Shown: piece after piece, positions 1 through 64,000 of the stretch
Position numbering within the stretch: position 1 is the first letter of the stretch
Layout: every line of letters begins with the position of its first letter
Assembly (NCBI RefSeq): GCF_000294655.1
Contig: NZ_CAHP01000060.1
Location: 1 to 64,000 of the forward strand
Direction: 5' to 3'
From: Magnetospirillum molischianum DSM 120
Lineage (GTDB): Bacteria; Pseudomonadota; Alphaproteobacteria; Rhodospirillales; Magnetospirillaceae
Length of the DNA stretch: 64,000 nucleotides
Translations under genes and position numbers: made by a program
The notes under the pieces: generated by a model
Seen by the model: only the letters and a program-made list of their open reading frames with translations
Told to the model about the DNA's origin: nothing
The model's database searches: none

Positions 1-361
1 TCCTGAAAATTTTGAAGCCCTCGAAAGTGAAATCATCAGCATCGTGTCGATAATTTCCGGCGTCACCAAGGTTCTTGATGGTGTTTTGACCATGCTCGAA
101 GACATCAACGGTGGTGGAGTTGGCAATCTCCAGAACATTTGCGCGTTCGCCACCGGCGCCAAAGGCATGATCGAATACGCCGGGATGCAAATCGACTTCG
201 CCAAGGACATGCTTCGTAACGCGGAGGTCACGATCAACGCGGGAGTCGAAAACGTCCAGCGGCACATGCCAATGGCAAGGAAGATGCCTGATGAACAGCT
301 TCGATTACACCAACTCCTCAGATTTGGAAAGACTGCGGCTCGCCCTCGTGACGACAAGTGA
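1..361 (+). CDS. Hypothetical protein, 5' end outside window
   Basis: The frame is open from base 2 to the TGA at 359-361, so the gene enters from the left edge; the internal GTG at 44 is probably not its start. The visible product is mildly hydrophobic with a Gly-rich stretch (GGGVGN) and a basic, Arg-rich tail. Its last 71 bases overlap the next gene in another frame. No family is recognised. Confidence 0.55.
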   Translation, partial: PENFEALESEIISIVSIISGVTKVLDGVLTMLEDINGGGVGNLQNICAFATGAKGMIEYAGMQIDFAKDMLRNAEVTINAGVENVQRHMPMARKMPDEQLRLHQLLRFGKTAARPRDDK

Positions 362-665
362 CCACGACAGAGCGATGATCGTCGCCTTTTGCATGACCAG
401 CGGCTTGATGCTGCCGAAAGGCTTTGCGATGCGCTGGCTGTGGTGGGTGTCCCGCAAAAATCGTTTCGTCAAGATGACGGCGGCGCTGACGCACCCCAAG
501 ACCAAGCCGCTGCTCGACGACATGTGGCGTGAAACGATCAACTGGATGGTCGCCGGCAAGGATCAGAATGACCCCAAAAGCGCCGGCGGCTGGAACTCGA
601 ACGAACTGAACCTCTTCGTCGAATTCTTGCGCTTCATTGGCGTGTTTCGTCGGAGGGCTGCCTGA
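291..665 (+). CDS. Hypothetical protein, 124 aa
   Basis: Starts at ATG 291 with a good Shine-Dalgarno (AAGGAAG, 277-283), although this overlaps the preceding frame by 71 bases; GTG 348 or ATG 375 are alternatives. Aromatic and basic protein (RWLWWVSRKNR near residue 45). The stop shares one base with the next start (TGATG), so translation is probably coupled. Function unknown. Confidence 0.65.
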   Translation: MNSFDYTNSSDLERLRLALVTTSDHDRAMIVAFCMTSGLMLPKGFAMRWLWWVSRKNRFVKMTAALTHPKTKPLLDDMWRETINWMVAGKDQNDPKSAGGWNSNELNLFVEFLRFIGVFRRRAA

Positions 666-883
666 TGAAGACGTTCTTCGAGGAAATCGCCGTGAACGCC
701 GCTGGCCGTCGCGTTCGAGTCCGTCGGGCGCACGTTCGTCCTCGGCACTTCTATGTCGTCAGCGTTGACGGCGTTCGGATCGACAGCTTCCTGAACCTCG
801 CTCGCGCCCGCCGACTCGCCAAGACCCTGTTCAACACTCTTGGACCGATCGAGTCCGAAACCACCTGGAGGATCGCCGCATGA
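665..883 (+). CDS. Small basic hypothetical protein, 72 aa
   Basis: Very Arg-rich N-terminal half (RRVRVRRAHVRPRH), then a short beta-rich segment. The start overlaps the previous stop and the stop overlaps the next start (ATGA), placing it inside a translationally coupled run of early genes. The charge suggests nucleic-acid contact, which is inference only. Confidence 0.65.
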   Translation: MKTFFEEIAVNAAGRRVRVRRAHVRPRHFYVVSVDGVRIDSFLNLARARRLAKTLFNTLGPIESETTWRIAA

Positions 884-1362
884 ACAAGATCGTTATCGAC
901 ACTGCCACGCTCAAAGCGCTGCTTGGGGGACATCCCGAGATCGAGGTGGAACTTCTCGCCGTCGCCCGCGAGAAGGTGGCCGAGGAGCTGAAGCGCAAGC
1001 TGCCCGACGGTTATGCCGCCAAATTTGCCGACGACATAATGGCTGACCTCAAACAGCGCATCAACGCCCAGATGTTGAATTGGCGGGGCGATGCGCTGTC
1101 CGACAGAGTGCGCGACATGGTGCGCGGGTGCGTCTACGACGTGCTTAATGCACAGACCAAGGCCGCCGCCGAGCAGACCGCCCGAGATGTCGCGGAGAAG
1201 GCGATCACCGCCATGCTCCCCCGTCTGGAGGAGCGGCTGAGCCAGCATCAAGACGCCTTGATCAAGAAGATCAACGGCCTCGTCGGCGAGGAGATCGAGC
1301 GCCAGATCAACGCTCGCCTCAATGCCATGATGAAGCTGACCGAGGGCCTGCAAAATGCGTAA
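880..1362 (+). CDS. Coiled-coil hypothetical protein, 160 aa
   Basis: Predominantly helical, with long charged heptad-like stretches in two halves (residues about 20-60 and 85-155). Upstream GGAGG supports ATG 880. It overlaps both neighbours by a few bases. No catalytic motif is visible; a structural or adaptor role is possible but not shown. Confidence 0.65.
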   Translation: MNKIVIDTATLKALLGGHPEIEVELLAVAREKVAEELKRKLPDGYAAKFADDIMADLKQRINAQMLNWRGDALSDRVRDMVRGCVYDVLNAQTKAAAEQTARDVAEKAITAMLPRLEERLSQHQDALIKKINGLVGEEIERQINARLNAMMKLTEGLQNA

Positions 1363-1726
1363 GCCGCCGGTCAACATGGACCCTTGGCGCAAGAACAAGG
1401 ATGAGATTATGGCCATCGCCCTGCGCAAGGGCTGGTTCTCGGTGCCGAAGTATCTCTGGCGTGCCGAGGGAATGGCCAAGAAGTGTCGCGAGCTGGTCAA
1501 GGAAGGCAAGCTGCGCCGCAGGCGCTCATGGGAGAAGGGGCGCTACAGCCACGACATCATGTATGAGCCGGTTGGCGTGAAGGTCGCGCCAAAGCCCGAG
1601 TCCAAACGCCCCTGTCACTGCCCTCGCTGTGGCGTCGATTGTGGCGATCACGACAGCTACCTCACGCATTGGCGCGAACATCACGATGTGCCGCCCGCAA
1701 AGCCTGCTGCTGTGGGGCAGAATTAG
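1355..1726 (+). CDS. Zinc-finger protein, 123 aa
   Basis: The C-terminal segment has a Cys/His array (CHCPRCGVDCGDHDSYLTHW), with CPRC followed by H-x4-HH, consistent with a C2H2-like zinc finger. The N-terminal half is basic and could be a winged helix (KGWFSVPKYLWRAEGMAKKC). A nucleic-acid-binding role is likely but the target is unknown. Its stop lies inside a family 1 operator copy. Confidence 0.7.
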   Translation: MRKPPVNMDPWRKNKDEIMAIALRKGWFSVPKYLWRAEGMAKKCRELVKEGKLRRRRSWEKGRYSHDIMYEPVGVKVAPKPESKRPCHCPRCGVDCGDHDSYLTHWREHHDVPPAKPAAVGQN

Positions 1727-1739
1727 CGTATTCGCGAAA
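1721..1739. promoter_or_regulatory. Family 1 operator-like palindrome
   Basis: Imperfect palindrome AATTAGCGTATTCGCGAA between the stop at 1726 and the next SD. Copy of the repeat found before most operons of the left block. Confidence 0.6.
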
Positions 1740-1759
1740 GCACGAACGGAGAGCGAGGG

Positions 1760-2110
1760 ATGAAGAGCATTTTCGACGAGCAGGGCCACCGCCGCTTCAT
1801 CGACAAGTCCGAGGACTTGGCGGCCTGGACCGACGACGAGCTGCGCAAGGGCATCGCCGACTACCAGGCGATCATCGACCGCGTGGATGACAGCGAATAC
1901 AGCGGAGTCGCCGAGGGCGACTGCTGTGCCGACAGCCGCGACATCCTCTTGCACGAGCTGAAGCGCCGGGTGGTCGAGATCGTGCCGACTGACGGTGAAA
2001 TCCGCGGACGCACTGGGCGCGTTATCAGCATCGACGAGTTCGTGGACCCGCCGCTGAACCGTCATGCGCGTCGGCAGGTTAAGTCCAAGCGCTATCGGGG
2101 GCCTCGATGA
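1760..2110 (+). CDS. Acidic hypothetical protein, 116 aa
   Basis: Preceded by GGAGAGCGAGGG. Acidic N-terminal helices (residues 15-45), a Cys pair (DCCAD), and a basic tail (RHARRQVKSKRYRGPR). First gene of an operon behind a family 1 site; overlaps the next gene by ATGA. No family recognised. Confidence 0.65.
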   Translation: MKSIFDEQGHRRFIDKSEDLAAWTDDELRKGIADYQAIIDRVDDSEYSGVAEGDCCADSRDILLHELKRRVVEIVPTDGEIRGRTGRVISIDEFVDPPLNRHARRQVKSKRYRGPR

Positions 2111-2415
2111 CCGCCAATCCTCGCGACGCTCTGGCGTTCAAGCACTTCCCCGCCGAGTGGTGCCGGATCGTCAACAAGCCCGGCGCCAGCAAGAAGCGCC
2201 AGCAGCTCCGCAAGCGGGGCGAAGAGGCTGAAACCGTTCTGGCTCTGCGGGCCAAGGGCGCGAGCTGCGCCACCTGCAACGGCTATGAGAAGGCTCCGCA
2301 CCCCAAGGAACTGGGCTTCACCCATTACTGCGCCGCCGACAGCGATTTTCACGGCTATGTCGGCGCCCTCGCCACCGGCTTGTGCCATCGCTGGGCTGAA
2401 AGGAAAGCGTCGTGA
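2107..2415 (+). CDS. Cysteine-containing hypothetical protein, 102 aa
   Basis: Contains CATC near residue 55 and further Cys/His residues (HYC, LCHRW) that could bind metal. Start overlaps the previous stop; stop overlaps the next GTG. Small early phage protein of unknown function. Confidence 0.65.
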   Translation: MTANPRDALAFKHFPAEWCRIVNKPGASKKRQQLRKRGEEAETVLALRAKGASCATCNGYEKAPHPKELGFTHYCAADSDFHGYVGALATGLCHRWAERKAS

Positions 2416-2603
2416 CTTATCAGGAATTCGCGATCGGCACGCTGCGCGGCCCACATCACATTCGGCACCTTGGTCGCGCCCTTCGCTACCAGTTCGGCGT
2501 CAAGACCGGCAATGGTTGGGTGTTTTTCAGCGACACGATTGAGAAGCGGGCGCGTCAGGCTGCCGAGGCGTATCTCGCTGACATGAAGAAGGAGAAGGTC
2601 TGA
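2412..2603 (+). CDS. Small hypothetical protein, 63 aa
   Basis: GTG start overlaps the previous TGA (GTGA). Predicted beta hairpin then a terminal helix (KRARQAAEAYLADMKK). Translationally coupled member of the 1760-2821 operon. Function unknown. Confidence 0.6.
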   Translation: MTYQEFAIGTLRGPHHIRHLGRALRYQFGVKTGNGWVFFSDTIEKRARQAAEAYLADMKKEKV

Positions 2604-2821
2604 TGTTGGAAATCACTGGTTGGGTCGCCCTGATGGCGATCGCTCTGGCTCTTTCGGCAATCGTTGCTATTGCCGGCTTCATGAACCTTCCCCGCTACAA
2701 CATCGGCGGCGTCGAGAACGGTGCCGTCACCAAACTGCTGACGATCAGCGCCGCCGGTCTCGTTCTGCTGTTCTGGCGGTGGGTGATTAGCGTCGCCCCG
2801 TTCGTCATCACTCTAAAGTAG
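2603..2821 (+). CDS. Small membrane protein, 72 aa
   Basis: Two hydrophobic segments, about residues 5-28 and 47-68, separated by a polar loop (NLPRYNIGGVENG). SD AAGGAGAAGG precedes ATG 2603. Last gene of its operon. A small inner-membrane protein of a phage early operon could act in exclusion or membrane remodelling, but nothing in the sequence decides this. Confidence 0.7.
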   Translation: MLEITGWVALMAIALALSAIVAIAGFMNLPRYNIGGVENGAVTKLLTISAAGLVLLFWRWVISVAPFVITLK

Positions 2822-2850
2822 CCGCCCGCGCAACCTCCCGCTATGAGACA

Positions 2851-2875
2851 GAATTAGCTTATTAGCGAATTAGCA
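2851..2875. promoter_or_regulatory. Family 1 operator, tandem
   Basis: GAATTAGCTTATTAGCGAATTAGC: overlapping copies of the GCGAATTAGC half-site in the 66-base gap before the gene at 2888. Confidence 0.7.
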
Positions 2876-2887
2876 CACGGAGACAAC

Positions 2888-3238
2888 ATGAAGACCCGAA
2901 CCCAACTTGCCGCCGTTCTGCGAGGGGTTGCTGAGTCGTCGGTCCTGACCGTCGAGGAAGCCGACGATTTGGACACTATCGCCTCGATGCTGGAAAGCAA
3001 CACTCGCCTGGCTATCGTTATCGAGGGCGGCGTGGTGCAAGCCGTTGTGTCTGACGCCCCCGAAACGCTCGGAGGGCTCGATATCGCAGTGATCGACTAC
3101 GACACCGACGGCATGGACGATGATCAGATTGTGCAGGTCATCCAGTCGGACGGCAGCACCGCCAGCGCCGATGTTACCCACCCCTCGATCACCAAGGCTG
3201 AGATCGGCCTGGACGAAGTGTTCGCGGTGGAGGGGTGA
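2888..3238 (+). CDS. Acidic hypothetical protein, 116 aa
   Basis: ATG after CGGAGA. Strongly acidic, with a very Asp-rich middle (DYDTDGMDDDQ) in a predicted alpha/beta fold. First gene of a three-gene operon with 3240 and 3574, behind a tandem family 1 site. Acidic early phage proteins sometimes mimic DNA; that is inference only here. Confidence 0.65.
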   Translation: MKTRTQLAAVLRGVAESSVLTVEEADDLDTIASMLESNTRLAIVIEGGVVQAVVSDAPETLGGLDIAVIDYDTDGMDDDQIVQVIQSDGSTASADVTHPSITKAEIGLDEVFAVEG

Positions 3239-3239
3239 C

Positions 3240-3572
3240 ATGGACATCGCTGTCAACTTCGATTTCCTTGAGTTCGCCATCCGCGCGGCGCACTTCCACG
3301 CCGGCTTCGAGCATGATCGCCCCGCGGCTGATCCGTTCTGCGAGACGCCCTATGCCGAAACGATGCTGGCGGCGCTGATTGCCCGCTGGATCGAGCTGAA
3401 CGTGGACTTCGACGCCATCCCTTATGGCACCGACAGCGTGGTCCTCGCGGTTCACACCCGCGTCGTTTCCAAGAAGCCGGATGGGTTTCGCGAGGAAGAA
3501 TTCTACAACGACGCTGATCCCGTGGCACCGCTGCTCGCCGATTTCGATCTCAAGACCGCCTTGGAGAACTGA
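3240..3572 (+). CDS. Hypothetical protein, 110 aa
   Basis: SD GGAGGGG precedes ATG 3240, which follows the previous stop by one base. Acidic helical protein containing HFHAGFEHD. No known family. Middle gene of the 2888-3891 operon. Confidence 0.65.
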   Translation: MDIAVNFDFLEFAIRAAHFHAGFEHDRPAADPFCETPYAETMLAALIARWIELNVDFDAIPYGTDSVVLAVHTRVVSKKPDGFREEEFYNDADPVAPLLADFDLKTALEN

Positions 3573-3573
3573 C

Positions 3574-3891
3574 ATGCTGGACAAGATCACTCGTCGCCTG
3601 AACACCATCACCGATCGCATTCGGGCGATGGTGCTGTTTTTGGCCCTGGCGCGTAAAGTCAACCTTGACAATCCATTAGCGATGGCTCGGGGTCTGGAGC
3701 CGCTGATTGCTTCGGTCGAGCATCTGCTGAACCGGCACGATCAAATCGAGGCGTCGATGGCCAGCACTGAGACGATGCTCTGGAGCGACGCCCGGTCGCC
3801 CGAGGGTGACGACTACAACGACCTGGCAGCCGAGGTGAATGCACTGGTTGCCCCTCTCTGCGCTCTCTACGCTAATTCGCCTGTTCGCTAA
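3574..3891 (+). CDS. Helical hypothetical protein, 105 aa
   Basis: Starts one base after the previous stop with TTGGAGAA as SD. Basic N-terminal helix, then amphipathic helices. The end of the gene (3870-3891) coincides with a family 1 operator, so the operator overlaps the 3' end of the reading frame. Confidence 0.6.
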   Translation: MLDKITRRLNTITDRIRAMVLFLALARKVNLDNPLAMARGLEPLIASVEHLLNRHDQIEASMASTETMLWSDARSPEGDDYNDLAAEVNALVAPLCALYANSPVR

Positions 3892-3894
3892 TAA
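3870..3894. promoter_or_regulatory. Family 1 operator
   Basis: CGCTAATTCGCCTGTTCGCTAATAA, two half-sites in direct orientation, immediately upstream of the truncated nuclease gene. Confidence 0.65.
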
Positions 3895-3902
3895 GGTGTA
3901 AA

Positions 3903-5018
3903 ATGACCTCCCTTCGTTGGGCTTTCTTTGCCTTGTTTGCTCAATCATCGTTGACTTTTTCGGCGATCGGGGCCGAATGCCCCAACATCCCAGTGCCGGC
4001 GACCGCTACTCAGGTCGATACGGTCTGCCACGAGCGCTACTTCAGCCTGGTCGATCGGCACTATCTGATCCCGCGCGTTGTTGGATACGACCTGACGCGG
4101 GATCAGGCGCTTGGTTGCGAACCCCGGGAGCGAAGCTTTCACGTCGAAGACCAGTTGCCGAAGAGCGAGCGGGTTTCGGCGAGCGACTACGCTCGCAGCG
4201 GCTATGATATGGGGCACATGATGCCGGCCGAGGACGCCTCGTCCCTTCCCCGCACCATGCGCGACAGCTTCTCGACGCCTGCCATAATTAGCGCTTTCGC
4301 TAATTTGCCTACCGCCCTGCCTTCTGCGGGAAGTTACACTGAACACATTGAAACGCAAGGAGATTGCCCCATGCGACACATCTGCACTGCTGAATGCGGG
4401 TTCGTCACCGACACCCGCGACGATCTGATCGAAGGCTGCTGTCCCGTCTGCGGTGAGGAAGTGATTTCCGAAACGGGTGAGGTCGAGGTTCACACTGTGA
4501 ACGTCGGCTACAGCGAATATAACGTCAACGTGGTGGTCGTGAAGTCGATCCCCGGCACCTCGATCAAAGAAATCTGCGATCTGGCCGTGCGCCGGGCCGA
4601 CGGCGATTTGTCGCAGGGGTGGGGAAAAACCGACGACATCTCGAACAGCTTCGTTGATCTGATCGCCAGAGGCGAGTTCAAGTGCGCCTACGCCGCCCCC
4701 GACGCCGACACCGTGCCGGTCCCCCTGCCCCACACCGAGTCATTCGTCATCTCCGATCCCGAAAACCGGGCCAAGCTGAAGCATTTCGACGAGGCTCTCG
4801 ATCGCTTGAATGACCTGCTGAAGGGTGACGACGGCCAGGCGTGCGATGAGGCTCGGAAGTTTCTTGAGCGGGTCCGCCTCTCCATGGCCGGGAAGGACGA
4901 GGTCGATCCCGGCCAGGCCGAAGAAGAGCTGGCGATGTGCCCCGTGTGCGGCAGTTTCGGTCCCGAGTTCGATGGGTGCGCGAACCACACCGTCGCAAAC
5001 TGCGCCGCGTCGTCGTGA
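3903..5018 (+). CDS. Truncated secreted NucA-type nuclease fused in frame to a zinc-ribbon protein
   Basis: One 371-codon frame made of two parts. Residues 1-24 look like a signal peptide ending AIGA. Residues 40-124 resemble the N-terminal half of the DNA/RNA non-specific endonuclease (NUC) family, including SGYDMGHMMPAED, where the usual catalytic motif is DRGH; the second half of that domain (SNMxPQ region with the metal-binding Asn) is absent. Similarity stops at DSFS (about 4274), and residues 125-156 are encoded by a family 1 operator and leader. The frame then enters a protein with its own SD (AAGGAGA, 4357-4363) and ATG 4371. The fusion is more likely accidental than functional; the nuclease half is probably dead. 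Confidence 0.55.
   Translation: MTSLRWAFFALFAQSSLTFSAIGAECPNIPVPATATQVDTVCHERYFSLVDRHYLIPRVVGYDLTRDQALGCEPRERSFHVEDQLPKSERVSASDYARSGYDMGHMMPAEDASSLPRTMRDSFSTPAIISAFANLPTALPSAGSYTEHIETQGDCPMRHICTAECGFVTDTRDDLIEGCCPVCGEEVISETGEVEVHTVNVGYSEYNVNVVVVKSIPGTSIKEICDLAVRRADGDLSQGWGKTDDISNSFVDLIARGEFKCAYAAPDADTVPVPLPHTESFVISDPENRAKLKHFDEALDRLNDLLKGDDGQACDEARKFLERVRLSMAGKDEVDPGQAEEELAMCPVCGSFGPEFDGCANHTVANCAASS
4285..4307. promoter_or_regulatory. Family 1 operator inside the nuclease frame
   Basis: TAATTAGCGCTTTCGCTAATTT lies at the point where nuclease similarity ends, upstream of the SD and ATG of the downstream gene. Confidence 0.65.
4371..5018 (+). CDS. Double zinc-ribbon protein, 215 aa (internal start)
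   Basis: ATG 4371 has a near-perfect SD (AAGGAGA, 7-base spacing) and lies just after a family 1 operator, so it is the likely natural start. N-terminal Cys array (CTAECGF...GCCPVCGEE) and C-terminal array (MCPVCGSFGPEFDGCANH) suggest two zinc ribbons flanking a central alpha/beta and coiled-coil region. Nucleic-acid or protein binding is likely; the target is unknown. Confidence 0.65.
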   Translation: MRHICTAECGFVTDTRDDLIEGCCPVCGEEVISETGEVEVHTVNVGYSEYNVNVVVVKSIPGTSIKEICDLAVRRADGDLSQGWGKTDDISNSFVDLIARGEFKCAYAAPDADTVPVPLPHTESFVISDPENRAKLKHFDEALDRLNDLLKGDDGQACDEARKFLERVRLSMAGKDEVDPGQAEEELAMCPVCGSFGPEFDGCANHTVANCAASS

Positions 5019-5230
5019 GCGACCTCGTCCACAAGATCGTGAAGCGGCCCGAGGGGTTTCTGCTGACCATCAATGGGACAATGCCTCTCGGGCTCGCCGG
5101 CGAGCCCAACCTCTATTGGTCCAAGCTCGCTGATCTGGTCGCCGCGATCAAGAAGAAGGGGTTCGAGGTTCAGAAAGACGGAACCTGCGTCCCCGCCCAC
5201 CGCATTCAGAAGAAAGGGAAGAAGACATGA
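5015..5230 (+). CDS. Small basic hypothetical protein, 71 aa
   Basis: GTG 5015 overlaps the previous TGA (GTGA), which decides the start over the longer in-frame extension. Lys-rich C-terminus (RIQKKGKKT). Predicted beta-rich. Coupled with both neighbours. Function unknown. Confidence 0.6.
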   Translation: MSDLVHKIVKRPEGFLLTINGTMPLGLAGEPNLYWSKLADLVAAIKKKGFEVQKDGTCVPAHRIQKKGKKT

Positions 5231-5472
5231 TCAAATTGCCGACCGTTGTCGTTGGTCCGGTGCGCAAACACCCGACCCAAGGTCATGGGTTCGACATCAT
5301 CAATCACGACGGGGCACGTTCGTTCCGCACCTGCGAGACGGAAGACGACGCCACCGCTGAGCGCGAGAACTTCATCCATGGGTTCCGTCACCCGGTGACG
5401 ATGGCGAAGGTGTTGACGCCCATGTCGCAGTCCGAATTCAAGCGCCTGCGGGAAACCTACGAACGGGCTTAG
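5227..5472 (+). CDS. Hypothetical protein, 81 aa
   Basis: ATG 5227 overlaps the previous stop and is preceded by AAAGGGAAGAAG. Mixed alpha/beta, ending in a charged helix. Last gene before a clear terminator at 5498. No family recognised. Confidence 0.65.
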   Translation: MIKLPTVVVGPVRKHPTQGHGFDIINHDGARSFRTCETEDDATAERENFIHGFRHPVTMAKVLTPMSQSEFKRLRETYERA

Positions 5473-5488
5473 TCGGCGCCGTTCTGTA

Positions 5489-5518
5489 GATACGGCAGCG
5501 GGTGCCTATAGGTGATCC
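5489..5518 (+). repeat. 30-nt GATACGGC...GATCC element, copy A
   Basis: First of six copies of a fixed-length element: GATACGGC, about 17 variable bases, GATCC, then NTGG. This copy overlaps the terminator stem at 5498-5528. Confidence 0.55.
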
Positions 5519-5536
5519 TGGCACCCGCCTTTTCTT
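5498..5536 (+). terminator. Rho-independent terminator
   Basis: Stem GCGGGTGCC / GGCACCCGC (9 bp, 13-base loop) followed by CTTTTCTT, 25 bases after the stop at 5472. Confidence 0.75.
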
Positions 5537-5846
5537 GGCTTCGTCCGACGCCATGGCGTCGCCCTCGGCTCAACCGCGGCGACGCAGGATCTCGCCTTCG
5601 AACTTGTCGGCAACGCCTTGGTTTGATTGAGGCGCATCCGCCCATTCGCTAAATCGCCCATTCGCCTATTGATCAGCCATCGCGGTCTGAAGCACGCGCG
5701 CACCCGTGCTTTAATGCGCGCGTGCGCAGTCGTCCTGCTCCTCTGCCATGCGGACTGCCGCCCGCGCAACCTGTCCGATCCCGATATCTTCAAATCATCA
5801 AGAGCGCAACGCACAACGCAAGCGCAACAACACAGGAGATAGACCG
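5537..5846. other. Non-coding leader of the 5847 gene
   Basis: No convincing gene. It holds a family 1 operator at 5643-5670 and a leader rich in CGCAAC repeats (AGCGCAACGCACAACGCAAG) before the SD CAGGAGA at 5833. Confidence 0.5.
5643..5670. promoter_or_regulatory. Family 1 operator
   Basis: CATTCGCTAAATCGCCCATT followed by CGCCTATT: two directly repeated half-sites about 175 bases upstream of the 5847 gene. Confidence 0.6.
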
Positions 5847-6833
5847 ATGGCCAAGCGCGCGAACACCCAAGTCAAGACCCCCGTCTCGAAGACCACCCGC
5901 TCCCGCAAGCGCAACAAAGAGGAGGCCGTCGTGATCACCGCCGCCACTGTTGCCCCCGCCCTGCCCTCCTCCCCCGTCGGGGCCGAGATTGACCTCGACT
6001 CGCTCGACAGCCTGCTCGCCGACGAGGTTCTTTCGGCTGATACCGAAGACGACGACCTGGACCTTGAGATCGAGATCGAAGATGAGAACGACGACCTGGA
6101 CCTTGCGAGCCAGATCGAAGAGCCGGCCCCGGTCGAAACCACCCCCGCCAACAACGACGCCGAACTGGAAGCGCTGATGGCCGAGATCGAGGGCGATGAC
6201 GCTCCGGTCGAAGCGAGTGACGAGGATCTGGAGAAGGTCGCCGGCGAGATCGCCCTGGAAGAAACCCGCCAGGAAATCTACGCCAAGCAAGAGTCCACCG
6301 TCGAACTGAAGGACGAGCCGGCGCCCAGCGAGGAAACCAAGACCGCGAAGGCCCCCAAGGAACCCCGCGAGAAGAAGGAGCGCGCTCCTCGGTTGACCCT
6401 GGAAAGCCTGCCCGCCGACGCCTTCGTGCTGACCCTGAGCGATGCGGAAGTGGACCTCGAAGAGAACAAGGCGACGGTGATTGCCCGGAAGCCGACCGCC
6501 GTGAAGGTCGCCGAGAAGTTCGAGAACACCCTGCTGTCGATCGCCGCCGGCAAGCTCCCGAGCGTCTACACGGTCCAGACCATGAAGTTGTTGCGCAAAC
6601 AGGGCGGCACCGCGACCTCGAAGCAAATCGTCGAGGACCTGATGTCCCGCTACGGCGACGGGACGGCCCGTGCCCAAGGCAGCCAGATGATGCAGCTCCT
6701 CCCGGCGCTGAAGATCGCCGAACGGTCGGGGAACTCTCTGACCCTGAACGCCGAGTCCACTCTGGCGATGGCGATCTACGGGATCATCGACGGCGCGTCG
6801 AGTGCCCCGGCGGAAGAGCCGGAAGCTGCGTAA
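5847..6833 (+). CDS. Acidic, modular hypothetical protein, 328 aa
   Basis: ATG 5847 is preceded by CAGGAGATAGACCG. Lys/Arg-rich N-terminus (1-30), a very acidic low-complexity stretch (about 50-115, Asp/Glu runs), a charged Lys-rich linker (170-195), then a folded C-terminal domain (about 200-315) that looks like a winged helix (TVQTMKLLRKQGGTATSKQI). Alone in its transcription unit, between a terminator and tandem terminators. This architecture resembles abundant phage DNA-associated proteins; the exact role is unknown. Confidence 0.7.
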   Translation: MAKRANTQVKTPVSKTTRSRKRNKEEAVVITAATVAPALPSSPVGAEIDLDSLDSLLADEVLSADTEDDDLDLEIEIEDENDDLDLASQIEEPAPVETTPANNDAELEALMAEIEGDDAPVEASDEDLEKVAGEIALEETRQEIYAKQESTVELKDEPAPSEETKTAKAPKEPREKKERAPRLTLESLPADAFVLTLSDAEVDLEENKATVIARKPTAVKVAEKFENTLLSIAAGKLPSVYTVQTMKLLRKQGGTATSKQIVEDLMSRYGDGTARAQGSQMMQLLPALKIAERSGNSLTLNAESTLAMAIYGIIDGASSAPAEEPEAA

Positions 6834-6840
6834 GGGTTCG

Positions 6841-6896
6841 GGAGGGGCGCAGGCCCCTCCCCTACCCCCGGCGGGCCTGATGGCCCGCCTCTTTCG
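6841..6896 (+). terminator. Tandem terminator hairpins
   Basis: GAGGGGC / GCCCCTC (6842-6859), then GGCGGGCC / GGCCCGCC (6870-6889) followed by TCTTTC. Closes the 5847 gene. Confidence 0.75.
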
Positions 6897-7097
6897 TGCT
6901 CCAGCGCCGCCATGGCGACCTGAGTGACACGCCGGGACCTTGCCACCCATCGAGAATTTCCCGTCTGGGGCTGGGGTAAATCGCCCCGATTGAACCCCGC
7001 GTGTTTCGCGTTTTCCAGCCCCGTGGGGCGTAGGTAATGGGAAGTGAGCTACCCCTGTCGCCCCCGCCCCTCTTCTGCCCCTCTACGCGCAATTTTC
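6897..7097. other. Intergenic region without a gene
   Basis: About 200 bases of non-coding sequence containing a GCCCCGTGGGGC element (7018-7029) also seen near 11716 and 18846. No convincing promoter core was found. Confidence 0.4.
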
Positions 7098-7131
7098 GCA
7101 CATTCGCGAATACGTGATTTAGCGAATGTGC
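7098..7131. promoter_or_regulatory. Family 1 operator, long inverted repeat
   Basis: GCACATTCGC ... GCGAATGTGC, 10-bp arms around a 14-base centre that itself contains GAATACGTGATT. Lies 70 bases upstream of the 7202 gene. Confidence 0.7.
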
Positions 7132-7201
7132 CAACCGATGCGCCTTTGGGATCGAGCGAAACTCTCCCCCATCGAAACGACGCGCATTGAGGAGACAGCG
7201 C

Positions 7202-8056
7202 ATGAGCAGAAAAGCGACTTTGACCCTCGTTCATCCGACGATCCCGCACTATCTGGCCGGTGTGACGGTCGAGGTGAAAGAGATCACCCCTGAGTTTGCC
7301 AAGGAACTGCTCGACAGGCTTCAGACCGACAAGCGCCGAAACAGAAACTTCCGACGGTCCAACGCCGAGGCGATCCAGCGGGTCATGGAAGCCGACTTGT
7401 TCAAGTTCAACGGCGAGAGCGTGGTGATCGACCGTGACGGCTTCCCGATCCAGGGGCAGCATCGCCTGTGGGCCTGCTGGAAGTCCAACAAGCCCTTCTG
7501 GACCGTCTTCGTCAACGGTGTCGATCCCGACGCGAAGGTGACGCTCGACACCTGCGCCAAGCGCAAGAATTCCGATGTGCTCACCTACAGCAACGAGGTC
7601 CGCGCGACCGTCCTTGCCTCGGCGATCAACTGGCTGTGGCGCTATCGCAGCGGTGCCTCCCTCAGCAACCAAGGTAGCGTCAACGCGCAAGAAATGCTGG
7701 CCCTGCTGAACGAAAACCCCGGGCTGCGCGCTTCGGTCGAAGCCACCCAACCCCTTGCCGGCATCACCCATCACTCCGTGGCCGCCTGGTGCCACTACGA
7801 GTTCGGGCTGGTGGATGCGACGGCGCGCGACTCGTTCTTCGAGAGCCTGATTGATGGCGCTGGCCTGAGCAAGGGGAGTCCGGTGCTGGCGCTGCGCAAT
7901 CGGCTTTACAGCATGAAGAGGAGCGATCTGTTCGTTCGCAATGCGCACGTCGTGGTGCTCTTCATCCACGCCTGGAACGCCATGCGCCAGGGCAAGCGCG
8001 TCAAGAGTCTTGGCAGCGGGCACAAGCTGAGCGGTGCGATCCCGGTGATCTTTTAG
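7202..8056 (+). CDS. ParB/sulfiredoxin-fold-like phage protein, 284 aa
   Basis: ATG 7202 follows GAGGAGACAGCGC; an upstream TTG at 7187 lies before this SD. Residues about 60-105 carry VVIDRDGFPIQGQHRLWAC, resembling the DG-x-HR core of ParB/Srx-like domains in phage proteins; the C-terminal half is helical. It could bind nucleotide or DNA, but a catalytic role is not visible. Single-gene unit flanked by family 1 operators. Confidence 0.65.
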   Translation: MSRKATLTLVHPTIPHYLAGVTVEVKEITPEFAKELLDRLQTDKRRNRNFRRSNAEAIQRVMEADLFKFNGESVVIDRDGFPIQGQHRLWACWKSNKPFWTVFVNGVDPDAKVTLDTCAKRKNSDVLTYSNEVRATVLASAINWLWRYRSGASLSNQGSVNAQEMLALLNENPGLRASVEATQPLAGITHHSVAAWCHYEFGLVDATARDSFFESLIDGAGLSKGSPVLALRNRLYSMKRSDLFVRNAHVVVLFIHAWNAMRQGKRVKSLGSGHKLSGAIPVIF

Positions 8057-8058
8057 GC

Positions 8059-8082
8059 AATTCGCTCATTCGCTAATTAGCC
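8059..8082. promoter_or_regulatory. Family 1 operator
   Basis: AATTCGCTCATTCGCTAATT, directly after the stop at 8056 and before the 8148 gene. Confidence 0.65.
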
Positions 8083-8147
8083 GCCCGACCCGCCTACGTC
8101 GGACATGGAGACTGAACCCGTGAGCAACACAACGGGAGATAGACCCC

Positions 8148-8507
8148 ATGTCCGACAAGGTGTGGAACAAGGAAGCCATTCAAGAGCTTCTTGCCCGCAA
8201 CGACGAAGCTGTCAAGCGCGCACTTCTGGCGGTATTCCGCCGACAGACCGCTGAAGAACAAACGACCGAGCGCACTCGTGAGAGCAACGGGGTCGGCTTC
8301 ACCGGCCCCGACGCCGAGATCCTGACGAGCTTTGCCAAACAGCTCCAAACCCGCGGCTTTCTAAGCCCCAAACAGCTCGCCATCACCCGCAACAAGATCA
8401 AGAAATACTGGCGTCAACTCCTTGACGAGATCGAAACCAAGGCAGGCTCACAGCAACGCCCGGCAGTGGCAGCCACCCAGACCCACGCCGCCTACAGCTC
8501 GTTCTGA
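8148..8507 (+). CDS. Conserved small phage protein, 119 aa
   Basis: SD GGGAGA before ATG 8148. The C-terminal half (GVGFTGPDAEILTSFAKQL, then LSPKQLAITRNKIKKYWRQL) looks like a conserved helical module I associate with small phage and plasmid proteins of unknown function. Single-gene unit between family 1 sites. Confidence 0.65.
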   Translation: MSDKVWNKEAIQELLARNDEAVKRALLAVFRRQTAEEQTTERTRESNGVGFTGPDAEILTSFAKQLQTRGFLSPKQLAITRNKIKKYWRQLLDEIETKAGSQQRPAVAATQTHAAYSSF

Positions 8508-8525
8508 TCTGACGCTGGGCGGCTG

Positions 8526-8546
8526 TGCGAATTAGCGAATTCGCCG
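8526..8546. promoter_or_regulatory. Family 1 operator
   Basis: TGCGAATTAGCGAATTCGCC: two overlapping half-sites with an EcoRI-like GAATTC centre, 60 bases before the 8606 start. Confidence 0.65.
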
Positions 8547-8605
8547 ACCGCCCAGCCATAGGACTCTGGGTGAGAATGAGACATCGACAACGAGAGGAGG
8601 CTCTG

Positions 8606-8917
8606 ATGTCCAGAAAAGGAATGATCGCCAGCGTTTATCGCGACGCCGATGGAGTTGATTGCACCAATGGCGGGATCAGCTCGAAAGCTGACCGGGTGCT
8701 GATCGTGGGCGAGGGCGTGCCCGAAATCTTCGCCGAGCGCAGTGGAATGCCGACGCTTTTGCTTGTGGATCGAGGCCCCAATCTGCCGCCGGCCCTTTAT
8801 CCCGCCGATGATCTGCGGCCGGGTCGCTTCATGTTCGGCGGCAATTTCGCCTACAGCAGCGACAGCCGGTGGCCGACGGGCAAGCCGATCAAGATCCACG
8901 ATCGAGCCGAGGACTAA
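8606..8917 (+). CDS. Hypothetical protein, 103 aa
   Basis: Chosen start ATG 8606 has SD GAGAGGAGG (8592-8600). An in-frame extension to 8525 would run through the operator and is rejected. Contains a DRGPNLPPALYPADDL segment; no family recognised. First gene of a three-gene operon. Confidence 0.65.
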   Translation: MSRKGMIASVYRDADGVDCTNGGISSKADRVLIVGEGVPEIFAERSGMPTLLLVDRGPNLPPALYPADDLRPGRFMFGGNFAYSSDSRWPTGKPIKIHDRAED

Positions 8918-8920
8918 GTC

Positions 8921-9103
8921 ATGACCAACCGCTTCTGCGTCCACTACCGCACCGGCGGCATCGCCAACTTCCGCTGGAACACCACCTTCGAGTCGCTCGA
9001 CACCACCGCGGCCCATGACATGGCCGCGCAGATCAGGCGCATGGGCTATCCCACCAAGATCGTCCCGGTCGGGGCGCCGCTTCCCACCAGCTACGAGGGC
9101 TGA
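8921..9103 (+). CDS. Small hypothetical protein, 60 aa
   Basis: Starts three bases after the previous stop. Basic alpha/beta protein. Closely packed with 8606 and 9107, so probably cotranscribed. Function unknown. Confidence 0.6.
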   Translation: MTNRFCVHYRTGGIANFRWNTTFESLDTTAAHDMAAQIRRMGYPTKIVPVGAPLPTSYEG

Positions 9104-9106
9104 GCC

Positions 9107-9409
9107 ATGACCAAATACGCCTGGATCATTGACGCCGCCGAGGACGAACCCAGTATCATTGGCCCCAGCGACGCGCCGGAAGACCTTCAGGATCGTCTGG
9201 TCGATGGCAAGGGGCTTCACTTCCGCCTTTATGACGATGACGACGAGCTTTGCCTGAAGGGCCGTTTGATAAGCGTCAATGCCGACACGATGGCTGGTAA
9301 CTACAGCGAGGAAGCGTTTGGGCCGCTTGATGACTTCGGGGCGCCGGCATATGGCTGCACTCGCATCGACTATCTGCATCCCAAGACCGAGCAATGGGAA
9401 ACGCTTTAG
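9107..9409 (+). CDS. Acidic hypothetical protein, 100 aa
   Basis: Three bases after the previous stop. Asp/Glu-rich (RLYDDDDELCLKG). Last gene of the operon, before a family 1 palindrome and a bidirectional terminator. Confidence 0.6.
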   Translation: MTKYAWIIDAAEDEPSIIGPSDAPEDLQDRLVDGKGLHFRLYDDDDELCLKGRLISVNADTMAGNYSEEAFGPLDDFGAPAYGCTRIDYLHPKTEQWETL

Positions 9410-9411
9410 CG

Positions 9412-9430
9412 GTTTCGCGAATTAGCAAAC
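9412..9430. promoter_or_regulatory. Family 1 palindrome
   Basis: GTTTCGCGAATTAGCAAAC, nearly perfectly symmetric. Unusually placed 3' of an operon, between the stop codon and the terminator. Confidence 0.5.
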
Positions 9431-9459
9431 GAAAAGGGCCGGGAAATCCCGGCCCTTCT
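9431..9459. terminator. Bidirectional terminator
   Basis: Perfect 9-bp stem GGGCCGGGA / TCCCGGCCC with AA loop, preceded by AAAA and followed by TTCT. Lies between convergent genes 9107(+) and 9478(-). Confidence 0.8.
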
Positions 9460-9477
9460 GCATTTGCGCCAAAAGCG

Positions 9478-9780
9478 TCAGTCGTGGGAAGAATGGGCGG
9501 CGTTGGGCTCCCGATAACAAGGGTTCTTCACCACGACATAGCGGGTGTAGCCGCCGCTTTCCTGATCGTTAATGGTGCCATCCTGGGCCACAGAAAACAC
9601 CTCGGTGACGGGCAAATTCTTGGAACCGTCGTTATAGCCGGCGGTCTGGCACTTGCTGTTGGCAAAGTCCTCAGCGAGAGCGCTCAGAGCCGTGGCGCGC
9701 TCGAAATCGCTGGCGGCGAAAGCGGAACCAGCGGTGACAGCCAGCATGGCGAGGGAAAAGGTAAAGACAAACTTCTTCAT
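9478..9780 (-). CDS. Small secreted protein, 100 aa
   Basis: The start at 9780 has an upstream AAGGAGT SD; the longer frame to 9963 is rejected because it bypasses this SD and the signal peptide. Residues 1-23 (MKKFVFTFSLAMLAVTAGSAFA) form a classical Sec signal with AFA/A cleavage. The mature part is about 77 residues with two Cys that could pair. Only leftward gene in this region, with its own promoter, which fits a lysogenic-conversion or exclusion factor; this is inference. Confidence 0.75.
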   Translation of the reverse strand: MKKFVFTFSLAMLAVTAGSAFAASDFERATALSALAEDFANSKCQTAGYNDGSKNLPVTEVFSVAQDGTINDQESGGYTRYVVVKNPCYREPNAAHSSHD

Positions 9781-9830
9781 GGCGCATACTCCTTGGTCGA
9801 AATTTCGCGCCCCGTCGTGGGGCATGAGTC

Positions 9831-9838
9831 TATTATAG
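9831..9838 (-). promoter_or_regulatory. Leftward -10 box for the secreted protein
   Basis: On the minus strand the sequence reads TATAAT about 55 bases upstream of the 9780 start. No strong -35 is visible at 16-18 bases. Confidence 0.45.
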
Positions 9839-9961
9839 CCGGGCCGATATAGAATTTTGTGAGGCCGACGCTTTTTGCCGAACTTTCGCCGAAACATGTG
9901 CCTTGTTGCGCTGGGGTAAAGTTCCCTTGTCACAACACGACATTTCTGAGGTGAATACACC

Positions 9962-10351
9962 ATGTCCAGATCAACCAGAACGAGTCTTCTTTCGACTGCG
10001 ACCGCGCTACCATCCGCCTATTCGCTAATTCGCTATGTCGCAGTGACCAAGGATGCATTGCAAAAACATCTTTTTTTCGCCTTTGTTCTCATCTGTCAAC
10101 TGGCAGCGACGACACCGGCGATCAGCGACGAGTTCTACGTCAAGCGGGACAGCCGAGGCCGTCGCGTCAGGACCGTCGAACAAGGCCCAACCGATGGCTA
10201 TTGGATTAGGAGGGACGAGAGCGGCCGTCGCGTCGGGACAGTCGAGAGAACCCCATACGGCGACAACATCGTGCGAGATAATCGTGGTCGCCGGATTGAA
10301 ACCATTGAGAGGCGTAGTGATGACACGCCACAAACTCCTGGTCGCTGGTAA
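9962..10351 (+). CDS. Secreted repeat protein, up to 129 aa
   Basis: Three tandem copies of a short basic repeat, about 22-28 residues apart (RDSRGRRVRTVEQ, RDESGRRVGTVER, RDNRGRRIETIER), follow a hydrophobic signal-like segment (FFAFVLICQLAATTPA). The longest frame begins at ATG 9962, but a family 1 operator (10016-10036) lies inside it. Starts at GTG 10043 or TTG 10058 (SD AAGGA) would place the operator upstream and give a normal signal peptide; I favour one of these. Function unknown. Confidence 0.6.
   Translation: MSRSTRTSLLSTATALPSAYSLIRYVAVTKDALQKHLFFAFVLICQLAATTPAISDEFYVKRDSRGRRVRTVEQGPTDGYWIRRDESGRRVGTVERTPYGDNIVRDNRGRRIETIERRSDDTPQTPGRW
10016..10037. promoter_or_regulatory. Family 1 operator
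   Basis: GCCTATTCGCTAATTCGCTA, two direct half-sites, inside the 5' part of the 9962 frame. Confidence 0.6.
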
Positions 10352-10378
10352 ATAGTCGAGGTTGACCATAATTTGCTC

Positions 10379-10406
10379 CCGGATCGACTACCTCCGGTCG
10401 ATCCGG
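10379..10406. repeat. Inverted repeat before the LuxR-type gene
   Basis: Perfect 10-bp arms CCGGATCGAC / GTCGATCCGG, 8-base centre, ending 19 bases before ATG 10426. No T run follows, so an operator or RNA structure is more likely than a terminator. Confidence 0.6.
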
Positions 10407-10411
10407 CCTGT

Positions 10412-10425
10412 GGCTAGGACTAGCC
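10412..10425. repeat. Perfect palindrome abutting the LuxR-type start codon
   Basis: GGCTAGGACTAGCC (6-bp arms, GA centre) ends directly at ATG 10426, where an SD should be. Candidate autoregulatory or translational control site. Confidence 0.55.
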
Positions 10426-11769
10426 ATGGCTCAATCATATACGAGACGCACCGTGGCAAGTCGCCTCAATTCAACCCTCGGTATTCATTTTGATTGGGAG
10501 AGCGGCGAGGTTCGACAGAACAGCTCCGCCGCGATGCTGTCTCGCCAACAATCCGATTTGATGGAGATCCTTTGGCGCTGTCACCCGCGCCCGGCCCGAA
10601 AAGAGGCGATTGTCTCCCAGCTCTACGGTGCCGCCGACGAGCCAGCAACCGCTGAAGACACGGTGCGCGTCCAGGTGGCCCAGCTCAGGCGCAAACTGAC
10701 CCAGGCGGCGGTGAGCGTGAACATCACGACCGTTCGGAGCGTCGGTTATCGCCTCGATTTTGCACCCGATGCGACGCCGATCCAGAAACCTCTGGGCACC
10801 CAGATCTGCACGGTCGCGGTTCTCGACGAGTTCCTGACTTCCCTCGATGCCGCAACCGACGCCATGCAAATGGGTCAAGCGCTGACCAGGGCTGCCCAGC
10901 AGCTCGGCTTCACCTACACGGGATACCAACTTGTCGCGGTTCCGGGGATCGACCACGATGGTCCACTGCCCCTGTTCGTGTCGGACATCCCGGCGGAATG
11001 GGCCAGGGATTACGTCAACCACGACCTGGTGAAGCACGATCCGGCGGTCAGGGCCGCCATGATGTCGTCGAACGCCTTCACATGGCACACGTCGGAAGTT
11101 GTTGATGCGATTGACGACGAGACCATCGCGTCCATGGCTAGACGTGTCATTGCCAATGGCATCCTCGGCGGCTTCACCGTCCCCATACACGACGCCGATG
11201 GAACCAGGGCCTTGGTCAATTTTCTCGTGACCGTAGACAAGGCTGAAGCAATCAGGCTGGTCGAGAACAATGGCCCGCTGCTGCGCCTGATCGCTTCACA
11301 CTTGCACTCGCATATCCTGCCGCCGATGAGGGCCGCAGCCGAGGAGAGATTGGGGCCGCAGCTCACAGAGACCGAGATCGCTTTCCTCGGCACCAAGATG
11401 GCAGAAGTCTGCGCCAACGTGTGCGACTGCGAAGGCGGCTGCGGCTTGATCAGGAAAAAACTCGGTGCCAACTCGTGCATCCAGGCGGTGGTCAAGGCGA
11501 TGCGTCTCGGTCTCATCAAGATGGCTACCTTCATCGTGGCACTGATGACGCTCGTCGCCGCGGTTCTCGACGATGAGCAGCTACTTTCGGTCGATGAAAA
11601 TAAGGATTACTACCGCCATAGCGATGCTATGCACAATTCCGCATATGGCACGCAACACTCGACCCGCTCCCGAAAAAGAAAGCTCGTATGCAATGACCCT
11701 TGCGCCCCTTTTTTCGCCCCGTGGGAGTGCGGAACCCAAAGCGGGACAGTGGGGGAGGGGAGGGGATAG
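10426..11769 (+). CDS. OmpR-type winged helix fused to AHL-binding LuxR-type receptor with a four-Cys cluster
   Basis: Three parts are visible. Residues about 23-112: OmpR/PhoB-type winged helix (ending TTVRSVGYRLDF). Residues about 135-290: LuxR autoinducer-binding domain with W192, Y196, D205, P206 and W220 at the spacing of TraR W57, Y61, D70, P71 and W85, and a Gly-rich turn (LGGFTVP). Residues 312-366: LuxR HTH-like edges (LTETEIAFL and KKLGANSCIQAVVKAMRLGLI), but the recognition helix is replaced by CANVCDCEGGCG (C329, C333, C335, C339), about nine residues shorter than normal. An 80-residue tail follows with a short hydrophobic stretch. It is probably an AHL-responsive transcription regulator that binds DNA through its N-terminus; the cysteines may bind Fe-S or zinc. 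No luxI-like synthase is in the window, so it would sense host or neighbour signals. Confidence 0.8.
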   Translation: MAQSYTRRTVASRLNSTLGIHFDWESGEVRQNSSAAMLSRQQSDLMEILWRCHPRPARKEAIVSQLYGAADEPATAEDTVRVQVAQLRRKLTQAAVSVNITTVRSVGYRLDFAPDATPIQKPLGTQICTVAVLDEFLTSLDAATDAMQMGQALTRAAQQLGFTYTGYQLVAVPGIDHDGPLPLFVSDIPAEWARDYVNHDLVKHDPAVRAAMMSSNAFTWHTSEVVDAIDDETIASMARRVIANGILGGFTVPIHDADGTRALVNFLVTVDKAEAIRLVENNGPLLRLIASHLHSHILPPMRAAAEERLGPQLTETEIAFLGTKMAEVCANVCDCEGGCGLIRKKLGANSCIQAVVKAMRLGLIKMATFIVALMTLVAAVLDDEQLLSVDENKDYYRHSDAMHNSAYGTQHSTRSRKRKLVCNDPCAPFFAPWECGTQSGTVGEGRG

Positions 11770-11798
11770 AACCCCACCCAGCAAAGCCCCACGGGGCG
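11715..11798. repeat. Long-range inverted repeat at the receptor 3' end
   Basis: CGCCCCGTGGG (11715-11725) and CCCACGGGGCG (11788-11798) flank the receptor stop codon. Possible RNA structure; there is no T run for a terminator. Confidence 0.4.
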
Positions 11799-11900
11799 AG
11801 CAGTGATCCGCCGATAGACAAGCTGCCCCTAAAGACATCACGTTCAAATGACGAGCGCGCAAAGACAAGGCGAGTGGACATCGCTTGACCGTCGCGTTAT

Positions 11901-11912
11901 GTCAGCGCTGAC
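11901..11912. promoter_or_regulatory. Family 2 operator (outlying copy)
   Basis: Perfect 12-bp palindrome GTCAGCGCTGAC, 20 bases before ATG 11933. The only intergenic family 2 copy in the left block, and it is directly downstream of the LuxR-type gene. Confidence 0.7.
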
Positions 11913-11932
11913 TTAATAAACAAGGAGGCACT

Positions 11933-12175
11933 ATGGAAGACCATGATCAGTTTCGCGAGCGGATGCGCCAGAAGGCGAAGGACAGCGACGTCAACCCGGC
12001 CGTTGCCGACGCCATGATCGACGCCTGTGCAAAGGCGTTCAACCCGTTGCTCCCTGCCGCCATCAACGCTGCCTTAATGAGTAACGCCATGACCGCGGTT
12101 ATGCGTCAGTTCCAGACGGCCGGCGCCTACGATCTGAGCGATACCGATCAACCCGAGCAGAAGCAGGCGGCCTGA
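11933..12175 (+). CDS. Small helical protein, 80 aa
   Basis: Strong SD AAGGAGG before ATG 11933. Helical, with an acidic N-terminus and an Ala-rich centre. Its stop overlaps the next start (TGATG). It is the only left-block gene directly behind a family 2 operator, so its expression may follow the late regulon rather than its neighbours. Confidence 0.65.
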   Translation: MEDHDQFRERMRQKAKDSDVNPAVADAMIDACAKAFNPLLPAAINAALMSNAMTAVMRQFQTAGAYDLSDTDQPEQKQAA

Positions 12176-12351
12176 TGGCCATCAGGGCATTGAAGCTCGA
12201 CACCTTGGCGGACGTTTTGTCCGCCAAGGTGCCCTTCTGGGAGCGAGTGCAGCTTGACACCATGCCGTTGACGAGCGGCGCCGCAGCCGAGATCGTTCCA
12301 GTCAAGAGACGCCCAGGATCAGCGTTGAACCCGGATTGGAAAAGCTGGTGA
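12175..12351 (+). CDS. Small protein, 58 aa, with C-terminal N-x2-W-x-S-W motif
   Basis: ATG 12175 overlaps the previous TGA. The product ends ALNPDWKSW, sharing a terminal motif with the proteins ending at 14994 and 15206. A perfect 13-bp hairpin (12201-12231) lies inside the coding region. Too short for standard gene callers; the shared terminus and coupled start argue that it is real. Confidence 0.5.
   Translation: MAIRALKLDTLADVLSAKVPFWERVQLDTMPLTSGAAAEIVPVKRRPGSALNPDWKSW
12201..12231. repeat. Perfect 13-bp inverted repeat inside a small gene
   Basis: CACCTTGGCGGAC / GTCCGCCAAGGTG with a 5-base loop. It is followed by CCCTTCTGG, not a T run, so it may be an attenuator or RNA-stability element. 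Confidence 0.6.
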
Positions 12352-12394
12352 CGATCCGCCTCTCGACGAGCCACTCGGGACTGGGTCATTCTTT

Positions 12395-12422
12395 CATTAG
12401 CGAATAAGCCCATTCGCTAATG
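12395..12422. promoter_or_regulatory. Family 1 operator, perfect inverted repeat
   Basis: CATTAGCGAAT / ATTCGCTAATG, perfect 11-bp arms and a 6-base centre, 13 bases before the 12436 start and over the SD region. Best copy of the family. Confidence 0.75.
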
Positions 12423-12435
12423 AAACGGAGGTCAC

Positions 12436-12831
12436 ATGGACAAGACAGAGATCGGCCAGTTCAAGAACGAACTGGCGCAATTCAATGGCGCTGAGCGCTT
12501 CTATCGCCACCCCATGAACCAGCAAATCCTCTTCACCGACGGGGTGAAGTTCTTCGCCGAGAGGGCCGGTGCATTCTGGCTCCTCGACATTCTGGCGACC
12601 GAGTTGAACGAAATCCGCAAGGTCGAGGAATTTATCGTCGTGCGGCTGAACGTCACCGGCTCCAAGGCCGTTCTCATCTCCGATGATGGCAACGACAACG
12701 TGCTGCACACCAAGAACATCTCCCTGACTGACGCCCCCGAAGGCGAATGGAAGTTCTACATGGTCGTGGCTGATCGCGACGCCAATGACCGGGTGACGAT
12801 GACCACCATCATGCTGCCGTCGGAGTATTGA
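12436..12831 (+). CDS. DUF6876-like protein, 131 aa
   Basis: SD CGGAGG before ATG 12436. Matches my recollection of the DUF6876 pattern: an early YRHP region, FTDGVKFFAERAGAFWLLD (about 33-52), a DGN segment and a terminal LPSEY. Members occur in phages and plasmids; the function is unknown. First gene of an operon under the best family 1 palindrome. Confidence 0.65.
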   Translation: MDKTEIGQFKNELAQFNGAERFYRHPMNQQILFTDGVKFFAERAGAFWLLDILATELNEIRKVEEFIVVRLNVTGSKAVLISDDGNDNVLHTKNISLTDAPEGEWKFYMVVADRDANDRVTMTTIMLPSEY

Positions 12832-12834
12832 ACC

Positions 12835-13047
12835 GTGAATGCCTTCGGATGCCACTGCCCCAAATGCGGCAGCTCTGGCCAGATCGACATCTGCGCTCAG
12901 GTATGGGTCCGGCTTACCCGCGTTGGCACCGCCGCTGACCTGTCGCGCCAGGGCAATCACGAATGGAATGACGCCAGTCGGGCCACTTGTGACTGCGGCT
13001 GGACCGGCCGGGTCAACGAGCTGATCAAGGAGAGCGGCAATGGCTGA
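12835..13047 (+). CDS. Zinc-ribbon protein, 70 aa
   Basis: GTG start three bases after the previous stop. Four-Cys array: CHCPKCG near the N-terminus and CDCGW near residue 57, typical of a two-knuckle zinc ribbon. Overlaps the next gene by 8 bases. Probable nucleic-acid or protein-binding module. Confidence 0.65.
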   Translation: MNAFGCHCPKCGSSGQIDICAQVWVRLTRVGTAADLSRQGNHEWNDASRATCDCGWTGRVNELIKESGNG

Positions 13048-13264
13048 CAAGATCGCCTGCCAGAAATGCGGCCGCAAATGGCATCCGCATTTGATCGACG
13101 CCAAAGACGATGGGACTGGCAACTTCACCATCTTGGAGGGGCCGTGCTGCTACGGCCCGAATTGGGTGCCGACCACCTATACGCCGATCGGCGACTTCAC
13201 CCGGTCAATGCTCGACGAGGGGATGAAGATGCATGAAATCCGAATGAGGGAGCTTCAGCCGTGA
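13040..13264 (+). CDS. Zinc-binding-like protein, 74 aa
   Basis: N-terminal CQKCGRKWHPH plus CC at residues 36-37 could form one zinc site. Overlaps the preceding zinc-ribbon gene, suggesting coupled synthesis. Function unknown. Confidence 0.6.
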   Translation: MADKIACQKCGRKWHPHLIDAKDDGTGNFTILEGPCCYGPNWVPTTYTPIGDFTRSMLDEGMKMHEIRMRELQP

Positions 13265-13295
13265 TCGGCGAATATGCCAACGAAGGGAGAGCGTC

Positions 13296-13568
13296 TTGAG
13301 GCTGGTTGATTTCGTTCAGGAGACGCTGACCGACATCGGTGCCCAGCTTGCTTGGTTCGCCGACCCCACCACCGGCGATCATCGCTGGTGGTTCCGGTTG
13401 GGCCAAGGCGCTTTCGTCCCCTTCGACGGCAATATTCTGGCGGCCGGTGATCACCAAGAGATTGTTGACCTGATCACGACTGCCGCGGCGAATTATGACC
13501 CTGACGCCATCCCTGAGTGGCAAAGCATGATGTCCCTGCCGACCGTGACGCCTCTCCCGTTCTCGTAA
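13296..13568 (+). CDS. Hypothetical protein, 90 aa
   Basis: No ATG or GTG near the 5' end; TTG 13296 is supported by SD GAAGGGAGA (13282-13290). Trp-rich, acidic (WFADPTTGDHRWWFRLG). No family recognised. Confidence 0.55.
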   Translation: MRLVDFVQETLTDIGAQLAWFADPTTGDHRWWFRLGQGAFVPFDGNILAAGDHQEIVDLITTAAANYDPDAIPEWQSMMSLPTVTPLPFS

Positions 13569-13600
13569 TCTGGATCAGGAATAACGAGAGGAATTGAGCT

Positions 13601-13933
13601 ATGACAGAGTTGGCATACAACCCGCGCTATGCAAATTACGCCAGGGCTCACGGTCGAACGCCTGAAGAACAAGTAGCGCAGGATCACCTCGACTGGCCCG
13701 GCGGCTCGATGTGCGGCTTCATGTTGTGGAACCGTGAGAAGGTCGGGGAGTTCGGAAAGGTAAATCCCGACGCCTTCATGGCAGGCGGCTTGTGGGATCA
13801 TGCCGCCTATGATGCGTGGTTGACCGCCGAAGTGGACAAGATCACCGCGACCTGGGGCGAAGGCATGGACAAGAAGCCGTTGTTCGCCAGCGAAGAGCTG
13901 GAACCTTTGACTACGGACGGGGAGGGCGTCTGA
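13601..13933 (+). CDS. Hypothetical protein, 110 aa
   Basis: SD GAGAGGA before ATG 13601. Trp- and Tyr-rich (HLDWPGGSMCGFMLW). Followed after one base by the next gene. Function unknown. Confidence 0.65.
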   Translation: MTELAYNPRYANYARAHGRTPEEQVAQDHLDWPGGSMCGFMLWNREKVGEFGKVNPDAFMAGGLWDHAAYDAWLTAEVDKITATWGEGMDKKPLFASEELEPLTTDGEGV

Positions 13934-13934
13934 C

Positions 13935-14117
13935 ATGGCGATGAATGATCTGACGTGGCTCGACCGCAGGATCGCCGAACAGGCCGCTTATTACGGACTC
14001 GCCGTGGAGCGGTTTATCAAGACATCGAGCGATCTGGCCGAGGCCCAGGAAATAGCAGAAGCCACCGGCGAGTTCGCCTTCGATCTACCGCCCGCGCAGC
14101 CGCAAGTATCTCCGTAA
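13935..14117 (+). CDS. Small helical protein, 60 aa
   Basis: Starts one base after the previous stop. Two amphipathic helices and a Pro-rich tail (DLPPAQPQVSP). Function unknown. Confidence 0.55.
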   Translation: MAMNDLTWLDRRIAEQAAYYGLAVERFIKTSSDLAEAQEIAEATGEFAFDLPPAQPQVSP

Positions 14118-14146
14118 ACTGGTCTCATCAACAACGGGGAAAGCCC

Positions 14147-14422
14147 ATGAGAACCTCGAACGCTGCCGGGCATGAGATCAAGCACCCGGACGAAGTCATG
14201 ACCCTGGACGAGCGCGCCTTCCAGATGTGGGCAGTTCACCCGAAGGATCTCGACAACCTCGGTTTCAAGACCAGGGTGAACTTCTTCAAGGCCCACCTGA
14301 TCGCGGCGCAGGGAGGGAAAACCTTCTGCGTCGGCTGCCAGGATGAGCATAGTTGCTCCCATGAGGTGGTTGAGCGTTGCGCCGGTCTGCTGTTCCAAGC
14401 TCGTGAGCGAGTCGCGCCATGA
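14147..14422 (+). CDS. Cys/His-rich protein, 91 aa
   Basis: ATG 14147 follows GGGGAAAG. Residues 63-80 (FCVGCQDEHSCSHEVVERC) give a Cys/His cluster likely to bind zinc. The longer in-frame extension is rejected because it passes through the previous gene and this SD. Overlaps the next gene by ATGA. Confidence 0.6.
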   Translation: MRTSNAAGHEIKHPDEVMTLDERAFQMWAVHPKDLDNLGFKTRVNFFKAHLIAAQGGKTFCVGCQDEHSCSHEVVERCAGLLFQARERVAP

Positions 14423-14994
14423 GCGCCGTCATGGGAGGGAAAACCAAAGGCGCGTCCCCAGCCGGCGTGCGAAAAGTCCTCGGCTTGATCGAGTCCGGCG
14501 TGAAGATCGGCATCTTCGGCTTGGAAATCCAGGATGTCGGCGACGCGAAGCTGCTGGCTCAGCTCAACGCCGCGCTCGCTCGCGCCGAACTGGACGGTCT
14601 TGTGGACACCGAAGGTCCCGAAGGCAAAGAGATTATGACGATCACCGCCCGGGGCAGGGAGTGGATGGCGGAACATGATCGTAGCCACGTCAATGGCATC
14701 GAACATAGCGTTATTGGCGAGCTGCTTTATCGCCTGGACGGGGAGCTGGCGACCAAAATAGCGCCCATACTGAACGCCTCCGAGCGAAAGGCTCTCAACA
14801 CAGCCCGGCGTATGAGGTGGATTATCGTGACTTCTCACGATCGCTACATGGTCACGAATATGGGAGAAGACTGGCTGCTGCAAACCCTCCAGGAAGACAC
14901 GCTCAACAAGATCGCCGTTGGTCGCGCCCTGCGTCTCGACACTGGCGCCGAGTCCCAGCGCAGGGCGATCAATCCGCTCTGGGGAAGCTGGTGA
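14419..14994 (+). CDS. Winged-helix-like protein, 191 aa, with C-terminal N-x2-W-x-S-W motif
   Basis: Two repeated helix-rich regions, each ending in a strand pair (DGLVDTEGPEGKEIMTITARG and RWIIVTSHDRYMVTNMG), reminiscent of tandem winged helices. Ends RRAINPLWGSW, a terminal motif shared with two other small proteins here. Stop and next start overlap (TGATG). DNA binding is plausible, not shown. Confidence 0.65.
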   Translation: MSAVMGGKTKGASPAGVRKVLGLIESGVKIGIFGLEIQDVGDAKLLAQLNAALARAELDGLVDTEGPEGKEIMTITARGREWMAEHDRSHVNGIEHSVIGELLYRLDGELATKIAPILNASERKALNTARRMRWIIVTSHDRYMVTNMGEDWLLQTLQEDTLNKIAVGRALRLDTGAESQRRAINPLWGSW

Positions 14995-15206
14995 TGACCA
15001 ATCTCAGTGAATACCAAACCACCAAAACACTGATCAATGCGTTTATGAAACCAGGGGAGCCAACCCTCGGTGAGCTGGCTCGCATGAGCGACCATGATCG
15101 AGCAATGGCGATCAGACGGTCCCTGGAGAGCGCCGGCATCGAGGTCAAGAACTGGCCCAGGAAAGAAACGACCGCCGCGGTCAATGAGCATTGGGGGACG
15201 TGGTGA
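14994..15206 (+). CDS. Small protein, 70 aa, with C-terminal N-x2-W-x-T-W motif
   Basis: Coupled to the previous gene. Helical; ends TAAVNEHWGTW, the third example of the shared terminus. Its residues 31-39 (MSDHDRAMA) resemble TSDHDRAMI in the protein at 291-665, so it may be a distant relative. Confidence 0.6.
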   Translation: MTNLSEYQTTKTLINAFMKPGEPTLGELARMSDHDRAMAIRRSLESAGIEVKNWPRKETTAAVNEHWGTW

Positions 15207-15280
15207 CAGAGCCGACCGACATCGCCAAAAACTTCATGGCGGCGGTCTGCATTGCCGCAACCGTCAGTTACTGGTTATGA
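15203..15280 (+). CDS. Possible 25-aa membrane peptide
   Basis: GTG overlaps the previous TGA. The product has a hydrophobic stretch (FMAAVCIAATVSYWL). Small coupled membrane peptides are common in phages, but chance is not excluded. Confidence 0.25.
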   Translation: MTEPTDIAKNFMAAVCIAATVSYWL

Positions 15281-15360
15281 GTCCTGACCCTAAGTGCCAA
15301 CCGAACAACAACCAAAGCTCCGATAGACTGACCCCATCAAAACAATGGGAGCGATCCAAT

Positions 15361-15711
15361 ATGGAATACGGCGATCTCATCATCGTGACCAGGGGCAAGC
15401 TGAAGGGGATGATCGGCATCTATGACGATGACGATTGGAGCCGAGGCCCGGAGGTCATCTTCTACATCGGCCCGCTGCTGACCCTCTGCTATAGCGTGCG
15501 CGCAAAATCATGTCGTAAGGCCACCTACGAAGACATCACCCAGCGCCATCATTGGCTCTGGCTGAACAAGATCAGCCGGATGGTTCGGAGCGCCAGCGAC
15601 TTCGATCCCGATGAGGTCTTCAGGGCCACCCTGGAATGGACAATGCTGGAGAGCTGGCTCGGCGATCGCCGACATCAAGCCCTACGTGAGATGACGGATC
15701 TGCCGGCATGA
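15361..15711 (+). CDS. Hypothetical protein, 116 aa
   Basis: ATG 15361 follows GGGAGCG. The N-terminus (MEYGDLIIVTRGKLKGMIG) resembles a small SH3-like barrel of the KOW type, followed by helices. Function unknown. Confidence 0.6.
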   Translation: MEYGDLIIVTRGKLKGMIGIYDDDDWSRGPEVIFYIGPLLTLCYSVRAKSCRKATYEDITQRHHWLWLNKISRMVRSASDFDPDEVFRATLEWTMLESWLGDRRHQALREMTDLPA

Positions 15712-15741
15712 GGCGTAGATAGAAGAACCAGGAGTGTGCCA

Positions 15742-15972
15742 ATGCTAAAGGGAAAAGGCTTCATGCGGCACAAGCTGAAGAATGGCTGGACCATCGGCTA
15801 CGATATCAAGAACCGCGCCATCATCCAGTTCACCAAGGATGACCAGATCCCCGGCTACAAGCTGATCGCCGGCTGGCTCTTCAGCTTTACCAAGGCGTCC
15901 TACGGGGATGGATATCGCACCTGGATCAGCATCGGCTGGGGACAAGGCTTCTGGTTCACCACTGGCTTGTAG
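15742..15972 (+). CDS. Aromatic small protein, 76 aa
   Basis: ATG 15742 chosen over GTG 15736 because of SD AGGAG at 8-base spacing. Beta-rich with many aromatics (GYRTWISIGWGQGFWF). Function unknown. Confidence 0.55.
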   Translation: MLKGKGFMRHKLKNGWTIGYDIKNRAIIQFTKDDQIPGYKLIAGWLFSFTKASYGDGYRTWISIGWGQGFWFTTGL

Positions 15973-15998
15973 GGTCATGCGGGTGAGAGGGAAGAGAC

Positions 15999-16313
15999 AT
16001 GAATAATTCATGCGAAATGGGATGGTCATATCCCGGCCCATCGAACTCTGGGATCGCGGACGTGATCGTTCACACCGTGTCTGTCGCCACGTTAATCGGA
16101 GATATCAATCCCATTCATGATTTGGATGGCGACACTGTCTTTGTTGCCAATACGAACAAAGGTCAGAGCCATCTAGGTTCCAAAACCATGCTAATGGTTT
16201 CACATGAAGCGGACTGGTATATCGGCGTCTTGATTAAAGACGGGTTGATCGTGAATGACCTAAGAGTTGATAAATTTAGGCACGCCGATCCCCACAACGC
16301 CAATGAGGATTAG
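15999..16313 (+). CDS. Hypothetical protein, 104 aa
   Basis: SD GAGAGGGAAGAG before ATG 15999. More AT-rich than its neighbours, suggesting separate acquisition. Beta-rich (VIVHTVSVATLIGDINPIHDLDGD). Function unknown. Confidence 0.6.
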   Translation: MNNSCEMGWSYPGPSNSGIADVIVHTVSVATLIGDINPIHDLDGDTVFVANTNKGQSHLGSKTMLMVSHEADWYIGVLIKDGLIVNDLRVDKFRHADPHNANED

Positions 16314-16352
16314 CGTCGGCTTGACCCTGCGCCGATGACGTGTTTTGAATGA

Positions 16353-16390
16353 GGCGGGCGCGGCCCCGGCCAAGGTAGCACGCGCCCGCC
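16353..16390. terminator. Possible hairpin between convergent genes
   Basis: GGCGGGCGCG / CGCGCCCGCC, 10-bp arms, 18-base loop, between the + gene ending 16313 and the - gene ending 16431. T runs are weak on both sides. Confidence 0.4.
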
Positions 16391-16430
16391 GTGAAGTGAG
16401 TAGAGGTGGGTCCTGTCGAAGGGCTTACCT

Positions 16431-16643
16431 CTACTCCGTCACCACTCCGTATCCCGCCATCATCAAATCGGTGATAAGCCAAGCAAATTCGTCTTGGAAA
16501 TCGCCGTTGTGCGCGTTGAGGTCATCCACCGAAAGATCGGTAATCACATTGTGCTCCCGGAGCACATCTCCGACGCAGTGAATGGCGCGCCTGATGGCCA
16601 AGCTGCGCATTTGTGAAAAGTGAACCTCCGAAACAGTGTGCAT
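16431..16643 (-). CDS. Small hypothetical protein, 70 aa
   Basis: On the minus strand the start at 16643 is preceded by AAAGGAG with 6-base spacing. Helical acidic protein. One of the few leftward genes in the left block. Function unknown. Confidence 0.6.
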   Translation of the reverse strand: MHTVSEVHFSQMRSLAIRRAIHCVGDVLREHNVITDLSVDDLNAHNGDFQDEFAWLITDLMMAGYGVVTE

Positions 16644-17211
16644 TTCAACTCCTTTGCTTATGAGCGGCGCGCTCTACCAAGGCAGATACGCACCATCAGC
16701 CAACGTAAGCGCAAAAATCACAAATGAGCAATGACGAGCGGGACATAACGCCCCGAATGATTTCCGCCACTCAGGGCTATCAGCTTTGTGGATGGTTTGA
16801 CAACATTGTGAATGAAAGAACCAGCAAATGGCCTAGCCGACATTGACATCCGTCTGATAGCGCTTGCAATTCGTCTCCCCCTAAAACGACCATTGGATTA
16901 ACTCCGTGAACCTGTAAAAGGGAGGGCGGAAAGACGACGTAGGTGAACAAGACGGTGTTTGAGGTAAGAGAGGAGGGTGGTGTTTTTGTGTAAGGGGGAA
17001 AGGAGGTGATTTCGCCCCGGCAAGCTCTGCCCTCCGTCTCCCGAATTTTCCCTTACACCAGGCCGGAAGGTTCCCAGAGCCACGGCCGACCCTCTCTAAA
17101 CCGCAGGTCGCCGCGGTCTTCGCATCCTTGGCCAGGCCGAGGTCATTCGCACGGGGCCGTGGTTAATATAAGGGTCGATGCAATCCAGGCCGCGATCAAG
17201 AACTGCCTCGT
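16644..17211. other. Non-coding region with a structured element
   Basis: More than 500 bases without a supportable gene. GTGTAAGGG (16988-16996) and CCCTTACAC (17050-17058) form an inverted repeat around a stem-rich centre (GGAGG ... CCTCC). Candidate untranslated RNA or leader. Confidence 0.4.
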
Positions 17212-17231
17212 GAATTCGCTAATCCGCCAAC
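17212..17231. promoter_or_regulatory. Family 1 operator
   Basis: GAATTCGCTAATCCGCCAA, degenerate copy upstream of the 17297 gene. Confidence 0.5.
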
Positions 17232-17296
17232 CGAGTGACCGTCCCTTCCCGGGGCATGATCTCTTCATTGGGATCACACGGGAAGGAACCCCAGCA

Positions 17297-17524
17297 ATGA
17301 GCGAGATCGTGACCATCGTGGAAGCCAACGTGAACACGACCAAGTTCTCCCTGCATTACCACCCGCGCTTCAATACCTGGACCATCATGAGCGACGCCGG
17401 CGCCGGGTGGACTGAGATCGCCCGCTTGCGCAGCATGGTGGCGGCGATCCAGGTGCTTCAGCACGAGATTAAGATGGAGCTGACCACCCTCCGGGTCAGC
17501 GATTTGATTTCCCAGGCCGCCTGA
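17297..17524 (+). CDS. Hypothetical protein, 75 aa
   Basis: ATG 17297 follows GGAAGGAA; upstream in-frame extension is rejected because it crosses the operator. Alpha/beta with a terminal amphipathic helix. Single-gene unit closed by a strong terminator. Confidence 0.65.
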   Translation: MSEIVTIVEANVNTTKFSLHYHPRFNTWTIMSDAGAGWTEIARLRSMVAAIQVLQHEIKMELTTLRVSDLISQAA

Positions 17525-17576
17525 GCGCCAAAAAGGATCGAGAACAAACTTCGGCGTCTATCCCTGCCGACCAACT

Positions 17577-17613
17577 GCCCCAGGCGTCCCAGTGGCGTCT
17601 GGGGCGTTTTTTT
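17577..17613 (+). terminator. Rho-independent terminator
   Basis: GCCCCAG / CTGGGGC stem extended by CG pairs, followed by GTTTTTTT. Confidence 0.85.
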
Positions 17614-17690
17614 GGGAAGAGCCGTGCGTGGTAGCGCCGGAAGGGCAGGGAGGTTTCGCCGTGGTCAGAATACGATCGGGTCGCCTCTAG

Positions 17691-17720
17691 GATACGGCTG
17701 GCGCTGCCTATGGCTGATCC
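17691..17720 (+). repeat. 30-nt GATACGGC...GATCC element, copy B
   Basis: Inner part TGGCGCTGCCTATGGCT, followed by ATGG. Shares GCCTATGG with copy C. Confidence 0.65.
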
Positions 17721-17736
17721 ATGGTGCCGCCAGAAG

Positions 17737-17766
17737 GATACGGCACGGGCCGCCTATGGCTGATCC
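17737..17766 (+). repeat. 30-nt GATACGGC...GATCC element, copy C
   Basis: Inner part ACGGGCCGCCTATGGCT, followed by GTGG. Starts 46 bases after copy B starts. Confidence 0.65.
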
Positions 17767-17931
17767 GTGGCGTTGCCTTGGCGGCGGGAAAGAGGCGCCG
17801 CCAAGGCGAGACCTGTCGATCGGGTGGCGTCACCGAGGTTCAGCCTCGTGACTGGGTGGCAAAGCGACACCGTGGCGGCGGGATGCGGGGGTGGGAGATG
17901 CCGCCACGGCGTCATTGCATGGGGGAGATAT

Positions 17932-17950
17932 AGCGCATTCGCGAATTCGT
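17932..17950. promoter_or_regulatory. Family 1 operator
   Basis: AGCGCATTCGCGAATTCGT, upstream of the small gene at 18064. Confidence 0.55.
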
Positions 17951-18063
17951 GACCATGGCGAACTGCGCCGGGGTCGAAATCTGCCGTCGAACCGCCACGA
18001 GAACAGCCTACTGGGGATGGGGATGATGAGTGCATCGAACAACGCACATGAAAGGGTGCCCCC

Positions 18064-18258
18064 ATGACGAAGCAGCAAGAACGCGACCTGATCGCCGCCC
18101 AACTCCAGGGGCGTCCCGTGCAGAAGATTGCCACCGGCAAGTCGGGTCTCGACGGCGAGCAGCGTTTCAAGCTGAAGTGCGCCATTCACGGGGACGAGTG
18201 GGCTGCCAAGCGGGTGGCAGGGCGGTCAGTCTTGACTCCGCAAGCCTGCCACCCATAA
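18064..18258 (+). CDS. Small hypothetical protein, 64 aa
   Basis: AAAGGGTG before ATG 18064. Basic, with C39 and C62 and HGDEW in the middle. Six bases upstream of the toxin gene, so probably part of that operon. Function unknown. Confidence 0.55.
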   Translation: MTKQQERDLIAAQLQGRPVQKIATGKSGLDGEQRFKLKCAIHGDEWAAKRVAGRSVLTPQACHP

Positions 18259-18264
18259 TTACGA

Positions 18265-18570
18265 ATGATCGAGATCCGTCAGACGGCCACGTTCCGCGAT
18301 TGGCTGGCCAAACTGAACGATGAGCGCGCTCGAAGTCGTATCGCCAAAAGGATCGCCATCGTTCAGTCCGGCTTGCTGGGCGATGCCAAGTTTTTCGACG
18401 GCATCGGCGAGCTTCGCATCGACTACGGCCCCGGCTATCGCCTCTATTTCGTTCGCCGAGGCTCGGTGTTGATTGTCCTGCTGTGCGGCGGCGACAAGGG
18501 GAGCCAAGTGCGCGACATTCGCAAGGCGAAAGAAATGGCTGCGGAATTGGAGAGATCATCATGGCTCTGA
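18265..18570 (+). CDS. RelE/HigB-like addiction-module toxin, 101 aa
   Basis: Full-length match in pattern to the HI1419-type killer family: FRDWLAKLNDERARSRIAKRI, then GELRIDYGPGYRLYFVRRG, then LLCGGDKGSQVRDIRKAKEMA. Such toxins cleave mRNA on the ribosome. Toxin-before-antitoxin order is normal for this subfamily. It overlaps the antitoxin gene by 10 bases. Confidence 0.85.
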   Translation: MIEIRQTATFRDWLAKLNDERARSRIAKRIAIVQSGLLGDAKFFDGIGELRIDYGPGYRLYFVRRGSVLIVLLCGGDKGSQVRDIRKAKEMAAELERSSWL

Positions 18571-18812
18571 ACACATTCCCCTTCGACGCGGCGGAATACC
18601 TGACCGACCCGGAAGACCAGACCGATCTCCTGAACGAAGCGCTGGCCAGCGGTGACGCCAACGTCGTCGCCAACGCCTTGAGCATCGTGGCTCGAGCGCG
18701 AAACATGGCTCTCAGCGGCGACGGCGAAAGCGCCCCGCTTCTGGCAACCACTCTTGGGTTGATGCGTGCGCTTGGGGTGACGCTCAAAGCCCAGATTAAA
18801 CCAGCAGCTTAG
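18561..18812 (+). CDS. HI1420-like antitoxin lacking its helix-turn-helix, 83 aa
   Basis: N-terminus (FDAAEYLTDPEDQTDLLNEAL) and C-terminus (LATTLGLMRALGVTL) match the antidote family that partners this toxin. The segment between RARNM and LSGDGESAP, which should hold about 16-18 residues of HTH, is missing in frame. The protein could still neutralise toxin through the remaining helices but should not bind the operator itself, so autoregulation may be lost or taken over by a phage regulator. Confidence 0.75.
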   Translation: MALNTFPFDAAEYLTDPEDQTDLLNEALASGDANVVANALSIVARARNMALSGDGESAPLLATTLGLMRALGVTLKAQIKPAA

Positions 18813-18845
18813 AACGCGATTTCCGGGGCACTGAGCGCCCTTTTT

Positions 18846-18882
18846 GCCCCGTGGGGTATGTCTCCCGCCCCACGGGGCTTTC
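18846..18882 (+). terminator. Terminator of the toxin-antitoxin operon
   Basis: Perfect 11-bp stem GCCCCGTGGGG / CCCCACGGGGC, followed by TTTCCCC. Confidence 0.7.
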
Positions 18883-19245
18883 CCCGTTCTACGGGCTTTA
18901 AATCGCGATTTCGCGAATACGGTCCAACAGGGTCAGGTTACTCGACCCGTCCCGGCCTGACCACGGCGGCACCTGGTTCCCAGGCCGGCGGTGCCGTGGC
19001 GTTGGGGTCTGGGTCTTCCAGGCCAAGGCGGTCACGTTGCCCGCGGCCAGGCCACCCGTTGACCGGACTCCGGCCGTCCACAGAACCTCGGCCGTCCACA
19101 GACTCCAGGCCGCCATCAATCCACCACCCAACCACCCGGAAATCCGCCTCCCGCCCGCCGCGCGAGCAGCCTTCGGTTCTGGGCGAAGATGATCTTGTCC
19201 CGAGGGAATAGCCCCTCGGGAGAACGCAACAAGGGATGGACACCC
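18883..19245. other. Non-coding region
   Basis: 360 bases with no supported gene. Contains AAATCGCGATTT (18898-18909, perfect palindrome) running into a family 1-like TTTCGCGAATAC, and CGGCCGTCCACAGA direct repeats near 19072 and 19091. Confidence 0.45.
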
Positions 19246-19452
19246 ATGGGCAAGACTTTTCGCCGTGACGCTGAACTCGCCGACGCCTGGGCTTTGGAGG
19301 CCGAGCGCAAGATGAAGGTCAAGAAGCGCCAGAAGCGTCACGCTCGACGCTTCTTGAGCAAATGCATGGCTCTTAGTGCTGTCGATGGCTTGTTTGTCCC
19401 CGATCTCAGCAGCTCCGATCTGATCGACCCGCCGGTGTTCGACGCCATCTGA
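19246..19452 (+). CDS. Small basic protein, 68 aa
   Basis: AAGGGATG before ATG 19246. Very Lys/Arg-rich centre (ERKMKVKKRQKRHARRF) with a hydrophobic C-terminus. Function unknown. Confidence 0.6.
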   Translation: MGKTFRRDAELADAWALEAERKMKVKKRQKRHARRFLSKCMALSAVDGLFVPDLSSSDLIDPPVFDAI

Positions 19453-19460
19453 TCAAGCCA

Positions 19461-19484
19461 GGGGAGGGGCGTTCGCCTCTCCCC
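19461..19484 (+). terminator. Possible terminator hairpin
   Basis: GGGGAGGGGCG / CGCCTCTCCCC with TT loop and one mismatch; the T run is weak. Followed by a family 1 copy. Confidence 0.5.
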
Positions 19485-19489
19485 GCTTC

Positions 19490-19507
19490 GTCAATTCGCG
19501 AATTAGC
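19490..19507. promoter_or_regulatory. Family 1 operator
   Basis: TCAATTCGCGAATTAGCC with a perfect AATTCGCGAATT core. Confidence 0.6.
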
Positions 19508-19546
19508 CATGGTCGTCTGGAGGTGTCGCCTCGGTGCCGCCTGTTG

Positions 19547-19576
19547 GATACGGCGGGGCTCGTCGCCAGGTGAGCC
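19547..19576 (+). repeat. 30-nt GATACGGC element, copy D
   Basis: GATACGGC ... GAGCC, followed by GTGG. The 3' box differs by one base from GATCC. Confidence 0.5.
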
Positions 19577-19582
19577 GTGGCG

Positions 19583-19636
19583 GCGCCATAAGGATACGGC
19601 ACGGACTCAGACAGGCGATCCTATGGCGCCGCCATA
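19583..19636. repeat. Long hairpin enclosing copy E
   Basis: GGCGCCATAAGGAT and ATCCTATGGCGCC are inverted arms (one unpaired base) that extend outward into GGC/GCC pairs, with copy E of the 30-nt element in the loop. Confidence 0.5.
19593..19621 (+). repeat. 29-nt GATACGGC...GATCC element, copy E
   Basis: Inner part ACGGACTCAGACAGGC, followed by TATGG. Confidence 0.6.
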
Positions 19637-19638
19637 AG

Positions 19639-19668
19639 GATACGGCTCACGCCTGACCTGGGATGTCC
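19639..19668 (+). repeat. 30-nt GATACGGC element, copy F
   Basis: GATACGGC ... GATGTCC, followed by TGG. Most diverged 3' box. Confidence 0.45.
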
Positions 19669-19695
19669 TGGCGGCGCCGCCGCCGAGCCAGACTT

Positions 19696-19737
19696 CCCCG
19701 TTCGATCCCCGTCTCGGGTTGAACGCGGGGGCTTTTT
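19696..19737 (+). terminator. Terminator before the GAGGGAC module
   Basis: CCCCGTTC / GAACGCGGGG stem with an inner CCC/GGG pairing, followed by GCTTTTT. Confidence 0.6.
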
Positions 19738-20083
19738 CGTCCCCTCCCCGCGTTCGGGGCTTCTGTCCCCTCCCGTCACTTCCCGAGGTGGGTATCCCCG
19801 GGATGCTCGCCTCTTTGGGCTATGTCGCTTTCTTCATCGCTGTCTCATTTCGCGTCCCTCGAAACCGTTGCTCATGGGTCTTTTATAACCCCGTCTTTTG
19901 AGGGACGCAATACCCTTTTTTATGTCCCTTCGTTTTTTTGCGCCCTCGCTTTCAAAGAGCGCGAGCGCAACCCCCTTTATAAGAGGGGGAGGAGGGACAA
20001 ACCCAAATTTTCCCTTGTTTTCAAGGACGACCAAAAAAATCAGTCAGCATTGATTTTTCTGTTGCGTAGGACATTCGGGACGC
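19738..20083. other. Non-coding region of the GAGGGAC module
   Basis: Lower GC than neighbours, with poly-T and poly-A tracts. Contains GTCCCTC/GAGGGAC motifs at 19854, 19900, 19924 (GTCCCTT) and 19992, and a hairpin TTGCG ... CGCAA (19937-19971). No gene is supported. Confidence 0.5.
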
Positions 20084-20096
20084 TATTATGAGGGAC
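20062..20096 (+). promoter_or_regulatory. Promoter with GAGGGAC motif at the start point
   Basis: -35 TTGCGT (20062-20067), 16-base spacer, -10 TATTAT (20084-20089), then GAGGGAC at 20090-20096. Confidence 0.5.
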
Positions 20097-20141
20097 ACAA
20101 GCGACGCACAAAGCGACGCAACAAACGAAGGGATAGACATC

Positions 20142-20813
20142 ATGGAAAATTTCGCTAACGCCCTCGCGCTCGTCACCCCGGAACAGATCGAAGCGAAGCG
20201 CGCCCATGTTGAAAGCGTTATCAACGCCCGCATTGAGCGGGAAGTCGCGAAGGGAACGACCCTTCCCGCGAAGCTCGCGAAGCATCGGGATCGCTTCGTT
20301 GCCCCCGGAGTCCTTCGCGTTCTGTGCGCGATGGGCGTTGATCTTTCCCTTGTGTTCAATGAGGCGAAAGTGGACGGCCAACAGTTTTGCGAGAAAGCCC
20401 TTAACCGTGCGTGCCTCGCGCTCTCCCGTGCCGTCAACTATGCCATCCCCTTGAGCGAAGCGGAAATTGACGACAGCGGGAAGCACGGGAAAAAGGGAAG
20501 CGTAGAACTGAAGTATATTCATATCTTCATGCACAATGCTTCTATTCTTGCTTCTCTCGGGGAATACTTCACAAGCGATCTTCAGTGCTTCACTGTTAGC
20601 AACAAATACACCCCCAAGGGAAAGCGCGTTTCGGGTCTTCTCCGTCACTCTCTCGCTGTCGAAACCGCGTCCCGTCAATCGGGGCTTACCCGCCGCGCTT
20701 TGATCGCGCTCGGGGTTGCGAAGGGGAAAGCGGAAGCGACGGGGCGGGATGCGACGATTGTTATCAATCTGGAACACCCCCTGTCTCAGTTCTTCCTGAA
20801 CATCGAGAAATAA
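20142..20813 (+). CDS. Hypothetical protein of the GAGGGAC module, 223 aa
   Basis: ATG 20142 with SD GAAGGGAT; an in-frame ATG at 20088 overlaps the -10 box and is rejected. Helical, mildly basic; includes SRQSGLTRRALIALGVAKGKAEATG, which might be an HTH. Codon use is more T-ending and TCT/CTT-rich than that of neighbours, consistent with separate origin. Bounded by its own promoter and a terminator-like hairpin. It could be a regulator or replication factor of a small cassette; function unknown. Confidence 0.65.
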   Translation: MENFANALALVTPEQIEAKRAHVESVINARIEREVAKGTTLPAKLAKHRDRFVAPGVLRVLCAMGVDLSLVFNEAKVDGQQFCEKALNRACLALSRAVNYAIPLSEAEIDDSGKHGKKGSVELKYIHIFMHNASILASLGEYFTSDLQCFTVSNKYTPKGKRVSGLLRHSLAVETASRQSGLTRRALIALGVAKGKAEATGRDATIVINLEHPLSQFFLNIEK

Positions 20814-20821
20814 GGGGCGCT

Positions 20822-20844
20822 GGGGCGGGGGAAAACCCCGCCCC
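20822..20844 (+). terminator. Terminator-like hairpin
   Basis: Perfect 9-bp stem GGGGCGGGG / CCCCGCCCC, GAAAA loop, just after the stop at 20813; no T run. Confidence 0.5.
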
Positions 20845-20940
20845 GCTACTACCCCACCCCGGAAGGGGAACCCGCCCCACAGGGGCTTAAAACGGGCTTT
20901 CACGGGGTGTCGCTTTTCTTCACTGTCCCTCACATTCCGC

Positions 20941-20979
20941 TTGCAATGTCACTCGTTGCAGGGGTATTTAAAGAGGGAC
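20941..20979 (+). promoter_or_regulatory. Second promoter with GAGGGAC motif
   Basis: -35 TTGCAA (20941-20946), 18-base spacer, -10 TATTTA (20965-20970), then GAGGGAC at 20973-20979. Same layout as the promoter at 20062. Another motif copy (GTCCCTC) is at 20925. Confidence 0.5.
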
Positions 20980-21004
20980 ACAACAAACCCAAAGGGGTAG
21001 ACAA

Positions 21005-21109
21005 ATGAAACACGTTCTCGGGTTTTGCTGGGCCTTCGCTCGCAGCTATTCGGGTGGATATAGGGTGCGCAAGTCACCCGTTGCGCTTCGGATCAAAAAA
21101 GGGACTTGA
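21005..21109 (+). CDS. Small basic peptide, 34 aa
   Basis: Leader AAAGGGGTAGACAA before ATG 21005 mirrors that of the 20142 gene. The product is basic (YRVRKSPVALRIKKGT) with one Cys. Own promoter, so likely expressed. Function unknown. Confidence 0.45.
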   Translation: MKHVLGFCWAFARSYSGGYRVRKSPVALRIKKGT

Positions 21110-21351
21110 CACACGCGGGACGTGTGGGGCGATCACTCGCCCCACAACCTAGGGGTATATTAGAAGTCTTAGAGATTTTCGCGGCCCGGCATGGCCATGC
21201 CGCCTGTGTGCCGACCCCGCCACCGACCAACCTTATAGAACCGACCCGCCGGCGCGCAGACGATCCTTATACAGGCGCGCAGACCCCTTGACCTCCCAGA
21301 CCCCAACTCGCATTCTCCCAGCTTGACGAACGATAGAACCGGAGGCTGACG
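21110..21351. other. Non-coding leader region
   Basis: Contains a hairpin GTGGGGCGA / TCGCCCCAC (21124-21145), a perfect 16-bp palindrome CGGCATGGCCATGCCG (21187-21202), and direct repeats of CCTTATA and CGCGCAGAC (21233-21284). Confidence 0.5.
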
Positions 21352-21642
21352 ATGAACGAGGCTGGAGTCTCCCCAAAGCACTTGGCGGTGCTCTACCGCA
21401 TCGACCGACGAATGGTGAAGCTGTGGCAAATGCCCCAGCTACTCGTCGCGCTATCGCGCGACGAGCTGCCGCGGGCGGCCGCCGATCTCGCGAGCAGGGA
21501 GCTGCACAACCAGCGTGAGGCCAACGCCATGGTGGCCACGATCTCGATGCTGCCGACCGAGCTGCGCCGCAGCCAGAGCCTTATAGAGGCTCTGGGCCGG
21601 GCGTTCGAGCTGTCCTATGGCGTCGGCGGAACGGTTCACTGA
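21352..21642 (+). CDS. HTH-like small protein, 96 aa
   Basis: SD CCGGAGG before ATG 21352. Residues 7-26 (SPKHLAVLYRIDRRMVKLWQ) resemble a helix-turn-helix. Ends convergent with the leftward block. Possible regulator located between palindromes and the partition region. Confidence 0.6.
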   Translation: MNEAGVSPKHLAVLYRIDRRMVKLWQMPQLLVALSRDELPRAAADLASRELHNQREANAMVATISMLPTELRRSQSLIEALGRAFELSYGVGGTVH

Positions 21643-21947
21643 AGCTCGAACCGGGTCAGCTTGATCTTGCCGTTCGGGCCTTCGCACATCGCGTCATAGG
21701 TAGCCTTCTGATCGACAATCTTCCCCATTAGAATTATCGAGACCGAGGTCAGCCCTTCTGTTTCAACCGAGCTGGCCCAGAGCGTTTCGGTTGCCTTGAA
21801 CGCCTTCGGTGCCCGATCGAGCGCCAGCAGCAGACACTTCGTTTGCAACATCTTCGCCTCGTCAGGCGGGATGTTGCGCGACTTTAGTTCGGCCAGAGCC
21901 GGGGTGCTCAACACCAGCAGAGCGGCTATCAGCAGCGATCCTCTCAC
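21636..21947 (-). CDS. Small secreted protein, 103 aa
   Basis: GTG start at 21947 with AAGGAGG five bases upstream. Signal peptide residues 1-19 (RGSLLIAALLVLSTPALA). The mature part carries two Cys (LQTKCLLL and DAMCEGP). Second secreted small protein on the minus strand; candidate lysogen-expressed envelope factor. Confidence 0.75.
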   Translation of the reverse strand: MRGSLLIAALLVLSTPALAELKSRNIPPDEAKMLQTKCLLLALDRAPKAFKATETLWASSVETEGLTSVSIILMGKIVDQKATYDAMCEGPNGKIKLTRFELQ

Positions 21948-21969
21948 GTTTCCTCCTTAAAACAGTCAA

Positions 21970-22674
21970 TCACCACCTAATCTTGAACCATCGAGAAATT
22001 CTCGGGTAACGACAACTATAGCGCAGATCAATGACGTTCGTTTCGGACGAACCGCGTAAAGCCCGCTTGGCTATCGCAGCGTCTATTTTTTTGACCCACT
22101 TCGGCGAAAAATTGCTGCCACGATAGGTCCCGTCGCACAAGCGCCGAAGATAGCGAGGCATGATGAACACTGGTCTGTGACGTCGCTCTTGTCTTACTCC
22201 AAGCGTCCTGATCCTGCGCCTACCGGCGCTGGCGTAGCTCCAGGCAAATAGCGAAGGCTCAGGCCCTTCATCGTCATCCATGTCTGGTTCGTCAAAGCCA
22301 GGCACCGGCGTCCCGACAGTGTCGCGCCAAAGCTGACGAGCATCAGCCCAGAACACGTCAGGTGCTCTGCCGGCGTCGGACTCGTAAAGCAGTAGCCATC
22401 GCGCCAAGGCAAATTCTGGGTTCGTCATGGCAAGCGTCACCATGCCGACGCCATTATCTTCCCAGCCGCATTCGGTGCGCAGCTCTTCGGGCCACATGTG
22501 CTGATACCATTCTCGCATGAGCTGGCGCCCAGCCCATGACAGTCTCTCGCTCACCCCCAGTTCGATGGCTATTTTCTGCCAGCGATCCCAGGGATAGTCG
22601 CCGGCTACGTAGGTCGCTTCAGAGACAGATCGCAGTTTCTCGATGTCAACTTGATCAAGGATCTTTTCGACCAT
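21970..22674 (-). CDS. Hypothetical protein, 234 aa
   Basis: Trp-rich acidic N-terminal two-thirds and a basic C-terminus (KKIDAAIAKRALRG). Overlaps the small gene at 22655. Belongs to the leftward ParA block, presumably cotranscribed. No family recognised. Confidence 0.65.
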   Translation of the reverse strand: MVEKILDQVDIEKLRSVSEATYVAGDYPWDRWQKIAIELGVSERLSWAGRQLMREWYQHMWPEELRTECGWEDNGVGMVTLAMTNPEFALARWLLLYESDAGRAPDVFWADARQLWRDTVGTPVPGFDEPDMDDDEGPEPSLFAWSYASAGRRRIRTLGVRQERRHRPVFIMPRYLRRLCDGTYRGSNFSPKWVKKIDAAIAKRALRGSSETNVIDLRYSCRYPRISRWFKIRW

Positions 22675-22816
22675 TCAGACCACCCTTGATTATGCGGAAC
22701 TGACGGCGGCGCTCCAGCGCCTTGACGTGGCGCACCTGACGCTCGAGATCCACGTCGCTGTCGGCTGATAGACTCTCGATCAAAGCCTCGATCTCAGCCG
22801 CTTCCTTTTCGGTCAT
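22655..22816 (-). CDS. Small charged helical protein, 53 aa
   Basis: Start at 22816 preceded by CGGAGG. Single charged helix (EAAEIEALIESL ... LERQVRHVKALERRR). Overlaps both neighbours by a few bases, so it is translationally coupled between the RHH gene and the 234-aa gene. Confidence 0.6.
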   Translation of the reverse strand: MTEKEAAEIEALIESLSADSDVDLERQVRHVKALERRRQFRIIKGGLNGRKDP

Positions 22817-23046
22817 AACTTTGGTCCTCCGAACTTCTCAACATAGGCGGCGTAGGCCCGACGCAGCAGCTCGACCTGCGAGATGCGATGCTGGGCAGCC
22901 AGCACGGTGAACTCATATTGGAAATCGGGATCGACCTTGAAGTTCAGATCCTTCCACTTCCCCGCTGGCTTCTCGACGTTGTTCAGCGTCTCGGTTGGCG
23001 CTGGCGGGGCCTCCCCCAGACTCTTCTTTCTCCCGAAATTGGCCAC
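22813..23046 (-). CDS. Ribbon-helix-helix-like partition partner, 77 aa
   Basis: The disordered N-terminus (about 1-30) is followed by DLNFKVDPDFQYEFTVLAAQHRISQVELLRRAYAAYVEKFG read in parts: a strand plus two helices, typical of MetJ/Arc/ParG-like proteins. It lies directly downstream of parA, where such centromere-binding partners are usually encoded. Its likely targets are the nearby repeats, for example 23693-23725. Confidence 0.7.
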   Translation of the reverse strand: MANFGRKKSLGEAPPAPTETLNNVEKPAGKWKDLNFKVDPDFQYEFTVLAAQHRISQVELLRRAYAAYVEKFGGPKL

Positions 23047-23047
23047 C

Positions 23048-23686
23048 TCAATCCTCCTGCAACGCAGCCAGCTTATCGGCGATGGCCTGGGCTACCTCGT
23101 CGGCGCGCTGGTTCAACGAGGCGTGCTTCGTCTCGGTGACGGCCCGCCCGCTGTCCTGAGCATCCGCATAGCCGGCGCGATCAGCAAGATCCCCGCGCAG
23201 GCACTCGTAGCCGGCCTGGGCGATATAGTCCCTGGTGGTCGCCAGTCGGGCCTCGGAACTTTTCGTGCGGCAGAGCACGAAGGCGATCCGTTGACCTACG
23301 ACGCCGGCCTTCACCAGCTCGTGCGCCAGCAGCACTGTCGGCTTGAGATCGTCCAGGGTGTCGCCGGTGGGCAGAAGCACAAGATCAGCCAGCTTGGCGG
23401 CCTCCTTGGTATCGGCATCGCTGTGAGGCTTGCCGTCGATCACCACCGCTTCATAGGCGGCCACCGGCGCTCGATCGAGCCGTGCCACGGGTTGAGCGTC
23501 AATTGTCGGCTCCTGAGCCGCGGCGTTGCGCCGACGAACCCATTCGGTCGAGGACATTTGCTTCTGATCGAGATCGGCAATCAAAGTCTTGAAGCCGTTG
23601 GCAGCCAACTCTCGGGCTACCAGGCGGGTGATCGTGGATTTGCCGACGCCACCCTTTTGACTGACGCAGGCGATGATGGTAGCCAT
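23048..23686 (-). CDS. parA: ParA-family partition ATPase, 212 aa
   Basis: Short ParA of the plasmid type: deviant Walker A KGGVGKST (11-18), DLDQ near residue 40, and VVIDGKPHSD in the switch II/Walker B position, all expected for ATP-driven DNA segregation on the nucleoid. No N-terminal HTH, so autoregulation would fall to the RHH partner. SD GGAGAAGG precedes the start, with a family 1 site just upstream. Indicates that the prophage may segregate as a plasmid. Confidence 0.88.
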   Translation of the reverse strand: MATIIACVSQKGGVGKSTITRLVARELAANGFKTLIADLDQKQMSSTEWVRRRNAAAQEPTIDAQPVARLDRAPVAAYEAVVIDGKPHSDADTKEAAKLADLVLLPTGDTLDDLKPTVLLAHELVKAGVVGQRIAFVLCRTKSSEARLATTRDYIAQAGYECLRGDLADRAGYADAQDSGRAVTETKHASLNQRADEVAQAIADKLAALQED

Positions 23687-23692
23687 GGCCTT

Positions 23693-23725
23693 CTCCGTTC
23701 GCTAATTCGCTACGATGCGAATTCT
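23693..23725. promoter_or_regulatory. Family 1 site before parA
   Basis: GTTCGCTAATTCGCTACGAT followed by GCGAATTC: three half-sites, the densest cluster of the family. Candidate operator and possibly centromere. Confidence 0.65.
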
Positions 23726-23750
23726 CGAACAGCCTACATCGGACACCATC

Positions 23751-23777
23751 AAAAGGAAAGGGCGCCTCCTGGCGCCC
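23751..23777 (-). terminator. Leftward terminator
   Basis: Stem GGGCGCC / GGCGCCC (23760-23777); on the minus strand it is followed by TTTCCTTTT. Ends transcription from 27.6 kb before parA. Confidence 0.75.
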
Positions 23778-23880
23778 CGTCCGGCCTGCTCGCCCAAGCC
23801 TTTTTGCTTCAATACTCGCCCGAAGGCGCAATCTCGCGCTTGCGAGAACCCAGATACCTTCTCACAACCAATCTGACACG

Positions 23881-24321
23881 TCAATCTCTCGGGACCGGAG
23901 CCATCTTCACGCCCTTCAGACCGCGTGTGAAGAATTTATGGAAGGCATAGTCGTGCGCCACCACGCGCCGACCGATCTTGCCCAGGTTCGAGAGCTTGAT
24001 GTCGGTCATGAAGCTGGGGAGCTGGGTCGGCAACTTGGTGATCGGCTCGGTGCGCTCCTGGATGAGCACCGAGCCCGAATGGCTGATCCAGCGACAGGGG
24101 GCAAGAAACTTCTCCCACTCAGTGCCGCGCAACTCGTTCCAGACCTCCCATTCGCAGACGTTGCAAAACTGCCGACTGTCGCGGATCTCGATCTTCATCA
24201 CCAGACGCGGGTTGATGGCGAGTTCGTAAACGTCGCGGTAGCAGCCGCTCCCCAGCTTGTCGCCGAGGAGCAGATCGTTGAATTCATGCTGAACGGTTTC
24301 GGGAAGTTTCACAGAGGTCAT
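23881..24321 (-). CDS. Minimal protein-kinase-like protein, 146 aa
   Basis: Kinase landmarks in order: glycine loop GSGCYRDVY (24-32), VAIK-type lysine K43 (VMKIE), acidic helix (CEWEVWNEL), hinge-like IQERTEP (87-93), catalytic loop TDIKLSN (D107, K109, N112) and HDY (D124) in place of DFG. The D107-D124 distance is near that of full kinases, but the helices between hinge and catalytic loop and the rest of the C-lobe are missing. It may phosphorylate a host target or be a pseudo-enzyme. Confidence 0.65.
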   Translation of the reverse strand: MTSVKLPETVQHEFNDLLLGDKLGSGCYRDVYELAINPRLVMKIEIRDSRQFCNVCEWEVWNELRGTEWEKFLAPCRWISHSGSVLIQERTEPITKLPTQLPSFMTDIKLSNLGKIGRRVVAHDYAFHKFFTRGLKGVKMAPVPRD

Positions 24322-24599
24322 GATTGGATCGGCCTGAAGTCGCTATGGTCGAATAGACGCTCGAAGTCGAGCACGCTCTCCAGCTCGACTTCGGGCTCGC
24401 CACTGAGCGCGGTCACATCGCGCATGTAGATTTCGTGATACGCTCGATCCTCAATATCCATGCCGACCGGCGGGCCGTAGGGCACGGCGACACGAACCTT
24501 GCCACAGCCGTCGTTGTAGATCGGCATCTGGCCAACACGCTCGCCGGCGAAGCGGATAAAGGTCTGCTTGATGAGGCTTGTGGTGGTGCACCGGATCAT
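24318..24599 (-). CDS. Hypothetical protein, 93 aa
   Basis: ATG at 24599 overlaps the upstream gene stop; GTG 24602 is an alternative. Acidic C-terminal half (EPEVELESVLDFERLFDHSD). Overlaps the kinase-like gene by ATGA. Function unknown. Confidence 0.6.
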   Translation of the reverse strand: MIRCTTTSLIKQTFIRFAGERVGQMPIYNDGCGKVRVAVPYGPPVGMDIEDRAYHEIYMRDVTALSGEPEVELESVLDFERLFDHSDFRPIQS

Positions 24600-25177
24600 C
24601 ACAGCACCCGGGGGATGAAGGTGGTGACGATCCGGCGCAACTCCCGACGCCAGTGCTCGACCTGTTCAGGGGGAACGACCAGTGGCGCCGGGTTGACGAT
24701 GCTGTAATCCACCAAGCCGGCGTCGTAGCGATCGAAGGCATAGGGGCTGGGCTGCACGCCCGAACGCACCACCTCGACCACCACGCCGCCGGCCCGCTTG
24801 TAGGCGAGCCCCTGCGTCTTCCGAACACTCGGGAAGACGAACAAGTCAGTGTCCGAGCGCAGCTCACGCATCTTCTTAACCTGACGCAGTGCCATCTCAG
24901 GAACCACCTGCTCACCATAGCGATCCTCGAGCATCTGGCCCAGATCGCCGAGGAGCTGACGCACTTGCACCTTCTGACCGCAAACCTCGACGAAGCTCGC
25001 CTTCCCCTCCTGGGTGGAGACGTGCCACTCGGTCAGGCCATAGAGAACGATGCCGGCGTCCCGAAGCGCCCTGCCATCGTCAACGGTGATTGCGCCGAAT
25101 TCCTCCTCGAGGATCTGGGCCACCTCCGACTTGCCCGACTTGGGCCAGCCGCAGAGGGCGATGTAAGGGATCGTCAT
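24599..25177 (-). CDS. P-loop kinase, dNMP-kinase-like, 192 aa
   Basis: Walker A GWPKSGKS at residues 10-17 after a beta strand, followed by VAQILEEEFGAITVDDGRALRD, the layout of phage deoxynucleoside monophosphate kinases of the adenylate-kinase superfamily. Such enzymes raise dNTP supply or handle modified nucleotides. A possible link to a DNA-modification pathway is inference. Confidence 0.7.
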   Translation of the reverse strand: MTIPYIALCGWPKSGKSEVAQILEEEFGAITVDDGRALRDAGIVLYGLTEWHVSTQEGKASFVEVCGQKVQVRQLLGDLGQMLEDRYGEQVVPEMALRQVKKMRELRSDTDLFVFPSVRKTQGLAYKRAGGVVVEVVRSGVQPSPYAFDRYDAGLVDYSIVNPAPLVVPPEQVEHWRRELRRIVTTFIPRVL

Positions 25178-25203
25178 GTCTATCTCTCGCTTGATGCGAC
25201 GTT

Positions 25204-25220
25204 AAATCAACCTTGACTTT
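25204..25220. promoter_or_regulatory. Family 2 operator
   Basis: AAATCAACCTTGACTTT in the 41-base gap between two leftward genes, just after the stop of the 25219 gene and upstream of the 25177 start. Confidence 0.6.
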
Positions 25221-25518
25221 ATTTTTCATCGCTGTCAAGAGGCTCCGCGTCGAGCGCGAAACGCTCCGTGAAACGCTGATACAATTCATCAAGCGCGCCT
25301 TCGCCCTCGGGGGTAAAAGCCCAGGTCAGCATGATGGCCCAGCCGCGACTGCTGTTTGACCCCTCCGTTTGCTCGGACGCTAACATGCAGGAGACCTCAC
25401 CCGTTTCCGTAATCAACACCGCGGAGTCGCGCGGACCAAGCACGACCAGGGTTGTGCCCAGCTTAGAATAGATGACCGACAGGGTGTTGGTGATCAGCTC
25501 GACGAGCCAGCGCTTCAT
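25219..25518 (-). CDS. Hypothetical protein, 99 aa
   Basis: ATG at 25518 with GAGGTG SD; a TTG at 25530 is rejected. N-terminal amphipathic segment (RWLVELITNTLSVIYSKLG), beta-rich middle, acidic tail. Function unknown. Confidence 0.6.
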   Translation of the reverse strand: MKRWLVELITNTLSVIYSKLGTTLVVLGPRDSAVLITETGEVSCMLASEQTEGSNSSRGWAIMLTWAFTPEGEGALDELYQRFTERFALDAEPLDSDEK

Positions 25519-25526
25519 GTGGCACC

Positions 25527-25721
25527 TCAATGGAGAACGCGAGCCGGCGCCGCCGGGACGCCGGCATTAATCATCTGCTGGCGTCGCAGCGCCCTCGCCA
25601 GGGTTTCGACCTGCGACCGCAATTTGGCATTCTCGCTTTCCAGCGCCAAGCGCCGGGCCACGGGCTCGCCATCATAGTCGTGCAGGTGTGCCAACAGGCA
25701 CGTCTCGCAGGTCTTCTTCAT
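25527..25721 (-). CDS. Small coiled-coil protein, 64 aa
   Basis: N-terminal CETCLLAHLH could bind metal, followed by a coiled coil with leucine spacing (LALESENAKLRSQVETLARAL read in parts). Function unknown. Confidence 0.6.
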   Translation of the reverse strand: MKKTCETCLLAHLHDYDGEPVARRLALESENAKLRSQVETLARALRRQQMINAGVPAAPARVLH

Positions 25722-25724
25722 GAT

Positions 25725-26009
25725 CTACCCCTGCAATGCCTTGATCAGCTCAGCCTTCTGCTCGGGAGTCATGTCGCCGATGAGTTTCTTGATGGCCGAC
25801 ATCTTCGCCTTGCCCTTGCGCGGGCTGATGAACGGTTCAGCCAACCTTTCGAGATGCGGAAAGGTGTCATCGTTGAGATAATGCTCGGCAAGCAGACAAA
25901 CGACCCGGTTCTGATCCACACCAAGACGCTTGGTCGCCGCCTGCAACTTCTCGCTCGCTTCAAGCGTGAGTCCCATAGAGGTCTTGCGAGGGTAGTCATT
26001 AACAGCCAT
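25725..26009 (-). CDS. Ribbon-helix-helix-like protein, 94 aa
   Basis: ATG at 26009 (SD weak). SMGLTLEASEKLQAATKRLG then VDQNRVVCLLAEHYL gives a strand and two helices of the CopG/Arc type; a Lys-rich linker and a C-terminal helical hairpin follow. Candidate phage regulator for one of the palindrome families. Confidence 0.6.
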   Translation of the reverse strand: MAVNDYPRKTSMGLTLEASEKLQAATKRLGVDQNRVVCLLAEHYLNDDTFPHLERLAEPFISPRKGKAKMSAIKKLIGDMTPEQKAELIKALQG

Positions 26010-26066
26010 TGCATATCTTTCACAAGATGGTTCTTCTGTCCCCATTATACACACGCCATGCAGAGA

Positions 26067-27608
26067 TCAAGCGGCTTTCTTTCGAGCCTCAAAGCCCAAA
26101 CCCTCGAAATCGAAATCGACCGAACGCGGGAGAATGTTTTCGACGAAGCCCGGCGTGTCCTCCACGATCGCCCGCCGAGTGAGCGCGTGCTTCTTCAAGT
26201 GGCTATTGTGCTCATCCGAGAAGTCCACGATGAAAGCGACGTTGGGGCCAAACTTTTTAGCGCGCAAGCCGCGACCAATGCGCTGACGCAGAGCAATCTC
26301 AGCCTTGCCGCCGCCGGCGAGGATCACCATGCCGACCGCAGGCACGTCTACGCCCACGTCAAGAATGGTCGAGCCGATCACCACGTCGATCCGCCCGTCG
26401 CCCAGCTTCTTCAGCGTGGTCCGACGCTTGTCCCGATCGGACTCACCGAAGATGAACTCCACTCGAAGGCCGGCGGCGATCAGTCGGTCCTTCAGCAGCC
26501 GGCCGTGATCCTTCCGACCAACCAGGATCATCACCGGGAGCCCATAGCTCGCGGCCCGCACCGCCTCGAACACGATGTCGGCGTTGCGATGCTGGTTCTC
26601 GATGATCCCGAGATTGACAGCGCGCTGGTAGGAGCTGCCGCGCTTTAGCTTCTCCGGGCACTTCGAAGAGACATACTTGAAGAACGGCTTGGCCAGAATG
26701 CCGCGCTCGATCAGCATCTTCTCGGTGATCTTGATCCCGATTGACCCGATGCAGGCCATCAAGCGCGCATTTGACTCTTCGTCCTGGCGCATGAACGGCG
26801 TCGCGGTCAGCGCAAGACGGTAGTAGGCGTTCTTGCAATGTCGAGCGACCTGATAGAACGAGTCCGAGCCTACCTCGTGGGCCTCCTCGAGGATCAAGAA
26901 CTCGAAATACTCAAGGAACTTAATGGTTTTGGCACGAACAGCCGCCTGCCGAGCCTGTTTCTCCGGCGGATCGAAGGGGTCAGGCTCTTTCAGCTTGGCC
27001 GCCAAGGTCTGCACCATGCCGCAGTTGACGCCCTTCTTCGGCTCCCACTGGCTGTCGCCCAGGATGCCAGGCACGAAGCCGGCCTCCCTGAAGCCGTCGG
27101 CCATCTGATACATCAGCACCGACCTGGTGGTCAGGAACAGGGTTGGTCGCCGAATGCGCGCCACGGCGAGCTTGGCGATCTTCGACTTGCCGCCGCCGGT
27201 GGCCACCTGAGCAACCATCTGCCCCAGCTTCAACAGTCGGCGCACCGTCTCCATCTGGTAGTCGTAGCGCGGATCGTCGTTGCCGAACCCATCAACAATC
27301 GGGTTCTCGGGACCGAGAGGGGCGGGCAGGGGCTTTTTCACCAACTGAACACGATGCCCGAGCCTGATCAGCTCAGAATGGACCTTGTGAAAAAAGCCAG
27401 CGGGGAAGGTCCCCGATCGCATGTCGAAGAAGCTCGACCGACCGTCCCAGCCTTTCGACTTATAGGCATCGGTGTATTCGTAACCGTCAACCTTATAAGA
27501 CAGAAGCTCCGAGATACAGAGCTTCACATCCCTGTCGGCGTTGAACAGTTTCGCCACAATGGCGTTGGCTGCGATCTGAATAACGGCCACGTCCTTTTCC
27601 CTTGCCAT
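26067..27608 (-). CDS. SF2 DNA helicase, UvsW/DEAD-like, 513 aa
   Basis: Motifs in order: N-terminal domain of about 110 residues, Walker A ATGGGKSK (136-143), motif II EEAH (241-244, first Asp replaced by Glu), motif III LTATP (267-271), motif VI QRIGRGLR (442-449). Resembles phage branch-migration or restart helicases such as T4 UvsW. First gene of the leftward operon, starting at the divergent operator region. ATP-dependent DNA remodelling during replication or recombination is the likely role. Confidence 0.85.
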   Translation of the reverse strand: MAREKDVAVIQIAANAIVAKLFNADRDVKLCISELLSYKVDGYEYTDAYKSKGWDGRSSFFDMRSGTFPAGFFHKVHSELIRLGHRVQLVKKPLPAPLGPENPIVDGFGNDDPRYDYQMETVRRLLKLGQMVAQVATGGGKSKIAKLAVARIRRPTLFLTTRSVLMYQMADGFREAGFVPGILGDSQWEPKKGVNCGMVQTLAAKLKEPDPFDPPEKQARQAAVRAKTIKFLEYFEFLILEEAHEVGSDSFYQVARHCKNAYYRLALTATPFMRQDEESNARLMACIGSIGIKITEKMLIERGILAKPFFKYVSSKCPEKLKRGSSYQRAVNLGIIENQHRNADIVFEAVRAASYGLPVMILVGRKDHGRLLKDRLIAAGLRVEFIFGESDRDKRRTTLKKLGDGRIDVVIGSTILDVGVDVPAVGMVILAGGGKAEIALRQRIGRGLRAKKFGPNVAFIVDFSDEHNSHLKKHALTRRAIVEDTPGFVENILPRSVDFDFEGLGFEARKKAA

Positions 27609-27627
27609 TCGCGAATAGGCGAATTAG
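27607..27627. promoter_or_regulatory. Family 1 operator at the divergent junction
   Basis: ATTCGCGAATAGGCGAATTAG, overlapping the first codons of the leftward helicase operon. Confidence 0.65.
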
Positions 27628-27632
27628 AGTTT

Positions 27633-27648
27633 AAGTCAGCGTTGACTT
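27633..27648. promoter_or_regulatory. Family 2 operator at the divergent junction
   Basis: AAGTCAGCGTTGACTT, consensus-grade copy, five bases from the family 1 site and ending two bases before the rightward start at 27650. Confidence 0.75.
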
Positions 27649-27649
27649 A

Positions 27650-28297
27650 ATGGCAATACCTATGAAACAGCTTGATCTCGACCCCCGGCTGTTGAAGCCG
27701 AACCCCTGGAACACCAACATCATGTCGCCCGACAATGAGGCGAAACTGGACGAGTCGATCCGTCGGTTCGGCATGTTCAAGCCCGTGGTCGTTCGCGAGC
27801 TGCCCGATGGCTCCCTGGAGATCCTCGGTGGCGAACACCGCAACGAAGCGGCTATTCGTCTGCGCCTGCCGACCATTCCGGTTGTCAACCTCGGCCCGAT
27901 CGACGATCACAAGGCCAAGGAGATCGGGTTGGTGGACAACGGACGCTACGGCGCAGACGACACGCTGGCCCTGGCAGACTTGCTGTCCGAACTTGGATCG
28001 GCCGAGGATCTCGCGGAATTCCTTCCCTACAGTGACACCGAGCTGTCCGCGATCTTCTCCAGTTCCAGTATAGTGTTGGACGATCTCGAAACTTTCGGCG
28101 AAGAAGAAGATCCGACGAAAGAACCTTCCTTGAAGATGCCGAAGACTCACACTATTCAGCGCTTCAAGGTTCCGCTTGAAGACGCCGAACGAATTTCAGA
28201 ACTGATCGAGAAGACCATGCGTGAACAGGGTTTTACCGAGAGCGACGCTCTCACAAACGCCGGGGACGCTTTGGTGTTCCTTCTGCGCAATTCGTAA
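27650..28297 (+). CDS. ParB/Srx-like N-terminal domain protein, 215 aa
   Basis: Residues 9-90 match the ParB N-terminal pattern: LKPNPWNTN, FKPVVVRELPDGSLEILGGEHRNEAA, VVNLGPIDD. GGEHR is the nucleotide-binding Arg-loop equivalent (usually GxRR/GEHR). No HTH follows; the C-terminal half is acidic then helical. No SD; ATG 27650 lies next to the operator (ATG 27662 possible). CTPase-type switch or modification adaptor in the ParB/ABC/GNAT module. Confidence 0.75.
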   Translation: MAIPMKQLDLDPRLLKPNPWNTNIMSPDNEAKLDESIRRFGMFKPVVVRELPDGSLEILGGEHRNEAAIRLRLPTIPVVNLGPIDDHKAKEIGLVDNGRYGADDTLALADLLSELGSAEDLAEFLPYSDTELSAIFSSSSIVLDDLETFGEEEDPTKEPSLKMPKTHTIQRFKVPLEDAERISELIEKTMREQGFTESDALTNAGDALVFLLRNS

Positions 28298-28311
28298 AGT
28301 CAGGGTTGACT
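28297..28311. promoter_or_regulatory. Family 2 operator
   Basis: AAGTCAGGGTTGACT overlaps the stop of 28297 and reaches the ATG at 28313. Confidence 0.65.
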
Positions 28312-28312
28312 G

Positions 28313-28480
28313 ATGTCAAAGGTTCGTGACGAGAAGTTCACCGGCTGCGCGGACTGCCAGAACTTCCGGGTCAAGTCCGCGATCTGCCGCCGGTGCGCCT
28401 GCGGCGAAGAATTCGAGCCGCGCGATACCCGCGGTTCGATTGACGAAGAGCTTACCTGGGGAGGCGACTATGACGAGTAG
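28313..28480 (+). CDS. Zinc-ribbon microprotein, 55 aa
   Basis: MSKVRDEKFTGCADC..., with C12, C15, C26, C29 and C31 in a CxxC-x10-CxxC ribbon, then an acidic tail. Overlaps the next gene by 11 bases. Missed by length cut-offs. Probably an adaptor in the ParB operon. Confidence 0.6.
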   Translation: MSKVRDEKFTGCADCQNFRVKSAICRRCACGEEFEPRDTRGSIDEELTWGGDYDE

Positions 28481-29144
28481 AGCAGAGCACAAGCTGGCAC
28501 CCCAGATTTGGGAAATCGACCGGCTGACCCCCTACGAGCGCAACGCTAAGAAGCACTCGGATGAGCAGGTCGAGACGCTGGCCAAAGCAATCCAGAGCCT
28601 CGGGTGGACCGCACCGATCGTGGTGGACAAGAACGGCGTGATTATCGCCGGTCACGGCCGCCGGCTGGCAGCTCTCAAGCTGGGTTTGAAGAAGGTTCCG
28701 GTGCTGGTCCGTGACGACCTCACCGACGACCAGGTGATCGCTTTGCGCCTCGCCGACAACAAGGTCAGCAGCACCGACTACGACACCAATCTCCTTCAGC
28801 TCGACCTGTCGGATCTGCATCTCGCCGACTTCGATCTGTCGGCGATCGGGTTCAACGAGAAGGAGTTGTCCTTCCTGATCGAAGACCTCGCCGAAATGAA
28901 CGGGGAGGCCCTGGTCGAAGACATCACCGAGGCGATCGAGACCCAGAAGGCCGAGCACGAGAAAGCGTTCAAGGCGACAGACGAGCGGCCGATCCCTCTG
29001 GCGCAAGCGTTCGGGTTCAAGCACGTCCCCGGCGCCAAAGAGAGCGTCATTGCCCGCTTCATGGCCCAGCTCGAAGCCGAGACCGGCCTGAAGGGCGCCG
29101 ACGCCCTGCTGCACTTCGTCGAGGGTCTTCAGGAGGCGGCCTGA
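28470..29144 (+). CDS. ParB-like nuclease-domain protein, 224 aa
   Basis: ATG 28470 with GGGGAGG SD. Residues 10-95: LTPYERNAKKHSDEQ, TAPIVVDKNGVIIAGHGRRLAA and KVPVLVRDDLTDDQ form a textbook ParB/Srx domain (IAGHGRR box). Followed by NKVSSTDYD and a helical C-terminal half, as in phage ParB-like proteins associated with modification or terminase. Second ParB paralogue of the operon. Confidence 0.8.
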   Translation: MTSRAEHKLAPQIWEIDRLTPYERNAKKHSDEQVETLAKAIQSLGWTAPIVVDKNGVIIAGHGRRLAALKLGLKKVPVLVRDDLTDDQVIALRLADNKVSSTDYDTNLLQLDLSDLHLADFDLSAIGFNEKELSFLIEDLAEMNGEALVEDITEAIETQKAEHEKAFKATDERPIPLAQAFGFKHVPGAKESVIARFMAQLEAETGLKGADALLHFVEGLQEAA

Positions 29145-29581
29145 TGGGAAGCTCGGGCGGCCGCGATTGGCCAACAATCCTACGTCGGAGACTCGCCGGT
29201 CTGCCGGACGAAGAAGGTGACGAAGCGGCCGAAATCGGCCCGATGATCATCGACTTTCGCGACCGTCTGATCAAGCCGGCCGAAGCGTTCGTATCGGCGT
29301 CGATCGAAGACGGCGCCGGAACGCCCGACGCGGAAACCGTCGAAATCCTCGAGGAGCTGCTGGAGCGCGCGAAGTCCGGCGAGGTGGTCGGCGTTTTGAC
29401 GGTGGTCATGGAAAAGACCGCCGTCGGCAACCGCTATGACTGGTTCCGCACTCCCAGCATGGATAGCGATCGCCACGCAGTCATTGGTCAACTCGAGGTC
29501 CTCAAGACATGGCTCGCCGAGGAGGCTCTTGATGAAGTCCTCGGCATCAACGACGAGTTCGCCGAGGAGGGCGAAGAATGA
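29144..29581 (+). CDS. Acidic hypothetical protein, 145 aa
   Basis: Coupled to the ParB gene (shared base) and to the ABC gene (ATGA). Acidic, helical, with RYDWFRTPSMDSD in the middle. Function unknown; operon position suggests a role in the same module. Confidence 0.65.
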   Translation: MGSSGGRDWPTILRRRLAGLPDEEGDEAAEIGPMIIDFRDRLIKPAEAFVSASIEDGAGTPDAETVEILEELLERAKSGEVVGVLTVVMEKTAVGNRYDWFRTPSMDSDRHAVIGQLEVLKTWLAEEALDEVLGINDEFAEEGEE

Positions 29582-30258
29582 CCAAGTATGTGATCAATAA
29601 GGCTTTTTCATCCTCGGTCCAGCGCACTGATCGCGTGCTGGAAGTGGGCGAAGCGTTCGGGATCGGTCTCTCTGATCGCCAGTTTGTGATCTACGACAAC
29701 CTCGAGATCGAGGTGCGACCGGGCGATGTCGTCTACATCACCGGGCAGTCGGGGTCGGGTAAGTCGCTTCTACTGCGCGAGCTTCAGGCGGCGATGAAAG
29801 CCGACGGGCTCAATGTGCGCAACATCGACGAGGTGGAGCTGAAGGAGGAGCCCCTGGTTGACCAGGTGGGCACCAACATGACCGAAGCGCTCCAGACCCT
29901 TTCCAAGGCCGGCATCAACGACGCCTATCTGGTGATCCGCACGCCGTCGGAGTTGTCCGATGGACAACGCTACCGTCTGCGGCTGGCCAAGCTGATCGAG
30001 TCCAATGCCGAGGTCTGGGTAGCCGACGAATTCGGCGCCGTGCTGGATCGCGTCACCGCCAAGGTGGTCGCCTTCAACATGCAGAAGCTCGCCCGCCAAC
30101 TCGGCAAGACCCTGATTGTGGCAACCACCCATACCGACCTTGACGAGGAGCTTGGGCCGAACTTGGTGATCACCAAGCGGTTCCACGATCGGGTGGACAT
30201 TCGGGCTTCCGAGTCCGACGCCGGACTGTGCCCAATCTGCGGCGAGGAGAAGCAGTGA
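29578..30258 (+). CDS. Soluble ABC-type ATPase, 226 aa
   Basis: Walker A GQSGSGKS (56-63), signature LSDGQ (126-130) with RYRLRLAKLI, Walker B VWVADE (146-151), switch His H185 (ATTHTD), C-terminal CPIC that may bind zinc with another residue. No membrane segment, so not a transporter. It resembles the ATPase half of fused ABC-GNAT proteins found with ParB-like genes, which points to a DNA-modification or processing role with the GNAT protein at 30786. Confidence 0.8.
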   Translation: MTKYVINKAFSSSVQRTDRVLEVGEAFGIGLSDRQFVIYDNLEIEVRPGDVVYITGQSGSGKSLLLRELQAAMKADGLNVRNIDEVELKEEPLVDQVGTNMTEALQTLSKAGINDAYLVIRTPSELSDGQRYRLRLAKLIESNAEVWVADEFGAVLDRVTAKVVAFNMQKLARQLGKTLIVATTHTDLDEELGPNLVITKRFHDRVDIRASESDAGLCPICGEEKQ

Positions 30259-30332
30259 TGAACATCGCACTCTTCCTCGCCGCAATCGTCATGGCCGTAA
30301 CATGGTGGTTCTTGCCGCACGGTGACTTCTGA
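30258..30332 (+). CDS. Membrane microprotein, 24 aa
   Basis: ATG overlaps the ABC stop, and its stop overlaps the next ATG. One hydrophobic helix (IALFLAAIVMAVTWWFL). Confidence 0.4.
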   Translation: MNIALFLAAIVMAVTWWFLPHGDF

Positions 30333-30616
30333 TGGACCAGATATTCACCTACGGGATGCTCTGGCTGACCAGCTTCGTCAGCGTCTTCCTGTTGGGCAGC
30401 CAGAGCAAGAACGTCCAGCACAGCCGTTATTTGGCAGCCGCGATCACCAGTTTCGGTATTGCCGGCACCCAGCTCTGCTTTGTTCGGATCTCGGTCATCG
30501 GCGATCCGCTGACGACGCTGCTCGTCTCGGGCTCGGCCGGCTCGCTGGGCATCTGTGCCGCCATCTTCATTTTCGACTTCATGCGCCGGCGCCACGCCGG
30601 CAAGGAGACCGCATGA
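30332..30616 (+). CDS. Small membrane protein, 94 aa
   Basis: Three predicted membrane segments (about 7-22, 35-52, 60-82) and a basic tail (RRRHAGKE), giving C-in topology. Lies between the ABC ATPase and the GNAT gene. It could be a membrane anchor or an exclusion protein. Confidence 0.65.
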   Translation: MDQIFTYGMLWLTSFVSVFLLGSQSKNVQHSRYLAAAITSFGIAGTQLCFVRISVIGDPLTTLLVSGSAGSLGICAAIFIFDFMRRRHAGKETA

Positions 30617-30789
30617 GAACCTCGATTTTTTCGCCCCCTGGGGGCGGGAAGGGGAAGGGGGCACTCCTGATGCCCCCGATTGCGATTGCGCTGTTCCTGG
30701 GCGCGTTTTCGGGCTTCTGTCGGGGCGTCTTCCTTGAACGCATGACACCGGCCGAGCGCATCTTTTGGGATCGGGGGGCGTGGTCGTGA
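30613..30789 (+). CDS. Small membrane protein, 58 aa
   Basis: ATG 30613 overlaps the previous stop. Gly-rich N-terminus (SPPGGGKGKG), one hydrophobic helix (LLMPPIAIALFLGAFSG), then a polar tail. Coupled to the GNAT gene through GTGA. Confidence 0.5.
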   Translation: MRTSIFSPPGGGKGKGALLMPPIAIALFLGAFSGFCRGVFLERMTPAERIFWDRGAWS

Positions 30790-31661
30790 ACGACGTGATG
30801 ATCGAACGCCGGGAAAACCCGCGCCCCGCCTTCCCGCTGCTGAATGAGATGTATGTCGAACGCGGCACCAAGGACGACTGGAACCTCTACGCCGACCTCC
30901 ACTACAAATCCGAGGGTGGGCTGCCGGCCGCCATTCGCTTCTGGCGGATCGTGCTGCGCGGCGAGACCATCGGCGTGCTGGTATCGGCCGCGCCCAAGCC
31001 GCTGCTGAAGGAACGCCACGCGCTGTTCCCGCGGCTGAAGCCTGGGCACGACACCAAGATCACCAACGTCCACCGACTGACTTGGCTTAACGGCAATGTC
31101 CGGGTAATTGCTCGCTTCGTCGTGGACACGATGTATCGCGGCATCGGCGTCGGCTACCGGGCTCAGAACCTCATCTCTCGGATGGAAGGCTGCAAGCTCA
31201 TGGAGATCCAGTCCTCCATGAGCAAGTTCAACTTCTTTGCCCATCGGGCCGGGTTTCGCTTCGTCAAGCCGATGGACAGTAACAAGTTCGACGTGGGCAT
31301 TAAGTTCTTCCGTCGCGTCTTACGCTGCAATCCGGCCGATTACGAGGCTATCAAGCAGGAATTGGCGTCCATGACGCCCGAGCTGCGCGAGTGGACGATC
31401 GACCAAATGCGCGAGTTCTATTTCAAGCACTCCGCGCTGGAGAAGACCGGCGCCCGCGGCCAGAAGAAGGACCATCACGCTGGCCGTATCCCGGACACCA
31501 AGCTGATCAAGAACCTCCAACAGATGGTCCTGGGGGCGCCACTCTACGGCGTCTACCAGAGCCCGGATTGGAAGCGCGCCGATCTGCCAACCAGGCTGCC
31601 GCTGACCGCATTCGACAACCAGGCGCCCGATCAACCGCTCGATCTGGACAAGCTGTCATGA
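30786..31661 (+). CDS. GNAT/Mom-like acyltransferase-fold protein, 291 aa
   Basis: GTG 30786 overlaps the previous stop. The acyl-CoA binding motif RGIGVG (118-123) follows the strand RVIARFVVDTMY; LHYKSEGG (39-45) and NVHRLTW (94-100) resemble the Mom-like branch of GNAT proteins. A basic C-terminal extension (about 180-291) may contact DNA. With the two ParB proteins and the ABC ATPase this suggests base hypermodification that protects phage DNA; the chemistry is unknown. Confidence 0.7.
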   Translation: MNDVMIERRENPRPAFPLLNEMYVERGTKDDWNLYADLHYKSEGGLPAAIRFWRIVLRGETIGVLVSAAPKPLLKERHALFPRLKPGHDTKITNVHRLTWLNGNVRVIARFVVDTMYRGIGVGYRAQNLISRMEGCKLMEIQSSMSKFNFFAHRAGFRFVKPMDSNKFDVGIKFFRRVLRCNPADYEAIKQELASMTPELREWTIDQMREFYFKHSALEKTGARGQKKDHHAGRIPDTKLIKNLQQMVLGAPLYGVYQSPDWKRADLPTRLPLTAFDNQAPDQPLDLDKLS

Positions 31662-31912
31662 GTCGATTAGCGGCGCTCGACGCGAATGATACCGAATGGG
31701 TCGGTATCGGCATGACCGACAAATGTGTTCGCTCAAAGATCGAAGGTAATCCCGACGAATACGATCGGCAGTTTGATCATTTGGTCGGATTAGAGCCGGG
31801 CTGGAACGCAAGCTTCCTTATCACCTGGGACGGCTTCATTCGCCTCAAGCACGTCCTCGAACTGGTGACGTGCTTGGTCATCATCGCCGGTGTTTACCGG
31901 CACTGGAGTTGA
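31658..31912 (+). CDS. Hypothetical protein with terminal membrane segment, 84 aa
   Basis: ATG overlaps the GNAT stop. Polar N-terminal two-thirds, then VLELVTCLVIIAGVY as a likely tail anchor. Function unknown. Confidence 0.6.
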   Translation: MSRLAALDANDTEWVGIGMTDKCVRSKIEGNPDEYDRQFDHLVGLEPGWNASFLITWDGFIRLKHVLELVTCLVIIAGVYRHWS

Positions 31913-31913
31913 A

Positions 31914-32291
31914 ATGGTTTTTTTTCTGCTGATCCTTTCCTTGCTGATCATTGCTCACTTCGTGGCGGATTTTGCTCTGCAAAACGAATTCGTCGCCAAG
32001 TTCAAGGCTCGATCGTCGGGTGTGACCTGGTGGCCCTGGGTGCTGTCGAGCCACTCTTTCGCCCACGGCGGCATCGTCGCGCTCGCCGCCGTAATCGGAA
32101 CCTCGTTCGGACTGAGTGAGTGTGCGGTTCTTGGTCTGATCCTAGCGGAAACGGGGGCTCACGCCCTGACTGATTTTGCCAAGACCGAGGGGTGGTTTGG
32201 CGCCGGGGATCGCGCATTTCACATCGACCAGACGATCCACATCGTCACGAAGATCGCATGGGCCGCCGTCATTGTTGGGGTCGCCGCATGA
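31914..32291 (+). CDS. DUF3307 membrane protein, 125 aa
   Basis: Matches DUF3307 landmarks: AHFVADFALQ (9-18), SHSFAHGG, HALTDFAKTEGW and a late HIDQTIH. Three to four membrane segments with conserved His/Asp near the membrane face suggest an integral membrane enzyme or metal site. Common in phages and mobile elements; function unknown. Start ATG 31914 one base after the previous stop. Confidence 0.75.
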   Translation: MVFFLLILSLLIIAHFVADFALQNEFVAKFKARSSGVTWWPWVLSSHSFAHGGIVALAAVIGTSFGLSECAVLGLILAETGAHALTDFAKTEGWFGAGDRAFHIDQTIHIVTKIAWAAVIVGVAA

Positions 32292-32566
32292 GCGGCACCC
32301 TAATGATGTCGCAAAAGCAGATCGCCATCATTAGGGCGATCATGCGCGGCAATGCCGAAGGCGACTTTGTGGATCTGGACGAACTGCTGAAGCTGCTGCC
32401 ATACACGACCACCAAACAGAGTCTTCAGTTCTCGATCCGGGCGCTGATCAAGCATGGTCTAATCGAGAAGAGACCGAGGGAGGTGCGCCGGGGACGAGCA
32501 CGCAGAGTTCTGGCCCCTACGCTGCTGGCTTACAGGTTGATGGGTGAGGGCATTCCGGGGACGTGA
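32288..32566 (+). CDS. Winged-helix-like protein, 92 aa
   Basis: ATG 32288 overlaps the previous stop. QKQIAIIRAIMRGNAEG, SLQFSIRALIKHGLIEKRP and a basic RRGRARRV wing resemble a MarR/PadR-size winged helix. Last gene before the non-coding gap ahead of terminase, so a candidate late-gene regulator. Confidence 0.6.
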   Translation: MSGTLMMSQKQIAIIRAIMRGNAEGDFVDLDELLKLLPYTTTKQSLQFSIRALIKHGLIEKRPREVRRGRARRVLAPTLLAYRLMGEGIPGT

Positions 32567-32651
32567 GTCGGCGCTGTCCATTCAACGCTGACTTTTTGCT
32601 TGCGCGCGAAAAAATTATGAGTAAAATAGCTGTGTAAGCTACGGGAGAAGA

Positions 32652-32715
32652 GGTTTATATAACCTATTATATATAATATATTTATTACTTTTCCCTTGTT
32701 TAACATAAATTTTTT
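32652..32715. other. AT-rich island
   Basis: About 60 bases almost free of G/C, including ATTATATATAAT, in a GC-rich genome. Candidate DNA-unwinding, bending or packaging site. Confidence 0.55.
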
Positions 32716-32771
32716 CGCCCACGAGCGCCGCTGAGGACACCCTCCGGGAAACGAAGGACAGTCCCATTCAT

Positions 32772-32788
32772 AAAGTCAGCTTTGACTT
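32772..32788. promoter_or_regulatory. Family 2 operator
   Basis: AAAGTCAGCTTTGACTT; its right end runs into the -35 TTGACA at 32787. Confidence 0.7.
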
Positions 32789-32815
32789 GACACGCAACCC
32801 CGGAATGGGTGATCA
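32787..32815 (+). promoter_or_regulatory. Putative late promoter
   Basis: -35 TTGACA (32787-32792), 17-base spacer, weak -10 TGATCA (32810-32815). Confidence 0.5.
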
Positions 32816-32868
32816 TGTTGGCTCATGTGGGACGACCTTTCTGACTGGTCCCTCCGTTCCGTTCCGTC

Positions 32869-32894
32869 GGGCGCCCCTCGGGGCGCCCTTTTTT
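32869..32894 (+). terminator. Strong terminator upstream of terS
   Basis: Perfect 9-bp stem GGGCGCCCC / GGGGCGCCC, TC loop, TTTTTT. Lies between the promoter at 32787 and ATG 32908, so structural gene expression would need read-through or antitermination. Confidence 0.85.
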
Positions 32895-32907
32895 CTGGGT
32901 GTGACGA

Positions 32908-33534
32908 ATGAGTGAGGAAAGAAGGGTTCCCAAAAAGCTGACCCCGGAGCAGTGGGCCGAAGCTCAGACGCTTTGGGAAATCGGAAATCTCACCCTTGAT
33001 GAGCTGGCGGAAAAATTCGGCGTTGATCGCTCGACGATGTATCGGCGCTTCAAGACCGCCGGCGTCGAGCGTGGGGCGAAAGCTGGTCAGGTTGCCGAGA
33101 AAGTGCAGCAGCAGATCCTTGATGAGACCGCAGCAGCCGCGGCCGAGGAAGCGCTGAAGCTGGCCGCCAGGAAGAAGGCAACCAAGGAAGACTGCTACGC
33201 CTGGATTGAGCAGATCCAGAAGGCGACGATGGCTGAGATCGTCAAGGCCGCTCGCGACAAGACGCCATTTGGCGTCATCAAGGGCAACCTCCAGGCGCTC
33301 GAAAAGGCGATGAACGTCATTGCCTCGGGTCGCAGAGAGCGTTTCGAGCTGCTGGGTCTGGATCGTGAAGAGATGGCTCCCGACGATCTGCCGGATCTGT
33401 TGATCCGCGAACTGACCGCTGACGAGATCCATCAGCTTCAGTCCTCCGACGAGGACGATTTCGACGAGATGGACGAACTCCCGGACGTGGTTTTCGAGGA
33501 GATCGAGGAGCTGTTGGATGACGATCAGGGCTGA
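32908..33534 (+). CDS. terS: Terminase small subunit, 208 aa
   Basis: N-terminal HTH (LTLDELAEKFGVDRSTMYRRF, read as helices at about 28-48), central helical oligomerisation region, acidic C-terminus (DEDDFDEMDELPD). Recognises packaging sites and recruits TerL. Overlaps terL by 17 bases. Weak SD (GGTGTGACGA), consistent with low dosage. Confidence 0.85.
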   Translation: MSEERRVPKKLTPEQWAEAQTLWEIGNLTLDELAEKFGVDRSTMYRRFKTAGVERGAKAGQVAEKVQQQILDETAAAAAEEALKLAARKKATKEDCYAWIEQIQKATMAEIVKAARDKTPFGVIKGNLQALEKAMNVIASGRRERFELLGLDREEMAPDDLPDLLIRELTADEIHQLQSSDEDDFDEMDELPDVVFEEIEELLDDDQG

Positions 33535-34828
33535 GCTTGACTCCAGCACCAGCCTGACCGACCGGCCAACTCTGCGCCTGCACCGCGGTCAGGTCGAGGT
33601 TCTGCTTCATGACGCCCGCTTCAAGGTGGTGGTCGCTGGCCGGCGCTGGGGAAAGACCCAGTGCGCCAAGACAGCGATCATCAAGGCCGCGAAGATCAAG
33701 AAGCGGAAAATCTGGTATGTCGCGCCGACCTACCGGATGGCCAAACAGATCATGTGGACCGAGTTGCTGGAGGCGATCCCGAGGAAGTGGATTAAAAAGC
33801 TCAACGAGACCAGCTTGGATATCACGCTGCGCAACGGGACGATGATCTCACTGCGCGGCGCTGATAAGCCTGACACCCTGCGCGGCGTCGGTCTGCACTA
33901 TTTGGTGCTGGACGAGTTTCAGGACATGCGTGAGGACGTGTGGAAGAAGGTGTTGCGCCCGACTCTGGCGAGCACCGGCGGCCACGCCCTGATCATCGGC
34001 ACGCCGAAGGCGTTCAATCTGCTCTACGAGCTTTATATGCTCGGACAGCGCGGTGACACCTTCGTCAACAAGAAGGGCAAGCGGGTCAAGAACCACTGGA
34101 AGTCGTGGCAGTTCCCGACCATCACCTCGCCGTTCATTCCGAAGAGCGAAATCGAGGCGGCTCGTGCTGACATGGACGAGCGCAGCTTTCGTCAGGAGTT
34201 CCTGGCCAGTTTCGAGGCGATGAGTGGGCGAGTTTATTATGCATTCGATCGGAGCATTCATCTTGTCGATCTGGAACTGAACCCTCAATTGCCGATTTGG
34301 GTCGGCATGGACTTCAACATCGACCCCATGTCCGCGATCATCATGCAGCCGCAGGATGACGGCACGGTGCATGTTCTCGACGAAATCATCCTCTATGGCT
34401 CGAACACCCACGAGACCGCCGAGGAGCTGGAGCGGCGCTTCTGGCGTCAGGTTGGGCAGCGGCAGGTGACGATTTACCCCGACCCCGCCGGCGGCACGGG
34501 TTCGACCAAGAGTCATGGCAAGTCGGACTTCGACATTCTTCGCGAGAAAGGGTTCGTTCGGCTCAAGTATCGTCTCAAACATCCCAAAGTGGCCGATCGC
34601 GTCAACGCGGTGAACCGGATGCTGATGAGCGCAGACGGCCGGGTGCGGATGAAGATTGACCGGCGCTGTAAGGCGCTAATCGAGGCACTGGAGCAGGTGA
34701 TCTACAAGCCCGGCACCCGCGAGGTGGATAAGACGATGAGTCTGGAGCATCCGGCAGACGCTCTTGGCTATGCGATCGAGAAGGAATTCCCGGTGCGTAA
34801 GCTCAAGGTCATCGGCGCGTCCATTTGA
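33518..34828 (+). CDS. terL: Terminase large subunit, 436 aa
   Basis: ATPase: Walker A AGRRWGKT (40-47), Walker B LVLDE (128-132) followed by FQD, coupling motif GTPKAF. Nuclease: WVGMDFNIDP with the first catalytic Asp, later YPDPAGG and EHPADALGYAI with acidic residues. Powers DNA packaging into the prohead and cuts concatemers. Confidence 0.95.
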   Translation: MTIRAELDSSTSLTDRPTLRLHRGQVEVLLHDARFKVVVAGRRWGKTQCAKTAIIKAAKIKKRKIWYVAPTYRMAKQIMWTELLEAIPRKWIKKLNETSLDITLRNGTMISLRGADKPDTLRGVGLHYLVLDEFQDMREDVWKKVLRPTLASTGGHALIIGTPKAFNLLYELYMLGQRGDTFVNKKGKRVKNHWKSWQFPTITSPFIPKSEIEAARADMDERSFRQEFLASFEAMSGRVYYAFDRSIHLVDLELNPQLPIWVGMDFNIDPMSAIIMQPQDDGTVHVLDEIILYGSNTHETAEELERRFWRQVGQRQVTIYPDPAGGTGSTKSHGKSDFDILREKGFVRLKYRLKHPKVADRVNAVNRMLMSADGRVRMKIDRRCKALIEALEQVIYKPGTREVDKTMSLEHPADALGYAIEKEFPVRKLKVIGASI

Positions 34829-34830
34829 TA

Positions 34831-34859
34831 TTGCCGTAAAGTCAAGGCTGACTTACCAT
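34831..34859 (+). promoter_or_regulatory. Promoter with family 2 operator filling the spacer
   Basis: -35 TTGCCG (34831-34836), spacer TAAAGTCAAGGCTGACT (17 bases, the operator), -10 TACCAT (34854-34859). Drives the portal gene. Confidence 0.6.
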
Positions 34860-34880
34860 AGAGGCACCAGGAGAATAGGA

Positions 34881-36497
34881 ATGCCGGATTTCGCAACCGC
34901 TGACCAAAAGATGCTGAAGCGCATGATCGAGCGTCGGCATCCCGCCTACGACGATTTGCTGCCGCATTGGCAGTTTCTCGAAGCCTGCTACGAAGGCGGG
35001 AGAAGATGGTTTGCAGACAATGTCTTCCGTTACATGAAGGAAGGCGACACCGAGTTCGGCGACCGGGTGAAGCGGGCCTATCGCTTCAATCACACCCGCG
35101 AAGTCGTGGATCTGGTGAACAAATATATCTTCAAGGCCGACATTATCCGCAACACGGATGATGCACCCGAGGGGGTGAAGCGGTTCTGGCAGCGGGCTAC
35201 TCGCTCGAACCTGACGATCGACCAGTTCATGAAGGAGGTTTCGAAGAAATCCTCGATCTACGGTCGCGTCTGGGCGTTCGTGGACACCAACATGCCGGCT
35301 GTCGGCGACGGTCGCGTGGCCACGCTCGCCGATGAGAAGAAGCTCGGTGCTCGGGTCTATTCCTACATCGTCACGCCGCCGCACGTTCTCGATCTTGGAT
35401 ACGACGACGAAGATAAGCTCAACTGGATCATGGTTCACGAGTCGGCTCGTGACGACGCCGACCCGCTGGGAAGCACCGGCGCGGTGTTCTCCCGCTTCCG
35501 GTTGTGGACCCGCACAGAATGGTTCCTGTTCGAGCTGCGTGTCCGCGAGCGGAACAAGAAGATGGTCGAGCTGGTCGATCAGGGCGAGAACAGACTTGGC
35601 GAGGTGCCGTGTGTTCGGGTCGATCACATTCACTCCGACGATCCCTACAACGCCTCTGCACTGATCGCCGATATCGCCTATCTGGATCGGGCGGTGGCCA
35701 ACTATCTCTCGAACCTGGACGCCATTATCCAGGATCAGACATTCAGCCAGCTCGCCATGCCGGCGCAGGGGATGCTGCCGGGCGAGGAGGGCTACGAGAA
35801 GATCCTCGAGCTGGGCACCAAGCGCATCTTCACATACGACGGCGAGCACGGGTCGAAGCCCGAGTTCATCGCCCCGGACCCGAAGCAGGCCGGTGTGGTG
35901 TTGGACGTGATCAACAAGATTATCAACGAGATTTATCACACCGTCGGCATGGCCGGCGAGCGCACCAAGCAGGACAACGCCGTCGGCATCGACAATAGCT
36001 CGGGCGTGGCCAAGGCGTATGACTTCGAGCGGATGAATGCCCTGCTGGCGTCAAAGGCGGACAGCCTGGACAACGCTGAGAACGCCATCGTGCGTCTGGT
36101 CAAGCTCTACACCGGCGAGAAGGTGAAGGAAGACGATGTCGATCTGGTGAAATACCCGGACAGCTTCGACGTGCGCGGACTCTATGACGAGTTCGAGGTG
36201 GCTGAACGCCTGTCGCTGATTGAGGCCCCAGACGAGGTGCGTCGCGAACAGATGCGTCAGGTCATTGACAAGCTCTGGCCGCGGATGGCCGCGAGCTTGC
36301 GCGCGAAGCTGGAGGCTTCTCTGAAGGATTGGCCACCGCAGCCGATGGATCAGATTGGCGCAGCCCTGGTCAAGGGCGAGGGCGGCGCCGCCATTGGGTC
36401 GCTGTCGATCAAGCGACAGCCCCAGCAGCCGACCGTGGGCGCGTCGAAGGACAGCACCCAGGGTCAGAACAACAAGGGCGCCAAGACGGCGGCCTGA
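34881..36497 (+). CDS. Portal protein, 538 aa
   Basis: ATG 34881 follows CAGGAGAATAGGA. Length, position after terL, and the N-terminal region (AYRFNHTREVVDLVNKYIF read in parts, typical of DUF4055-like portals) identify the portal, the dodecameric DNA channel of the head. The C-terminus is Gln- and Gly-rich and likely disordered. Confidence 0.85.
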   Translation: MPDFATADQKMLKRMIERRHPAYDDLLPHWQFLEACYEGGRRWFADNVFRYMKEGDTEFGDRVKRAYRFNHTREVVDLVNKYIFKADIIRNTDDAPEGVKRFWQRATRSNLTIDQFMKEVSKKSSIYGRVWAFVDTNMPAVGDGRVATLADEKKLGARVYSYIVTPPHVLDLGYDDEDKLNWIMVHESARDDADPLGSTGAVFSRFRLWTRTEWFLFELRVRERNKKMVELVDQGENRLGEVPCVRVDHIHSDDPYNASALIADIAYLDRAVANYLSNLDAIIQDQTFSQLAMPAQGMLPGEEGYEKILELGTKRIFTYDGEHGSKPEFIAPDPKQAGVVLDVINKIINEIYHTVGMAGERTKQDNAVGIDNSSGVAKAYDFERMNALLASKADSLDNAENAIVRLVKLYTGEKVKEDDVDLVKYPDSFDVRGLYDEFEVAERLSLIEAPDEVRREQMRQVIDKLWPRMAASLRAKLEASLKDWPPQPMDQIGAALVKGEGGAAIGSLSIKRQPQQPTVGASKDSTQGQNNKGAKTAA

Positions 36498-36521
36498 CGA
36501 GCGACAACACGAGGTAGACTT

Positions 36522-37403
36522 ATGGTTGATAAGGTCATCAAGATCACCACGCCGACCGATCCCTATGATCCGGCATGGCAGGTGTGGAACGCTCAGAACC
36601 CGGGCGTCTACAAGTCCGTCGGCGCGGCTGCCGCGACCGAGGGTGGGGAAGACGAGAGTGGTGAGGAGAAACCCGTGACGAAGCCGGGTAAGAGATCCGA
36701 TCGCGAGACGTCCACTCCCACTGACGCTGCGCGCCTGGCTGCTCTGGAGACCGAGCTGGCGAGTGCGCGCCAGTCCGCTGACGAGGCGAAGCGTGCTGCC
36801 GAAGATGCCGCTGCGCGCTTGGCTGCCTTCGATGGCGTGGACCCCGTCGAAGCGAAGCGTCTGCTGAAGGAGAAGCAGGAGGCTGAGCTGGCCGCTGCCG
36901 AGGCGCGTGGCGAGTTTGATCGGGTCAAGGCTGCCATGGTCGAGGCGCATCAGGTCGAGCTGAGCGCCAAGGACTCGGCGATTTCGACCCTTCAGGGTCA
37001 GCTCACCAGTCTTCAGGCTCAAATTGACGAGCTGACCGTTGGTCGGTCGTTCAGCGACAGCGCCTTTATCCGCGATGAATTGGTGCTGACCCCGGCCAAA
37101 ACCAGGACTCTCTATGGAGCCCACTTCGAGATCGAGGGTGGCGCGCTGGTTGGTTACGACAAGCCGAAGGGCGCGAGCGATCGCACGCCGCTGGTGGACG
37201 CTCGCGGCAACAAGCTGGGCTTTGAGGACGCTCTGCGGCGGCTGATCGACGCCGATCCCGACAAGGAGCGTCTGCTGAAGTCGAAGCTGGCCGCCGGCGC
37301 CGGGTCTGGAACCCAGGAGAAGGCCCCGGCGCCGACCAAGCAGGTCGAGTTGCACGGCATGAGTCGGATCGCCGCTGCTCTGTCCAAGCAGAAGAGCAAG
37401 TAG
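36522..37403 (+). CDS. Scaffolding-like protein, 293 aa
   Basis: Disordered acidic N-terminus (30-70), long Ala/Glu/Lys coiled coil (about 68-170), small C-terminal domain. Position between portal and capsid and the composition fit an internal scaffold needed for prohead assembly; similar proteins are filed under DUF6651. Confidence 0.75.
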   Translation: MVDKVIKITTPTDPYDPAWQVWNAQNPGVYKSVGAAAATEGGEDESGEEKPVTKPGKRSDRETSTPTDAARLAALETELASARQSADEAKRAAEDAAARLAAFDGVDPVEAKRLLKEKQEAELAAAEARGEFDRVKAAMVEAHQVELSAKDSAISTLQGQLTSLQAQIDELTVGRSFSDSAFIRDELVLTPAKTRTLYGAHFEIEGGALVGYDKPKGASDRTPLVDARGNKLGFEDALRRLIDADPDKERLLKSKLAAGAGSGTQEKAPAPTKQVELHGMSRIAAALSKQKSK

Positions 37404-37425
37404 ATCATCAATTCGGATCGAATGG

Positions 37426-37443
37426 AAAGTCAGCGTTGACTTT
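37426..37443. promoter_or_regulatory. Family 2 operator over the capsid -35
   Basis: AAAGTCAGCGTTGACTTT; contains the -35 TTGACT of the capsid promoter. Confidence 0.75.
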
Positions 37444-37465
37444 ATGTGCCTTATGGCGCGATAAT
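37436..37465 (+). promoter_or_regulatory. Capsid gene promoter
   Basis: -35 TTGACT (37436-37441), 18-base spacer, -10 GATAAT (37460-37465), bracketed by two family 2 palindromes. Confidence 0.7.
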
Positions 37466-37466
37466 T

Positions 37467-37482
37467 AAGTCAACGCTGACTT
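37467..37482. promoter_or_regulatory. Family 2 operator at the capsid start point
   Basis: AAGTCAACGCTGACTT, starting one base after the -10 box. Confidence 0.75.
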
Positions 37483-37529
37483 TCCGTCGGAAAGCGTGTC
37501 TGGTTCCAACGGGCAATAGGGAGTAATTC

Positions 37530-38474
37530 ATGCCCCTTCTCCGCACCACCGCCGAGCTTCTGTCGCAGGAGCAGATGGAGCGCGGCATCATCGAAGAGAT
37601 CATCGACAAGGACGACCTCTTCGCCGTTCTTCCCTTCAAGCAGGTTGTCGGCAAGGCTTACGTGTATGACCGCGAGCTGACCCTCTCCGAAGGCGATTTC
37701 ATTGACGTGAACGATGACGTTCCCGAAGGCGCTGCGACCTTCGAGGAAGTCGTGTGCCGCCTCGCTCGCCTGGCTGGCGATGTGGATGTGGACAAGTTCC
37801 TCGACGAAACCATGTCGGACATCAATGACCAGAAGGCCACCCAGATCGCCTCGAAGGCGAAGGCCCTGGGTCGCAAGTTCAAGCGCACCCTGGCCACCGG
37901 CGATCGCTCGGTGAACAGCAAGGCGTTCGACGGCATCGCGAAACTGGTCGCCGCCGGTCAGACCATCTCGGCTGGCACCAACGGCAACGCTCTGTCGTTC
38001 TCGATGCTGGATGAGCTGCTCGACGCCGTTCCGTATGGTGCCGACGCGATCATCATGCGCTCGGGCACCGTTCGCGCCTATCGCGCTCTCCTGCGCGCCA
38101 CCGGCGCTACCGGCCCGACCGAGGTGATGATCGAAAACTTCGGTCGCCCGATGCTGTGTCACAACGGCGTGCCGATTATCGTGAACGACTTCCTGCCGCT
38201 CAACGAGGTTCAGGGCTCCAGTTCGACCACCTGCTCGATCTACGCGGCCCGCTTCAACGAAGCCGACGGTCTGCATGGTATCTACGGCGGCTCGAGCGCC
38301 GGCATTCGCATCGAAGACATCGGCACCGTTCAGACCAAGGACGCCTCGCGCACCCGTCTGAAGTGGTATGCCGCCCTGGCTCTGAAGTCCACCAAGTCGC
38401 TGGCGCGCATCAAGGGCGTCACCAACTCGGGCGGTCAGGATCAGTCCGGGACCGGCAAGCCGACCTTGGTCTGA
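37530..38474 (+). CDS. Major capsid protein, 314 aa
   Basis: HK97-fold-type capsid by position, length and pattern: N-terminal helix, DREL..SEGDFIDVNDDVPEG in the E-loop region, P-domain helix DVDKFLDETMSDINDQ, then GNALSFSMLDELLDAV and a SAGIRIEDIG..-type A domain. No long N-terminal delta domain, consistent with the separate scaffold upstream. Its own dual-operator promoter suggests strong late expression. Confidence 0.9.
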   Translation: MPLLRTTAELLSQEQMERGIIEEIIDKDDLFAVLPFKQVVGKAYVYDRELTLSEGDFIDVNDDVPEGAATFEEVVCRLARLAGDVDVDKFLDETMSDINDQKATQIASKAKALGRKFKRTLATGDRSVNSKAFDGIAKLVAAGQTISAGTNGNALSFSMLDELLDAVPYGADAIIMRSGTVRAYRALLRATGATGPTEVMIENFGRPMLCHNGVPIIVNDFLPLNEVQGSSSTTCSIYAARFNEADGLHGIYGGSSAGIRIEDIGTVQTKDASRTRLKWYAALALKSTKSLARIKGVTNSGGQDQSGTGKPTLV

Positions 38475-38477
38475 GCC

Positions 38478-38506
38478 TTGATGTAAAGTCAGGGTTGACT
38501 TAAACT
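38478..38506 (+). promoter_or_regulatory. Promoter with family 2 operator filling the spacer
   Basis: -35 TTGATG (38478-38483), spacer TAAAGTCAGGGTTGACT (17), -10 TAAACT (38501-38506). The start point would fall inside the 5' arm of the following terminator. Confidence 0.65.
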
Positions 38507-38540
38507 AGAGGGCGGGGGAAACCCCGCCCTCTACGTTTTT
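38507..38540 (+). terminator. Capsid-gene terminator overlapping the next promoter
   Basis: Perfect 11-bp stem AGAGGGCGGGG / CCCCGCCCTCT with a GAAA loop, then ACGTTTTT. Would stop read-through from the capsid gene. Confidence 0.85.
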
Positions 38541-38551
38541 GAGGAAACCCT

Positions 38552-38803
38552 ATGTTCGTCATCGTCTATTCCACTGCCACCTGCCCGCACTGTGTTCGCG
38601 CCAAGAGCTTCCTGCGCTCGGCCGGCGTCGAATTCGAAGAGGTGAACCTGACCACGAACCCGGAGCGTCAGGCTGAATTCGCGGAGCGCACCAACGGCGC
38701 CCGCGCCGTTCCCCAGATCATCATCGGCAACAAGCTGGTCGGCGGTGCTGACGAGCTGATCCGCCTCGGCCGTCAGGCTGTTCAGGCGATGGTTGTCGAA
38801 TAA
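38552..38803 (+). CDS. Glutaredoxin, 83 aa
   Basis: Complete glutaredoxin fold pattern: redox site CPHC (C11, C14), AVPQIIIGNKLVGGADEL giving the cis-Pro and GG motifs. Thiol-disulfide exchange with glutathione, usually for ribonucleotide reductase. Located between capsid and connector genes rather than in a nucleotide cluster, which is unusual. Confidence 0.92.
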   Translation: MFVIVYSTATCPHCVRAKSFLRSAGVEFEEVNLTTNPERQAEFAERTNGARAVPQIIIGNKLVGGADELIRLGRQAVQAMVVE

Positions 38804-38812
38804 GGAGCCATC

Positions 38813-39262
38813 ATGAAGAAGATCCGCATCGTGGAGCCCGGCTTCGAGGGCTACAACGGCTACATCGGCATCACCCAGTTCGTGGATGGAGTCGCAGAGG
38901 TCGATCACATTCGTCTTTCCCAGATTGCGGCTGCCATGCGCGTCGAGGATGCTGAAACCGAGCGTCAGGTTGGCCCGGCGATGGACCTCATCGACGCGCA
39001 TCACGTTAAGGCCGAGGTCGAGGCGCCGCTGGAGCGCGGCCATGGTGACGCCCCGGTCGAGAATGTGCTGGCTGAAGAGCCCGCGGCCGAGATCAAGCTG
39101 ACCGTCACCCGTGAGGAGCTGGAGGGGCTTGCCGACAAGAAGGGCATCGCTGGTTTGCGCGAGATTGGCGATCAGCTCGGCGTGAAGAGCAATAGCATCC
39201 CTGGCCTGATCGACAAGATTGTTCAGGCGCATGAGGTCGCCAAGGCCAAGATCGCCCAGTAG
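38813..39262 (+). CDS. Head-associated protein with SAP/HeH-like C-terminus, 149 aa
   Basis: SD AAGGAG. N-terminal small beta domain (EPGFEGYNGYIGITQFVDGV), a linker, and a C-terminal ELEGLADKKGIAGLREIGDQLG that resembles a SAP/HeH-type helix-extended loop. Probably a minor head or decoration-region protein; this is inferred from position. Confidence 0.6.
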   Translation: MKKIRIVEPGFEGYNGYIGITQFVDGVAEVDHIRLSQIAAAMRVEDAETERQVGPAMDLIDAHHVKAEVEAPLERGHGDAPVENVLAEEPAAEIKLTVTREELEGLADKKGIAGLREIGDQLGVKSNSIPGLIDKIVQAHEVAKAKIAQ

Positions 39263-39272
39263 GAGAATGATC

Positions 39273-39497
39273 GTGGATAACCAGCATAAGCACATTCGCG
39301 GGTATCGCGATCTGTCGGTCGAGGAGATCGCTCTCATGAACGAAGCGAAAGCTTTGGCCGAGCGGGTTGGCGATTTGGTCGAGAAGATCGCCGGCACGCC
39401 GGGGGTTGACGGCCGCTGGGTGTCGATCGGAAAGACGGATCTTCAGAAGGGCTTCATGTCGCTAATTCGCGGCATCGCCCAGCCGACCACCTTCTAG
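39273..39497 (+). CDS. acb2: Acb2/Tad1-type cyclic-nucleotide sponge, 74 aa
   Basis: GTG 39273 has AGGAGA at ideal spacing, unlike the ATG six bases earlier. Full-length pattern of the Acb2 (Vs.4) hairpin family: HKHIRGYRDLSVEEIALMNEAK, GRWVSIGKTDLQKGFM and terminal AQPTTF (read in parts). Y11 and K26, which I recall as ligand contacts in Acb2, are both present. Such proteins bind cyclic di- and trinucleotides and block CBASS immunity. Its position among head genes matches reports for other phages. Confidence 0.85.
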   Translation: MDNQHKHIRGYRDLSVEEIALMNEAKALAERVGDLVEKIAGTPGVDGRWVSIGKTDLQKGFMSLIRGIAQPTTF

Positions 39498-39506
39498 GGG
39501 GCGGTC

Positions 39507-40292
39507 ATGCAGGTCTATCGCGCATCCACCCCTGTTACCGTCACTTTTCCGCTCGACGGCTTGGCGCCGATCGCGGCCGAATATGAAGTCCGCAACGAGG
39601 AGGGCGAGATCGTCGTCCCCTCCGAGTCTCTGACGATCTCCGACGGCCAGCAGGCGGTGGCTGTCGCGATAGCGCCTGTCGCCAACTCGTTGCCGATCGA
39701 CTCGGTTCGCGCTATGCGGGTCGTGAAGCTGACGCTGGTCACAGCCGTCGGCTCGATCGAAAGGGTCGAGCGATATATTGTCGAGGCGGCGCAGACGCTC
39801 GTGATCATGGAGAACACCTATCAGACTTTTGAGAGCGCCCTGCTCGAAGCGATCGAGATGCCGACGCTAAAGGCGTGGCCAACGAAGGCTGAAGGACCGC
39901 GGCGAGCGGCTCTGGTCGAGGCATTTCACCGGCTCGGCAAGCTGAAGTATCGTGTCGTGAAGGGCGGCTACACCGAGGACGAACTGTCTCGGTTAGAACC
40001 CGTCAGAACGCAGTTCATCAACGACTTGAACGAGCGGTCGCTGAGCGAGTTCCTGAGCTTCCCGTCCAGGTTCCGTCAGGCACTTCGACGCGCCCAAATC
40101 GCCGAGGCCGACATCGTTTTGGAGGGCGATATCATCGGTGATCGCCGGCGTGACGGACTCTTGTCAGAGTCGATTGGCGAAAGCTCGATGATGTTCCGTT
40201 CGGGCAAGCCGGTGATCCTGCCGGTCAGCAATCAAGCTCTTCGCTATTTGCAAGGCTACGTCTCTCACTCTGTCAGCTTGACCAGATCATGA
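39507..40292 (+). CDS. Head-tail connector-region protein, 261 aa
   Basis: Beta-rich N-terminal part (1-95), helical middle, and C-terminal GESSMMFRSGKPVILPVSNQ read as a DNA-packaging adaptor-like tail. Lies directly before the minor head protein and overlaps it by ATGA. Likely an adaptor or head-completion protein. Confidence 0.6.
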   Translation: MQVYRASTPVTVTFPLDGLAPIAAEYEVRNEEGEIVVPSESLTISDGQQAVAVAIAPVANSLPIDSVRAMRVVKLTLVTAVGSIERVERYIVEAAQTLVIMENTYQTFESALLEAIEMPTLKAWPTKAEGPRRAALVEAFHRLGKLKYRVVKGGYTEDELSRLEPVRTQFINDLNERSLSEFLSFPSRFRQALRRAQIAEADIVLEGDIIGDRRRDGLLSESIGESSMMFRSGKPVILPVSNQALRYLQGYVSHSVSLTRS

Positions 40293-41056
40293 TCGAAAGC
40301 GCCAAACAGCGCTGGTTCGATGCCGAGAGGGCGGGGGAGCGCTACGCTTCCTTGGCCCATGGCATGAACGGGCTTTACGCCGAGGCTTTGGGCAGCGTCG
40401 ATCCGACCTCGCCCAAAGCGCGCTCTGACCTTCGTATCGCCATTTACCAGCTTGCCCAGAGCTTCGTCGCTGGCGAACAGGCCTTCATTGACGATGGGCT
40501 CACGGTCGCCGCTCACCAGGGACTCGCTGACGCCCTGGAAGCGCTGGGGTTGGGTGAGACTACTGCCCCTGATCTTCCAGAGCCCGTCAGCGAGCTTCTG
40601 AGCGCGACCGGGGAGCATCTGCGCGCTGAAATCGTGATGCAGATCGAGCGTGACGTTCTGGCCGTCGAGAAGCGGCTGCGCGATCTCGCGCTCAAGGTCA
40701 ACGTGATGACTCGGGCCAGTGACATCTCGAAGCGGGCTGCGATTATTCGTGCCCAGATCAAGGATCGCGGCAGTGTCGAATTCTCCTTCGTGGATCGCGC
40801 CGGCCGCCGATGGCCCAGTCAGCGCTATATCTCGACCGTTTGGCGTCAGCACCTTCTGAATGTTCACGTTGAGACGACCCTTCATGTCTTCGCTGAGCGC
40901 GGGGCGCAGGCGGTCGAAGTGGTTCATCCCGATCCTAAGAGCGCCAAAAATGGTCTGATGTTCGGTCTTGTCGGACAGCATGATCTGCCCGGTCTCGATG
41001 AGATCCGCGACGATGTTTTCCATCCGAATTCGCAGGTCTGGTTACGTCCTTTATAA
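40289..41056 (+). CDS. Minor head protein (minor capsid 2-like), 255 aa
   Basis: Long helical N-terminal region, then a C-terminal domain with STVWRQHLLNVHVETTL, VEVVHPDP, MFGLVGQHDLPGL and FHPNSQVWLRPL, resembling Phage_min_cap2/MuF-type cores with the terminal FHPNC-H-like motif (here FHPNS). Delivered or structural minor head component. Confidence 0.7.
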   Translation: MIESAKQRWFDAERAGERYASLAHGMNGLYAEALGSVDPTSPKARSDLRIAIYQLAQSFVAGEQAFIDDGLTVAAHQGLADALEALGLGETTAPDLPEPVSELLSATGEHLRAEIVMQIERDVLAVEKRLRDLALKVNVMTRASDISKRAAIIRAQIKDRGSVEFSFVDRAGRRWPSQRYISTVWRQHLLNVHVETTLHVFAERGAQAVEVVHPDPKSAKNGLMFGLVGQHDLPGLDEIRDDVFHPNSQVWLRPL

Positions 41057-41072
41057 AGTCAGCTTTGACTTT
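41055..41072. promoter_or_regulatory. Family 2 operator
   Basis: AAAGTCAGCTTTGACTTT at the 3' end of the minor head gene. Confidence 0.7.
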
Positions 41073-41098
41073 ATAAAGCCTTCGATGGCTGATATAAT
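41071..41098 (+). promoter_or_regulatory. Promoter before the connector genes
   Basis: Weak -35 TTATAA region, then a consensus -10 TATAAT (41093-41098), 7 bases before ATG 41106. A transcript would start at or near the start codon (leaderless candidate). Confidence 0.5.
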
Positions 41099-41105
41099 CG
41101 AAGCC

Positions 41106-41459
41106 ATGACTATGCTGCCGCATCTCGACTGCACCATCGCCAAACGGGCGGGCAACGACCGTCACGGTCAGCCCGTCTATGGCGAGATTTTGCCCGCGCA
41201 TGTTGGCGTCGTGAAGTTTGATGTCGGGGCTGACAAGACCTCTGTGCGTTCTGACTCGTCGGCGTCGCGCGGCAAGGGTGACGAGCCCCAGGCCGACGCT
41301 CGGCTGCTGTTCCCGGCCTGGGGCGTGCAGCCGAGCGTCGGCGACATCGTGGAGCTTCAGGGTGCCCGGTTGCGGGTTCAGACGGTGAACCCCCGGCTCG
41401 CCGTGCTCGGGCGTCTCGATCATTGGCAGGTGGACTGCGTGATTGCGGGGGCCGGCTGA
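41106..41459 (+). CDS. Head-closure-like protein, 117 aa
   Basis: ATG 41106 chosen because the -10 box lies just upstream; ATG 41112 is an alternative and 41085 overlaps the promoter. Beta-barrel pattern (GDIVELQGARLRVQTVNP) typical of gp16/Hc1-like neck proteins. Confidence 0.65.
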   Translation: MTMLPHLDCTIAKRAGNDRHGQPVYGEILPAHVGVVKFDVGADKTSVRSDSSASRGKGDEPQADARLLFPAWGVQPSVGDIVELQGARLRVQTVNPRLAVLGRLDHWQVDCVIAGAG

Positions 41460-41956
41460 TGGGCGGCAGCGTCACCGGCTTCGAGCAGGTCAAGCTGATG
41501 CTGATGCAGGGCGGCGAGCGCGCCACCCAGGCGGCGCGTCGGCAGATGAAGAAGGAAGCCAAGAAGATCAAGGATCTGTCGGTGCTGAACTGCCCGGTGG
41601 ACAAGCACAATCTTGAAAAGGCCCATCATCTGGTTGAAGAGCGCGTTGGCGTTGGTGGGCGCAAACGCTTCTACGTGGTGGTCGGTGGCACGGTCGATGG
41701 TGTGAATGTGGACCAGTATGCCATGCGAGTTCACGAGGAGCATGGGCCGAGACCCGACGGTTTTGGCGTCGGGCCGGGGACGATCGCCAAGGCAAAGGCG
41801 TTGAACCGCTTTGTTGGTCGGAAGTTCCTCGAACGCGCCTACGACGAACGGGCGCCGCATATCACCAATGAGCTGATCCAGGCCGTCTCGAACGCGATCG
41901 AAAGCCGCGGCGTCGGGGCGTTCGAGGGTGCTGATGGCGATTGGAGCGAAGAATGA
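41459..41956 (+). CDS. HK97 gp10-like neck/tail-completion protein, 165 aa
   Basis: Coupled to the previous stop (TGATG). Helical N-terminus, CPVDKHNLEKAHHLVEERVG, VVVGGTVDGVNVDQYAMRVHEEHG and FLERAYDER match the HK97 gp10/minor tail pattern (PVDTG-L-S, YA-yvEfG). Confidence 0.75.
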   Translation: MGGSVTGFEQVKLMLMQGGERATQAARRQMKKEAKKIKDLSVLNCPVDKHNLEKAHHLVEERVGVGGRKRFYVVVGGTVDGVNVDQYAMRVHEEHGPRPDGFGVGPGTIAKAKALNRFVGRKFLERAYDERAPHITNELIQAVSNAIESRGVGAFEGADGDWSEE

Positions 41957-42330
41957 AGATTGACGATCTGGCGGATCGCCTTGGTGAGAAGGGCGTTGGT
42001 GTGGTCGGTGTGGACGTTTTCACCCACTACATGCCCGACACTTGTGAGGCCGGCGTTTTGCTGCTGCTTGGCGACGATCCGATTGACGCTGAAATTGGCA
42101 GCTATCGACCCAATGCCAAATTCCAGGCGGTGGTCAGACATAGCCAGTATCCCGCCGGGTTTGCCCTGGCGGACAAGGTGATCGACGCCTTAACCATCAT
42201 GGAAGAGAAGACGGCTGGCATGTTCATCAACTTCTGTCGCCCTCGGCATGAGCCCGTCGTCTTCCCCAGATCGACCGGCAACTTGCTCGAATGGTCGATC
42301 AATTTCGACGCCAACTACGTCAAGCTGTAA
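41953..42330 (+). CDS. Tail terminator-like protein, 125 aa
   Basis: ATG 41953 overlaps the previous stop. Acidic alpha/beta protein of the right size and position (after the gp10-like, before the tail tube) for the tail terminator that caps the tube. Confidence 0.65.
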   Translation: MKIDDLADRLGEKGVGVVGVDVFTHYMPDTCEAGVLLLLGDDPIDAEIGSYRPNAKFQAVVRHSQYPAGFALADKVIDALTIMEEKTAGMFINFCRPRHEPVVFPRSTGNLLEWSINFDANYVKL

Positions 42331-42343
42331 GGAGAGAGTAACG

Positions 42344-42874
42344 ATGGCGAGCGATACCAAAAACGTCAAACTGGGGGTGTGCAAGATCACCTTCGGCGGC
42401 ACCGACCTGGGTTACACCAAGGGCGGTGTTGAGGTGGAAGTGACCACCGAGGTTCATAAGGTGACGATTGACCAGTTCGGCACCACCAGTGTCGCCGACC
42501 TGATCCAGGGTCGGAACATCAAGGTGAAGGTGCCCCTGGCTGAGACCACCCTGGAGAACCTGGTGAAGATCATGCCGGGCGCGACCCTGGTGACGGACGG
42601 GACGACCCCGACCAAGAAGCGGGTGGATGTGCAGACCGGCATCGGCATCAATCTGCTGGATGTCGCCCAGGAGATGATCCTGCATCCGGTCTCGAAGGCC
42701 GACGCTGACGTGAGCGAGGACTTCATCATCCCGAAAGCGGCCACCGCCGGCGCCCTGAACTTCGCCTACAAGGTGGACCAGGAGCGCATCTTCAACACCG
42801 AGTTCAGCGGCTACCCGGACCCGGAAACCAAGGTTCTGTTCAAGGTCGGCGACAAGACCGCTGTCGCTGCGTAA
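42344..42874 (+). CDS. Major tail tube protein, 176 aa
   Basis: SD AAGGAGAGAG before ATG 42344. Beta-rich: GVCKITFGGTDLGYTKGGVEVEV and TIDQFGTTSVADLIQGRNIKVKV (read in parts) match siphovirus tube proteins of the lambda V/HK97 gp13 type. Polymerises around the tape measure. Confidence 0.85.
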   Translation: MASDTKNVKLGVCKITFGGTDLGYTKGGVEVEVTTEVHKVTIDQFGTTSVADLIQGRNIKVKVPLAETTLENLVKIMPGATLVTDGTTPTKKRVDVQTGIGINLLDVAQEMILHPVSKADADVSEDFIIPKAATAGALNFAYKVDQERIFNTEFSGYPDPETKVLFKVGDKTAVAA

Positions 42875-42880
42875 TTCGTC

Positions 42881-42922
42881 AAGTCAGCGCTGATTTGTCT
42901 GTGCGGCGGATCAGCGCTGACC
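42881..42922. promoter_or_regulatory. Pair of family 2 operators
   Basis: AAGTCAGCGCTGATTT (42881-42896) and ATCAGCGCTGACC (42910-42922) between tube and chaperone genes, 17 bases apart centre-to-centre in multiples close to helical turns. Confidence 0.7.
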
Positions 42923-42945
42923 AACCACAAGCCAGGAAGATAGAC

Positions 42946-43254
42946 ATGACCAAGATGCTGAACCTTGACGCCGTGAAGCCCAAAACCGAACGGGTGCTGA
43001 AGCTGAAGGGCCAGGAACACGCCCAGGCGCCGCTGAGCGTCGGCGATTTCATCGACAACGCGCGGGCGTCGCGGCGCCTGGCTGAAAAGCCCGATCTGGT
43101 CGAAGAGTTCGAGTTGGTGCTCGGCATGGTCGGCCGGTCGTTCCCGACGGTCCCGGAAACCGATCTGCGTGCCCTGACCTTTGAGCAGCTCTCGACGATC
43201 CTGAGTTGGTCGCAGACCGACGAGAGCGCGGAGGACGCCGAGGGAAAGGAGTAA
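42946..43254 (+). CDS. Tail assembly chaperone G, 102 aa
   Basis: SD AGGAAGA before ATG 42946. Lambda gpG-like role by position between tube and tape measure. The slippery heptamer GGGAAAG (43242-43248), in phase G.GGA.AAG, lies two codons before the stop, exactly where a -1 shift creates the G-T fusion. Confidence 0.8.
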   Translation: MTKMLNLDAVKPKTERVLKLKGQEHAQAPLSVGDFIDNARASRRLAEKPDLVEEFELVLGMVGRSFPTVPETDLRALTFEQLSTILSWSQTDESAEDAEGKE

Positions 43255-43571
43255 GCGGCGAGGAGGAAGGTGACGAAGTCGAGGAGATCGACTTCGCCTT
43301 CTTCTTTTGCCGCGTGATGCACCACTACCGGATGAACTACGACGAGCTTTTGGCGCTGCCTGTTGAGGTCTTCTGGGAGCTGAACAAGAACGTGAACCGC
43401 ATTCAGGCCGAGAAGGATCTGAGGGCGACACAGGTGGCCCAGGCCGGACAGTTGACCGGCGAGGGCGTCAAGACGTTCGAGGACTCTCTGCGCCGCGAGA
43501 TGGGCAGGGTGGTCGTTGAAAAGCCGAAGTTGGACAGGGCCGCGTTGAGCGATCTTCTCGCGTCCTTGTAG
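42946..43571 (+). CDS. Tail assembly chaperone G-T fusion by -1 frameshift, about 208 aa
   Basis: Join of 42946-43248 with 43248-43571. After GGGAAAG the ribosome would continue as GVSGEEEGDEVEE and then FAFFFCRVMHHYRMNYDEL. The T part has no SD or early start of its own, which supports frameshifting. It loads the tube protein onto the tape measure, as in lambda. Confidence 0.75.
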
Positions 43572-43594
43572 GTAAGTCAAACTTGACTTTATAG
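43566..43594 (+). promoter_or_regulatory. Promoter with family 2 operator filling the spacer
   Basis: -35 TTGTAG (43566-43571), spacer GTAAGTCAAACTTGACT (17), -10 TTATAG (43589-43594), immediately before the tape measure gene. Confidence 0.6.
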
Positions 43595-43601
43595 GTGGGC
43601 G

Positions 43602-46600
43602 ATGCGCGCAGGTGTTATTCGGGTCGAACTGGAGCTGGAGAACGGCGAATTCACGCACCGGCTGGTAAAGGCCGGCACGGATCTCAATGCGCTTCAGAAC
43701 CAGCTTGGCTCGACCATCGTCGCCGTCAAGCGCATGGACAGCGCCAGCCTTGGCCTGGGCCGGACCCTGCACGACTTCGTGACCACGGTCGGCCTGGCCA
43801 AGGCTGCTATGAGCAACCTCTGGGGCGCCAGTGGCGGCTGGATCTCTAACATCGTCAAGACCAACGGCGAGTTGGAGCGAATGCAGATGCTCATGAAGGG
43901 CATGAGCACCGCCGCAACCACCGCCGGGCGAACCTCCGAGGCGAAAGAAAACGTCTCTTGGTTGATGAGCTATGCCAAGGAGGCGCCGTTTAGCCTGAGC
44001 GCGCTGAATGACACCTTTGTCAAGTTCGCCACCGGCGGACTCGACAATACCAGATCGAAGATGCGGGCGCTGGTCGATGCCACCGCGGCGTTTGGTGGCA
44101 CCGAAGATCAGCTCCATCGTGCAGCCATCGCCATTCAGCAGATGGCTGGTAAGGGCGTGATCTCGATGGAAGAGCTGCGGCAGCAGCTCGGTGAAGCCGT
44201 GCCCACGGCAATGAAGGCGATGGCCATCGGCTCGGGCGTTTCAATGGCTGAGCTGGCCAAGACTGTTTCCAAGGGCGTTGTCGAGTCCAAGACGGCGATG
44301 GAGCGCATGTTCGCCACCATGCAGCTTCTCTATGGCGGCTCGGCCCAGGAAATGATGTCGAGCTTCACCGGCCTGCTGTCGCAGATCGAAACCCGCTGGG
44401 TGACGCTACAGAAGACCATCGGCGACGGCGGCGGTGGTGAGAAAAATGGCTTCTACGCCACCGTCAAGCAGCAGCTCGTCGATATTATCGCCTTGTCCGA
44501 CGACCCTAGGGTTAATCGGATCGGTGACTCCTTCGGTGCCGGCCTGAAGGACACGATGCTTCAGGTTCGCAACATCGTCGTCGAGATGGCGAGTTGGCGC
44601 CAGGAGATCGGGGCTGTAGCGATGGCCCTTGGCGCTCTCGTCGCGGCGAATGTCGTCAGCAGCTTCCTGAACGGCATTCGGAACATGCTGGTCGCCGGCG
44701 TTATGGACTGGAAGGTCTATTCGGCGGGCGTCAAGACGGCCGCGGCCGACGTTGTTGCGGCGGCCGCGCTGATGCGTCAGGCGACCACCGCAACTCAGGC
44801 GATGAGTATGGCCGTGACCGGCGCCGGCGCCGCGGTGACGATGTTCGGCCGTGCTCTGGGGATGCTCACCGGCCCCATCGGTATCGCTTTGACCTTCCTG
44901 ACGATCCTTGCCATTGAGCTGGATCTGTTCAAGAGCAAGACCGCCGCGGCTGCGGAGAGTTACGCGGCGTTCAAGCGTGGCATCTACGATCAGAAGCAAA
45001 TCGAGACCGCGACGGAAGACATCAAGGCTCTTACCGACAAGATCGCCGAACTCGAAGACACGAAGAGAAGGAGACAGAAAGACTCTACCGATCCGAGCAT
45101 GAGCGCTGTTCAGCGTCGCAACGCTCTCATCGCCGTCGCCGATCTCGAAGAGAAGATCGCCAAGAAGCGTCAGCAGATTGCTGAGCGCCAGGGTCTTCTC
45201 GACAGTGCCCTTAGCGAGCAGAGGGAAACCGAAGCTCGTCAGGTGGCGACGCGCAATCTTGCTCGATTGAACCAGGAAGTTGCCAGCCGCAAAGCGGTCA
45301 ACGACAAGGAAATCAACGATCGGTTCGAGCAGTTTCAGAAGGAATACGATGCTCTCGGCAACAACGAGGCTGCGAAGCTAAAGCTGCGCGACAAGTTCTT
45401 TGCCGAAAATCACGCGCGCGCCGACCAGTATTACGGCGATGTGATCGCGATGGCCCAGAAAGAGGTCGATATCTGGCGCCAGAAGGCGGCGGCCGGCGGC
45501 GATCAGGGTCAGATTGCTCAGGCTCGCGAGAGCTTGAAGTTGGCCGAAGAGCGTCTCGAAACGCTTCGGGCCGAGCGCCGTTTGCAGCAGGAACAGAACT
45601 TCAAGGCGCTCAAGCTCAATACCGACAAGAACGACCCGGCGGCCGAAAAGGCAAAGACGCAGTTCGATCAGCTCAAGACGGCGATCGTCAACGCTCAGGG
45701 CGCGCTCGCGAGCATTCATGCTCAGATGAAAGGCGGCAACGCTGATCTGGCGAAGTTCGACGCAAAGATCGACGCCGGTCAGTTTTCCGAAGCCCTGAAG
45801 AGCCTCCCGGAGGCCCAGAAAGCCTACGCCAAGCTGCGCGAGATCATCAAGCAGACCGGCGAGGCCAAGCTGGAGCTGGAGAACCAACAGGCTCGCGAGA
45901 AGATCGACAACATCTTCAGGTCGATGGACGACTCGATCGCCAAATCGAGCGAGCGTCTGGAGGAGTTCAAGCGCGAGCTGACGGACGACACCGCGGCGCG
46001 GTTCGGCGGCGAATACGCCAATGCGATGGCTCAGATCGAGAAGAAGGCCAGGGATGTCGCCGAGACTGAGAAGGCGACCGCCGAGGATCGCATTCGGGCC
46101 GAAGAAAAGGTCGCCGCTGCCAAGCAGGGCTGGATCAATCAGTATGCCGCCAGTCAGGCGTTGAAGTGGCGCGAGGCGAACCAGCAGGAAGAGCTGGAGT
46201 TGGCCAAGACCGAAGACGCCAAGCGGGCAATTCGCGAGAAGCACGCGCAGATCGAGATCGAGCGCATTCGCACTCTCGCCGACTCCTATGCCAAGAGCGA
46301 GAACGGCAAGGTCGAAATCACCGAAGCTGCGGCGAAGCGCATTGAGGCGATCCAGGCCCAGTTGGCCGAGGCCAACAAGGGGCCGATCCGTCGGATGTTC
46401 GATAGCTGGAGCGATTACACGGCGCGCATGGAGGAGGCCGGCGCTCGCTGGATCGACGGGTTCACCGACAAATTGGTGGATTTCGCGGTAACGGGCAAGG
46501 CCACATTTGCTGACTTCGCCGAGTCGATCCTCCGCGACATTCTGAAGATGCAGTATCAGGCCGCCATCGCTCAGGCCAGCAGCGGATGGCTTGGGAACGC

Positions 46601-47072
46601 ACTGAGCGGGCTCGGGAGCGCCATTGGTGGCTTCCTGGGTGGCGGCAGCACTCCATCAAGTGGTCTTGGGGATTATGGGTCCGTTGGTGGCGGATCAATG
46701 GTCGCCCAGGCTCACACCGGCGGCATTGTTGGTGCGGACGGGCTCGCTATGCGGCGGGTTGATCCTTCGTGGTTTGAAAGCGCGCCGAAATTCCATACCG
46801 GCGGCGTCGTTCGCGGGCTCAAGAACGATGAGGTGCCGGCTGTCCTGCGCAAGGGCGAAGGCGTCTTCACCGAAGAGCAGATGAAGGCGCTCGGCCGCGA
46901 TCGCGGCGGCGCCAACGTCCAGATCAACGTCATCAATCAGACCGGTCAGGGCGTCACTGCCGAGCAGGGACAGCCGCGCTTCGACGGCGAGCAGATGGTG
47001 CTCGACATCGTGCTACGCGCGGCGTCGCGCCCCGGCGCGTTTCGCGATGGGATGAAAGGAGCCATGTCGTGA
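43602..47072 (+). CDS. Tape measure protein, 1156 aa
   Basis: N-terminal tape-measure domain (about 60-270: GELERMQMLMKGMS, KFATGGLD, GVISMEELRQQLGEAVP), hydrophobic segments around 345-450, long charged coiled coils (470-950), Gly/Ser-rich region and C-terminal NVQINVINQTGQ. Length predicts a tail near 170 nm. No lytic transglycosylase or peptidase motif was noticed. Confidence 0.93.
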   Translation: MRAGVIRVELELENGEFTHRLVKAGTDLNALQNQLGSTIVAVKRMDSASLGLGRTLHDFVTTVGLAKAAMSNLWGASGGWISNIVKTNGELERMQMLMKGMSTAATTAGRTSEAKENVSWLMSYAKEAPFSLSALNDTFVKFATGGLDNTRSKMRALVDATAAFGGTEDQLHRAAIAIQQMAGKGVISMEELRQQLGEAVPTAMKAMAIGSGVSMAELAKTVSKGVVESKTAMERMFATMQLLYGGSAQEMMSSFTGLLSQIETRWVTLQKTIGDGGGGEKNGFYATVKQQLVDIIALSDDPRVNRIGDSFGAGLKDTMLQVRNIVVEMASWRQEIGAVAMALGALVAANVVSSFLNGIRNMLVAGVMDWKVYSAGVKTAAADVVAAAALMRQATTATQAMSMAVTGAGAAVTMFGRALGMLTGPIGIALTFLTILAIELDLFKSKTAAAAESYAAFKRGIYDQKQIETATEDIKALTDKIAELEDTKRRRQKDSTDPSMSAVQRRNALIAVADLEEKIAKKRQQIAERQGLLDSALSEQRETEARQVATRNLARLNQEVASRKAVNDKEINDRFEQFQKEYDALGNNEAAKLKLRDKFFAENHARADQYYGDVIAMAQKEVDIWRQKAAAGGDQGQIAQARESLKLAEERLETLRAERRLQQEQNFKALKLNTDKNDPAAEKAKTQFDQLKTAIVNAQGALASIHAQMKGGNADLAKFDAKIDAGQFSEALKSLPEAQKAYAKLREIIKQTGEAKLELENQQAREKIDNIFRSMDDSIAKSSERLEEFKRELTDDTAARFGGEYANAMAQIEKKARDVAETEKATAEDRIRAEEKVAAAKQGWINQYAASQALKWREANQQEELELAKTEDAKRAIREKHAQIEIERIRTLADSYAKSENGKVEITEAAAKRIEAIQAQLAEANKGPIRRMFDSWSDYTARMEEAGARWIDGFTDKLVDFAVTGKATFADFAESILRDILKMQYQAAIAQASSGWLGNALSGLGSAIGGFLGGGSTPSSGLGDYGSVGGGSMVAQAHTGGIVGADGLAMRRVDPSWFESAPKFHTGGVVRGLKNDEVPAVLRKGEGVFTEEQMKALGRDRGGANVQINVINQTGQGVTAEQGQPRFDGEQMVLDIVLRAASRPGAFRDGMKGAMS

Positions 47073-47452
47073 CGGTTCGCAGCTTTCCGGCCATCTCTGG
47101 CCGTGATCAGAAATACTACAACGAAAAATTGGACAATCCCGCCGCTGGATCGAAATCCGAAGGTGGTTACGAGTTCACCAGGCCGAAGTTCACCCGGCGC
47201 CCGCGTCGCACGTTCGCTGACGGTTACACGGCTATCAGCCAGGCTGAAAAGACCAGTCTGGAGCAGTTCTGGAACGACGTGCGCGGCAGCTCTGACATTT
47301 TCCTGTGGACGAGCCCTATTACCGGCGAGTCGGTTCAGGTTCGCTTTGTTCTCGGGAAGACCTTGGACTTCAAGTATTCGCACTTCCAGAAGACGCTCGA
47401 TGATGAGCCGGATCATCGCTGGGATGTGAGCTTCGAGGTGAGGGAGGCATAA
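47069..47452 (+). CDS. Lambda M-like minor tail protein, 127 aa
   Basis: GTG overlaps the tape measure stop. LDNPAAGSKSEGGYEFTRPKFTRRP and the strand pattern fit the distal-tail M family. Forms the ring after the tube tip. Confidence 0.75.
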   Translation: MTVRSFPAISGRDQKYYNEKLDNPAAGSKSEGGYEFTRPKFTRRPRRTFADGYTAISQAEKTSLEQFWNDVRGSSDIFLWTSPITGESVQVRFVLGKTLDFKYSHFQKTLDDEPDHRWDVSFEVREA

Positions 47453-48073
47453 ATGGCTCGCCATCTCTCTGTCGGAACCGTCATTGAGAAGAACAGAATT
47501 GCCTCGAACGTCGCCTTCGTCATTTTGATCGAGGTCGAGGTGAAGGATAGCTTCGGGAACCTGGTTGAAATACTCAGAATGGCCAGGAACAACGAACCAA
47601 TCATCTTTCAGGACAATGAGTATGTTGCGGCAAATTTCGAGTTGAGCTTGAAGGAGCAGGCTGGCTCGATCCCAGAGATCCAGGTTGTCGCCCAGGATCA
47701 TACCTTGGCGATCCAGCAGCGGATGCAGGAATATGGCGGGGGCGTCGGGTTCGGCATCAGGATGATCGTCGTCAACACGGGCAATCTCAGTCAACCGCCC
47801 GAAATCGTCGAGACCTTCAAGGTCATTCGGGCCAGCGCTCGCGGCTATGTTGTGACTTTCGGGCTCGGCGCAGAGAACCCCCTGTCGATGCGTTTCCCGC
47901 GCCGTCGGCAGATGCGTGATCGCTGCTCTTGGCGCTTCGGAAGCGCCGAGTGCGGCTATGTCGGCGATCTTCGCTCGTGCGATCTTTCTCTTCAGGGGCC
48001 GAACGGGTGCGCGGCTCACGGGAACACCCGGCGCTTTGGCGGCTTCCCTGGTCTTTCTGTGGGTAAAAGATAA
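47453..48073 (+). CDS. Lambda L-like tail-tip protein with Fe-S motif, 206 aa
   Basis: C-terminal domain has four Cys (C158, C167, C176, C186; RCSWRF, ECGYVG, SCDLSL, GCAAHGN) spaced as in lambda gpL, which binds a [4Fe-4S] cluster. Connects the M-like ring to the J-like hub. Confidence 0.85.
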   Translation: MARHLSVGTVIEKNRIASNVAFVILIEVEVKDSFGNLVEILRMARNNEPIIFQDNEYVAANFELSLKEQAGSIPEIQVVAQDHTLAIQQRMQEYGGGVGFGIRMIVVNTGNLSQPPEIVETFKVIRASARGYVVTFGLGAENPLSMRFPRRRQMRDRCSWRFGSAECGYVGDLRSCDLSLQGPNGCAAHGNTRRFGGFPGLSVGKR

Positions 48074-48087
48074 AGTCAACGCTGAAT
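48072..48087. promoter_or_regulatory. Family 2 operator
   Basis: AAAGTCAACGCTGAAT overlaps the L stop and the K-like start codon. Confidence 0.6.
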
Positions 48088-48508
48088 GGTGCAAACTCAC
48101 AAGGATGTGGTAGAATTGATCGGTATCGCGTTCCGTTACGGCGGGCGCGGGCCCGAAGACTACGACTGTTGGGGCCTGTTGATGGAGCTGTGTCGCCGGG
48201 ATAATAAAGTCATCCCTGACTTTCGCAGCACTTCCAATATAGCGAAGATCGCCAGGATCATGGCGACCAACAGGCACCAGTGGCGACAGATCGAGCTTCG
48301 GCCAGGCTGCGGGCTCTGGTTTCGGGTCCGGGGGTTCGCGTCGCACGTCGGCTACTACCTGGGGAACGACAAGTTCGTTCACACCTGGGAGGAGTCAGGC
48401 GGCGTTGTGGTTGAGCGGCTGAGCCAGTGGGAACACCGTCTGATTGGGGCCTTTGAGTATGTCGGAGACGAAGCAGATCCAGCCGCTTTACGCCCTGGCG
48501 AACCCTGA
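48086..48508 (+). CDS. NlpC/P60 peptidase, lambda K-like, 140 aa
   Basis: Catalytic Cys C28 in YDCWGL, His H87 in HVGYYLG, and a third polar residue near H99. Cuts peptidoglycan stem peptides during DNA injection or processes the tail tip. Lacks the N-terminal Mov34/JAB half of lambda K. Overlaps the next gene by 50 bases. Confidence 0.85.
   Translation: MVQTHKDVVELIGIAFRYGGRGPEDYDCWGLLMELCRRDNKVIPDFRSTSNIAKIARIMATNRHQWRQIELRPGCGLWFRVRGFASHVGYYLGNDKFVHTWEESGGVVVERLSQWEHRLIGAFEYVGDEADPAALRPGEP
48206..48223. repeat. Family 2-like sequence inside the K-like gene
   Basis: AAAGTCATCCCTGACTTT: intact outer half-sites with an altered centre, within coding sequence. Confidence 0.4.
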
Positions 48509-51500
48509 AGCCAAGGTAAACTGCCTCATCGTTTACAACCCCCTCGATGTCAGCCAGCGCTCGCGCTGCGAGATTGTCTGGGGCCTGAACCGGACGCTGG
48601 CCGACTATTTGGATGGCCTGCCCGAGGGGATCGAGTGGGGCGTCTGTGTCAACGCGGACGCGATCGAGCGCGAGCGCTGGGGAAGCATCTATCTCGCACC
48701 CGATGACTGGATCACGCTGATGCCGGTCCCCGAGGGCGGCGGAGGGGGGGGTGGGAAAACTGTAATGCGTCTTGTGGCAATGATTGCTGTTGCGGTCGTT
48801 GCCTGGCAGGCGGCTCCATATCTCGCTTCAATGATCCCTGGGGCAGTGGCCGCTGGCCCTACGATTACCGGCGCCGCCGGCTACATGACGACGATGGGGA
48901 GCATTGCCTCTTCTGTAATCGGCGGCGCGATTACAGTTGTCGGTGGCATGCTGGTCAACGCTCTGATGCCAGCACCCAGGGCCAAGACTGCCGACGCGTC
49001 GTGGAACTCATCCTCGGGCGGAACCGATAGCCCCTCTTATGGCATCGACGGTGCCAAAAACACAGCGAATGAGGGCGTTCCGGTGCCGGTCCCCTATGGC
49101 GCGTTCCGCATCGGCGGCAACATCGTCAATTTCAAAACCGTCAATGACGACAACACCCAGATCATTTACATGATGACCGCTCTGGGTGAGGGCGAGATTG
49201 AGAGTGTCTCGGACATCGAGATCAACGAACAGCCTCTTTCGAACTACAGCGACGTGGAGGTGATCACTCGTCTGGGCGTCAACAACCAGGAAATAATCCC
49301 CTGGTTCGATGACACCCTGGCCTCCTACAACCGCGGCGTCAAGATCACCCGCAACTGGACCAAGCACAAGACCGTCGGCGAAGTTGACAGGTTCCGCGTT
49401 GACGTTGTGTTCCCTTATGGCCTGTGTGGGACGGATACCGCCAGCGGCGGTCGCGTGACGATCTCTGTCCCGGTCGAGATCCAGTATCGTAAGGTGGGCA
49501 GCGCCGTCTGGAGCACTCTAGGCGTCTACGACATCGGCGCTGCCCAGCGCACCGCCCTGCGCAGGAGCTTCGAGTCGCCGCTGCTCGAACAGGGGCAGTA
49601 TGAAATCTGGGTGCGCCGCAACACTGACGATAGCGACTCCGATACTATTCAGGATGACGTTAATCTGTCTGATGTGTGGGAAATCGTTACTGACGATGTT
49701 TGCTATAATCACTCAGCGATCTTGGCACTTAAGATAAAGCTGACGGATCAGCTTTCCGGGGTGCCCAAGGTCACGGCGTTGGTAAAGGGGCGGAAGCTCA
49801 ACATCTTTGATCGTCGCGGCGATCTCGTTTCAACCGTCTTCAGCGCGAACCCGGCGTGGATCGCGATCGACATCCTGACGCACCAGCGCTACGGCGGAGG
49901 GATGGGGCTCTCTCGGATCGATTTCCCCCGCTGGGTCGATCTGGCTGATTACTGCGCCGAAAAGGGCTTGGAGTTTAACGGCGTCTTCGACTTTAACACC
50001 AACGTCTGGGAGGCGCTCCAGAACGTCCTACGCGTCGGGCACGCCCAGATCATCAATGTCGGCACCCGCTATTCCGTGGCGATCGAACGCCCCGACGATC
50101 CTGTGATGATGTTCGGTGTCGGCGACATTATCGCCGACACCTTCAACATCGAATGGCTGGCGCTCGAGGACCGGGCGAACGAAATCGAGGTCGCCTACTA
50201 CGATCGCGACGATGGCCACAAGCGGCGCACTATCAAGGTGGCCGACGAGGAGGCCCTGGACCGCGGCGTCCCCCAGCGTTCCGCGAGCGTCGCTCTTCTC
50301 GGCGTGACCAGCGTCGATCAGGCATACAAGGAAGGCTGGCTTCAGCTTGCGCTGAACAAATACATCCTCCAAACCGTCTCCTTTGACGCTCCGCTGAGCG
50401 CCATCGCCTGCACCGTCGGCGACCTGGTGTTTGTGCAGCACGACATGCCGAAGTGGGGCGACGCTGGCAAGGTCGAGGCCGGCTGCACGTCTAGCTTGAT
50501 CAAGCTAGACCGCCCAGTCACGATGGTCGCCGGGCGGCAATATAAGTGCCTGATCCACTTTGATGCCCTGAAGCGCTACACCGGCATCGTGCATCACATT
50601 GTCGGCACTTCGGTTTTCGTGTCCGGGATCGACGACGCCACCTTGAAGCACTGCCGGCGGTTCGTCAGCAATGGGCATGATATCGCCGTTCTAGGGTTGG
50701 TGAAGCAGAACCCCTATGTCGAGGTTATCCTCGACACCACGAGCGGGTTGGCCACCGGCGCGTCGTTCGAGCTGTGGGATACCGACGTTCTCGAGGATCG
50801 CTCGGTCGTCGGCGCCGCCGCAAGCGGGGAGGTGACAGAGATCACCCTCGCCACGCCGCTGAGCCAGGCGCCAGCCCAGTTCGCCAACTGGATGTTCGGC
50901 GAGAACACCAAGATCAAGAAGCCATTCCGCGTGCTTTTGATCGCCGGCCAGGGCGAATACACGCGGACACTGAGCTGCCTCGAATACAACGAGTCGGTCT
51001 ACCAGGACCCCGAGCACGCCACGCCGACGCCGAACTATTCAGCGCTGCGCGGGGGCATCGGGCACGTTCTCGACCTAGCTGCCGTCGAGGAGCTTTATCA
51101 GGTCGGCAGTGCCGTCAGGACGCGCCTGAACATTGGCTGGACACAGCCGTTGACCGGGCTCTATGGCGGTGCCGACATCTACCTGTCGATCAACAATGGC
51201 GAATATCGCCTGATCGACAGCGTGGTCGGCACGGTCTATTCGATGGATGTCACCGACGGCGATCGGATGTCGTTCGTCGTGGTGGCCAAGGATGCGCTTG
51301 GCGTGCGCGCCGAGCGCATCACGGCCCCGAGTGTCTGGCATCTGGTGCTCGGAAAGACCACCCCGCCGGCGGACGTGACCAACTTCTCCGTTCGGAAGGT
51401 GCCGGGCGGCATCGAGTTCACCTGGAGCCCGATCCCCGACATCGACCTTCGGGGATATGAGATCCGCGAGGGCCTGTCCTGGGATGATGGCGTCGTGATC

Positions 51501-52721
51501 ATGCACGACTTCATGGGAACCCAGTTCACCGCCGCGAAGGCGGCCGCCGGCGCCTTCGCCTGGCACATTCGGGCGAAGGACACCAACGGGAACTACTCGA
51601 ACGGCGTCGCCACCTGCCGTCTCAACGTGCCAGCACCGAGGTCGGTGCGCGGCTTCAACGTGGTCAAGAACATCGACACCCTTCATTTCGTGTGGCTGCC
51701 GAACAGCGAGGTGGACATCAGCCACTATGAGATCCGCGAGGGCGCGACGTGGGCTTCCGGCATCGTCATCGGCCGCATTCAGGGCGCCCAGCACACGGTC
51801 CCGGCGGCGACCGGCGGAAATCGTTCGTTCTGGATCAAGGCGGTGGATAGCGCTGGCATCTACAGTGATCAGGCTGCGTTCACGATGACCACGGTGGCGA
51901 TCAGTGATGACCACAATCTGATCCTGGCCAAGAATGAGTCGGCTAACAGCTACCCCGGCACCAGGCTGAACATGGACACGAACGGTAGCGATCTCGTCAT
52001 GAGCGTTGGTGCTCAGCACGGCGAATATATCCACAAGATCGAGTTGGCGACGCAGAATACCGGGCGGGTGATCATCAACGACGCTTTCGACGCTATCATT
52101 GTGGATGGGAAGACCTGGGGCGACGCCGGGTTTAATTGGGCAAGCGCGGACTCGAACGTGCCGTGGATCAGACCGGGCATCCTCGACACCATCTCGATCG
52201 AGCGGCAGATCGCCATCTGGAGCGGGTTGCAGGCGGGCGAGATCGAAGCGTGGTCGATGAACGGGATGGTTGTCGGCATGAAGGGGACAGCCGCCGTGAC
52301 GAACTCGAAGATCACCTTCGAGCAGGGTCGCTTCAACCAGGGCGCCCTGATCGGGGATACCTCGGCTCTGAAATACGACTACACGGTGCCGGACGCCTTC
52401 AACATGACGTTCTGGATGAAGCCGAAGCAGACCAGCGTGGGCAATAGCTTCCGCGTCGTCACCCTGTCGAAGACGGCAGGCTACATGCGTCTGGAGTATG
52501 ACGATCAGCTCCGGTGCTTTGTGCTGGACTGCTCTGACGGGGTTCTGCTGCGCACAGATGCCCTTGATTTCGGGCCGGGGGACTTCCTGTTGTTCGCCCT
52601 TGTTCAGACCCCCGCGGCCCGCAGAGTGCATGTCGGGCGGGCGCGGGGGAGGGCAATCGTTACCGGGTCGGTAACGAAGCCGGCGATCACCGGGTTCGAC
52701 ACGATCCAGTTCGCCGCGTAG
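48459..52721 (+). CDS. J-like tail-tip host-specificity protein, 1420 aa
   Basis: ATG 48459. N-terminal lambda I-like part with a poly-Gly linker (about residues 93-100) and a hydrophobic region (100-170), then the J hub domains (EGVPVPVPYG, NEQPLSNY, VTALVKGRKL). Two fibronectin type III repeats (about 975-1155, GYEIREG and YEIREG) precede a C-terminal LamG/concanavalin-like domain (about 1270-1420) probably binding host surface glycans. Confidence 0.88.
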   Translation: MSETKQIQPLYALANPEAKVNCLIVYNPLDVSQRSRCEIVWGLNRTLADYLDGLPEGIEWGVCVNADAIERERWGSIYLAPDDWITLMPVPEGGGGGGGKTVMRLVAMIAVAVVAWQAAPYLASMIPGAVAAGPTITGAAGYMTTMGSIASSVIGGAITVVGGMLVNALMPAPRAKTADASWNSSSGGTDSPSYGIDGAKNTANEGVPVPVPYGAFRIGGNIVNFKTVNDDNTQIIYMMTALGEGEIESVSDIEINEQPLSNYSDVEVITRLGVNNQEIIPWFDDTLASYNRGVKITRNWTKHKTVGEVDRFRVDVVFPYGLCGTDTASGGRVTISVPVEIQYRKVGSAVWSTLGVYDIGAAQRTALRRSFESPLLEQGQYEIWVRRNTDDSDSDTIQDDVNLSDVWEIVTDDVCYNHSAILALKIKLTDQLSGVPKVTALVKGRKLNIFDRRGDLVSTVFSANPAWIAIDILTHQRYGGGMGLSRIDFPRWVDLADYCAEKGLEFNGVFDFNTNVWEALQNVLRVGHAQIINVGTRYSVAIERPDDPVMMFGVGDIIADTFNIEWLALEDRANEIEVAYYDRDDGHKRRTIKVADEEALDRGVPQRSASVALLGVTSVDQAYKEGWLQLALNKYILQTVSFDAPLSAIACTVGDLVFVQHDMPKWGDAGKVEAGCTSSLIKLDRPVTMVAGRQYKCLIHFDALKRYTGIVHHIVGTSVFVSGIDDATLKHCRRFVSNGHDIAVLGLVKQNPYVEVILDTTSGLATGASFELWDTDVLEDRSVVGAAASGEVTEITLATPLSQAPAQFANWMFGENTKIKKPFRVLLIAGQGEYTRTLSCLEYNESVYQDPEHATPTPNYSALRGGIGHVLDLAAVEELYQVGSAVRTRLNIGWTQPLTGLYGGADIYLSINNGEYRLIDSVVGTVYSMDVTDGDRMSFVVVAKDALGVRAERITAPSVWHLVLGKTTPPADVTNFSVRKVPGGIEFTWSPIPDIDLRGYEIREGLSWDDGVVIMHDFMGTQFTAAKAAAGAFAWHIRAKDTNGNYSNGVATCRLNVPAPRSVRGFNVVKNIDTLHFVWLPNSEVDISHYEIREGATWASGIVIGRIQGAQHTVPAATGGNRSFWIKAVDSAGIYSDQAAFTMTTVAISDDHNLILAKNESANSYPGTRLNMDTNGSDLVMSVGAQHGEYIHKIELATQNTGRVIINDAFDAIIVDGKTWGDAGFNWASADSNVPWIRPGILDTISIERQIAIWSGLQAGEIEAWSMNGMVVGMKGTAAVTNSKITFEQGRFNQGALIGDTSALKYDYTVPDAFNMTFWMKPKQTSVGNSFRVVTLSKTAGYMRLEYDDQLRCFVLDCSDGVLLRTDALDFGPGDFLLFALVQTPAARRVHVGRARGRAIVTGSVTKPAITGFDTIQFAA

Positions 52722-52726
52722 GTTGT

Positions 52727-52743
52727 AAAGTCAGCGCTGACTT
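52727..52743. promoter_or_regulatory. Family 2 operator
   Basis: AAAGTCAGCGCTGACTT, overlapping the -35 at 52742. Confidence 0.75.
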
Positions 52744-52770
52744 GCTAACACCCCTTCGATAGCGCATAAT
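52742..52770 (+). promoter_or_regulatory. Fibre operon promoter
   Basis: -35 TTGCTA (52742-52747), 17-base spacer, -10 CATAAT (52765-52770). Same two-operator layout as the capsid promoter. Confidence 0.7.
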
Positions 52771-52776
52771 AGGGGG

Positions 52777-52788
52777 CAGCGCTGACTT
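52777..52788. promoter_or_regulatory. Family 2 operator at the start point
   Basis: CAGCGCTGACTT, just downstream of the -10 CATAAT. Confidence 0.65.
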
Positions 52789-52803
52789 GCCAAGGAGACA
52801 TTG

Positions 52804-53247
52804 ATGAACGACACCCTGAAGATGCACGGCGCGATGGAAGCTGTGCTCGTCCGCGCCAACGGCGATGTGGAAGTGATCCGCAAGGACAACATCATCGTGG
52901 ATGTGGGCTTCGATTTCATCGCCGACGCCATCGGGAAGGTCGCCAGCCGCCCGAACGTGATGGGCTACATCGCCGTCGGGACCGGCTCGACCGCGCCCGC
53001 CACCTCTCAGACCGCCCTGGTTACGGAGCTGGCCCGCGCCGCCGCCACCTATTCCCACACGACCGGCACCAAGACCTTCACCTTCACCACCACTTTCGCC
53101 GCCGGCACCGCTACCGGCGCCATTCAGGAGGCTGGAGTGTTCAATGCGTCCTCGTCCGGCATCATATTTGATCGCGTGACCTTCTCGGTGGTCAACAAGG
53201 GCGCGGACGACAGTCTGACCATCACCTTCACCTTCACCATGTCGTAA
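52804..53247 (+). CDS. Tail fibre-associated beta protein, 147 aa
   Basis: ATG 52804 with SD AAGGAGA. IAVGTGSTAPATSQTAL and Thr-rich strands (KTFTFTTTFAAGTATG) resemble small fibre or decoration proteins placed after J genes. Virion surface role inferred. Confidence 0.7.
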   Translation: MNDTLKMHGAMEAVLVRANGDVEVIRKDNIIVDVGFDFIADAIGKVASRPNVMGYIAVGTGSTAPATSQTALVTELARAAATYSHTTGTKTFTFTTTFAAGTATGAIQEAGVFNASSSGIIFDRVTFSVVNKGADDSLTITFTFTMS

Positions 53248-53252
53248 TCGTC

Positions 53253-53268
53253 AAGTCCGCGCTGACTT
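53253..53268. promoter_or_regulatory. Family 2 operator
   Basis: AAGTCCGCGCTGACTT, one mismatch, 13 bases before the 53281 start. Confidence 0.65.
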
Positions 53269-53280
53269 GAAAGGATAGAC

Positions 53281-54828
53281 ATGACGACGACCGAAAAGAC
53301 GCTCGGCGCCAGCTATACTTGGTCCTCCGCAGATTTCGACTACAATGATCTGCGGAGTTCGACCAAGACCTGGGCCGAAGCAGCGGCGTGGAACAGCAGC
53401 GTGACCGAGACGCAAGCGTTCGCTATTGCGGAGCTTGGTTCCCGTGGCGTCACGAAGCCATTCTATCGCTCGCTTTCGGTCGTCGATGCTTTAAATCGGC
53501 TGACCGCCTTCGATCGCAAGTTCAGCGAAGCCTTCACCACGGCCTCTGCGGTGGCGAAGGCTTTTGGACTTGCGATCTCGCAGGTTCTTGCTGTCGCCGA
53601 GATTGCCGCTAAGACGCCGCTGAAGCCGTTCGTCGAAACCTTCGGCGTGGTCGTTAGCTACTGGAAAAGCATCGGCGTGAACCCGATCGAGATGATCCGG
53701 GTGGCGGACTCTATCGCCATGCTGCGGGTCTATTCCCGCGTCTTCGACGAGACATTGGCACTGGCCGAACTCGGCTCTCGCGGCGTCACCCGGCCCATTC
53801 GGGAGGCTTTTCGCGTCGTTGATCAGGCGCCGGCCAAGAGCTTCTCGAAGGTCAATCTGGAAACACTCGGGTTCGCCGAAACCTACACCGACATTATTGC
53901 CTTCATCGTGAAGGTGATTGAGTCAATTACCATCTCGGAGACACCTGGGAAGACCTGGAGTCATCCCGTAACCGAGAGTTTTGGCGTCTCCGACACAAAG
54001 GTTACCAAGATAGCCGGTCTGGTAAAAAACGAGACCCTGACTGTCGCTGAGGCATTCAGGTCACTGAAGACGTTCTATAGGGCGCTGCTGGAGAATTTAG
54101 GCGTCACAGACGCGCGCTCCAGCGGCGTCTACAAGCCGATCCACGAGACGATCGAGGTGGGCGAGGGTGTTGGCAAGAGCGCCGCCCTGTCGAAGGCCGA
54201 AGCGCTGGCAATTGCCGATTTGGCGACGCGAGCGTCGGTGTTTCAGCGTGAGTTTCAGCGCACCTTCAGCGTGTCGGAGGCTGTCAGGAAGACGGCAAGC
54301 CTTCGCTTCAGCGAGGTTTGGCGGATCTACGATCGTCTGGTGCGAAACGCAAACGCAGTTCTGTCCGACGTGAAGATGACCAACGCGGCTGACATCTCAG
54401 TGGATGACTTCGACGATTTGCTGGATCGTCTGGCCCCGCCTGGCTACCAGAGCTTCAACACGTTCGTCGCTGGCGACTACACCTTCCAGAAGGCATTGGT
54501 GCGGCACGTTCTGCGCACCGAGTCGAGCGATCGGCCGCGGATCACGACGCTGAGAACAACGGTTGATCTGCCCGACGTGTTCGATCGCGGCGAACTGTGG
54601 CTGAATGCCGTCGAAACCACCATTCCGTTCAATCGGGTGTTTAATGCGCTGCCCGAGGTCACAGTATCGCTGAAGGCGGGGATCGCCGGCGACCCTACGG
54701 CTGGGATCACCGAATTCGCCGTCCCCAGAATTACCGAGATCGGGATCGGCTACTTCAAGGTCAAGCTGATGACAAGCGCCGGGACGCTGACGCCTGGGCG
54801 GGTCTCCTGGGCCGCTCACGGCTATTGA
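53281..54828 (+). CDS. Repeat-rich fibre protein, 515 aa
   Basis: Residues about 30-370 consist of degenerate repeats of about 24-30 residues with pattern E-x-L-x-[FV]-A-E ... KT..F.E.F.V.D (for example ETLALAELGSRGVTRPIREA and TQAFAIAELGSRGVTKPFYR). C-terminal domain (400-515) is beta-rich and ends RVSWAAHGY, like H-type receptor-binding modules. Probable side fibre. Confidence 0.75.
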   Translation: MTTTEKTLGASYTWSSADFDYNDLRSSTKTWAEAAAWNSSVTETQAFAIAELGSRGVTKPFYRSLSVVDALNRLTAFDRKFSEAFTTASAVAKAFGLAISQVLAVAEIAAKTPLKPFVETFGVVVSYWKSIGVNPIEMIRVADSIAMLRVYSRVFDETLALAELGSRGVTRPIREAFRVVDQAPAKSFSKVNLETLGFAETYTDIIAFIVKVIESITISETPGKTWSHPVTESFGVSDTKVTKIAGLVKNETLTVAEAFRSLKTFYRALLENLGVTDARSSGVYKPIHETIEVGEGVGKSAALSKAEALAIADLATRASVFQREFQRTFSVSEAVRKTASLRFSEVWRIYDRLVRNANAVLSDVKMTNAADISVDDFDDLLDRLAPPGYQSFNTFVAGDYTFQKALVRHVLRTESSDRPRITTLRTTVDLPDVFDRGELWLNAVETTIPFNRVFNALPEVTVSLKAGIAGDPTAGITEFAVPRITEIGIGYFKVKLMTSAGTLTPGRVSWAAHGY

Positions 54829-54833
54829 CGGGT

Positions 54834-54862
54834 TTGTCTTGACCTCCTCGCGAGGCTATAAT
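54834..54862 (+). promoter_or_regulatory. Promoter of the Cys-tail fibre gene
   Basis: -35 TTGTCT (54834-54839), 17-base spacer, consensus -10 TATAAT (54857-54862). Confidence 0.75.
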
Positions 54863-54880
54863 AAAGTCAACGCTGAGTTT
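54863..54880. promoter_or_regulatory. Family 2 operator at the start point
   Basis: AAAGTCAACGCTGAGTTT, directly abutting the -10 TATAAT. Confidence 0.75.
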
Positions 54881-54891
54881 AAAGGTGGGCC

Positions 54892-55854
54892 ATGCAGAGC
54901 TATACCGAGATCACCGACACCATGACACTGACGGCCTCCAGGCCCCTGCTGCTAAACAACGACAAGTCGATTATGTCGTGCTTCAGCGGCACCGCGTTCC
55001 CGACGATCAATCTTCAGGTCGGTATGCTGTGCCTGCGCACCGACACCTGGCAGCTCTGGCAGCTCAAAGACGCGACGCCGACCTGGGTGCTGATCGCTGA
55101 CATTTCGAAAACCTATCTTTCTAAGGAGACGGCCGACACCTATTACGCCGCTCTTGCGCACAATCACAATTCGACCTACGCCGCTCTTGTGCACAATCAC
55201 GATGGCGGCGCTATCACCGCCGGCACGGTGGCTTCTGCGCGCTTGCCGGCGCCGCTTCAGCAAATCACTGCCGCTGTAAATTGGGGGGCGGTGACTATCG
55301 GCGGCGTGAATGGCGGTTGGGCTGGGATCAATTTTTCCGGCACGGGAATGTATTTCCTCGTGGGTGGGGACTCTCACGGTTTTTGGACAGGCTCCGCTTG
55401 GAAATGGCATGTCAATAATGGCGTGCTGAGCGTAGGCGTCGTTCCCGTCGCCAATGTTTCCGGTCTGGGCAGTGCCGCCACCTGCAACACGGGGACAGCC
55501 GTCGGAAACGTGCCTGCGGTGCAGGCTGATGGAAAACTGCCTGCTTCCGTGATCCCGGTGGATCTGTCGAGTCGCGTCGCCAAATCAGGCGACACCATGA
55601 CTGGTCAGCTCAATGGAACGGTTTTCAAGTCAACCGGGGCATCGTCTGCTTCGACTGGTTTCAAAATTAGCACTGGGGCGGATCTAGGAGCCTTGTTCAA
55701 AGACATTAATTACACCGCAGTTCAGACTGTTTCCATCTCCAATCCTGAGGGATGGTGCGGACAACCAACAAGCTTGTCTGTTTCCGGTGGTATTTCGGGG
55801 AACAATTTGAGTCTTGGGATTAATTGCAACTGCCTTTGCAATTGCGGAGGCTGA
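54892..55854 (+). CDS. Tail fibre with Cys-alternating C-terminal peptide, 320 aa
   Basis: AAAGGTGGG before ATG 54892. HNHN and HNHD motifs (about 93-104) are the metal-binding HxH type of trimeric fibres; central beta repeats and a SGDTMTGQL collar follow. The chain ends INCNCLCNCGG, with C312, C314, C316 and C318 alternating with other residues and a terminal GG. The radical SAM gene two positions downstream suggests this tail is a modification substrate. Otherwise it could bind metal or form disulfides at the fibre tip. Confidence 0.75.
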   Translation: MQSYTEITDTMTLTASRPLLLNNDKSIMSCFSGTAFPTINLQVGMLCLRTDTWQLWQLKDATPTWVLIADISKTYLSKETADTYYAALAHNHNSTYAALVHNHDGGAITAGTVASARLPAPLQQITAAVNWGAVTIGGVNGGWAGINFSGTGMYFLVGGDSHGFWTGSAWKWHVNNGVLSVGVVPVANVSGLGSAATCNTGTAVGNVPAVQADGKLPASVIPVDLSSRVAKSGDTMTGQLNGTVFKSTGASSASTGFKISTGADLGALFKDINYTAVQTVSISNPEGWCGQPTSLSVSGGISGNNLSLGINCNCLCNCGG

Positions 55855-55855
55855 G

Positions 55856-56596
55856 ATGATTTTTTTCTGCAAAAATTCAGCGTCCAACGGTTTTCACGTT
55901 GCCGTTTCAAATCTGGATGACGGTATCCGGGTCGAGCTTCATCTTCCTGATGAAGGTGGAAAATTAAACCGTGTTGCCGCAAGGGATTTTCATTACGAAG
56001 ATTGGCGAAATCTTCGCGGTTGGTCTGACCGTGCCTCGTGGATGATCACCTCGGATTGCGTTATGAACGGAGCGACGCCGTTTAATCTTTATGAGAGATC
56101 CTGGCCCTTTCGCACGAGCGCGGTGGAAACCACGTCAACGATTTCGTGCTTTACCCCGGTTGTCTCTGTTCTTGTGCCGACGGCAACGGCGCCCGTGAGT
56201 CGCTGGTCGTATATTGTTTTCGCCGCAGATCGAAGCAAAGTTGTCGGCAGCTTTCCGATTGACGAAGAGGCGTCTTCTGGCGACGAGGTGAGGGAGCGAG
56301 TTTCCCCTAAGCTGGTATTTGAAAATTTCCCTGACGCGCTGCCGAGTAATGGCTTTGTCGATCTCTCGCTCAAATTGGTCGATTTTGCCGATAAGCCTGT
56401 TGAACTGGACGCAACGGCCGAAGTGTCGGCGACTGGAGGCGTTTTGTCGTGCTCGAGACCTCAGATCAAGAGCGGGCGCGGGACTGTTCGATGGTTTGGC
56501 GCTTACACGAGTCCCGGTGACGTTCTGGATGTAAAGGTGGGGTTCAAGCTTTTTTCTGGAACCGACAAGCGGTCTCTGAAGGTGATCGAGGGGTAG
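55856..56596 (+). CDS. Partner protein of the fibre/radical SAM operon, 246 aa
   Basis: ATG 55856 has GGAGG five bases upstream; an in-frame ATG at 55814 lies inside the fibre gene and is rejected. Starts one base after the fibre stop and ends two bases before the radical SAM start. The C-terminal half (about 150-246) looks like an Ig-like beta sandwich; the N-terminal half is unlike known families. May present the fibre tail to the enzyme or form part of the fibre. AT-richer than the other tail genes. Confidence 0.65.
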   Translation: MIFFCKNSASNGFHVAVSNLDDGIRVELHLPDEGGKLNRVAARDFHYEDWRNLRGWSDRASWMITSDCVMNGATPFNLYERSWPFRTSAVETTSTISCFTPVVSVLVPTATAPVSRWSYIVFAADRSKVVGSFPIDEEASSGDEVRERVSPKLVFENFPDALPSNGFVDLSLKLVDFADKPVELDATAEVSATGGVLSCSRPQIKSGRGTVRWFGAYTSPGDVLDVKVGFKLFSGTDKRSLKVIEG

Positions 56597-56598
56597 CG

Positions 56599-57891
56599 AT
56601 GGAGCCGATTTTTCACGAGGTAACGCTTCGGGATCGGGGTGGAAAAGATGAAGTTTTCCGTTTCGACAGCGCCAACATGCGTTTGCTTGATCAATTTGGC
56701 GTTCTGATCGAGCCAAAGATTGACGCTTCTCTTCCGACCTTCGGAAGTTGTGGATCGAAGCCTGCAAGGGTTATTTCTCCGACGGCTCCCGGACGAAAGA
56801 GTCGCGATCTTTCATATATCAAGCTGCTGCTTGGCTTTTCTTGCAACTTCAATTGCACCTATTGCAATCAGAGGTCTCAGACGCATGATGGCGCAAGCAC
56901 GGGTGATCCCGAGGCGTTCGTCGAGGGGATGTCCAAGTGGTGCTCGGGCGGGAGCGATGATCTAGGTTCTGGTCTTCGCATGAGCCTGTGGGGCGGTGAG
57001 CCATTCGTTTATTGGAGCGTTTTGAAAAAGATGGTTCCCGCGCTGCGGCGACGCTACCCGCATATCGCCCTGAGCATGGTGACGAATGGGTCGCTTCTGA
57101 CCCAGGAGCGCGTGAACTTTGTGTGCGAAAACGACATCAATTTGATGATCAGCCATGATGGACCTGGCCATTATCTTCGAGGAGTTGATCCCTTAAAGGA
57201 CTCCTCCATTGTGGAGCTGATTTGTCAGCTTCTTGATCGTCGTGGCAAGGAGAAGGTTGGCTTCAATTGTGTTTTGACCAGGGAGAATTGCTCCCTGTCG
57301 AGAATTCACGATCACATCGCTGAAGCTCTTGGTCGTGAAGATTTTGGGTTCTCGACGGAGGGTGTTGTTCAGACTGAGGACGACGGTTCTTTTTCGGTTT
57401 CCCCATCGTCGAAGGAAAATTACGAGGATATTTATTTGACGCTGCTGAAAGATGCCATCGAAGGGGGCGCTCTCAAGGCTGGAACCTACAACCTCGAATA
57501 TATCGGTGCCCTGAGAGCCTTTTCGGAGCACCCGGAAATGAATGCGTGGGGTCAGCGCTGCGGTTTGGACCGGGATGACGTGTTGGCGGTTGATCTTGCT
57601 GGCAATGTTTTAACTTGTCAGAACGAGATTGATCCCTCAATGCGAATTGGCCACGTAAACAATCTCGACGCGGTGCGCTTGAATACCAGCTATCACTTTA
57701 TGGCGCGCGAGAGTTGTGTTCGTTGTCCTGTAGTGCAGCTTTGCAAAGGCGGCTGTATGCATCAGACGGGAGTTGCTTGGGAAACGACCTGTCGCAATCA
57801 TTACCACTATCATCTTTCTGTTCTGGCCACGGCGATATTCTCCATGACGGGCAAGATTTTAGTAGGGATTTGCTCTGACGATAAGGCGTAA
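56599..57891 (+). CDS. Radical SAM/SPASM peptide-modifying enzyme, 430 aa
   Basis: CNFNCTYC (C82, C86, C89) is the SAM-bound [4Fe-4S] motif, followed by WGGEP (131-135) and MVTNGS (160-165). C-terminal SPASM domain: C321, C340, then C373-x2-C376-x5-C382-x3-C386 and C398, enough for two auxiliary clusters. A short N-terminal extension (1-70) could bind the substrate. Family members install thioether, epimer or formylglycine changes in peptides and proteins. The adjacent Cys-tail fibre is the obvious candidate substrate. Confidence 0.93.
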   Translation: MEPIFHEVTLRDRGGKDEVFRFDSANMRLLDQFGVLIEPKIDASLPTFGSCGSKPARVISPTAPGRKSRDLSYIKLLLGFSCNFNCTYCNQRSQTHDGASTGDPEAFVEGMSKWCSGGSDDLGSGLRMSLWGGEPFVYWSVLKKMVPALRRRYPHIALSMVTNGSLLTQERVNFVCENDINLMISHDGPGHYLRGVDPLKDSSIVELICQLLDRRGKEKVGFNCVLTRENCSLSRIHDHIAEALGREDFGFSTEGVVQTEDDGSFSVSPSSKENYEDIYLTLLKDAIEGGALKAGTYNLEYIGALRAFSEHPEMNAWGQRCGLDRDDVLAVDLAGNVLTCQNEIDPSMRIGHVNNLDAVRLNTSYHFMARESCVRCPVVQLCKGGCMHQTGVAWETTCRNHYHYHLSVLATAIFSMTGKILVGICSDDKA

Positions 57892-57905
57892 AGTCAGCGT
57901 TGAAT
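57890..57905. promoter_or_regulatory. Family 2 operator
   Basis: AAAGTCAGCGTTGAAT, overlapping the radical SAM stop and the -35 TTGAAT. Confidence 0.7.
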
Positions 57906-57928
57906 GATCGCTTTTAGCGTGAGATAAT
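57900..57928 (+). promoter_or_regulatory. Lysis operon promoter
   Basis: -35 TTGAAT (57900-57905), 17-base spacer, -10 GATAAT (57923-57928). Confidence 0.7.
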
Positions 57929-57969
57929 GAACGGGCCGCGGCGGTGCTCGCGGCCCGTTCACTCATTTG
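57929..57969 (+). terminator. Terminator starting at the lysis promoter start point
   Basis: Perfect 12-bp stem GAACGGGCCGCG / CGCGGCCCGTTC, 8-base loop, then ACTCATTT. Its 5' arm begins one base after the -10 box. Confidence 0.75.
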
Positions 57970-57982
57970 AGAGGAGACCGCA

Positions 57983-58339
57983 GTGTCCGACCCGCAGCAG
58001 AACACTGCCAGCGCTGTTCTGATCGGCCTGGGAGAGCTGAAGGGCCAGATGACCTCGCTTCAGGCGTTCCTGGCTTCGCACACCGAGCGAATGGATCGCC
58101 AGGACGAGCGAATGGATCGCCAGGACGAGCGAATGAACGAATTCAGCCGGAAGCTGCACGAGCACAATCAGGCCGACATCACCACCCATGAGGCAGTGCA
58201 GGAGAAAGTCAGCAGGGCGAAGAGCGAGCTGACCGAGCGCATCACCAAAGTCGAGAACAAGATCGCCTACTGGAGTGGCGGGCTTGCCATCATCTCGCTG
58301 TTCATTGGTGTTCTTCTCAAGAAGCTGGGGCTGGTGTGA
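57983..58339 (+). CDS. XhlA-like coiled-coil membrane protein, 118 aa
   Basis: SD GAGAGGAG, with a likely GTG start. Coiled coil with perfect tandem repeats of ERMDRQD (18-base direct DNA repeats at 58087-58125), and a C-terminal membrane anchor (YWSGGLAIISLFIGVLL). Shape matches XhlA-type lysis accessory proteins. Confidence 0.7.
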   Translation: MSDPQQNTASAVLIGLGELKGQMTSLQAFLASHTERMDRQDERMDRQDERMNEFSRKLHEHNQADITTHEAVQEKVSRAKSELTERITKVENKIAYWSGGLAIISLFIGVLLKKLGLV

Positions 58340-58887
58340 TGGACAGGATCAGGCAAATGGCCACTGAAATCGTGGTTCGCGAGGGCGGCCTGAGCAAGAA
58401 CAGGAACGATCGCGGCGGCATCACCAATTTCGGGGTGTCGCTACGCTACGCTCGCGGCAAGGGGCTCGTCATGGATCTGAACCATGACGGCGTGGTGGAC
58501 GAGAAGGACATTCTGCTGGTTACACCGCCCCGGGCCATCGAACTGTTCGTCGAGGATTTCTTCACGGCTCCGCATTTCGACAAGCTGCCTGAGAGCGTGC
58601 AGGAGCAGATGTTCGACATGGCGGTGAATTTCGGCCCCGGCGGCGCCGGCATCGTGCTCCAGAGGGCTCTAAACGCCCTTGGCTATGGTCCCCTGGCCGA
58701 GGACGGCGGGGTTGGTCCGAAAACCCAGACCGCAGCAACTCTTGCCGACGCTGCCGATCGCCGGGGTCTGGTCAACGGCGTGGTGGCAGCCCGCATCGCT
58801 CGCTTCAATGCCATTGCCAAGAGCGACCCCGGCCAGATTGAGTTTCTCGCTGGCTGGATCAAGCGCGCCAACAGCTTCAAGGTCTAG
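58339..58887 (+). CDS. Endolysin, GH108-type muramidase, 182 aa
   Basis: ATG 58339 overlaps the previous stop. N-terminal GH108 motif REGGLSKNRNDRGGITNFGVS with catalytic E15, followed by helical core and a C-terminal PG_binding_3-like domain (ALNALGYGPLAEDGGVGPKT). Cleaves the glycan backbone. No signal peptide, so release depends on a holin. Confidence 0.9.
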   Translation: MDRIRQMATEIVVREGGLSKNRNDRGGITNFGVSLRYARGKGLVMDLNHDGVVDEKDILLVTPPRAIELFVEDFFTAPHFDKLPESVQEQMFDMAVNFGPGGAGIVLQRALNALGYGPLAEDGGVGPKTQTAATLADAADRRGLVNGVVAARIARFNAIAKSDPGQIEFLAGWIKRANSFKV

Positions 58888-58896
58888 GAGATTGCC

Positions 58897-59499
58897 ATGT
58901 TCCCACTGATCCCGCTCGCCATCTCCTTGGCTTCCGAGTTCGCACCGAGGTTGGTGAGCTGGATCGCCGGCGACGAGGCTGGCGAGGTGGCCCAGAAGGT
59001 CGTCGATGTCGCTAAGCAGGTGACGGGCGTCGAACGGCCCGAGGACGCTCTGTCGGTGCTGAAGCAGAAGCCTGAACTGGTCGTGCAGCTTCAGCTCGGC
59101 TTGGCTCAGGTCGAAGTTGAACTCTATAAGGCCGAGACTGAACGCCTCCAGGTGATCAACGACACCATGCGCGCCGAGGGGAACTCGACCGATCCCTGGC
59201 AGCGCCGCTGGCGACCCACCTGGGGCTTTGTGACAGCCGGCGCCTGGGGTGTGGAGGCTCTGGCTATTGTGGGCTCTGTGGCCGGCGCAACGGCTGCCAC
59301 GCTGATGGGAAAGGCGGCTGACGCCAAGATCCTGTTGGACGGGGTGAGTAACCTGATCAGCGCGATGGCGCTGGCCTGGACGATGGCGCTGGCCGTTCTC
59401 GGCGTGCAGATCACCGCCAGGTCTCAGGAGAAGGGGGGCGGCGGCCCCGGCGGCATTGTTGGGATGGCGAAATCCCTGTGGGACGGCGGGAAGAGATAG
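58897..59499 (+). CDS. Holin-like membrane protein (3TM family), 200 aa
   Basis: SD AGGAGA before ATG 58897. Hydrophobic N-terminus, amphipathic middle with RRWRPTWGF (about 105-112), then two or three membrane segments (112-180). The RPTWGF motif and position after the endolysin fit the 3TM phage holin family. Confidence 0.85.
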   Translation: MFPLIPLAISLASEFAPRLVSWIAGDEAGEVAQKVVDVAKQVTGVERPEDALSVLKQKPELVVQLQLGLAQVEVELYKAETERLQVINDTMRAEGNSTDPWQRRWRPTWGFVTAGAWGVEALAIVGSVAGATAATLMGKAADAKILLDGVSNLISAMALAWTMALAVLGVQITARSQEKGGGGPGGIVGMAKSLWDGGKR

Positions 59500-59515
59500 A
59501 TTTTGGCTACACGAT

Positions 59516-59537
59516 AAAGTCAGCGTTGAGTTACAAT
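59516..59537 (+). promoter_or_regulatory. Family 2 operator with -10 box
   Basis: AAAGTCAGCGTTGAGTT (59516-59532) running into TACAAT (59532-59537); -35 is weak. Confidence 0.55.
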
Positions 59538-59581
59538 AGGCGATGGGGCAAAAGCCCTCGCTCAACGACCGGGGAAAAGAA

Positions 59582-60307
59582 ATGAAGCAGCGTCAGGCCG
59601 CACCCAGAGGAAAGAATGGGAGGGGCCTGCCGCCCCTGTCTTTCGAAGACATGCCGGCACCGCCCGTCAGGGCGTCCAAGAAGCCCTTTGGAGCCATGAA
59701 CGAGGCCCAGGGTCATTATCTCTCTACCATTGACGTGAACACGATCGCCTTCGGTCTTGGCCCGGCGGGCACTGGCAAGACCTATTGCAGCGTCGGCGCC
59801 GCGGCCGAAGCGTTCAGGGCCGGGGAGACGCGCAAGTTGATCTTCACTCGCCCGGCCGTCGAGGCAGCCGAGGAGTCAATGGGCTATTTGCCTGGTGAGC
59901 TGGATGAGAAGTTCGCACCCTATTTCGCTCCCGTTCGCGAGGTCCTGAACGAGCGGCTGGGTCAGTCCCGGGTGGATTATGAAATTCAGGCGGGCAAGAT
60001 CGTGGCACTGCCACTGCCGTTCATGCGCGGGCACACCTTCAAGGACGCCTGGGTGATCTTCGACGAGGCCCAGAATGCCACACCCAGTCAGATGAAGCTG
60101 TTCCTGACCCGCATCGGCGAGCCAGTCAAGGTCATCATCGAAGGCGATCTCGATCAGATGGACATCGAAGGTCCGAGCGGGCTTGAGGACGCCATTCGGC
60201 GCTTGCGGCACATCAAGGGTGTTGGCGCCTATGAGTTCACGGAGGACGACATCGTGCGCTCAGGGTTCTGTCGGGAAATCGTGAAGGCTTATCGCAAGGC
60301 GGCCTGA
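59582..60307 (+). CDS. phoH: PhoH-like ATPase, 241 aa
   Basis: The in-frame ATG 59543 lies almost at the predicted start point; ATG 59582 with GGGGAAAAG is preferred. Walker A GPAGTGKT (60-67), TRPAVEAAEESMGYLPGEL, Walker B VIFDEAQN and GEPVKVIIEGDLDQMD are diagnostic of PhoH, a RecA-like ATPase and possible RNA helicase common in phages of many hosts. Confidence 0.93.
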   Translation: MKQRQAAPRGKNGRGLPPLSFEDMPAPPVRASKKPFGAMNEAQGHYLSTIDVNTIAFGLGPAGTGKTYCSVGAAAEAFRAGETRKLIFTRPAVEAAEESMGYLPGELDEKFAPYFAPVREVLNERLGQSRVDYEIQAGKIVALPLPFMRGHTFKDAWVIFDEAQNATPSQMKLFLTRIGEPVKVIIEGDLDQMDIEGPSGLEDAIRRLRHIKGVGAYEFTEDDIVRSGFCREIVKAYRKAA

Positions 60308-60378
60308 TTGCCGCCCGCGCCCCGTCCCCGAGCGCGCTATATCGGGGCATCCCTTCGGGGACGGAATGGAGAGATCAG

Positions 60379-61179
60379 ATGGACGCAACGACAACTCGTC
60401 GGCTTTTTGGCCCGTTCTACGGCTGCGACTTTACGTTCGCGGCGATGGAGAAGATGGCTCTGCGCAAGGTCAGCCCGTCTGGTCCAGCGACCAAGAAGGC
60501 GATCGAGGGCGAGGATGAGAAGGTCAAAGTCACAAAGAGCCGCCCGCTGGTCACGGAAAAGATGTTCCTGGCCGAGGCTGAACTGATGCGCTCGAAGTGG
60601 TTCGACTATCGACGTATGCACCCGGTTCAGGCCACCTTCCTGTTCGCTCATTGCTACACTCTGGGCGTCAAGCGCGCATGGCGGAAATACATTGACCACG
60701 AAGCGGCAGAAAGGGCGCGTGGGCTCGCTGACGAGAACGTGTTCAAGCTGGAGCCGGGTGGTTTCACTGGCGTCTGGAAGGCTCGTCAAACCGCCGACCT
60801 GATGGGACTGCCTTACGACTTCTTCGTCAATCGCCAGATGGATCTGGCGCTCGACGGCTGCTGGAACCAGGTTCCGCGACCGTGTCATCTCTACGACCCC
60901 GATCGGCTGGCTAACGTCTCACTGGCTTGGGACGAGTGGACCGAAGCCAAGCTCCAGATGGCGAGCGATCCCTGGTATCTGCTCGTCAATTATGTCGGAC
61001 ATCGGAACCAGGACGCTCATCAGGAATGGCTGATCTCTCAGGCCAAGAGGCGCGCCCGGCCCGAGTTCATTCTGTCCACGATATGTTTTAAGGAGCCGAT
61101 GCTACTTCCCGAGCGCGCCGTCGCTGTTTTCGGGGATAGAAAGATCGAGATCGCTCGTGAAATTGCCTCTTCCAATTAA
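60379..61179 (+). CDS. Hypothetical protein, 266 aa
   Basis: GGAGAGATCAG before ATG 60379. Helical, aromatic-rich (KWFDYRRMHPVQATFLFAHCY), with a basic C-terminal third. A hairpin CGTCCCC / GGGGACG (60324-60364) lies just upstream. No family recognised; conserved position suggests a replication or virion role. Confidence 0.65.
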   Translation: MDATTTRRLFGPFYGCDFTFAAMEKMALRKVSPSGPATKKAIEGEDEKVKVTKSRPLVTEKMFLAEAELMRSKWFDYRRMHPVQATFLFAHCYTLGVKRAWRKYIDHEAAERARGLADENVFKLEPGGFTGVWKARQTADLMGLPYDFFVNRQMDLALDGCWNQVPRPCHLYDPDRLANVSLAWDEWTEAKLQMASDPWYLLVNYVGHRNQDAHQEWLISQAKRRARPEFILSTICFKEPMLLPERAVAVFGDRKIEIAREIASSN

Positions 61180-61197
61180 GTCAGCGTTGACTATACT
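61178..61197 (+). promoter_or_regulatory. Family 2 operator with -10 box
   Basis: AAGTCAGCGTTGACT (61178-61192) overlapped by -10 TATACT (61192-61197); -35 TTCCAA at 16 bases is weak. Precedes the Hfq-like gene. Confidence 0.6.
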
Positions 61198-61235
61198 AGA
61201 CGAAACGACGCGAACCGAGCGAACGGAGATAGATC

Positions 61236-61502
61236 ATGACCCAGCGCCCCACGCTTACCCTTTCTCAGAAGGGCGACAAGCCGCGCAGGCCCTTCCGCGC
61301 TCCCGTCTGGAGCCACCAGCTTGACCTGAAGGATCTGAAGGGGAAGCGGATTAAGCTGATTTTTTCCGACGACACCATCGTAATCGGCACTCTGCTCGAA
61401 GCTGACCAGTTCACCTTGAAGGTGAAGTATGGCGAGGGTGACGCACAAGTGGTCTTCTTTAAGTCCGCCCTGGTTGGTTTTGCTCCCTTCGTGGGGGCGT
61501 AG
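61236..61502 (+). CDS. Hfq/Sm-like RNA-binding protein, 88 aa
   Basis: Residues 28-60 (LDLKDLKGKRIKLIFSDD, then GTLLEADQFTLKVKYG) match the Sm1 pattern, and VVFFKSALVGFAP (72-84) parallels the Hfq Sm2 segment YKHAISTVVP. Basic N-terminal extension. May form a ring that binds phage or host RNA. First gene of the operon with the DnaB-like helicase. The family call is by pattern only. Confidence 0.65.
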   Translation: MTQRPTLTLSQKGDKPRRPFRAPVWSHQLDLKDLKGKRIKLIFSDDTIVIGTLLEADQFTLKVKYGEGDAQVVFFKSALVGFAPFVGA

Positions 61503-61504
61503 GC

Positions 61505-62869
61505 ATGTCAAAACCGGCCCTGGCACTCGTTCCTCCATCGCCGGCAGAGGAGGAAGAGGAGGCGAGAACCTACGAGTTCAATGACGCCTTTCAGATCAAG
61601 ATCGCCGGTATGGTGTTGCGCGATCCGCTGTTCAATCAGCGGACGGACGGGCTGGTCAAACCCGAATACTTCACCAACGCCGGCGTCGCGACGCTGGTGA
61701 ACATCGCACTCGAATATTACGGGAAATATAAGCGCTGCCCGGATGTGGTGACGCTGACGAATATCATCAGGGATCGTCGCGCGGCGAAACTGATCCGCAG
61801 CGATGTTCTTGATCTGATCAAGGAGACTCTACCGCAGGTAGGGCGCGCCGATATTTCGGATCGCGACTATGTGGTCGATCAGGTTGCGGTCTTCGCCCAG
61901 CATCAGGCGATGGAGCAGGCGATCATCAAGTCGGTCGATCTGATCGAAAAGCGCGACTTCCAGGCGATCAGGAAGCTGGTTGAGCAGGCCATTCAGGTCG
62001 GCGCCAGCGCCGACCTTGGCGGCGTGGATTATTTCGAGAACATCGAAGCGCGAACCCAGCATCGTCGTGACCTGCTGTCTGGCGCCGCGGCGACTCGGGC
62101 GATCACCACTGGCATTCCCGATTTGGACAAGGAGCTTGCGCACGGTGGCTGGGGGCGCAAGGAGCTGAGCCTGATGATGGGCGCGGCCAAGGCGGGCAAG
62201 TCGATGTCGCTGTGCGACTTTGGTCAGGCCGCCTGTCTGGCTGGCTACAATGTGCTTTACGCCACCCTGGAAGTGTCTGCAAAGATCATCGAGGACCGTC
62301 TCGACGCCAATTTGGCCGACATCGCCGTGCGCGATCTGAAGATGCGTCCGAACGACGTGGAAGCGGCGATCAAGGCAAAGAAGCCCAAAAAGGGCATCTT
62401 CAAGATCCACGAGTTCCCGACTGGCACCATGAAGCCGTCAGACCTGCGCCGGTTGCTTGCGCGCTATCGCTCGCAGGATATTCGGTTCGATCTGATCATC
62501 GTGGACTATGCCGACATTATGGCGCCTGAAATTCGCTCGGACAGCCCGATCGAGAATTTCCGCACCATCTACGTGGATCTGCGAGCCATTGCCGGCGAGG
62601 AGGATGCGGCCATGTTGACCGCAACCCAGACCAATCGCGAGGGCGCGGGCAAGTCGGTGGCGAAAATGACCGACGTGGCCGAGGACTTCAACAAGATCCG
62701 CATCGCCGACGTGGTGATTTCGATCAACGCGACCGACGAGGAGAAGTCGATTGGCGAGGCTCGCCTGTTTTTCGCTGCAAGCCGCAATCAGGCTGACGGG
62801 TTCACCCTGCGCATCAAGCAGGATCGGGAGAAGATGAAGTTCATCACCAAGGTTCTTGGAAAGGAGTGA
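61505..62869 (+). CDS. DnaB-like replicative helicase, 454 aa
   Basis: N-terminal domain (25-150), linker, RecA-type domain with Walker A GAAKAGKS (226-233), Walker B LIIVDYADIM, arginine-containing C-terminal strands. Translocates 5'-3' as a hexamer at the phage fork. Starts two bases after the Hfq-like stop. Confidence 0.9.
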   Translation: MSKPALALVPPSPAEEEEEARTYEFNDAFQIKIAGMVLRDPLFNQRTDGLVKPEYFTNAGVATLVNIALEYYGKYKRCPDVVTLTNIIRDRRAAKLIRSDVLDLIKETLPQVGRADISDRDYVVDQVAVFAQHQAMEQAIIKSVDLIEKRDFQAIRKLVEQAIQVGASADLGGVDYFENIEARTQHRRDLLSGAAATRAITTGIPDLDKELAHGGWGRKELSLMMGAAKAGKSMSLCDFGQAACLAGYNVLYATLEVSAKIIEDRLDANLADIAVRDLKMRPNDVEAAIKAKKPKKGIFKIHEFPTGTMKPSDLRRLLARYRSQDIRFDLIIVDYADIMAPEIRSDSPIENFRTIYVDLRAIAGEEDAAMLTATQTNREGAGKSVAKMTDVAEDFNKIRIADVVISINATDEEKSIGEARLFFAASRNQADGFTLRIKQDREKMKFITKVLGKE

Positions 62870-62871
62870 CG

Positions 62872-63261
62872 ATGAAGTTGTTCGTGCCCCCGCTGGGGAC
62901 CAGACTGCGGCTCACCGCAGACTGGACCTTTCCTCTTTTCAACGAGCATCGCAATTACGCGCTCATCAAGCGGCTTGAGCTGATCTGGCCTGAGTCTACC
63001 ACGTCGTATGACCATTGGCATCGAACCGAGTTGAGTCAGGACGTGACGCTGCCGGTGGGGACCATCCTGACGGTGGATCGGATCTATATTCGTCAGGGCC
63101 AGGACAATTTCGACAGCATGACCTTCACGGTTTTCGACTGCCCCGATATGCGACTGCGCAGTAAGTCGAAAGGCGGGCCGATAGCCGGTCGCGTTCGCTT
63201 CTGGGCCAAGCTGGAAAACATCAATGGTCTGGAATGCGAACTGTTCGAGGAGGTTGCCTGA
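62872..63261 (+). CDS. Hypothetical protein, 129 aa
   Basis: SD AAGGAG six bases before ATG 62872 (GTG 62866 rejected). Beta-rich (GTILTVDRIYIRQGQDNFDSM). Its stop shares a base with the next start. Function unknown. Confidence 0.65.
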   Translation: MKLFVPPLGTRLRLTADWTFPLFNEHRNYALIKRLELIWPESTTSYDHWHRTELSQDVTLPVGTILTVDRIYIRQGQDNFDSMTFTVFDCPDMRLRSKSKGGPIAGRVRFWAKLENINGLECELFEEVA

Positions 63262-63644
63262 TGGGCAAGCAGACCATTTGCGTGGATTTCGACGGCGTAA
63301 TTCATGCCTACACCAGCCCGTGGTCCGGCCCCGCGGTGATCTCCGATGGGCCGGTGCCCGGCGTCATTGAATGGCTGGTTCAGATGTCCGAGCACTTCTC
63401 GGTGGCGATCTACTCGTCGCGCAGCAAGCACGAGGTCGGTTACGAGGCGATGCAGGAATGGCTTTACGAGCACATGCAGGCGGCCGGCTACGGCGCTCGT
63501 CAGTTTGCCGCCCTGAAGTGGCCCACCGAAAAGCCGCCGGCGGTTCTCTATATCGACGATCGGGCTTGGCGTTTCGACGGCCCCGGCACCTTGCCGACTC
63601 CCGAGCAGGTGCAGACTTTCAAGCCCTGGAATAAGGCGGCCTAA
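63261..63644 (+). CDS. HAD-superfamily phosphatase-like protein, 127 aa
   Basis: Motif I DFDGVIH (9-15), motif II region AIYSSRSKH (Ser), and late IDDRAWRFDG (motif IV, DD). Lacks a cap domain. Similar small HAD proteins are common in phages, possibly polynucleotide or nucleotide phosphatases. Confidence 0.85.
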   Translation: MGKQTICVDFDGVIHAYTSPWSGPAVISDGPVPGVIEWLVQMSEHFSVAIYSSRSKHEVGYEAMQEWLYEHMQAAGYGARQFAALKWPTEKPPAVLYIDDRAWRFDGPGTLPTPEQVQTFKPWNKAA

Positions 63645-63679
63645 CGCCGCGCGACACGCCGGGGTGTGCTGGGGCACAG

Positions 63680-63699
63680 TTCGCTAGTTCGCTAATTCA
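63680..63699. promoter_or_regulatory. Family 1 operator
   Basis: TTCGCTAGTTCGCTAATTCA, first family 1 site after the family 2 domain ends at 61.2 kb. Confidence 0.65.
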
Positions 63700-63714
63700 C
63701 GGATCGGAGGGAAC

Positions 63715-64000
63715 ATGAGCGTCAAAATTGGCGACACCCTGTATCGTCACGACCCCTATCGCACGCGCCCGGAGGATCGTATCGAAAAATTCACCGTCGT
63801 CGGCGAGACGCGGGTGAGCTGGATTGTCGAGCGTTATCGGCGGGAGATCAGGGTCAGCAAGAGCGATCTGACCTACAACGAGCCGCCCTATGGGCGGCGC
63901 CAACTCTACACTCGTGCGCAGATCGAGGAGCTTGAGTGGATAAAGGCCAACAGACCGAAAATCATTGATTGCGTAACGAAAACTGACAACATCAGTCTTT
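63715..64000 (+). CDS. Hypothetical protein, 3' end outside window
   Basis: SD GGAGGGAA before ATG 63715. At least 95 residues: MSVKIGDTLYRHDPYR start, a small beta domain (RIEKFTVVGETRVSWIVERY), then a basic helical region. Open at the right edge. Confidence 0.6.
   Translation, partial: MSVKIGDTLYRHDPYRTRPEDRIEKFTVVGETRVSWIVERYRREIRVSKSDLTYNEPPYGRRQLYTRAQIEELEWIKANRPKIIDCVTKTDNISL

Follow-up and report, generated by a model that had tools for sequence, protein, structure and literature searches.

Tail fibres with a Cys-alternating end encoded beside a radical SAM/SPASM enzyme: candidate enzyme-modified tips in bacterial viruses

Many bacterial viruses appear, as judged from their genes, to combine a fibre carrying a strict Cys-alternating tip with an adjacent gene for a radical enzyme, by which the tip is probably remodelled chemically. 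Array tip and SPASM enzyme were observed together in numerous viral contigs and also in genomes of bacteria. The case analysed here is located in Magnetospirillum molischianum DSM 120, within a stretch of 64,000 nucleotides (contig NZ_CAHP01000060.1, positions 1 to 64,000), referred to as the window; its features are reported in Table 1.

The operon is formed by three plus-strand genes, separated by 1 and 2 bp and encoding the fibre, a partner protein and a complete radical SAM/SPASM enzyme. The tight packing described in the first-pass annotation was thus confirmed, with a SPASM domain scoring above cut-off. The operon occupies the fibre slot, with gpJ on one side and the lysis genes on the other. 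A single promoter and operator had also been proposed. The operator-like palindrome belongs to a family of sites with 43 matches against 1.5 expected (whole window, both strands, up to two mismatches), while the promoter-like site is present but weak when taken alone, since a consensus scan of the region found 3 sites against 1.7 expected. The operon is indeed AT-richer than its surroundings, with a GC content of 0.533 against 0.595 for the window, rank 3 of 611 among overlapping 3-kb segments; a value of 0.59 over the initial 400 nt of the fibre gene places the onset of the drop inside this gene. This drop, together with the detection of the enzyme in 6 of 55 genomes of the family, makes acquisition of the operon from elsewhere plausible, though not proven. 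A search of the phage collection with the operon DNA gave no match.

Table 1. Features of the fibre/partner/enzyme operon and of its surroundings, in window coordinates
Feature	Position	Strand	Basis
gpJ-type central tail fibre/host specificity protein (context)	48444..52721	+	phrog_31 'central tail fiber J', E=8e-147
Sigma-70-like promoter TTGTCT-17-TATAAT	54834..54862	+	consensus scan
Operator-like palindrome AAAGTCARCGYTGA	54863..54880	.	member of window-wide site family
Fibre gene with C-terminal Cys array	54892..55854	+	ORF, 320 aa, ending ...LSLGINCNCLCNCGG, then stop
Anchor domain at the fibre N-terminus (88 aa), aligned in A7	54892..55155	+	11 sequences aligned, 18 columns invariant
Cys array C-N-C-L-C-N-C, followed by GG and stop	55825..55845	+	sequence
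Partner gene	55856..56596	+	ORF, 246 aa counted from ATG
Partner C-terminal Ig (invasin/Big-like) domain	56306..56593	+	VIA-align to Ig domains
Radical SAM/SPASM maturase gene (putative)	56599..57891	+	ORF, 430 aa; PF04055, TIGR04085, phrog_1802 E=1e-44
CxxxCxxC radical SAM cluster motif, residues 82-89	56842..56865	+	invariant in A5, 39 sequences
SPASM cysteines C321, C340, C373, C376, C382, C386, C398	57559..57792	+	all invariant in A5, 39 sequences
Second operator-like site, directly past operon end	57890..57903	.	exact match
GH108 endolysin (context)	58336..58887	+	PF05838, E=1e-16

By its position between gpJ and the endolysin, and by its conserved anchor, the first gene is predicted to encode a phage tail fibre. 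The anchor is common to many viral contigs; among the best 80 of 118 matches, fibres bearing a tail collar domain (L307) or an endosialidase-type chaperone (L308) also possess it. The window fibre ends INCNCLCNCGG, and the DNA pattern for CNCxCNC, TGYAAYTGYNNNTGYAAYTGY, has one match only in the 3.8-Mb genome, which is the fibre array. Over all arrays, Cys is found at every second position, and the residues in between are mainly N (308 of 526), A (88) and D (62), counts which, like the enzyme-keyed tail counts and the GC analysis, include a few chance ORFs. Cys is the exact last residue in 69 of 120 C-terminal arrays. A microsatellite origin was considered and discarded: across 195 array stretches all four synonymous codons are mixed (TGC 724, TGT 284, AAC 345, AAT 213), and Cys is fixed while the alternating residue varies.

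In the predicted proteins the array is placed either at the C-terminus or immediately before a Hint-like domain. In Achromobacter phage 2-1, a Hint domain (PF05203, E=5e-12, 46.6 bits against a cut-off of 32.1) directly follows NCNCDCNCS. Among the matches listed, ten distinct arrays lie directly 5' of a Hint domain, mostly assigned by motif: seven of them rest on the motif only, and the matches of L238 (28.5 bits) and L252 (16.7 bits) are under the cut-off. An array directly followed by Hint would still end up as the C-terminus. The window fibre has no Hint domain, its stop being located two residues past the array.

The enzyme, in which the cluster motif reads CNFNCTYC with C82, C86 and C89 invariant in A5, belongs to the radical SAM superfamily and to the SPASM domain enzymes, matching PF04055 with 31.1 bits (cut-off 29.5) and TIGR04085 with 36.3 bits (cut-off 27). 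It falls below the cut-off of every NCBIfam maturase equivalog listed (SCIFF, PapB, QhpD, nif11, HxsB and others), with 80.1 bits against 518.7 for TIGR04064, 73.8 against 453 for TIGR03906, 72.6 against 340 for NF047865 and 51.7 against 425 for TIGR03974; for the other 38 members of A5, this comparison was based on best E-values only. The solved fold nearest to the AlphaFold2 model of the enzyme (pLDDT 93.3) is CteB (Z 23.6), top in both Foldseek and VIA-align; further neighbours are ChlB (Z 21.5), anSMEcpe (Z 20.7), SuiB (Z 15.7) and the EpeE epimerase (Z 15.5). ChlB and anSMEcpe trail CteB narrowly, an observation that was counted against the best explanation. No winged-helix RiPP recognition element is apparent from the secondary structure of the model, in which residues 1-60 form three strands and no helices. 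Such elements are common in RiPP systems, but not universal.

The partner, modelled in the same way (pLDDT 93.1), is composed of an N-domain without known fold match (residues 1-148) and an Ig domain (151-246), which aligns to intimin 1f00 in VIA-align with Z 10.9 and rmsd 2.2 over 91 residues. No solved fold was outstanding for residues 1-148, in match lists filled by the Ig domain, so that this part was barely probed. Seven good full-length matches were found in BFVD (TM 0.66-0.80 by query length), all unnamed or uncharacterised viral proteins. By HMM, the partner family is present in 113 of the 160 enzyme loci among the best matches listed, and missing from 47. Its alignment contains no conserved Cys, the nearly invariant columns being G195, G207, G221 and K227. 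One candidate partner, in L300, was rejected as a phage tail tube protein (PF18906) matched through its Ig domain; the 49 rows of A4 and the partner counts of 130 and 113 still include it.

A search for phage fibres with a CxCxCxC end beside radical SAM genes had been suggested in the first-pass annotation, and it was clearly successful in three separately keyed surveys of listed matches. When loci were picked by CNCNCNC DNA (80 new loci from a listing of at least 120 stretches), the enzyme was detected, among the loci listed, in 32 of the 37 whose CNCNCNC ORF has the motif at its C-terminus, in 1 of the 10 where another ORF contains it and in none of 33 without an array ORF; in the five array loci without enzyme, the sequence stops 43-2430 bp downstream. 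The enzyme-keyed survey covers the best 80 of 282 and the best 80 of 116 matches; the first enzyme HMM was built on 59 seeds chosen by motif, and query A3 on enzymes beside arrays. In these best matches a CxCxC tail is located on the same strand in 110 of 160 loci, versus 11 of 160 for the opposite strand; adding nine loci where the array is followed by a Hint-like start, and one with a short NCRNCNC tail, an array is present in 120 of 137 informative loci, 23 loci with less than 4 kb upstream having been left out. In the anchor-keyed survey (best 80 of 118; five loci without anchor ORF and four cut fibres stand outside the counts), the enzyme adjoins 53 of 62 array fibres, the other nine loci ending within 1.9 kb, and is missing beside eight of nine non-array fibres; at the sole enzyme-bearing one, L307, the adjoining gene ends CSCSCCNG.

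At 80% identity, the anchor proteins of these 80 loci form 16 clusters, of which 5 carry the array and 11 do not; the loci are therefore related, and the counts are not independent events. In addition, A3 and A7 were built from array-bearing cases, so that the enzyme- and anchor-keyed samples lean towards arrays. As a gene pairing, the arrangement corresponds to the encoded precursor beside a dedicated enzyme that is typical of RiPPs, and the enzyme would be dedicated to the array. No published account of the pairing was found in a literature set without bioRxiv preprints and most subscription papers, which makes this absence weak.

An obligatory pairing of enzyme and array was ruled out, because 17 of the 137 informative enzyme loci, all having at least 4 kb upstream, contain no array within about 5 kb (L171, L178, L182, L188, L199, L206, L240, L251, L259, L260, L261, L262, L265, L266, L276, L285 and L300, among the best matches listed). 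According to Pfam, L259 and L265 carry a YcaO/nitroreductase fusion, L251 a C39-peptidase ABC transporter and L262 an ABC transporter, and these four are by gene content predicted RiPP- or export-type loci; neighbours such as the YcaO/nitroreductase fusion and the C39-peptidase transporter point to peptide-maturation settings. L171, L182 and L188 are viral loci carrying a tryptophan halogenase, and the remaining ten were read as ORF lists only. The enzyme family thus has other substrates too. Homologous loci in which the enzyme occurs without a Cys-tailed fibre, named in the first-pass annotation as a refutation of a matured fibre tip, do therefore exist, but as a minority of those listed. The enzyme-matured tip itself is favoured by the co-occurrence in all three surveys and by the terminal array, and weakened by these array-free loci and by the equivalog scores below cut-off.

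In the mechanism proposed, the distal end of the fibre would be an (Asn-Cys)n array, and the phage radical SAM/SPASM enzyme would act on this C-terminus by generating a 5'-deoxyadenosyl radical. The least certain step is the next one, where Cys thiols would most likely be joined to carbons of neighbouring residues as thioether staples; the tip meeting the host surface would thereby become compact and covalently rigid. The partner, with its Ig and N-domain, may present the fibre to the enzyme or join the finished tip; in relatives with a Hint domain, the latter would cut itself off, so that the fibre would then end with the array. That the enzyme modifies the array covalently, by whatever chemistry, is considered likely. 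Modification by thioethers, as suggested by the modelled fold, comes a little short of an even chance, the one ground for favouring it being that CteB, the nearest fold, forms them.

The rest of the likelihood of a modified array belongs to other chemistries, an unlikely but serious option: for instance, the strand could be epimerised so that D and L residues alternate, C-C cross-links could be formed, or Asn, Asp or Ala positions could be oxidised. They would fit the strict period of two and the prevalence of N, A and D in between, ChlB, SuiB and EpeE are also fold neighbours, and L037 and L101 carry 2OG-Fe(II) oxygenase-like proteins (26 bits, just below the cut-off of 27); however, CteB is the top fold match by both methods, and Cys is the residue that stays fixed, for which an epimerase would have no need. 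Clearly less probable is a metal- or Fe-S-binding thiolate tip, the enzyme serving its assembly or acting on the partner. CxCxC arrays look like thiolate metal sites, metal sites are known in phage fibre tips, and the partner family accompanies most of the enzymes in the best matches listed; yet the partner alignment is devoid of conserved Cys, and 47 of 160 loci have no partner, while arrays are found in 120 of the 137 informative ones.

Fibre modules are often swapped together with their neighbours, and the whole module is low in GC, as would suit an array acting by disulphides or covalent host attachment, the enzyme being an unrelated auxiliary metabolic gene of the same module. A metabolic role has been suggested for the Campylobacter phage enzymes, in the passages of that report dealing with them (PMC2853527). 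This explanation is nevertheless quite improbable, as eight of nine non-array fibres with the same anchor (best 80 of 118) are without enzyme and the pairing holds for other carriers, such as the 65-93-aa HTHxFYDDY...CNCNC proteins adjoining several radical SAM ORFs; this small protein has no match in the phage collection. A pairing by chance or sampling artefact could be sought in the redundancy of viral contig collections and in surveys covering the best matches of longer lists, but its probability is negligible, already contradicted by the lack of enzyme in the 33 listed loci without array ORF and by the strand bias of the tails (11 versus 110 of 160 best matches listed).

Enzymatic modification of the fibre tip could extend further. 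There is about an even chance that (Asn-Cys)n arrays ending unrelated fibres form a phage-wide class of receptor-contact tips, stapled by phage-encoded SPASM enzymes, swappable for chaperone- or collar-type ends and sometimes unmasked by Hint; this would explain at least part of the puzzling abundance of radical SAM genes, both in Campylobacter phages and in large environmental phages, where they lie in fibre islands. Should the tip be modified, phages would apply RiPP-type radical chemistry to a virion part, host recognition would gain a covalent, genetically swappable layer, and a source would be provided of enzymes whose target is a short tag at the C-terminus of a large protein. As a simple sequence signature, the array allows annotators to find substrate and enzyme together. 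A testable answer would also be given to the many radical SAM genes of some phages, an oddity pointed out in 2010 in the passages on these genes (PMC2853527).

Among known systems, radical SAM cassettes have been described as additions within the tail-fibre island or host recognition cluster of the pelagimyophages MAGV3 and MAGV16 (PMC7029224); compared by description only, they differ from the window in that the passages concerned report no Cys-tail substrate and propose no function. The number of radical SAM genes in Campylobacter phages was termed highly unusual in the 2010 report, whose passages on them give a possible metabolic benefit only as a suggestion (PMC2853527). Like the window, the Campylobacter Firehammerviruses (CP220, CPt10, IBB_35, CJLB-14) have a phrog_1802 enzyme (E=2e-66) near a Cys-repeat protein, 2.2 kb past this protein, which contains CDCNYCTC repeats, is present in 15 records and is AEF56812.1 in IBB_35; unlike in the window, the repeats are internal, in a carrier without fibre annotation. 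Across the 150 kb of CJLB-14 covered, five CxxxCxxC ORFs were detected, of which only one is close to the Cys-repeat protein and the other four are far off, an observation counted against the best explanation.

The CteB (5WGG/5WHY), SCIFF, ranthipeptide and PapB maturases share with the window enzyme the radical SAM/SPASM architecture, CteB, a thioether former, being its top structural match, and their Cys-rich substrates are likewise encoded beside the enzyme. In the window, by contrast, the enzyme would act on the C-terminal end of a long fibre protein, the cut-offs of TIGR03974 and NF047865 are not reached, and residues 1-60 show no RRE-like helices. QhpD, the quinohemoprotein amine dehydrogenase maturase, whose chemistry is thioether formation, is similar in that a SPASM enzyme is dedicated to a structural subunit instead of a free peptide, but substrate and setting are different, and the TIGR03906 score is far under its cut-off.

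The Achromobacter phages JWF and 2-1, where the genes are deposited as 'anaerobic sulfatase-maturating enzyme' or 'radical SAM domain-containing protein', 'Hint family protein' and hypothetical, differ from the window in the Hint domain after the fibre array and in the middle gene, which is of another family by sequence: its assignment to the window partner family was unsupported (best E 0.06), and it groups with L029, L053 and L067. They share with the window the order fibre, 240-aa gene, radical SAM gene, with an NCNCDCNCS array, a fibre anchor 44-46% identical over 80-90 aa and an enzyme 32-34% identical.

The first-pass annotation read a fibre ending in INCNCLCNCGG, a 246-aa partner and a radical SAM/SPASM protein as one tight operon, richer in AT than its surroundings, and both points were borne out: the three ORFs are separated by gaps of 1 and 2 bp, and the GC content of the operon is 0.533 vs 0.595 for the window, ranking 3 of 611 overlapping 3-kb segments for AT-richness. 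The operon lies 3' of a gene for a gpJ-like protein (phrog_31, E=8e-147) and is followed by a GH108 endolysin gene. It corresponds to a foreign-looking, low-GC module, an edge of which falls inside the fibre gene, since the first 400 nt of the latter keep the local GC (0.59). A palindromic site, AAAGTCARCGYTGA, is matched 43 times in the window vs 1.5 expected; one copy directly follows the -10 box within a promoter-like sequence, and a second one is located at the operon end. These operator-like sites probably constitute a phage-wide repressor regulon.

Features of the window and of related loci, with their positions
Feature	Position	Strand	Basis or source
Tail fibre, 320 aa, end INCNCLCNCGG	54892-55854	+	ORF
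246-aa partner protein	55856-56596	+	ORF
Radical SAM/SPASM enzyme, 430 aa	56599-57891	+	ORF
AAAGTCARCGYTGA copies, examples	37426-37443, 37466-37483, 48072, 52727, 54863, 57890, 59516
P0007, internal CDCNYCTC repeats	L388:40876-42480		Campylobacter phage CJLB-14
Genes between array fibre and enzyme, 2OG-Fe(II) oxygenase-like proteins among them	L037:4045-5552, L101:4754-5392

The pairing of a Cys-array tip with a SPASM enzyme is real, is widespread and emerges from three search keys; no description of it was found in the literature searched. The search for phage fibres ending in CxCxCxC next to radical SAM genes, proposed in the same annotation, was run by scanning IMG/VR DNA for CNCNCNC. Among the at least 80 loci obtained, a radical SAM ORF was present in 32 of the 37 with an array ORF (at least 60 aa, array at most 30 residues from the end), in 1 of 10 with the motif in another ORF and in none of the 33 lacking any CNCNCNC ORF. 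The five array loci without enzyme (L028, L068, L077, L083, L087) stop 43-2430 bp downstream, and the L028 contig recurs as L373, where the enzyme is found.

An alignment of 16 enzymes from array loci was then used against IMG/VR and GTDB contigs, retaining the best 80 loci of each. CxCxC within the last 45 residues was detected in a same-strand ORF in 110/160 enzyme loci vs 11/160 for the opposite strand. The other 50 include 23 with less than 4 kb upstream, which were excluded as uninformative; the remaining 27 comprise nine with an array directly followed by a Hint-like start, one NCRNCNC end and 17 in which no array was seen within about 5 kb. Enzymes without a Cys-tailed fibre, which the first-pass annotation had counted against a modified tip, thus occur in 17 of 137 informative loci, the array being present in 120.

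The 17 misfits show that the enzyme family is not confined to fibres. The large upstream gene was tested in four of them: the enzyme relative lies directly downstream of a YcaO/nitroreductase fusion in two bacterial contigs (L259, L265), which may represent an undescribed RiPP pathway; in L251 it follows a C39-peptidase ABC transporter gene, and in L262 an ABC transporter gene. Both YcaO and C39 are peptide-maturation genes, in line with a peptide-modifying enzyme. By eye, L260 and L261 have the same YcaO/nitroreductase-type arrangement, and an RTX-like repeat ORF is visible near the L262 gene. Three more of the 17 are viral contigs (L171, L182, L188) that have a tryptophan halogenase beside the enzyme-family gene and lack a Cys array over 5 kb; a 2OG-Fe(II) oxygenase was found in L182, where it was tested.

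The third key was the 88-aa N-terminal fibre anchor, aligned with the array left out. The best 80 of 118 IMG/VR loci were retained; these are related to one another, their anchor proteins forming 16 clusters at 80% identity, of which five have the array. In this set, 62 anchor fibres end in an array, one of them via a Hint-like domain, and 53 of these have the enzyme beside them; the loci of the other nine stop within 1.9 kb. Nine anchor fibres are array-free, eight of them without enzyme (three with at least 4 kb left); at the ninth, L307, the enzyme adjoins a 148-aa gene ending in CSCSCCNG. The remainder of the set consists of four truncated fibres and five loci lacking an anchor ORF. The two array-free fibres tested feature a tail collar domain (L307) and an endosialidase-type chaperone (L308), so that the array appears to be one alternative among exchangeable fibre ends.

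In all, 131 distinct array stretches were collected, 121 C-terminal and 10 before a Hint domain. The 130 that could be parsed show alternating Cys, the intervening residue being N in 308, A in 88 and D in 62 of 526 cases; N precedes the first Cys in 112/130, and 69 of 120 C-terminal arrays end exactly in Cys. Array codons are mixed. The fibre bodies fall into 11 single-linkage clusters, three with 104, 25 and 5 members plus eight singles that include at least one or two chance ORFs, and the tip is therefore carried by bodies without detected similarity.

Related proteins were found further afield. Of 14 further viral loci (L004-L017), 10 encode a short protein (65-93 aa) whose end reads HTH.FYD(D/N)Y...CNCNC or a near variant; it lies upstream of several CxxxCxxC ORFs, identified by motif only. 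L004 and L015 begin at a contig end, L009 has such a protein on its full contig (L040), and none lies within the L013 locus. A 207-kb viral contig encodes two adjacent CTCNCNYA-type repeat proteins (L018:8054-9202) among five CxxxCxxC ORFs. In the window's own family, the enzyme occurs in 6/55 genomes, that of the window included, a patchy distribution which fits a prophage module; 12 other loci obtained carry an array in five cases (L391, L393, L397, L398, L402) and none within flanks of about 1.5 kb in seven.

For the 11-12 radical SAM proteins of CP220/CPt10, termed "highly unusual", a metabolic benefit was suggested by Timms et al. (PMC2853527); a study on pelagimyophages places radical SAM cassettes within the host recognition cluster (PMC7029224). 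Both sets may be tied to a Cys-rich substrate. P0007, annotated as hypothetical or 'N-acetylneuraminate pyruvate lyase' and shared at 91% identity or more by 15 records for Campylobacter phages, with RefSeq duplicates counted, lies in CJLB-14 2.2 kb before an enzyme matching phrog_1802 (E=2e-66), and is also near a radical SAM gene in IBB_35. Such a substrate is no full explanation for CJLB-14, since the 150 kb examined contain five CxxxCxxC ORFs, of which just one is near P0007.

Partner homologs, collected from the fetched loci by an iterated HMM started from the window protein, amount to 130 distinct sequences, that of the window included. They occur in 113/160 enzyme loci (best 80 per database), preceding the enzyme gene in 105 and following it in 8, a count containing at least one false match, the L300 tail tube protein. 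The AlphaFold2 model of the partner (pLDDT 93.1) shows an invasin-like Ig domain at the C-terminus, matching intimin with Z 10.9, and good full-length matches to its N-terminal domain are unnamed or uncharacterised viral proteins. The partner may serve to display the tip to the enzyme, or may itself belong to the tip. The 2OG-Fe(II) oxygenase-like proteins of the two loci tested, L037 and L101, narrowly miss the Pfam cut-off (26 vs 27 bits) and suggest a putative second tailoring step.

Covalent modification of the fibre tip by the enzyme is the best explanation for these data, and appears rather probable. All 39 aligned enzymes match phrog_1802; that of the window exceeds the SPASM domain cut-off and, among the matches listed, reaches no maturase equivalog cut-off. 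The nearest fold to its AlphaFold2 model (pLDDT 93.3) is CteB (Z 23.6, rmsd 4.0, 342 aligned), whose structure entry title concerns thioether bond formation, followed by ChlB (Z 21.5), anSMEcpe (20.7) and TigE (19.1). The modelled fold favours thioether chemistry, and stapling of this kind would be the likeliest for the tip, at slightly less than an even chance.

When 50,697 phage records were searched at the protein level with the window enzyme, 14 matched, only Achromobacter phages 2-1 (34% identity) and JWF (32%) being aligned over more than 80% of the length; two other enzymes used as queries returned the same three phage records. Both phages share with the window the three-gene order and the N-terminal fibre anchor. 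Their fibres continue from NCNCDCNCS or NCNCDCNCNCS directly into a Hint-type sequence (PF05203 in phage 2-1, 46.6 bits vs a cut-off of 32.1), whereas the window fibre stops two residues after the array. Since Hint-family chemistry involves cleavage before the first Cys of the domain, the 2-1 and JWF fibres would, once cleaved, end in the array as the window fibre does.
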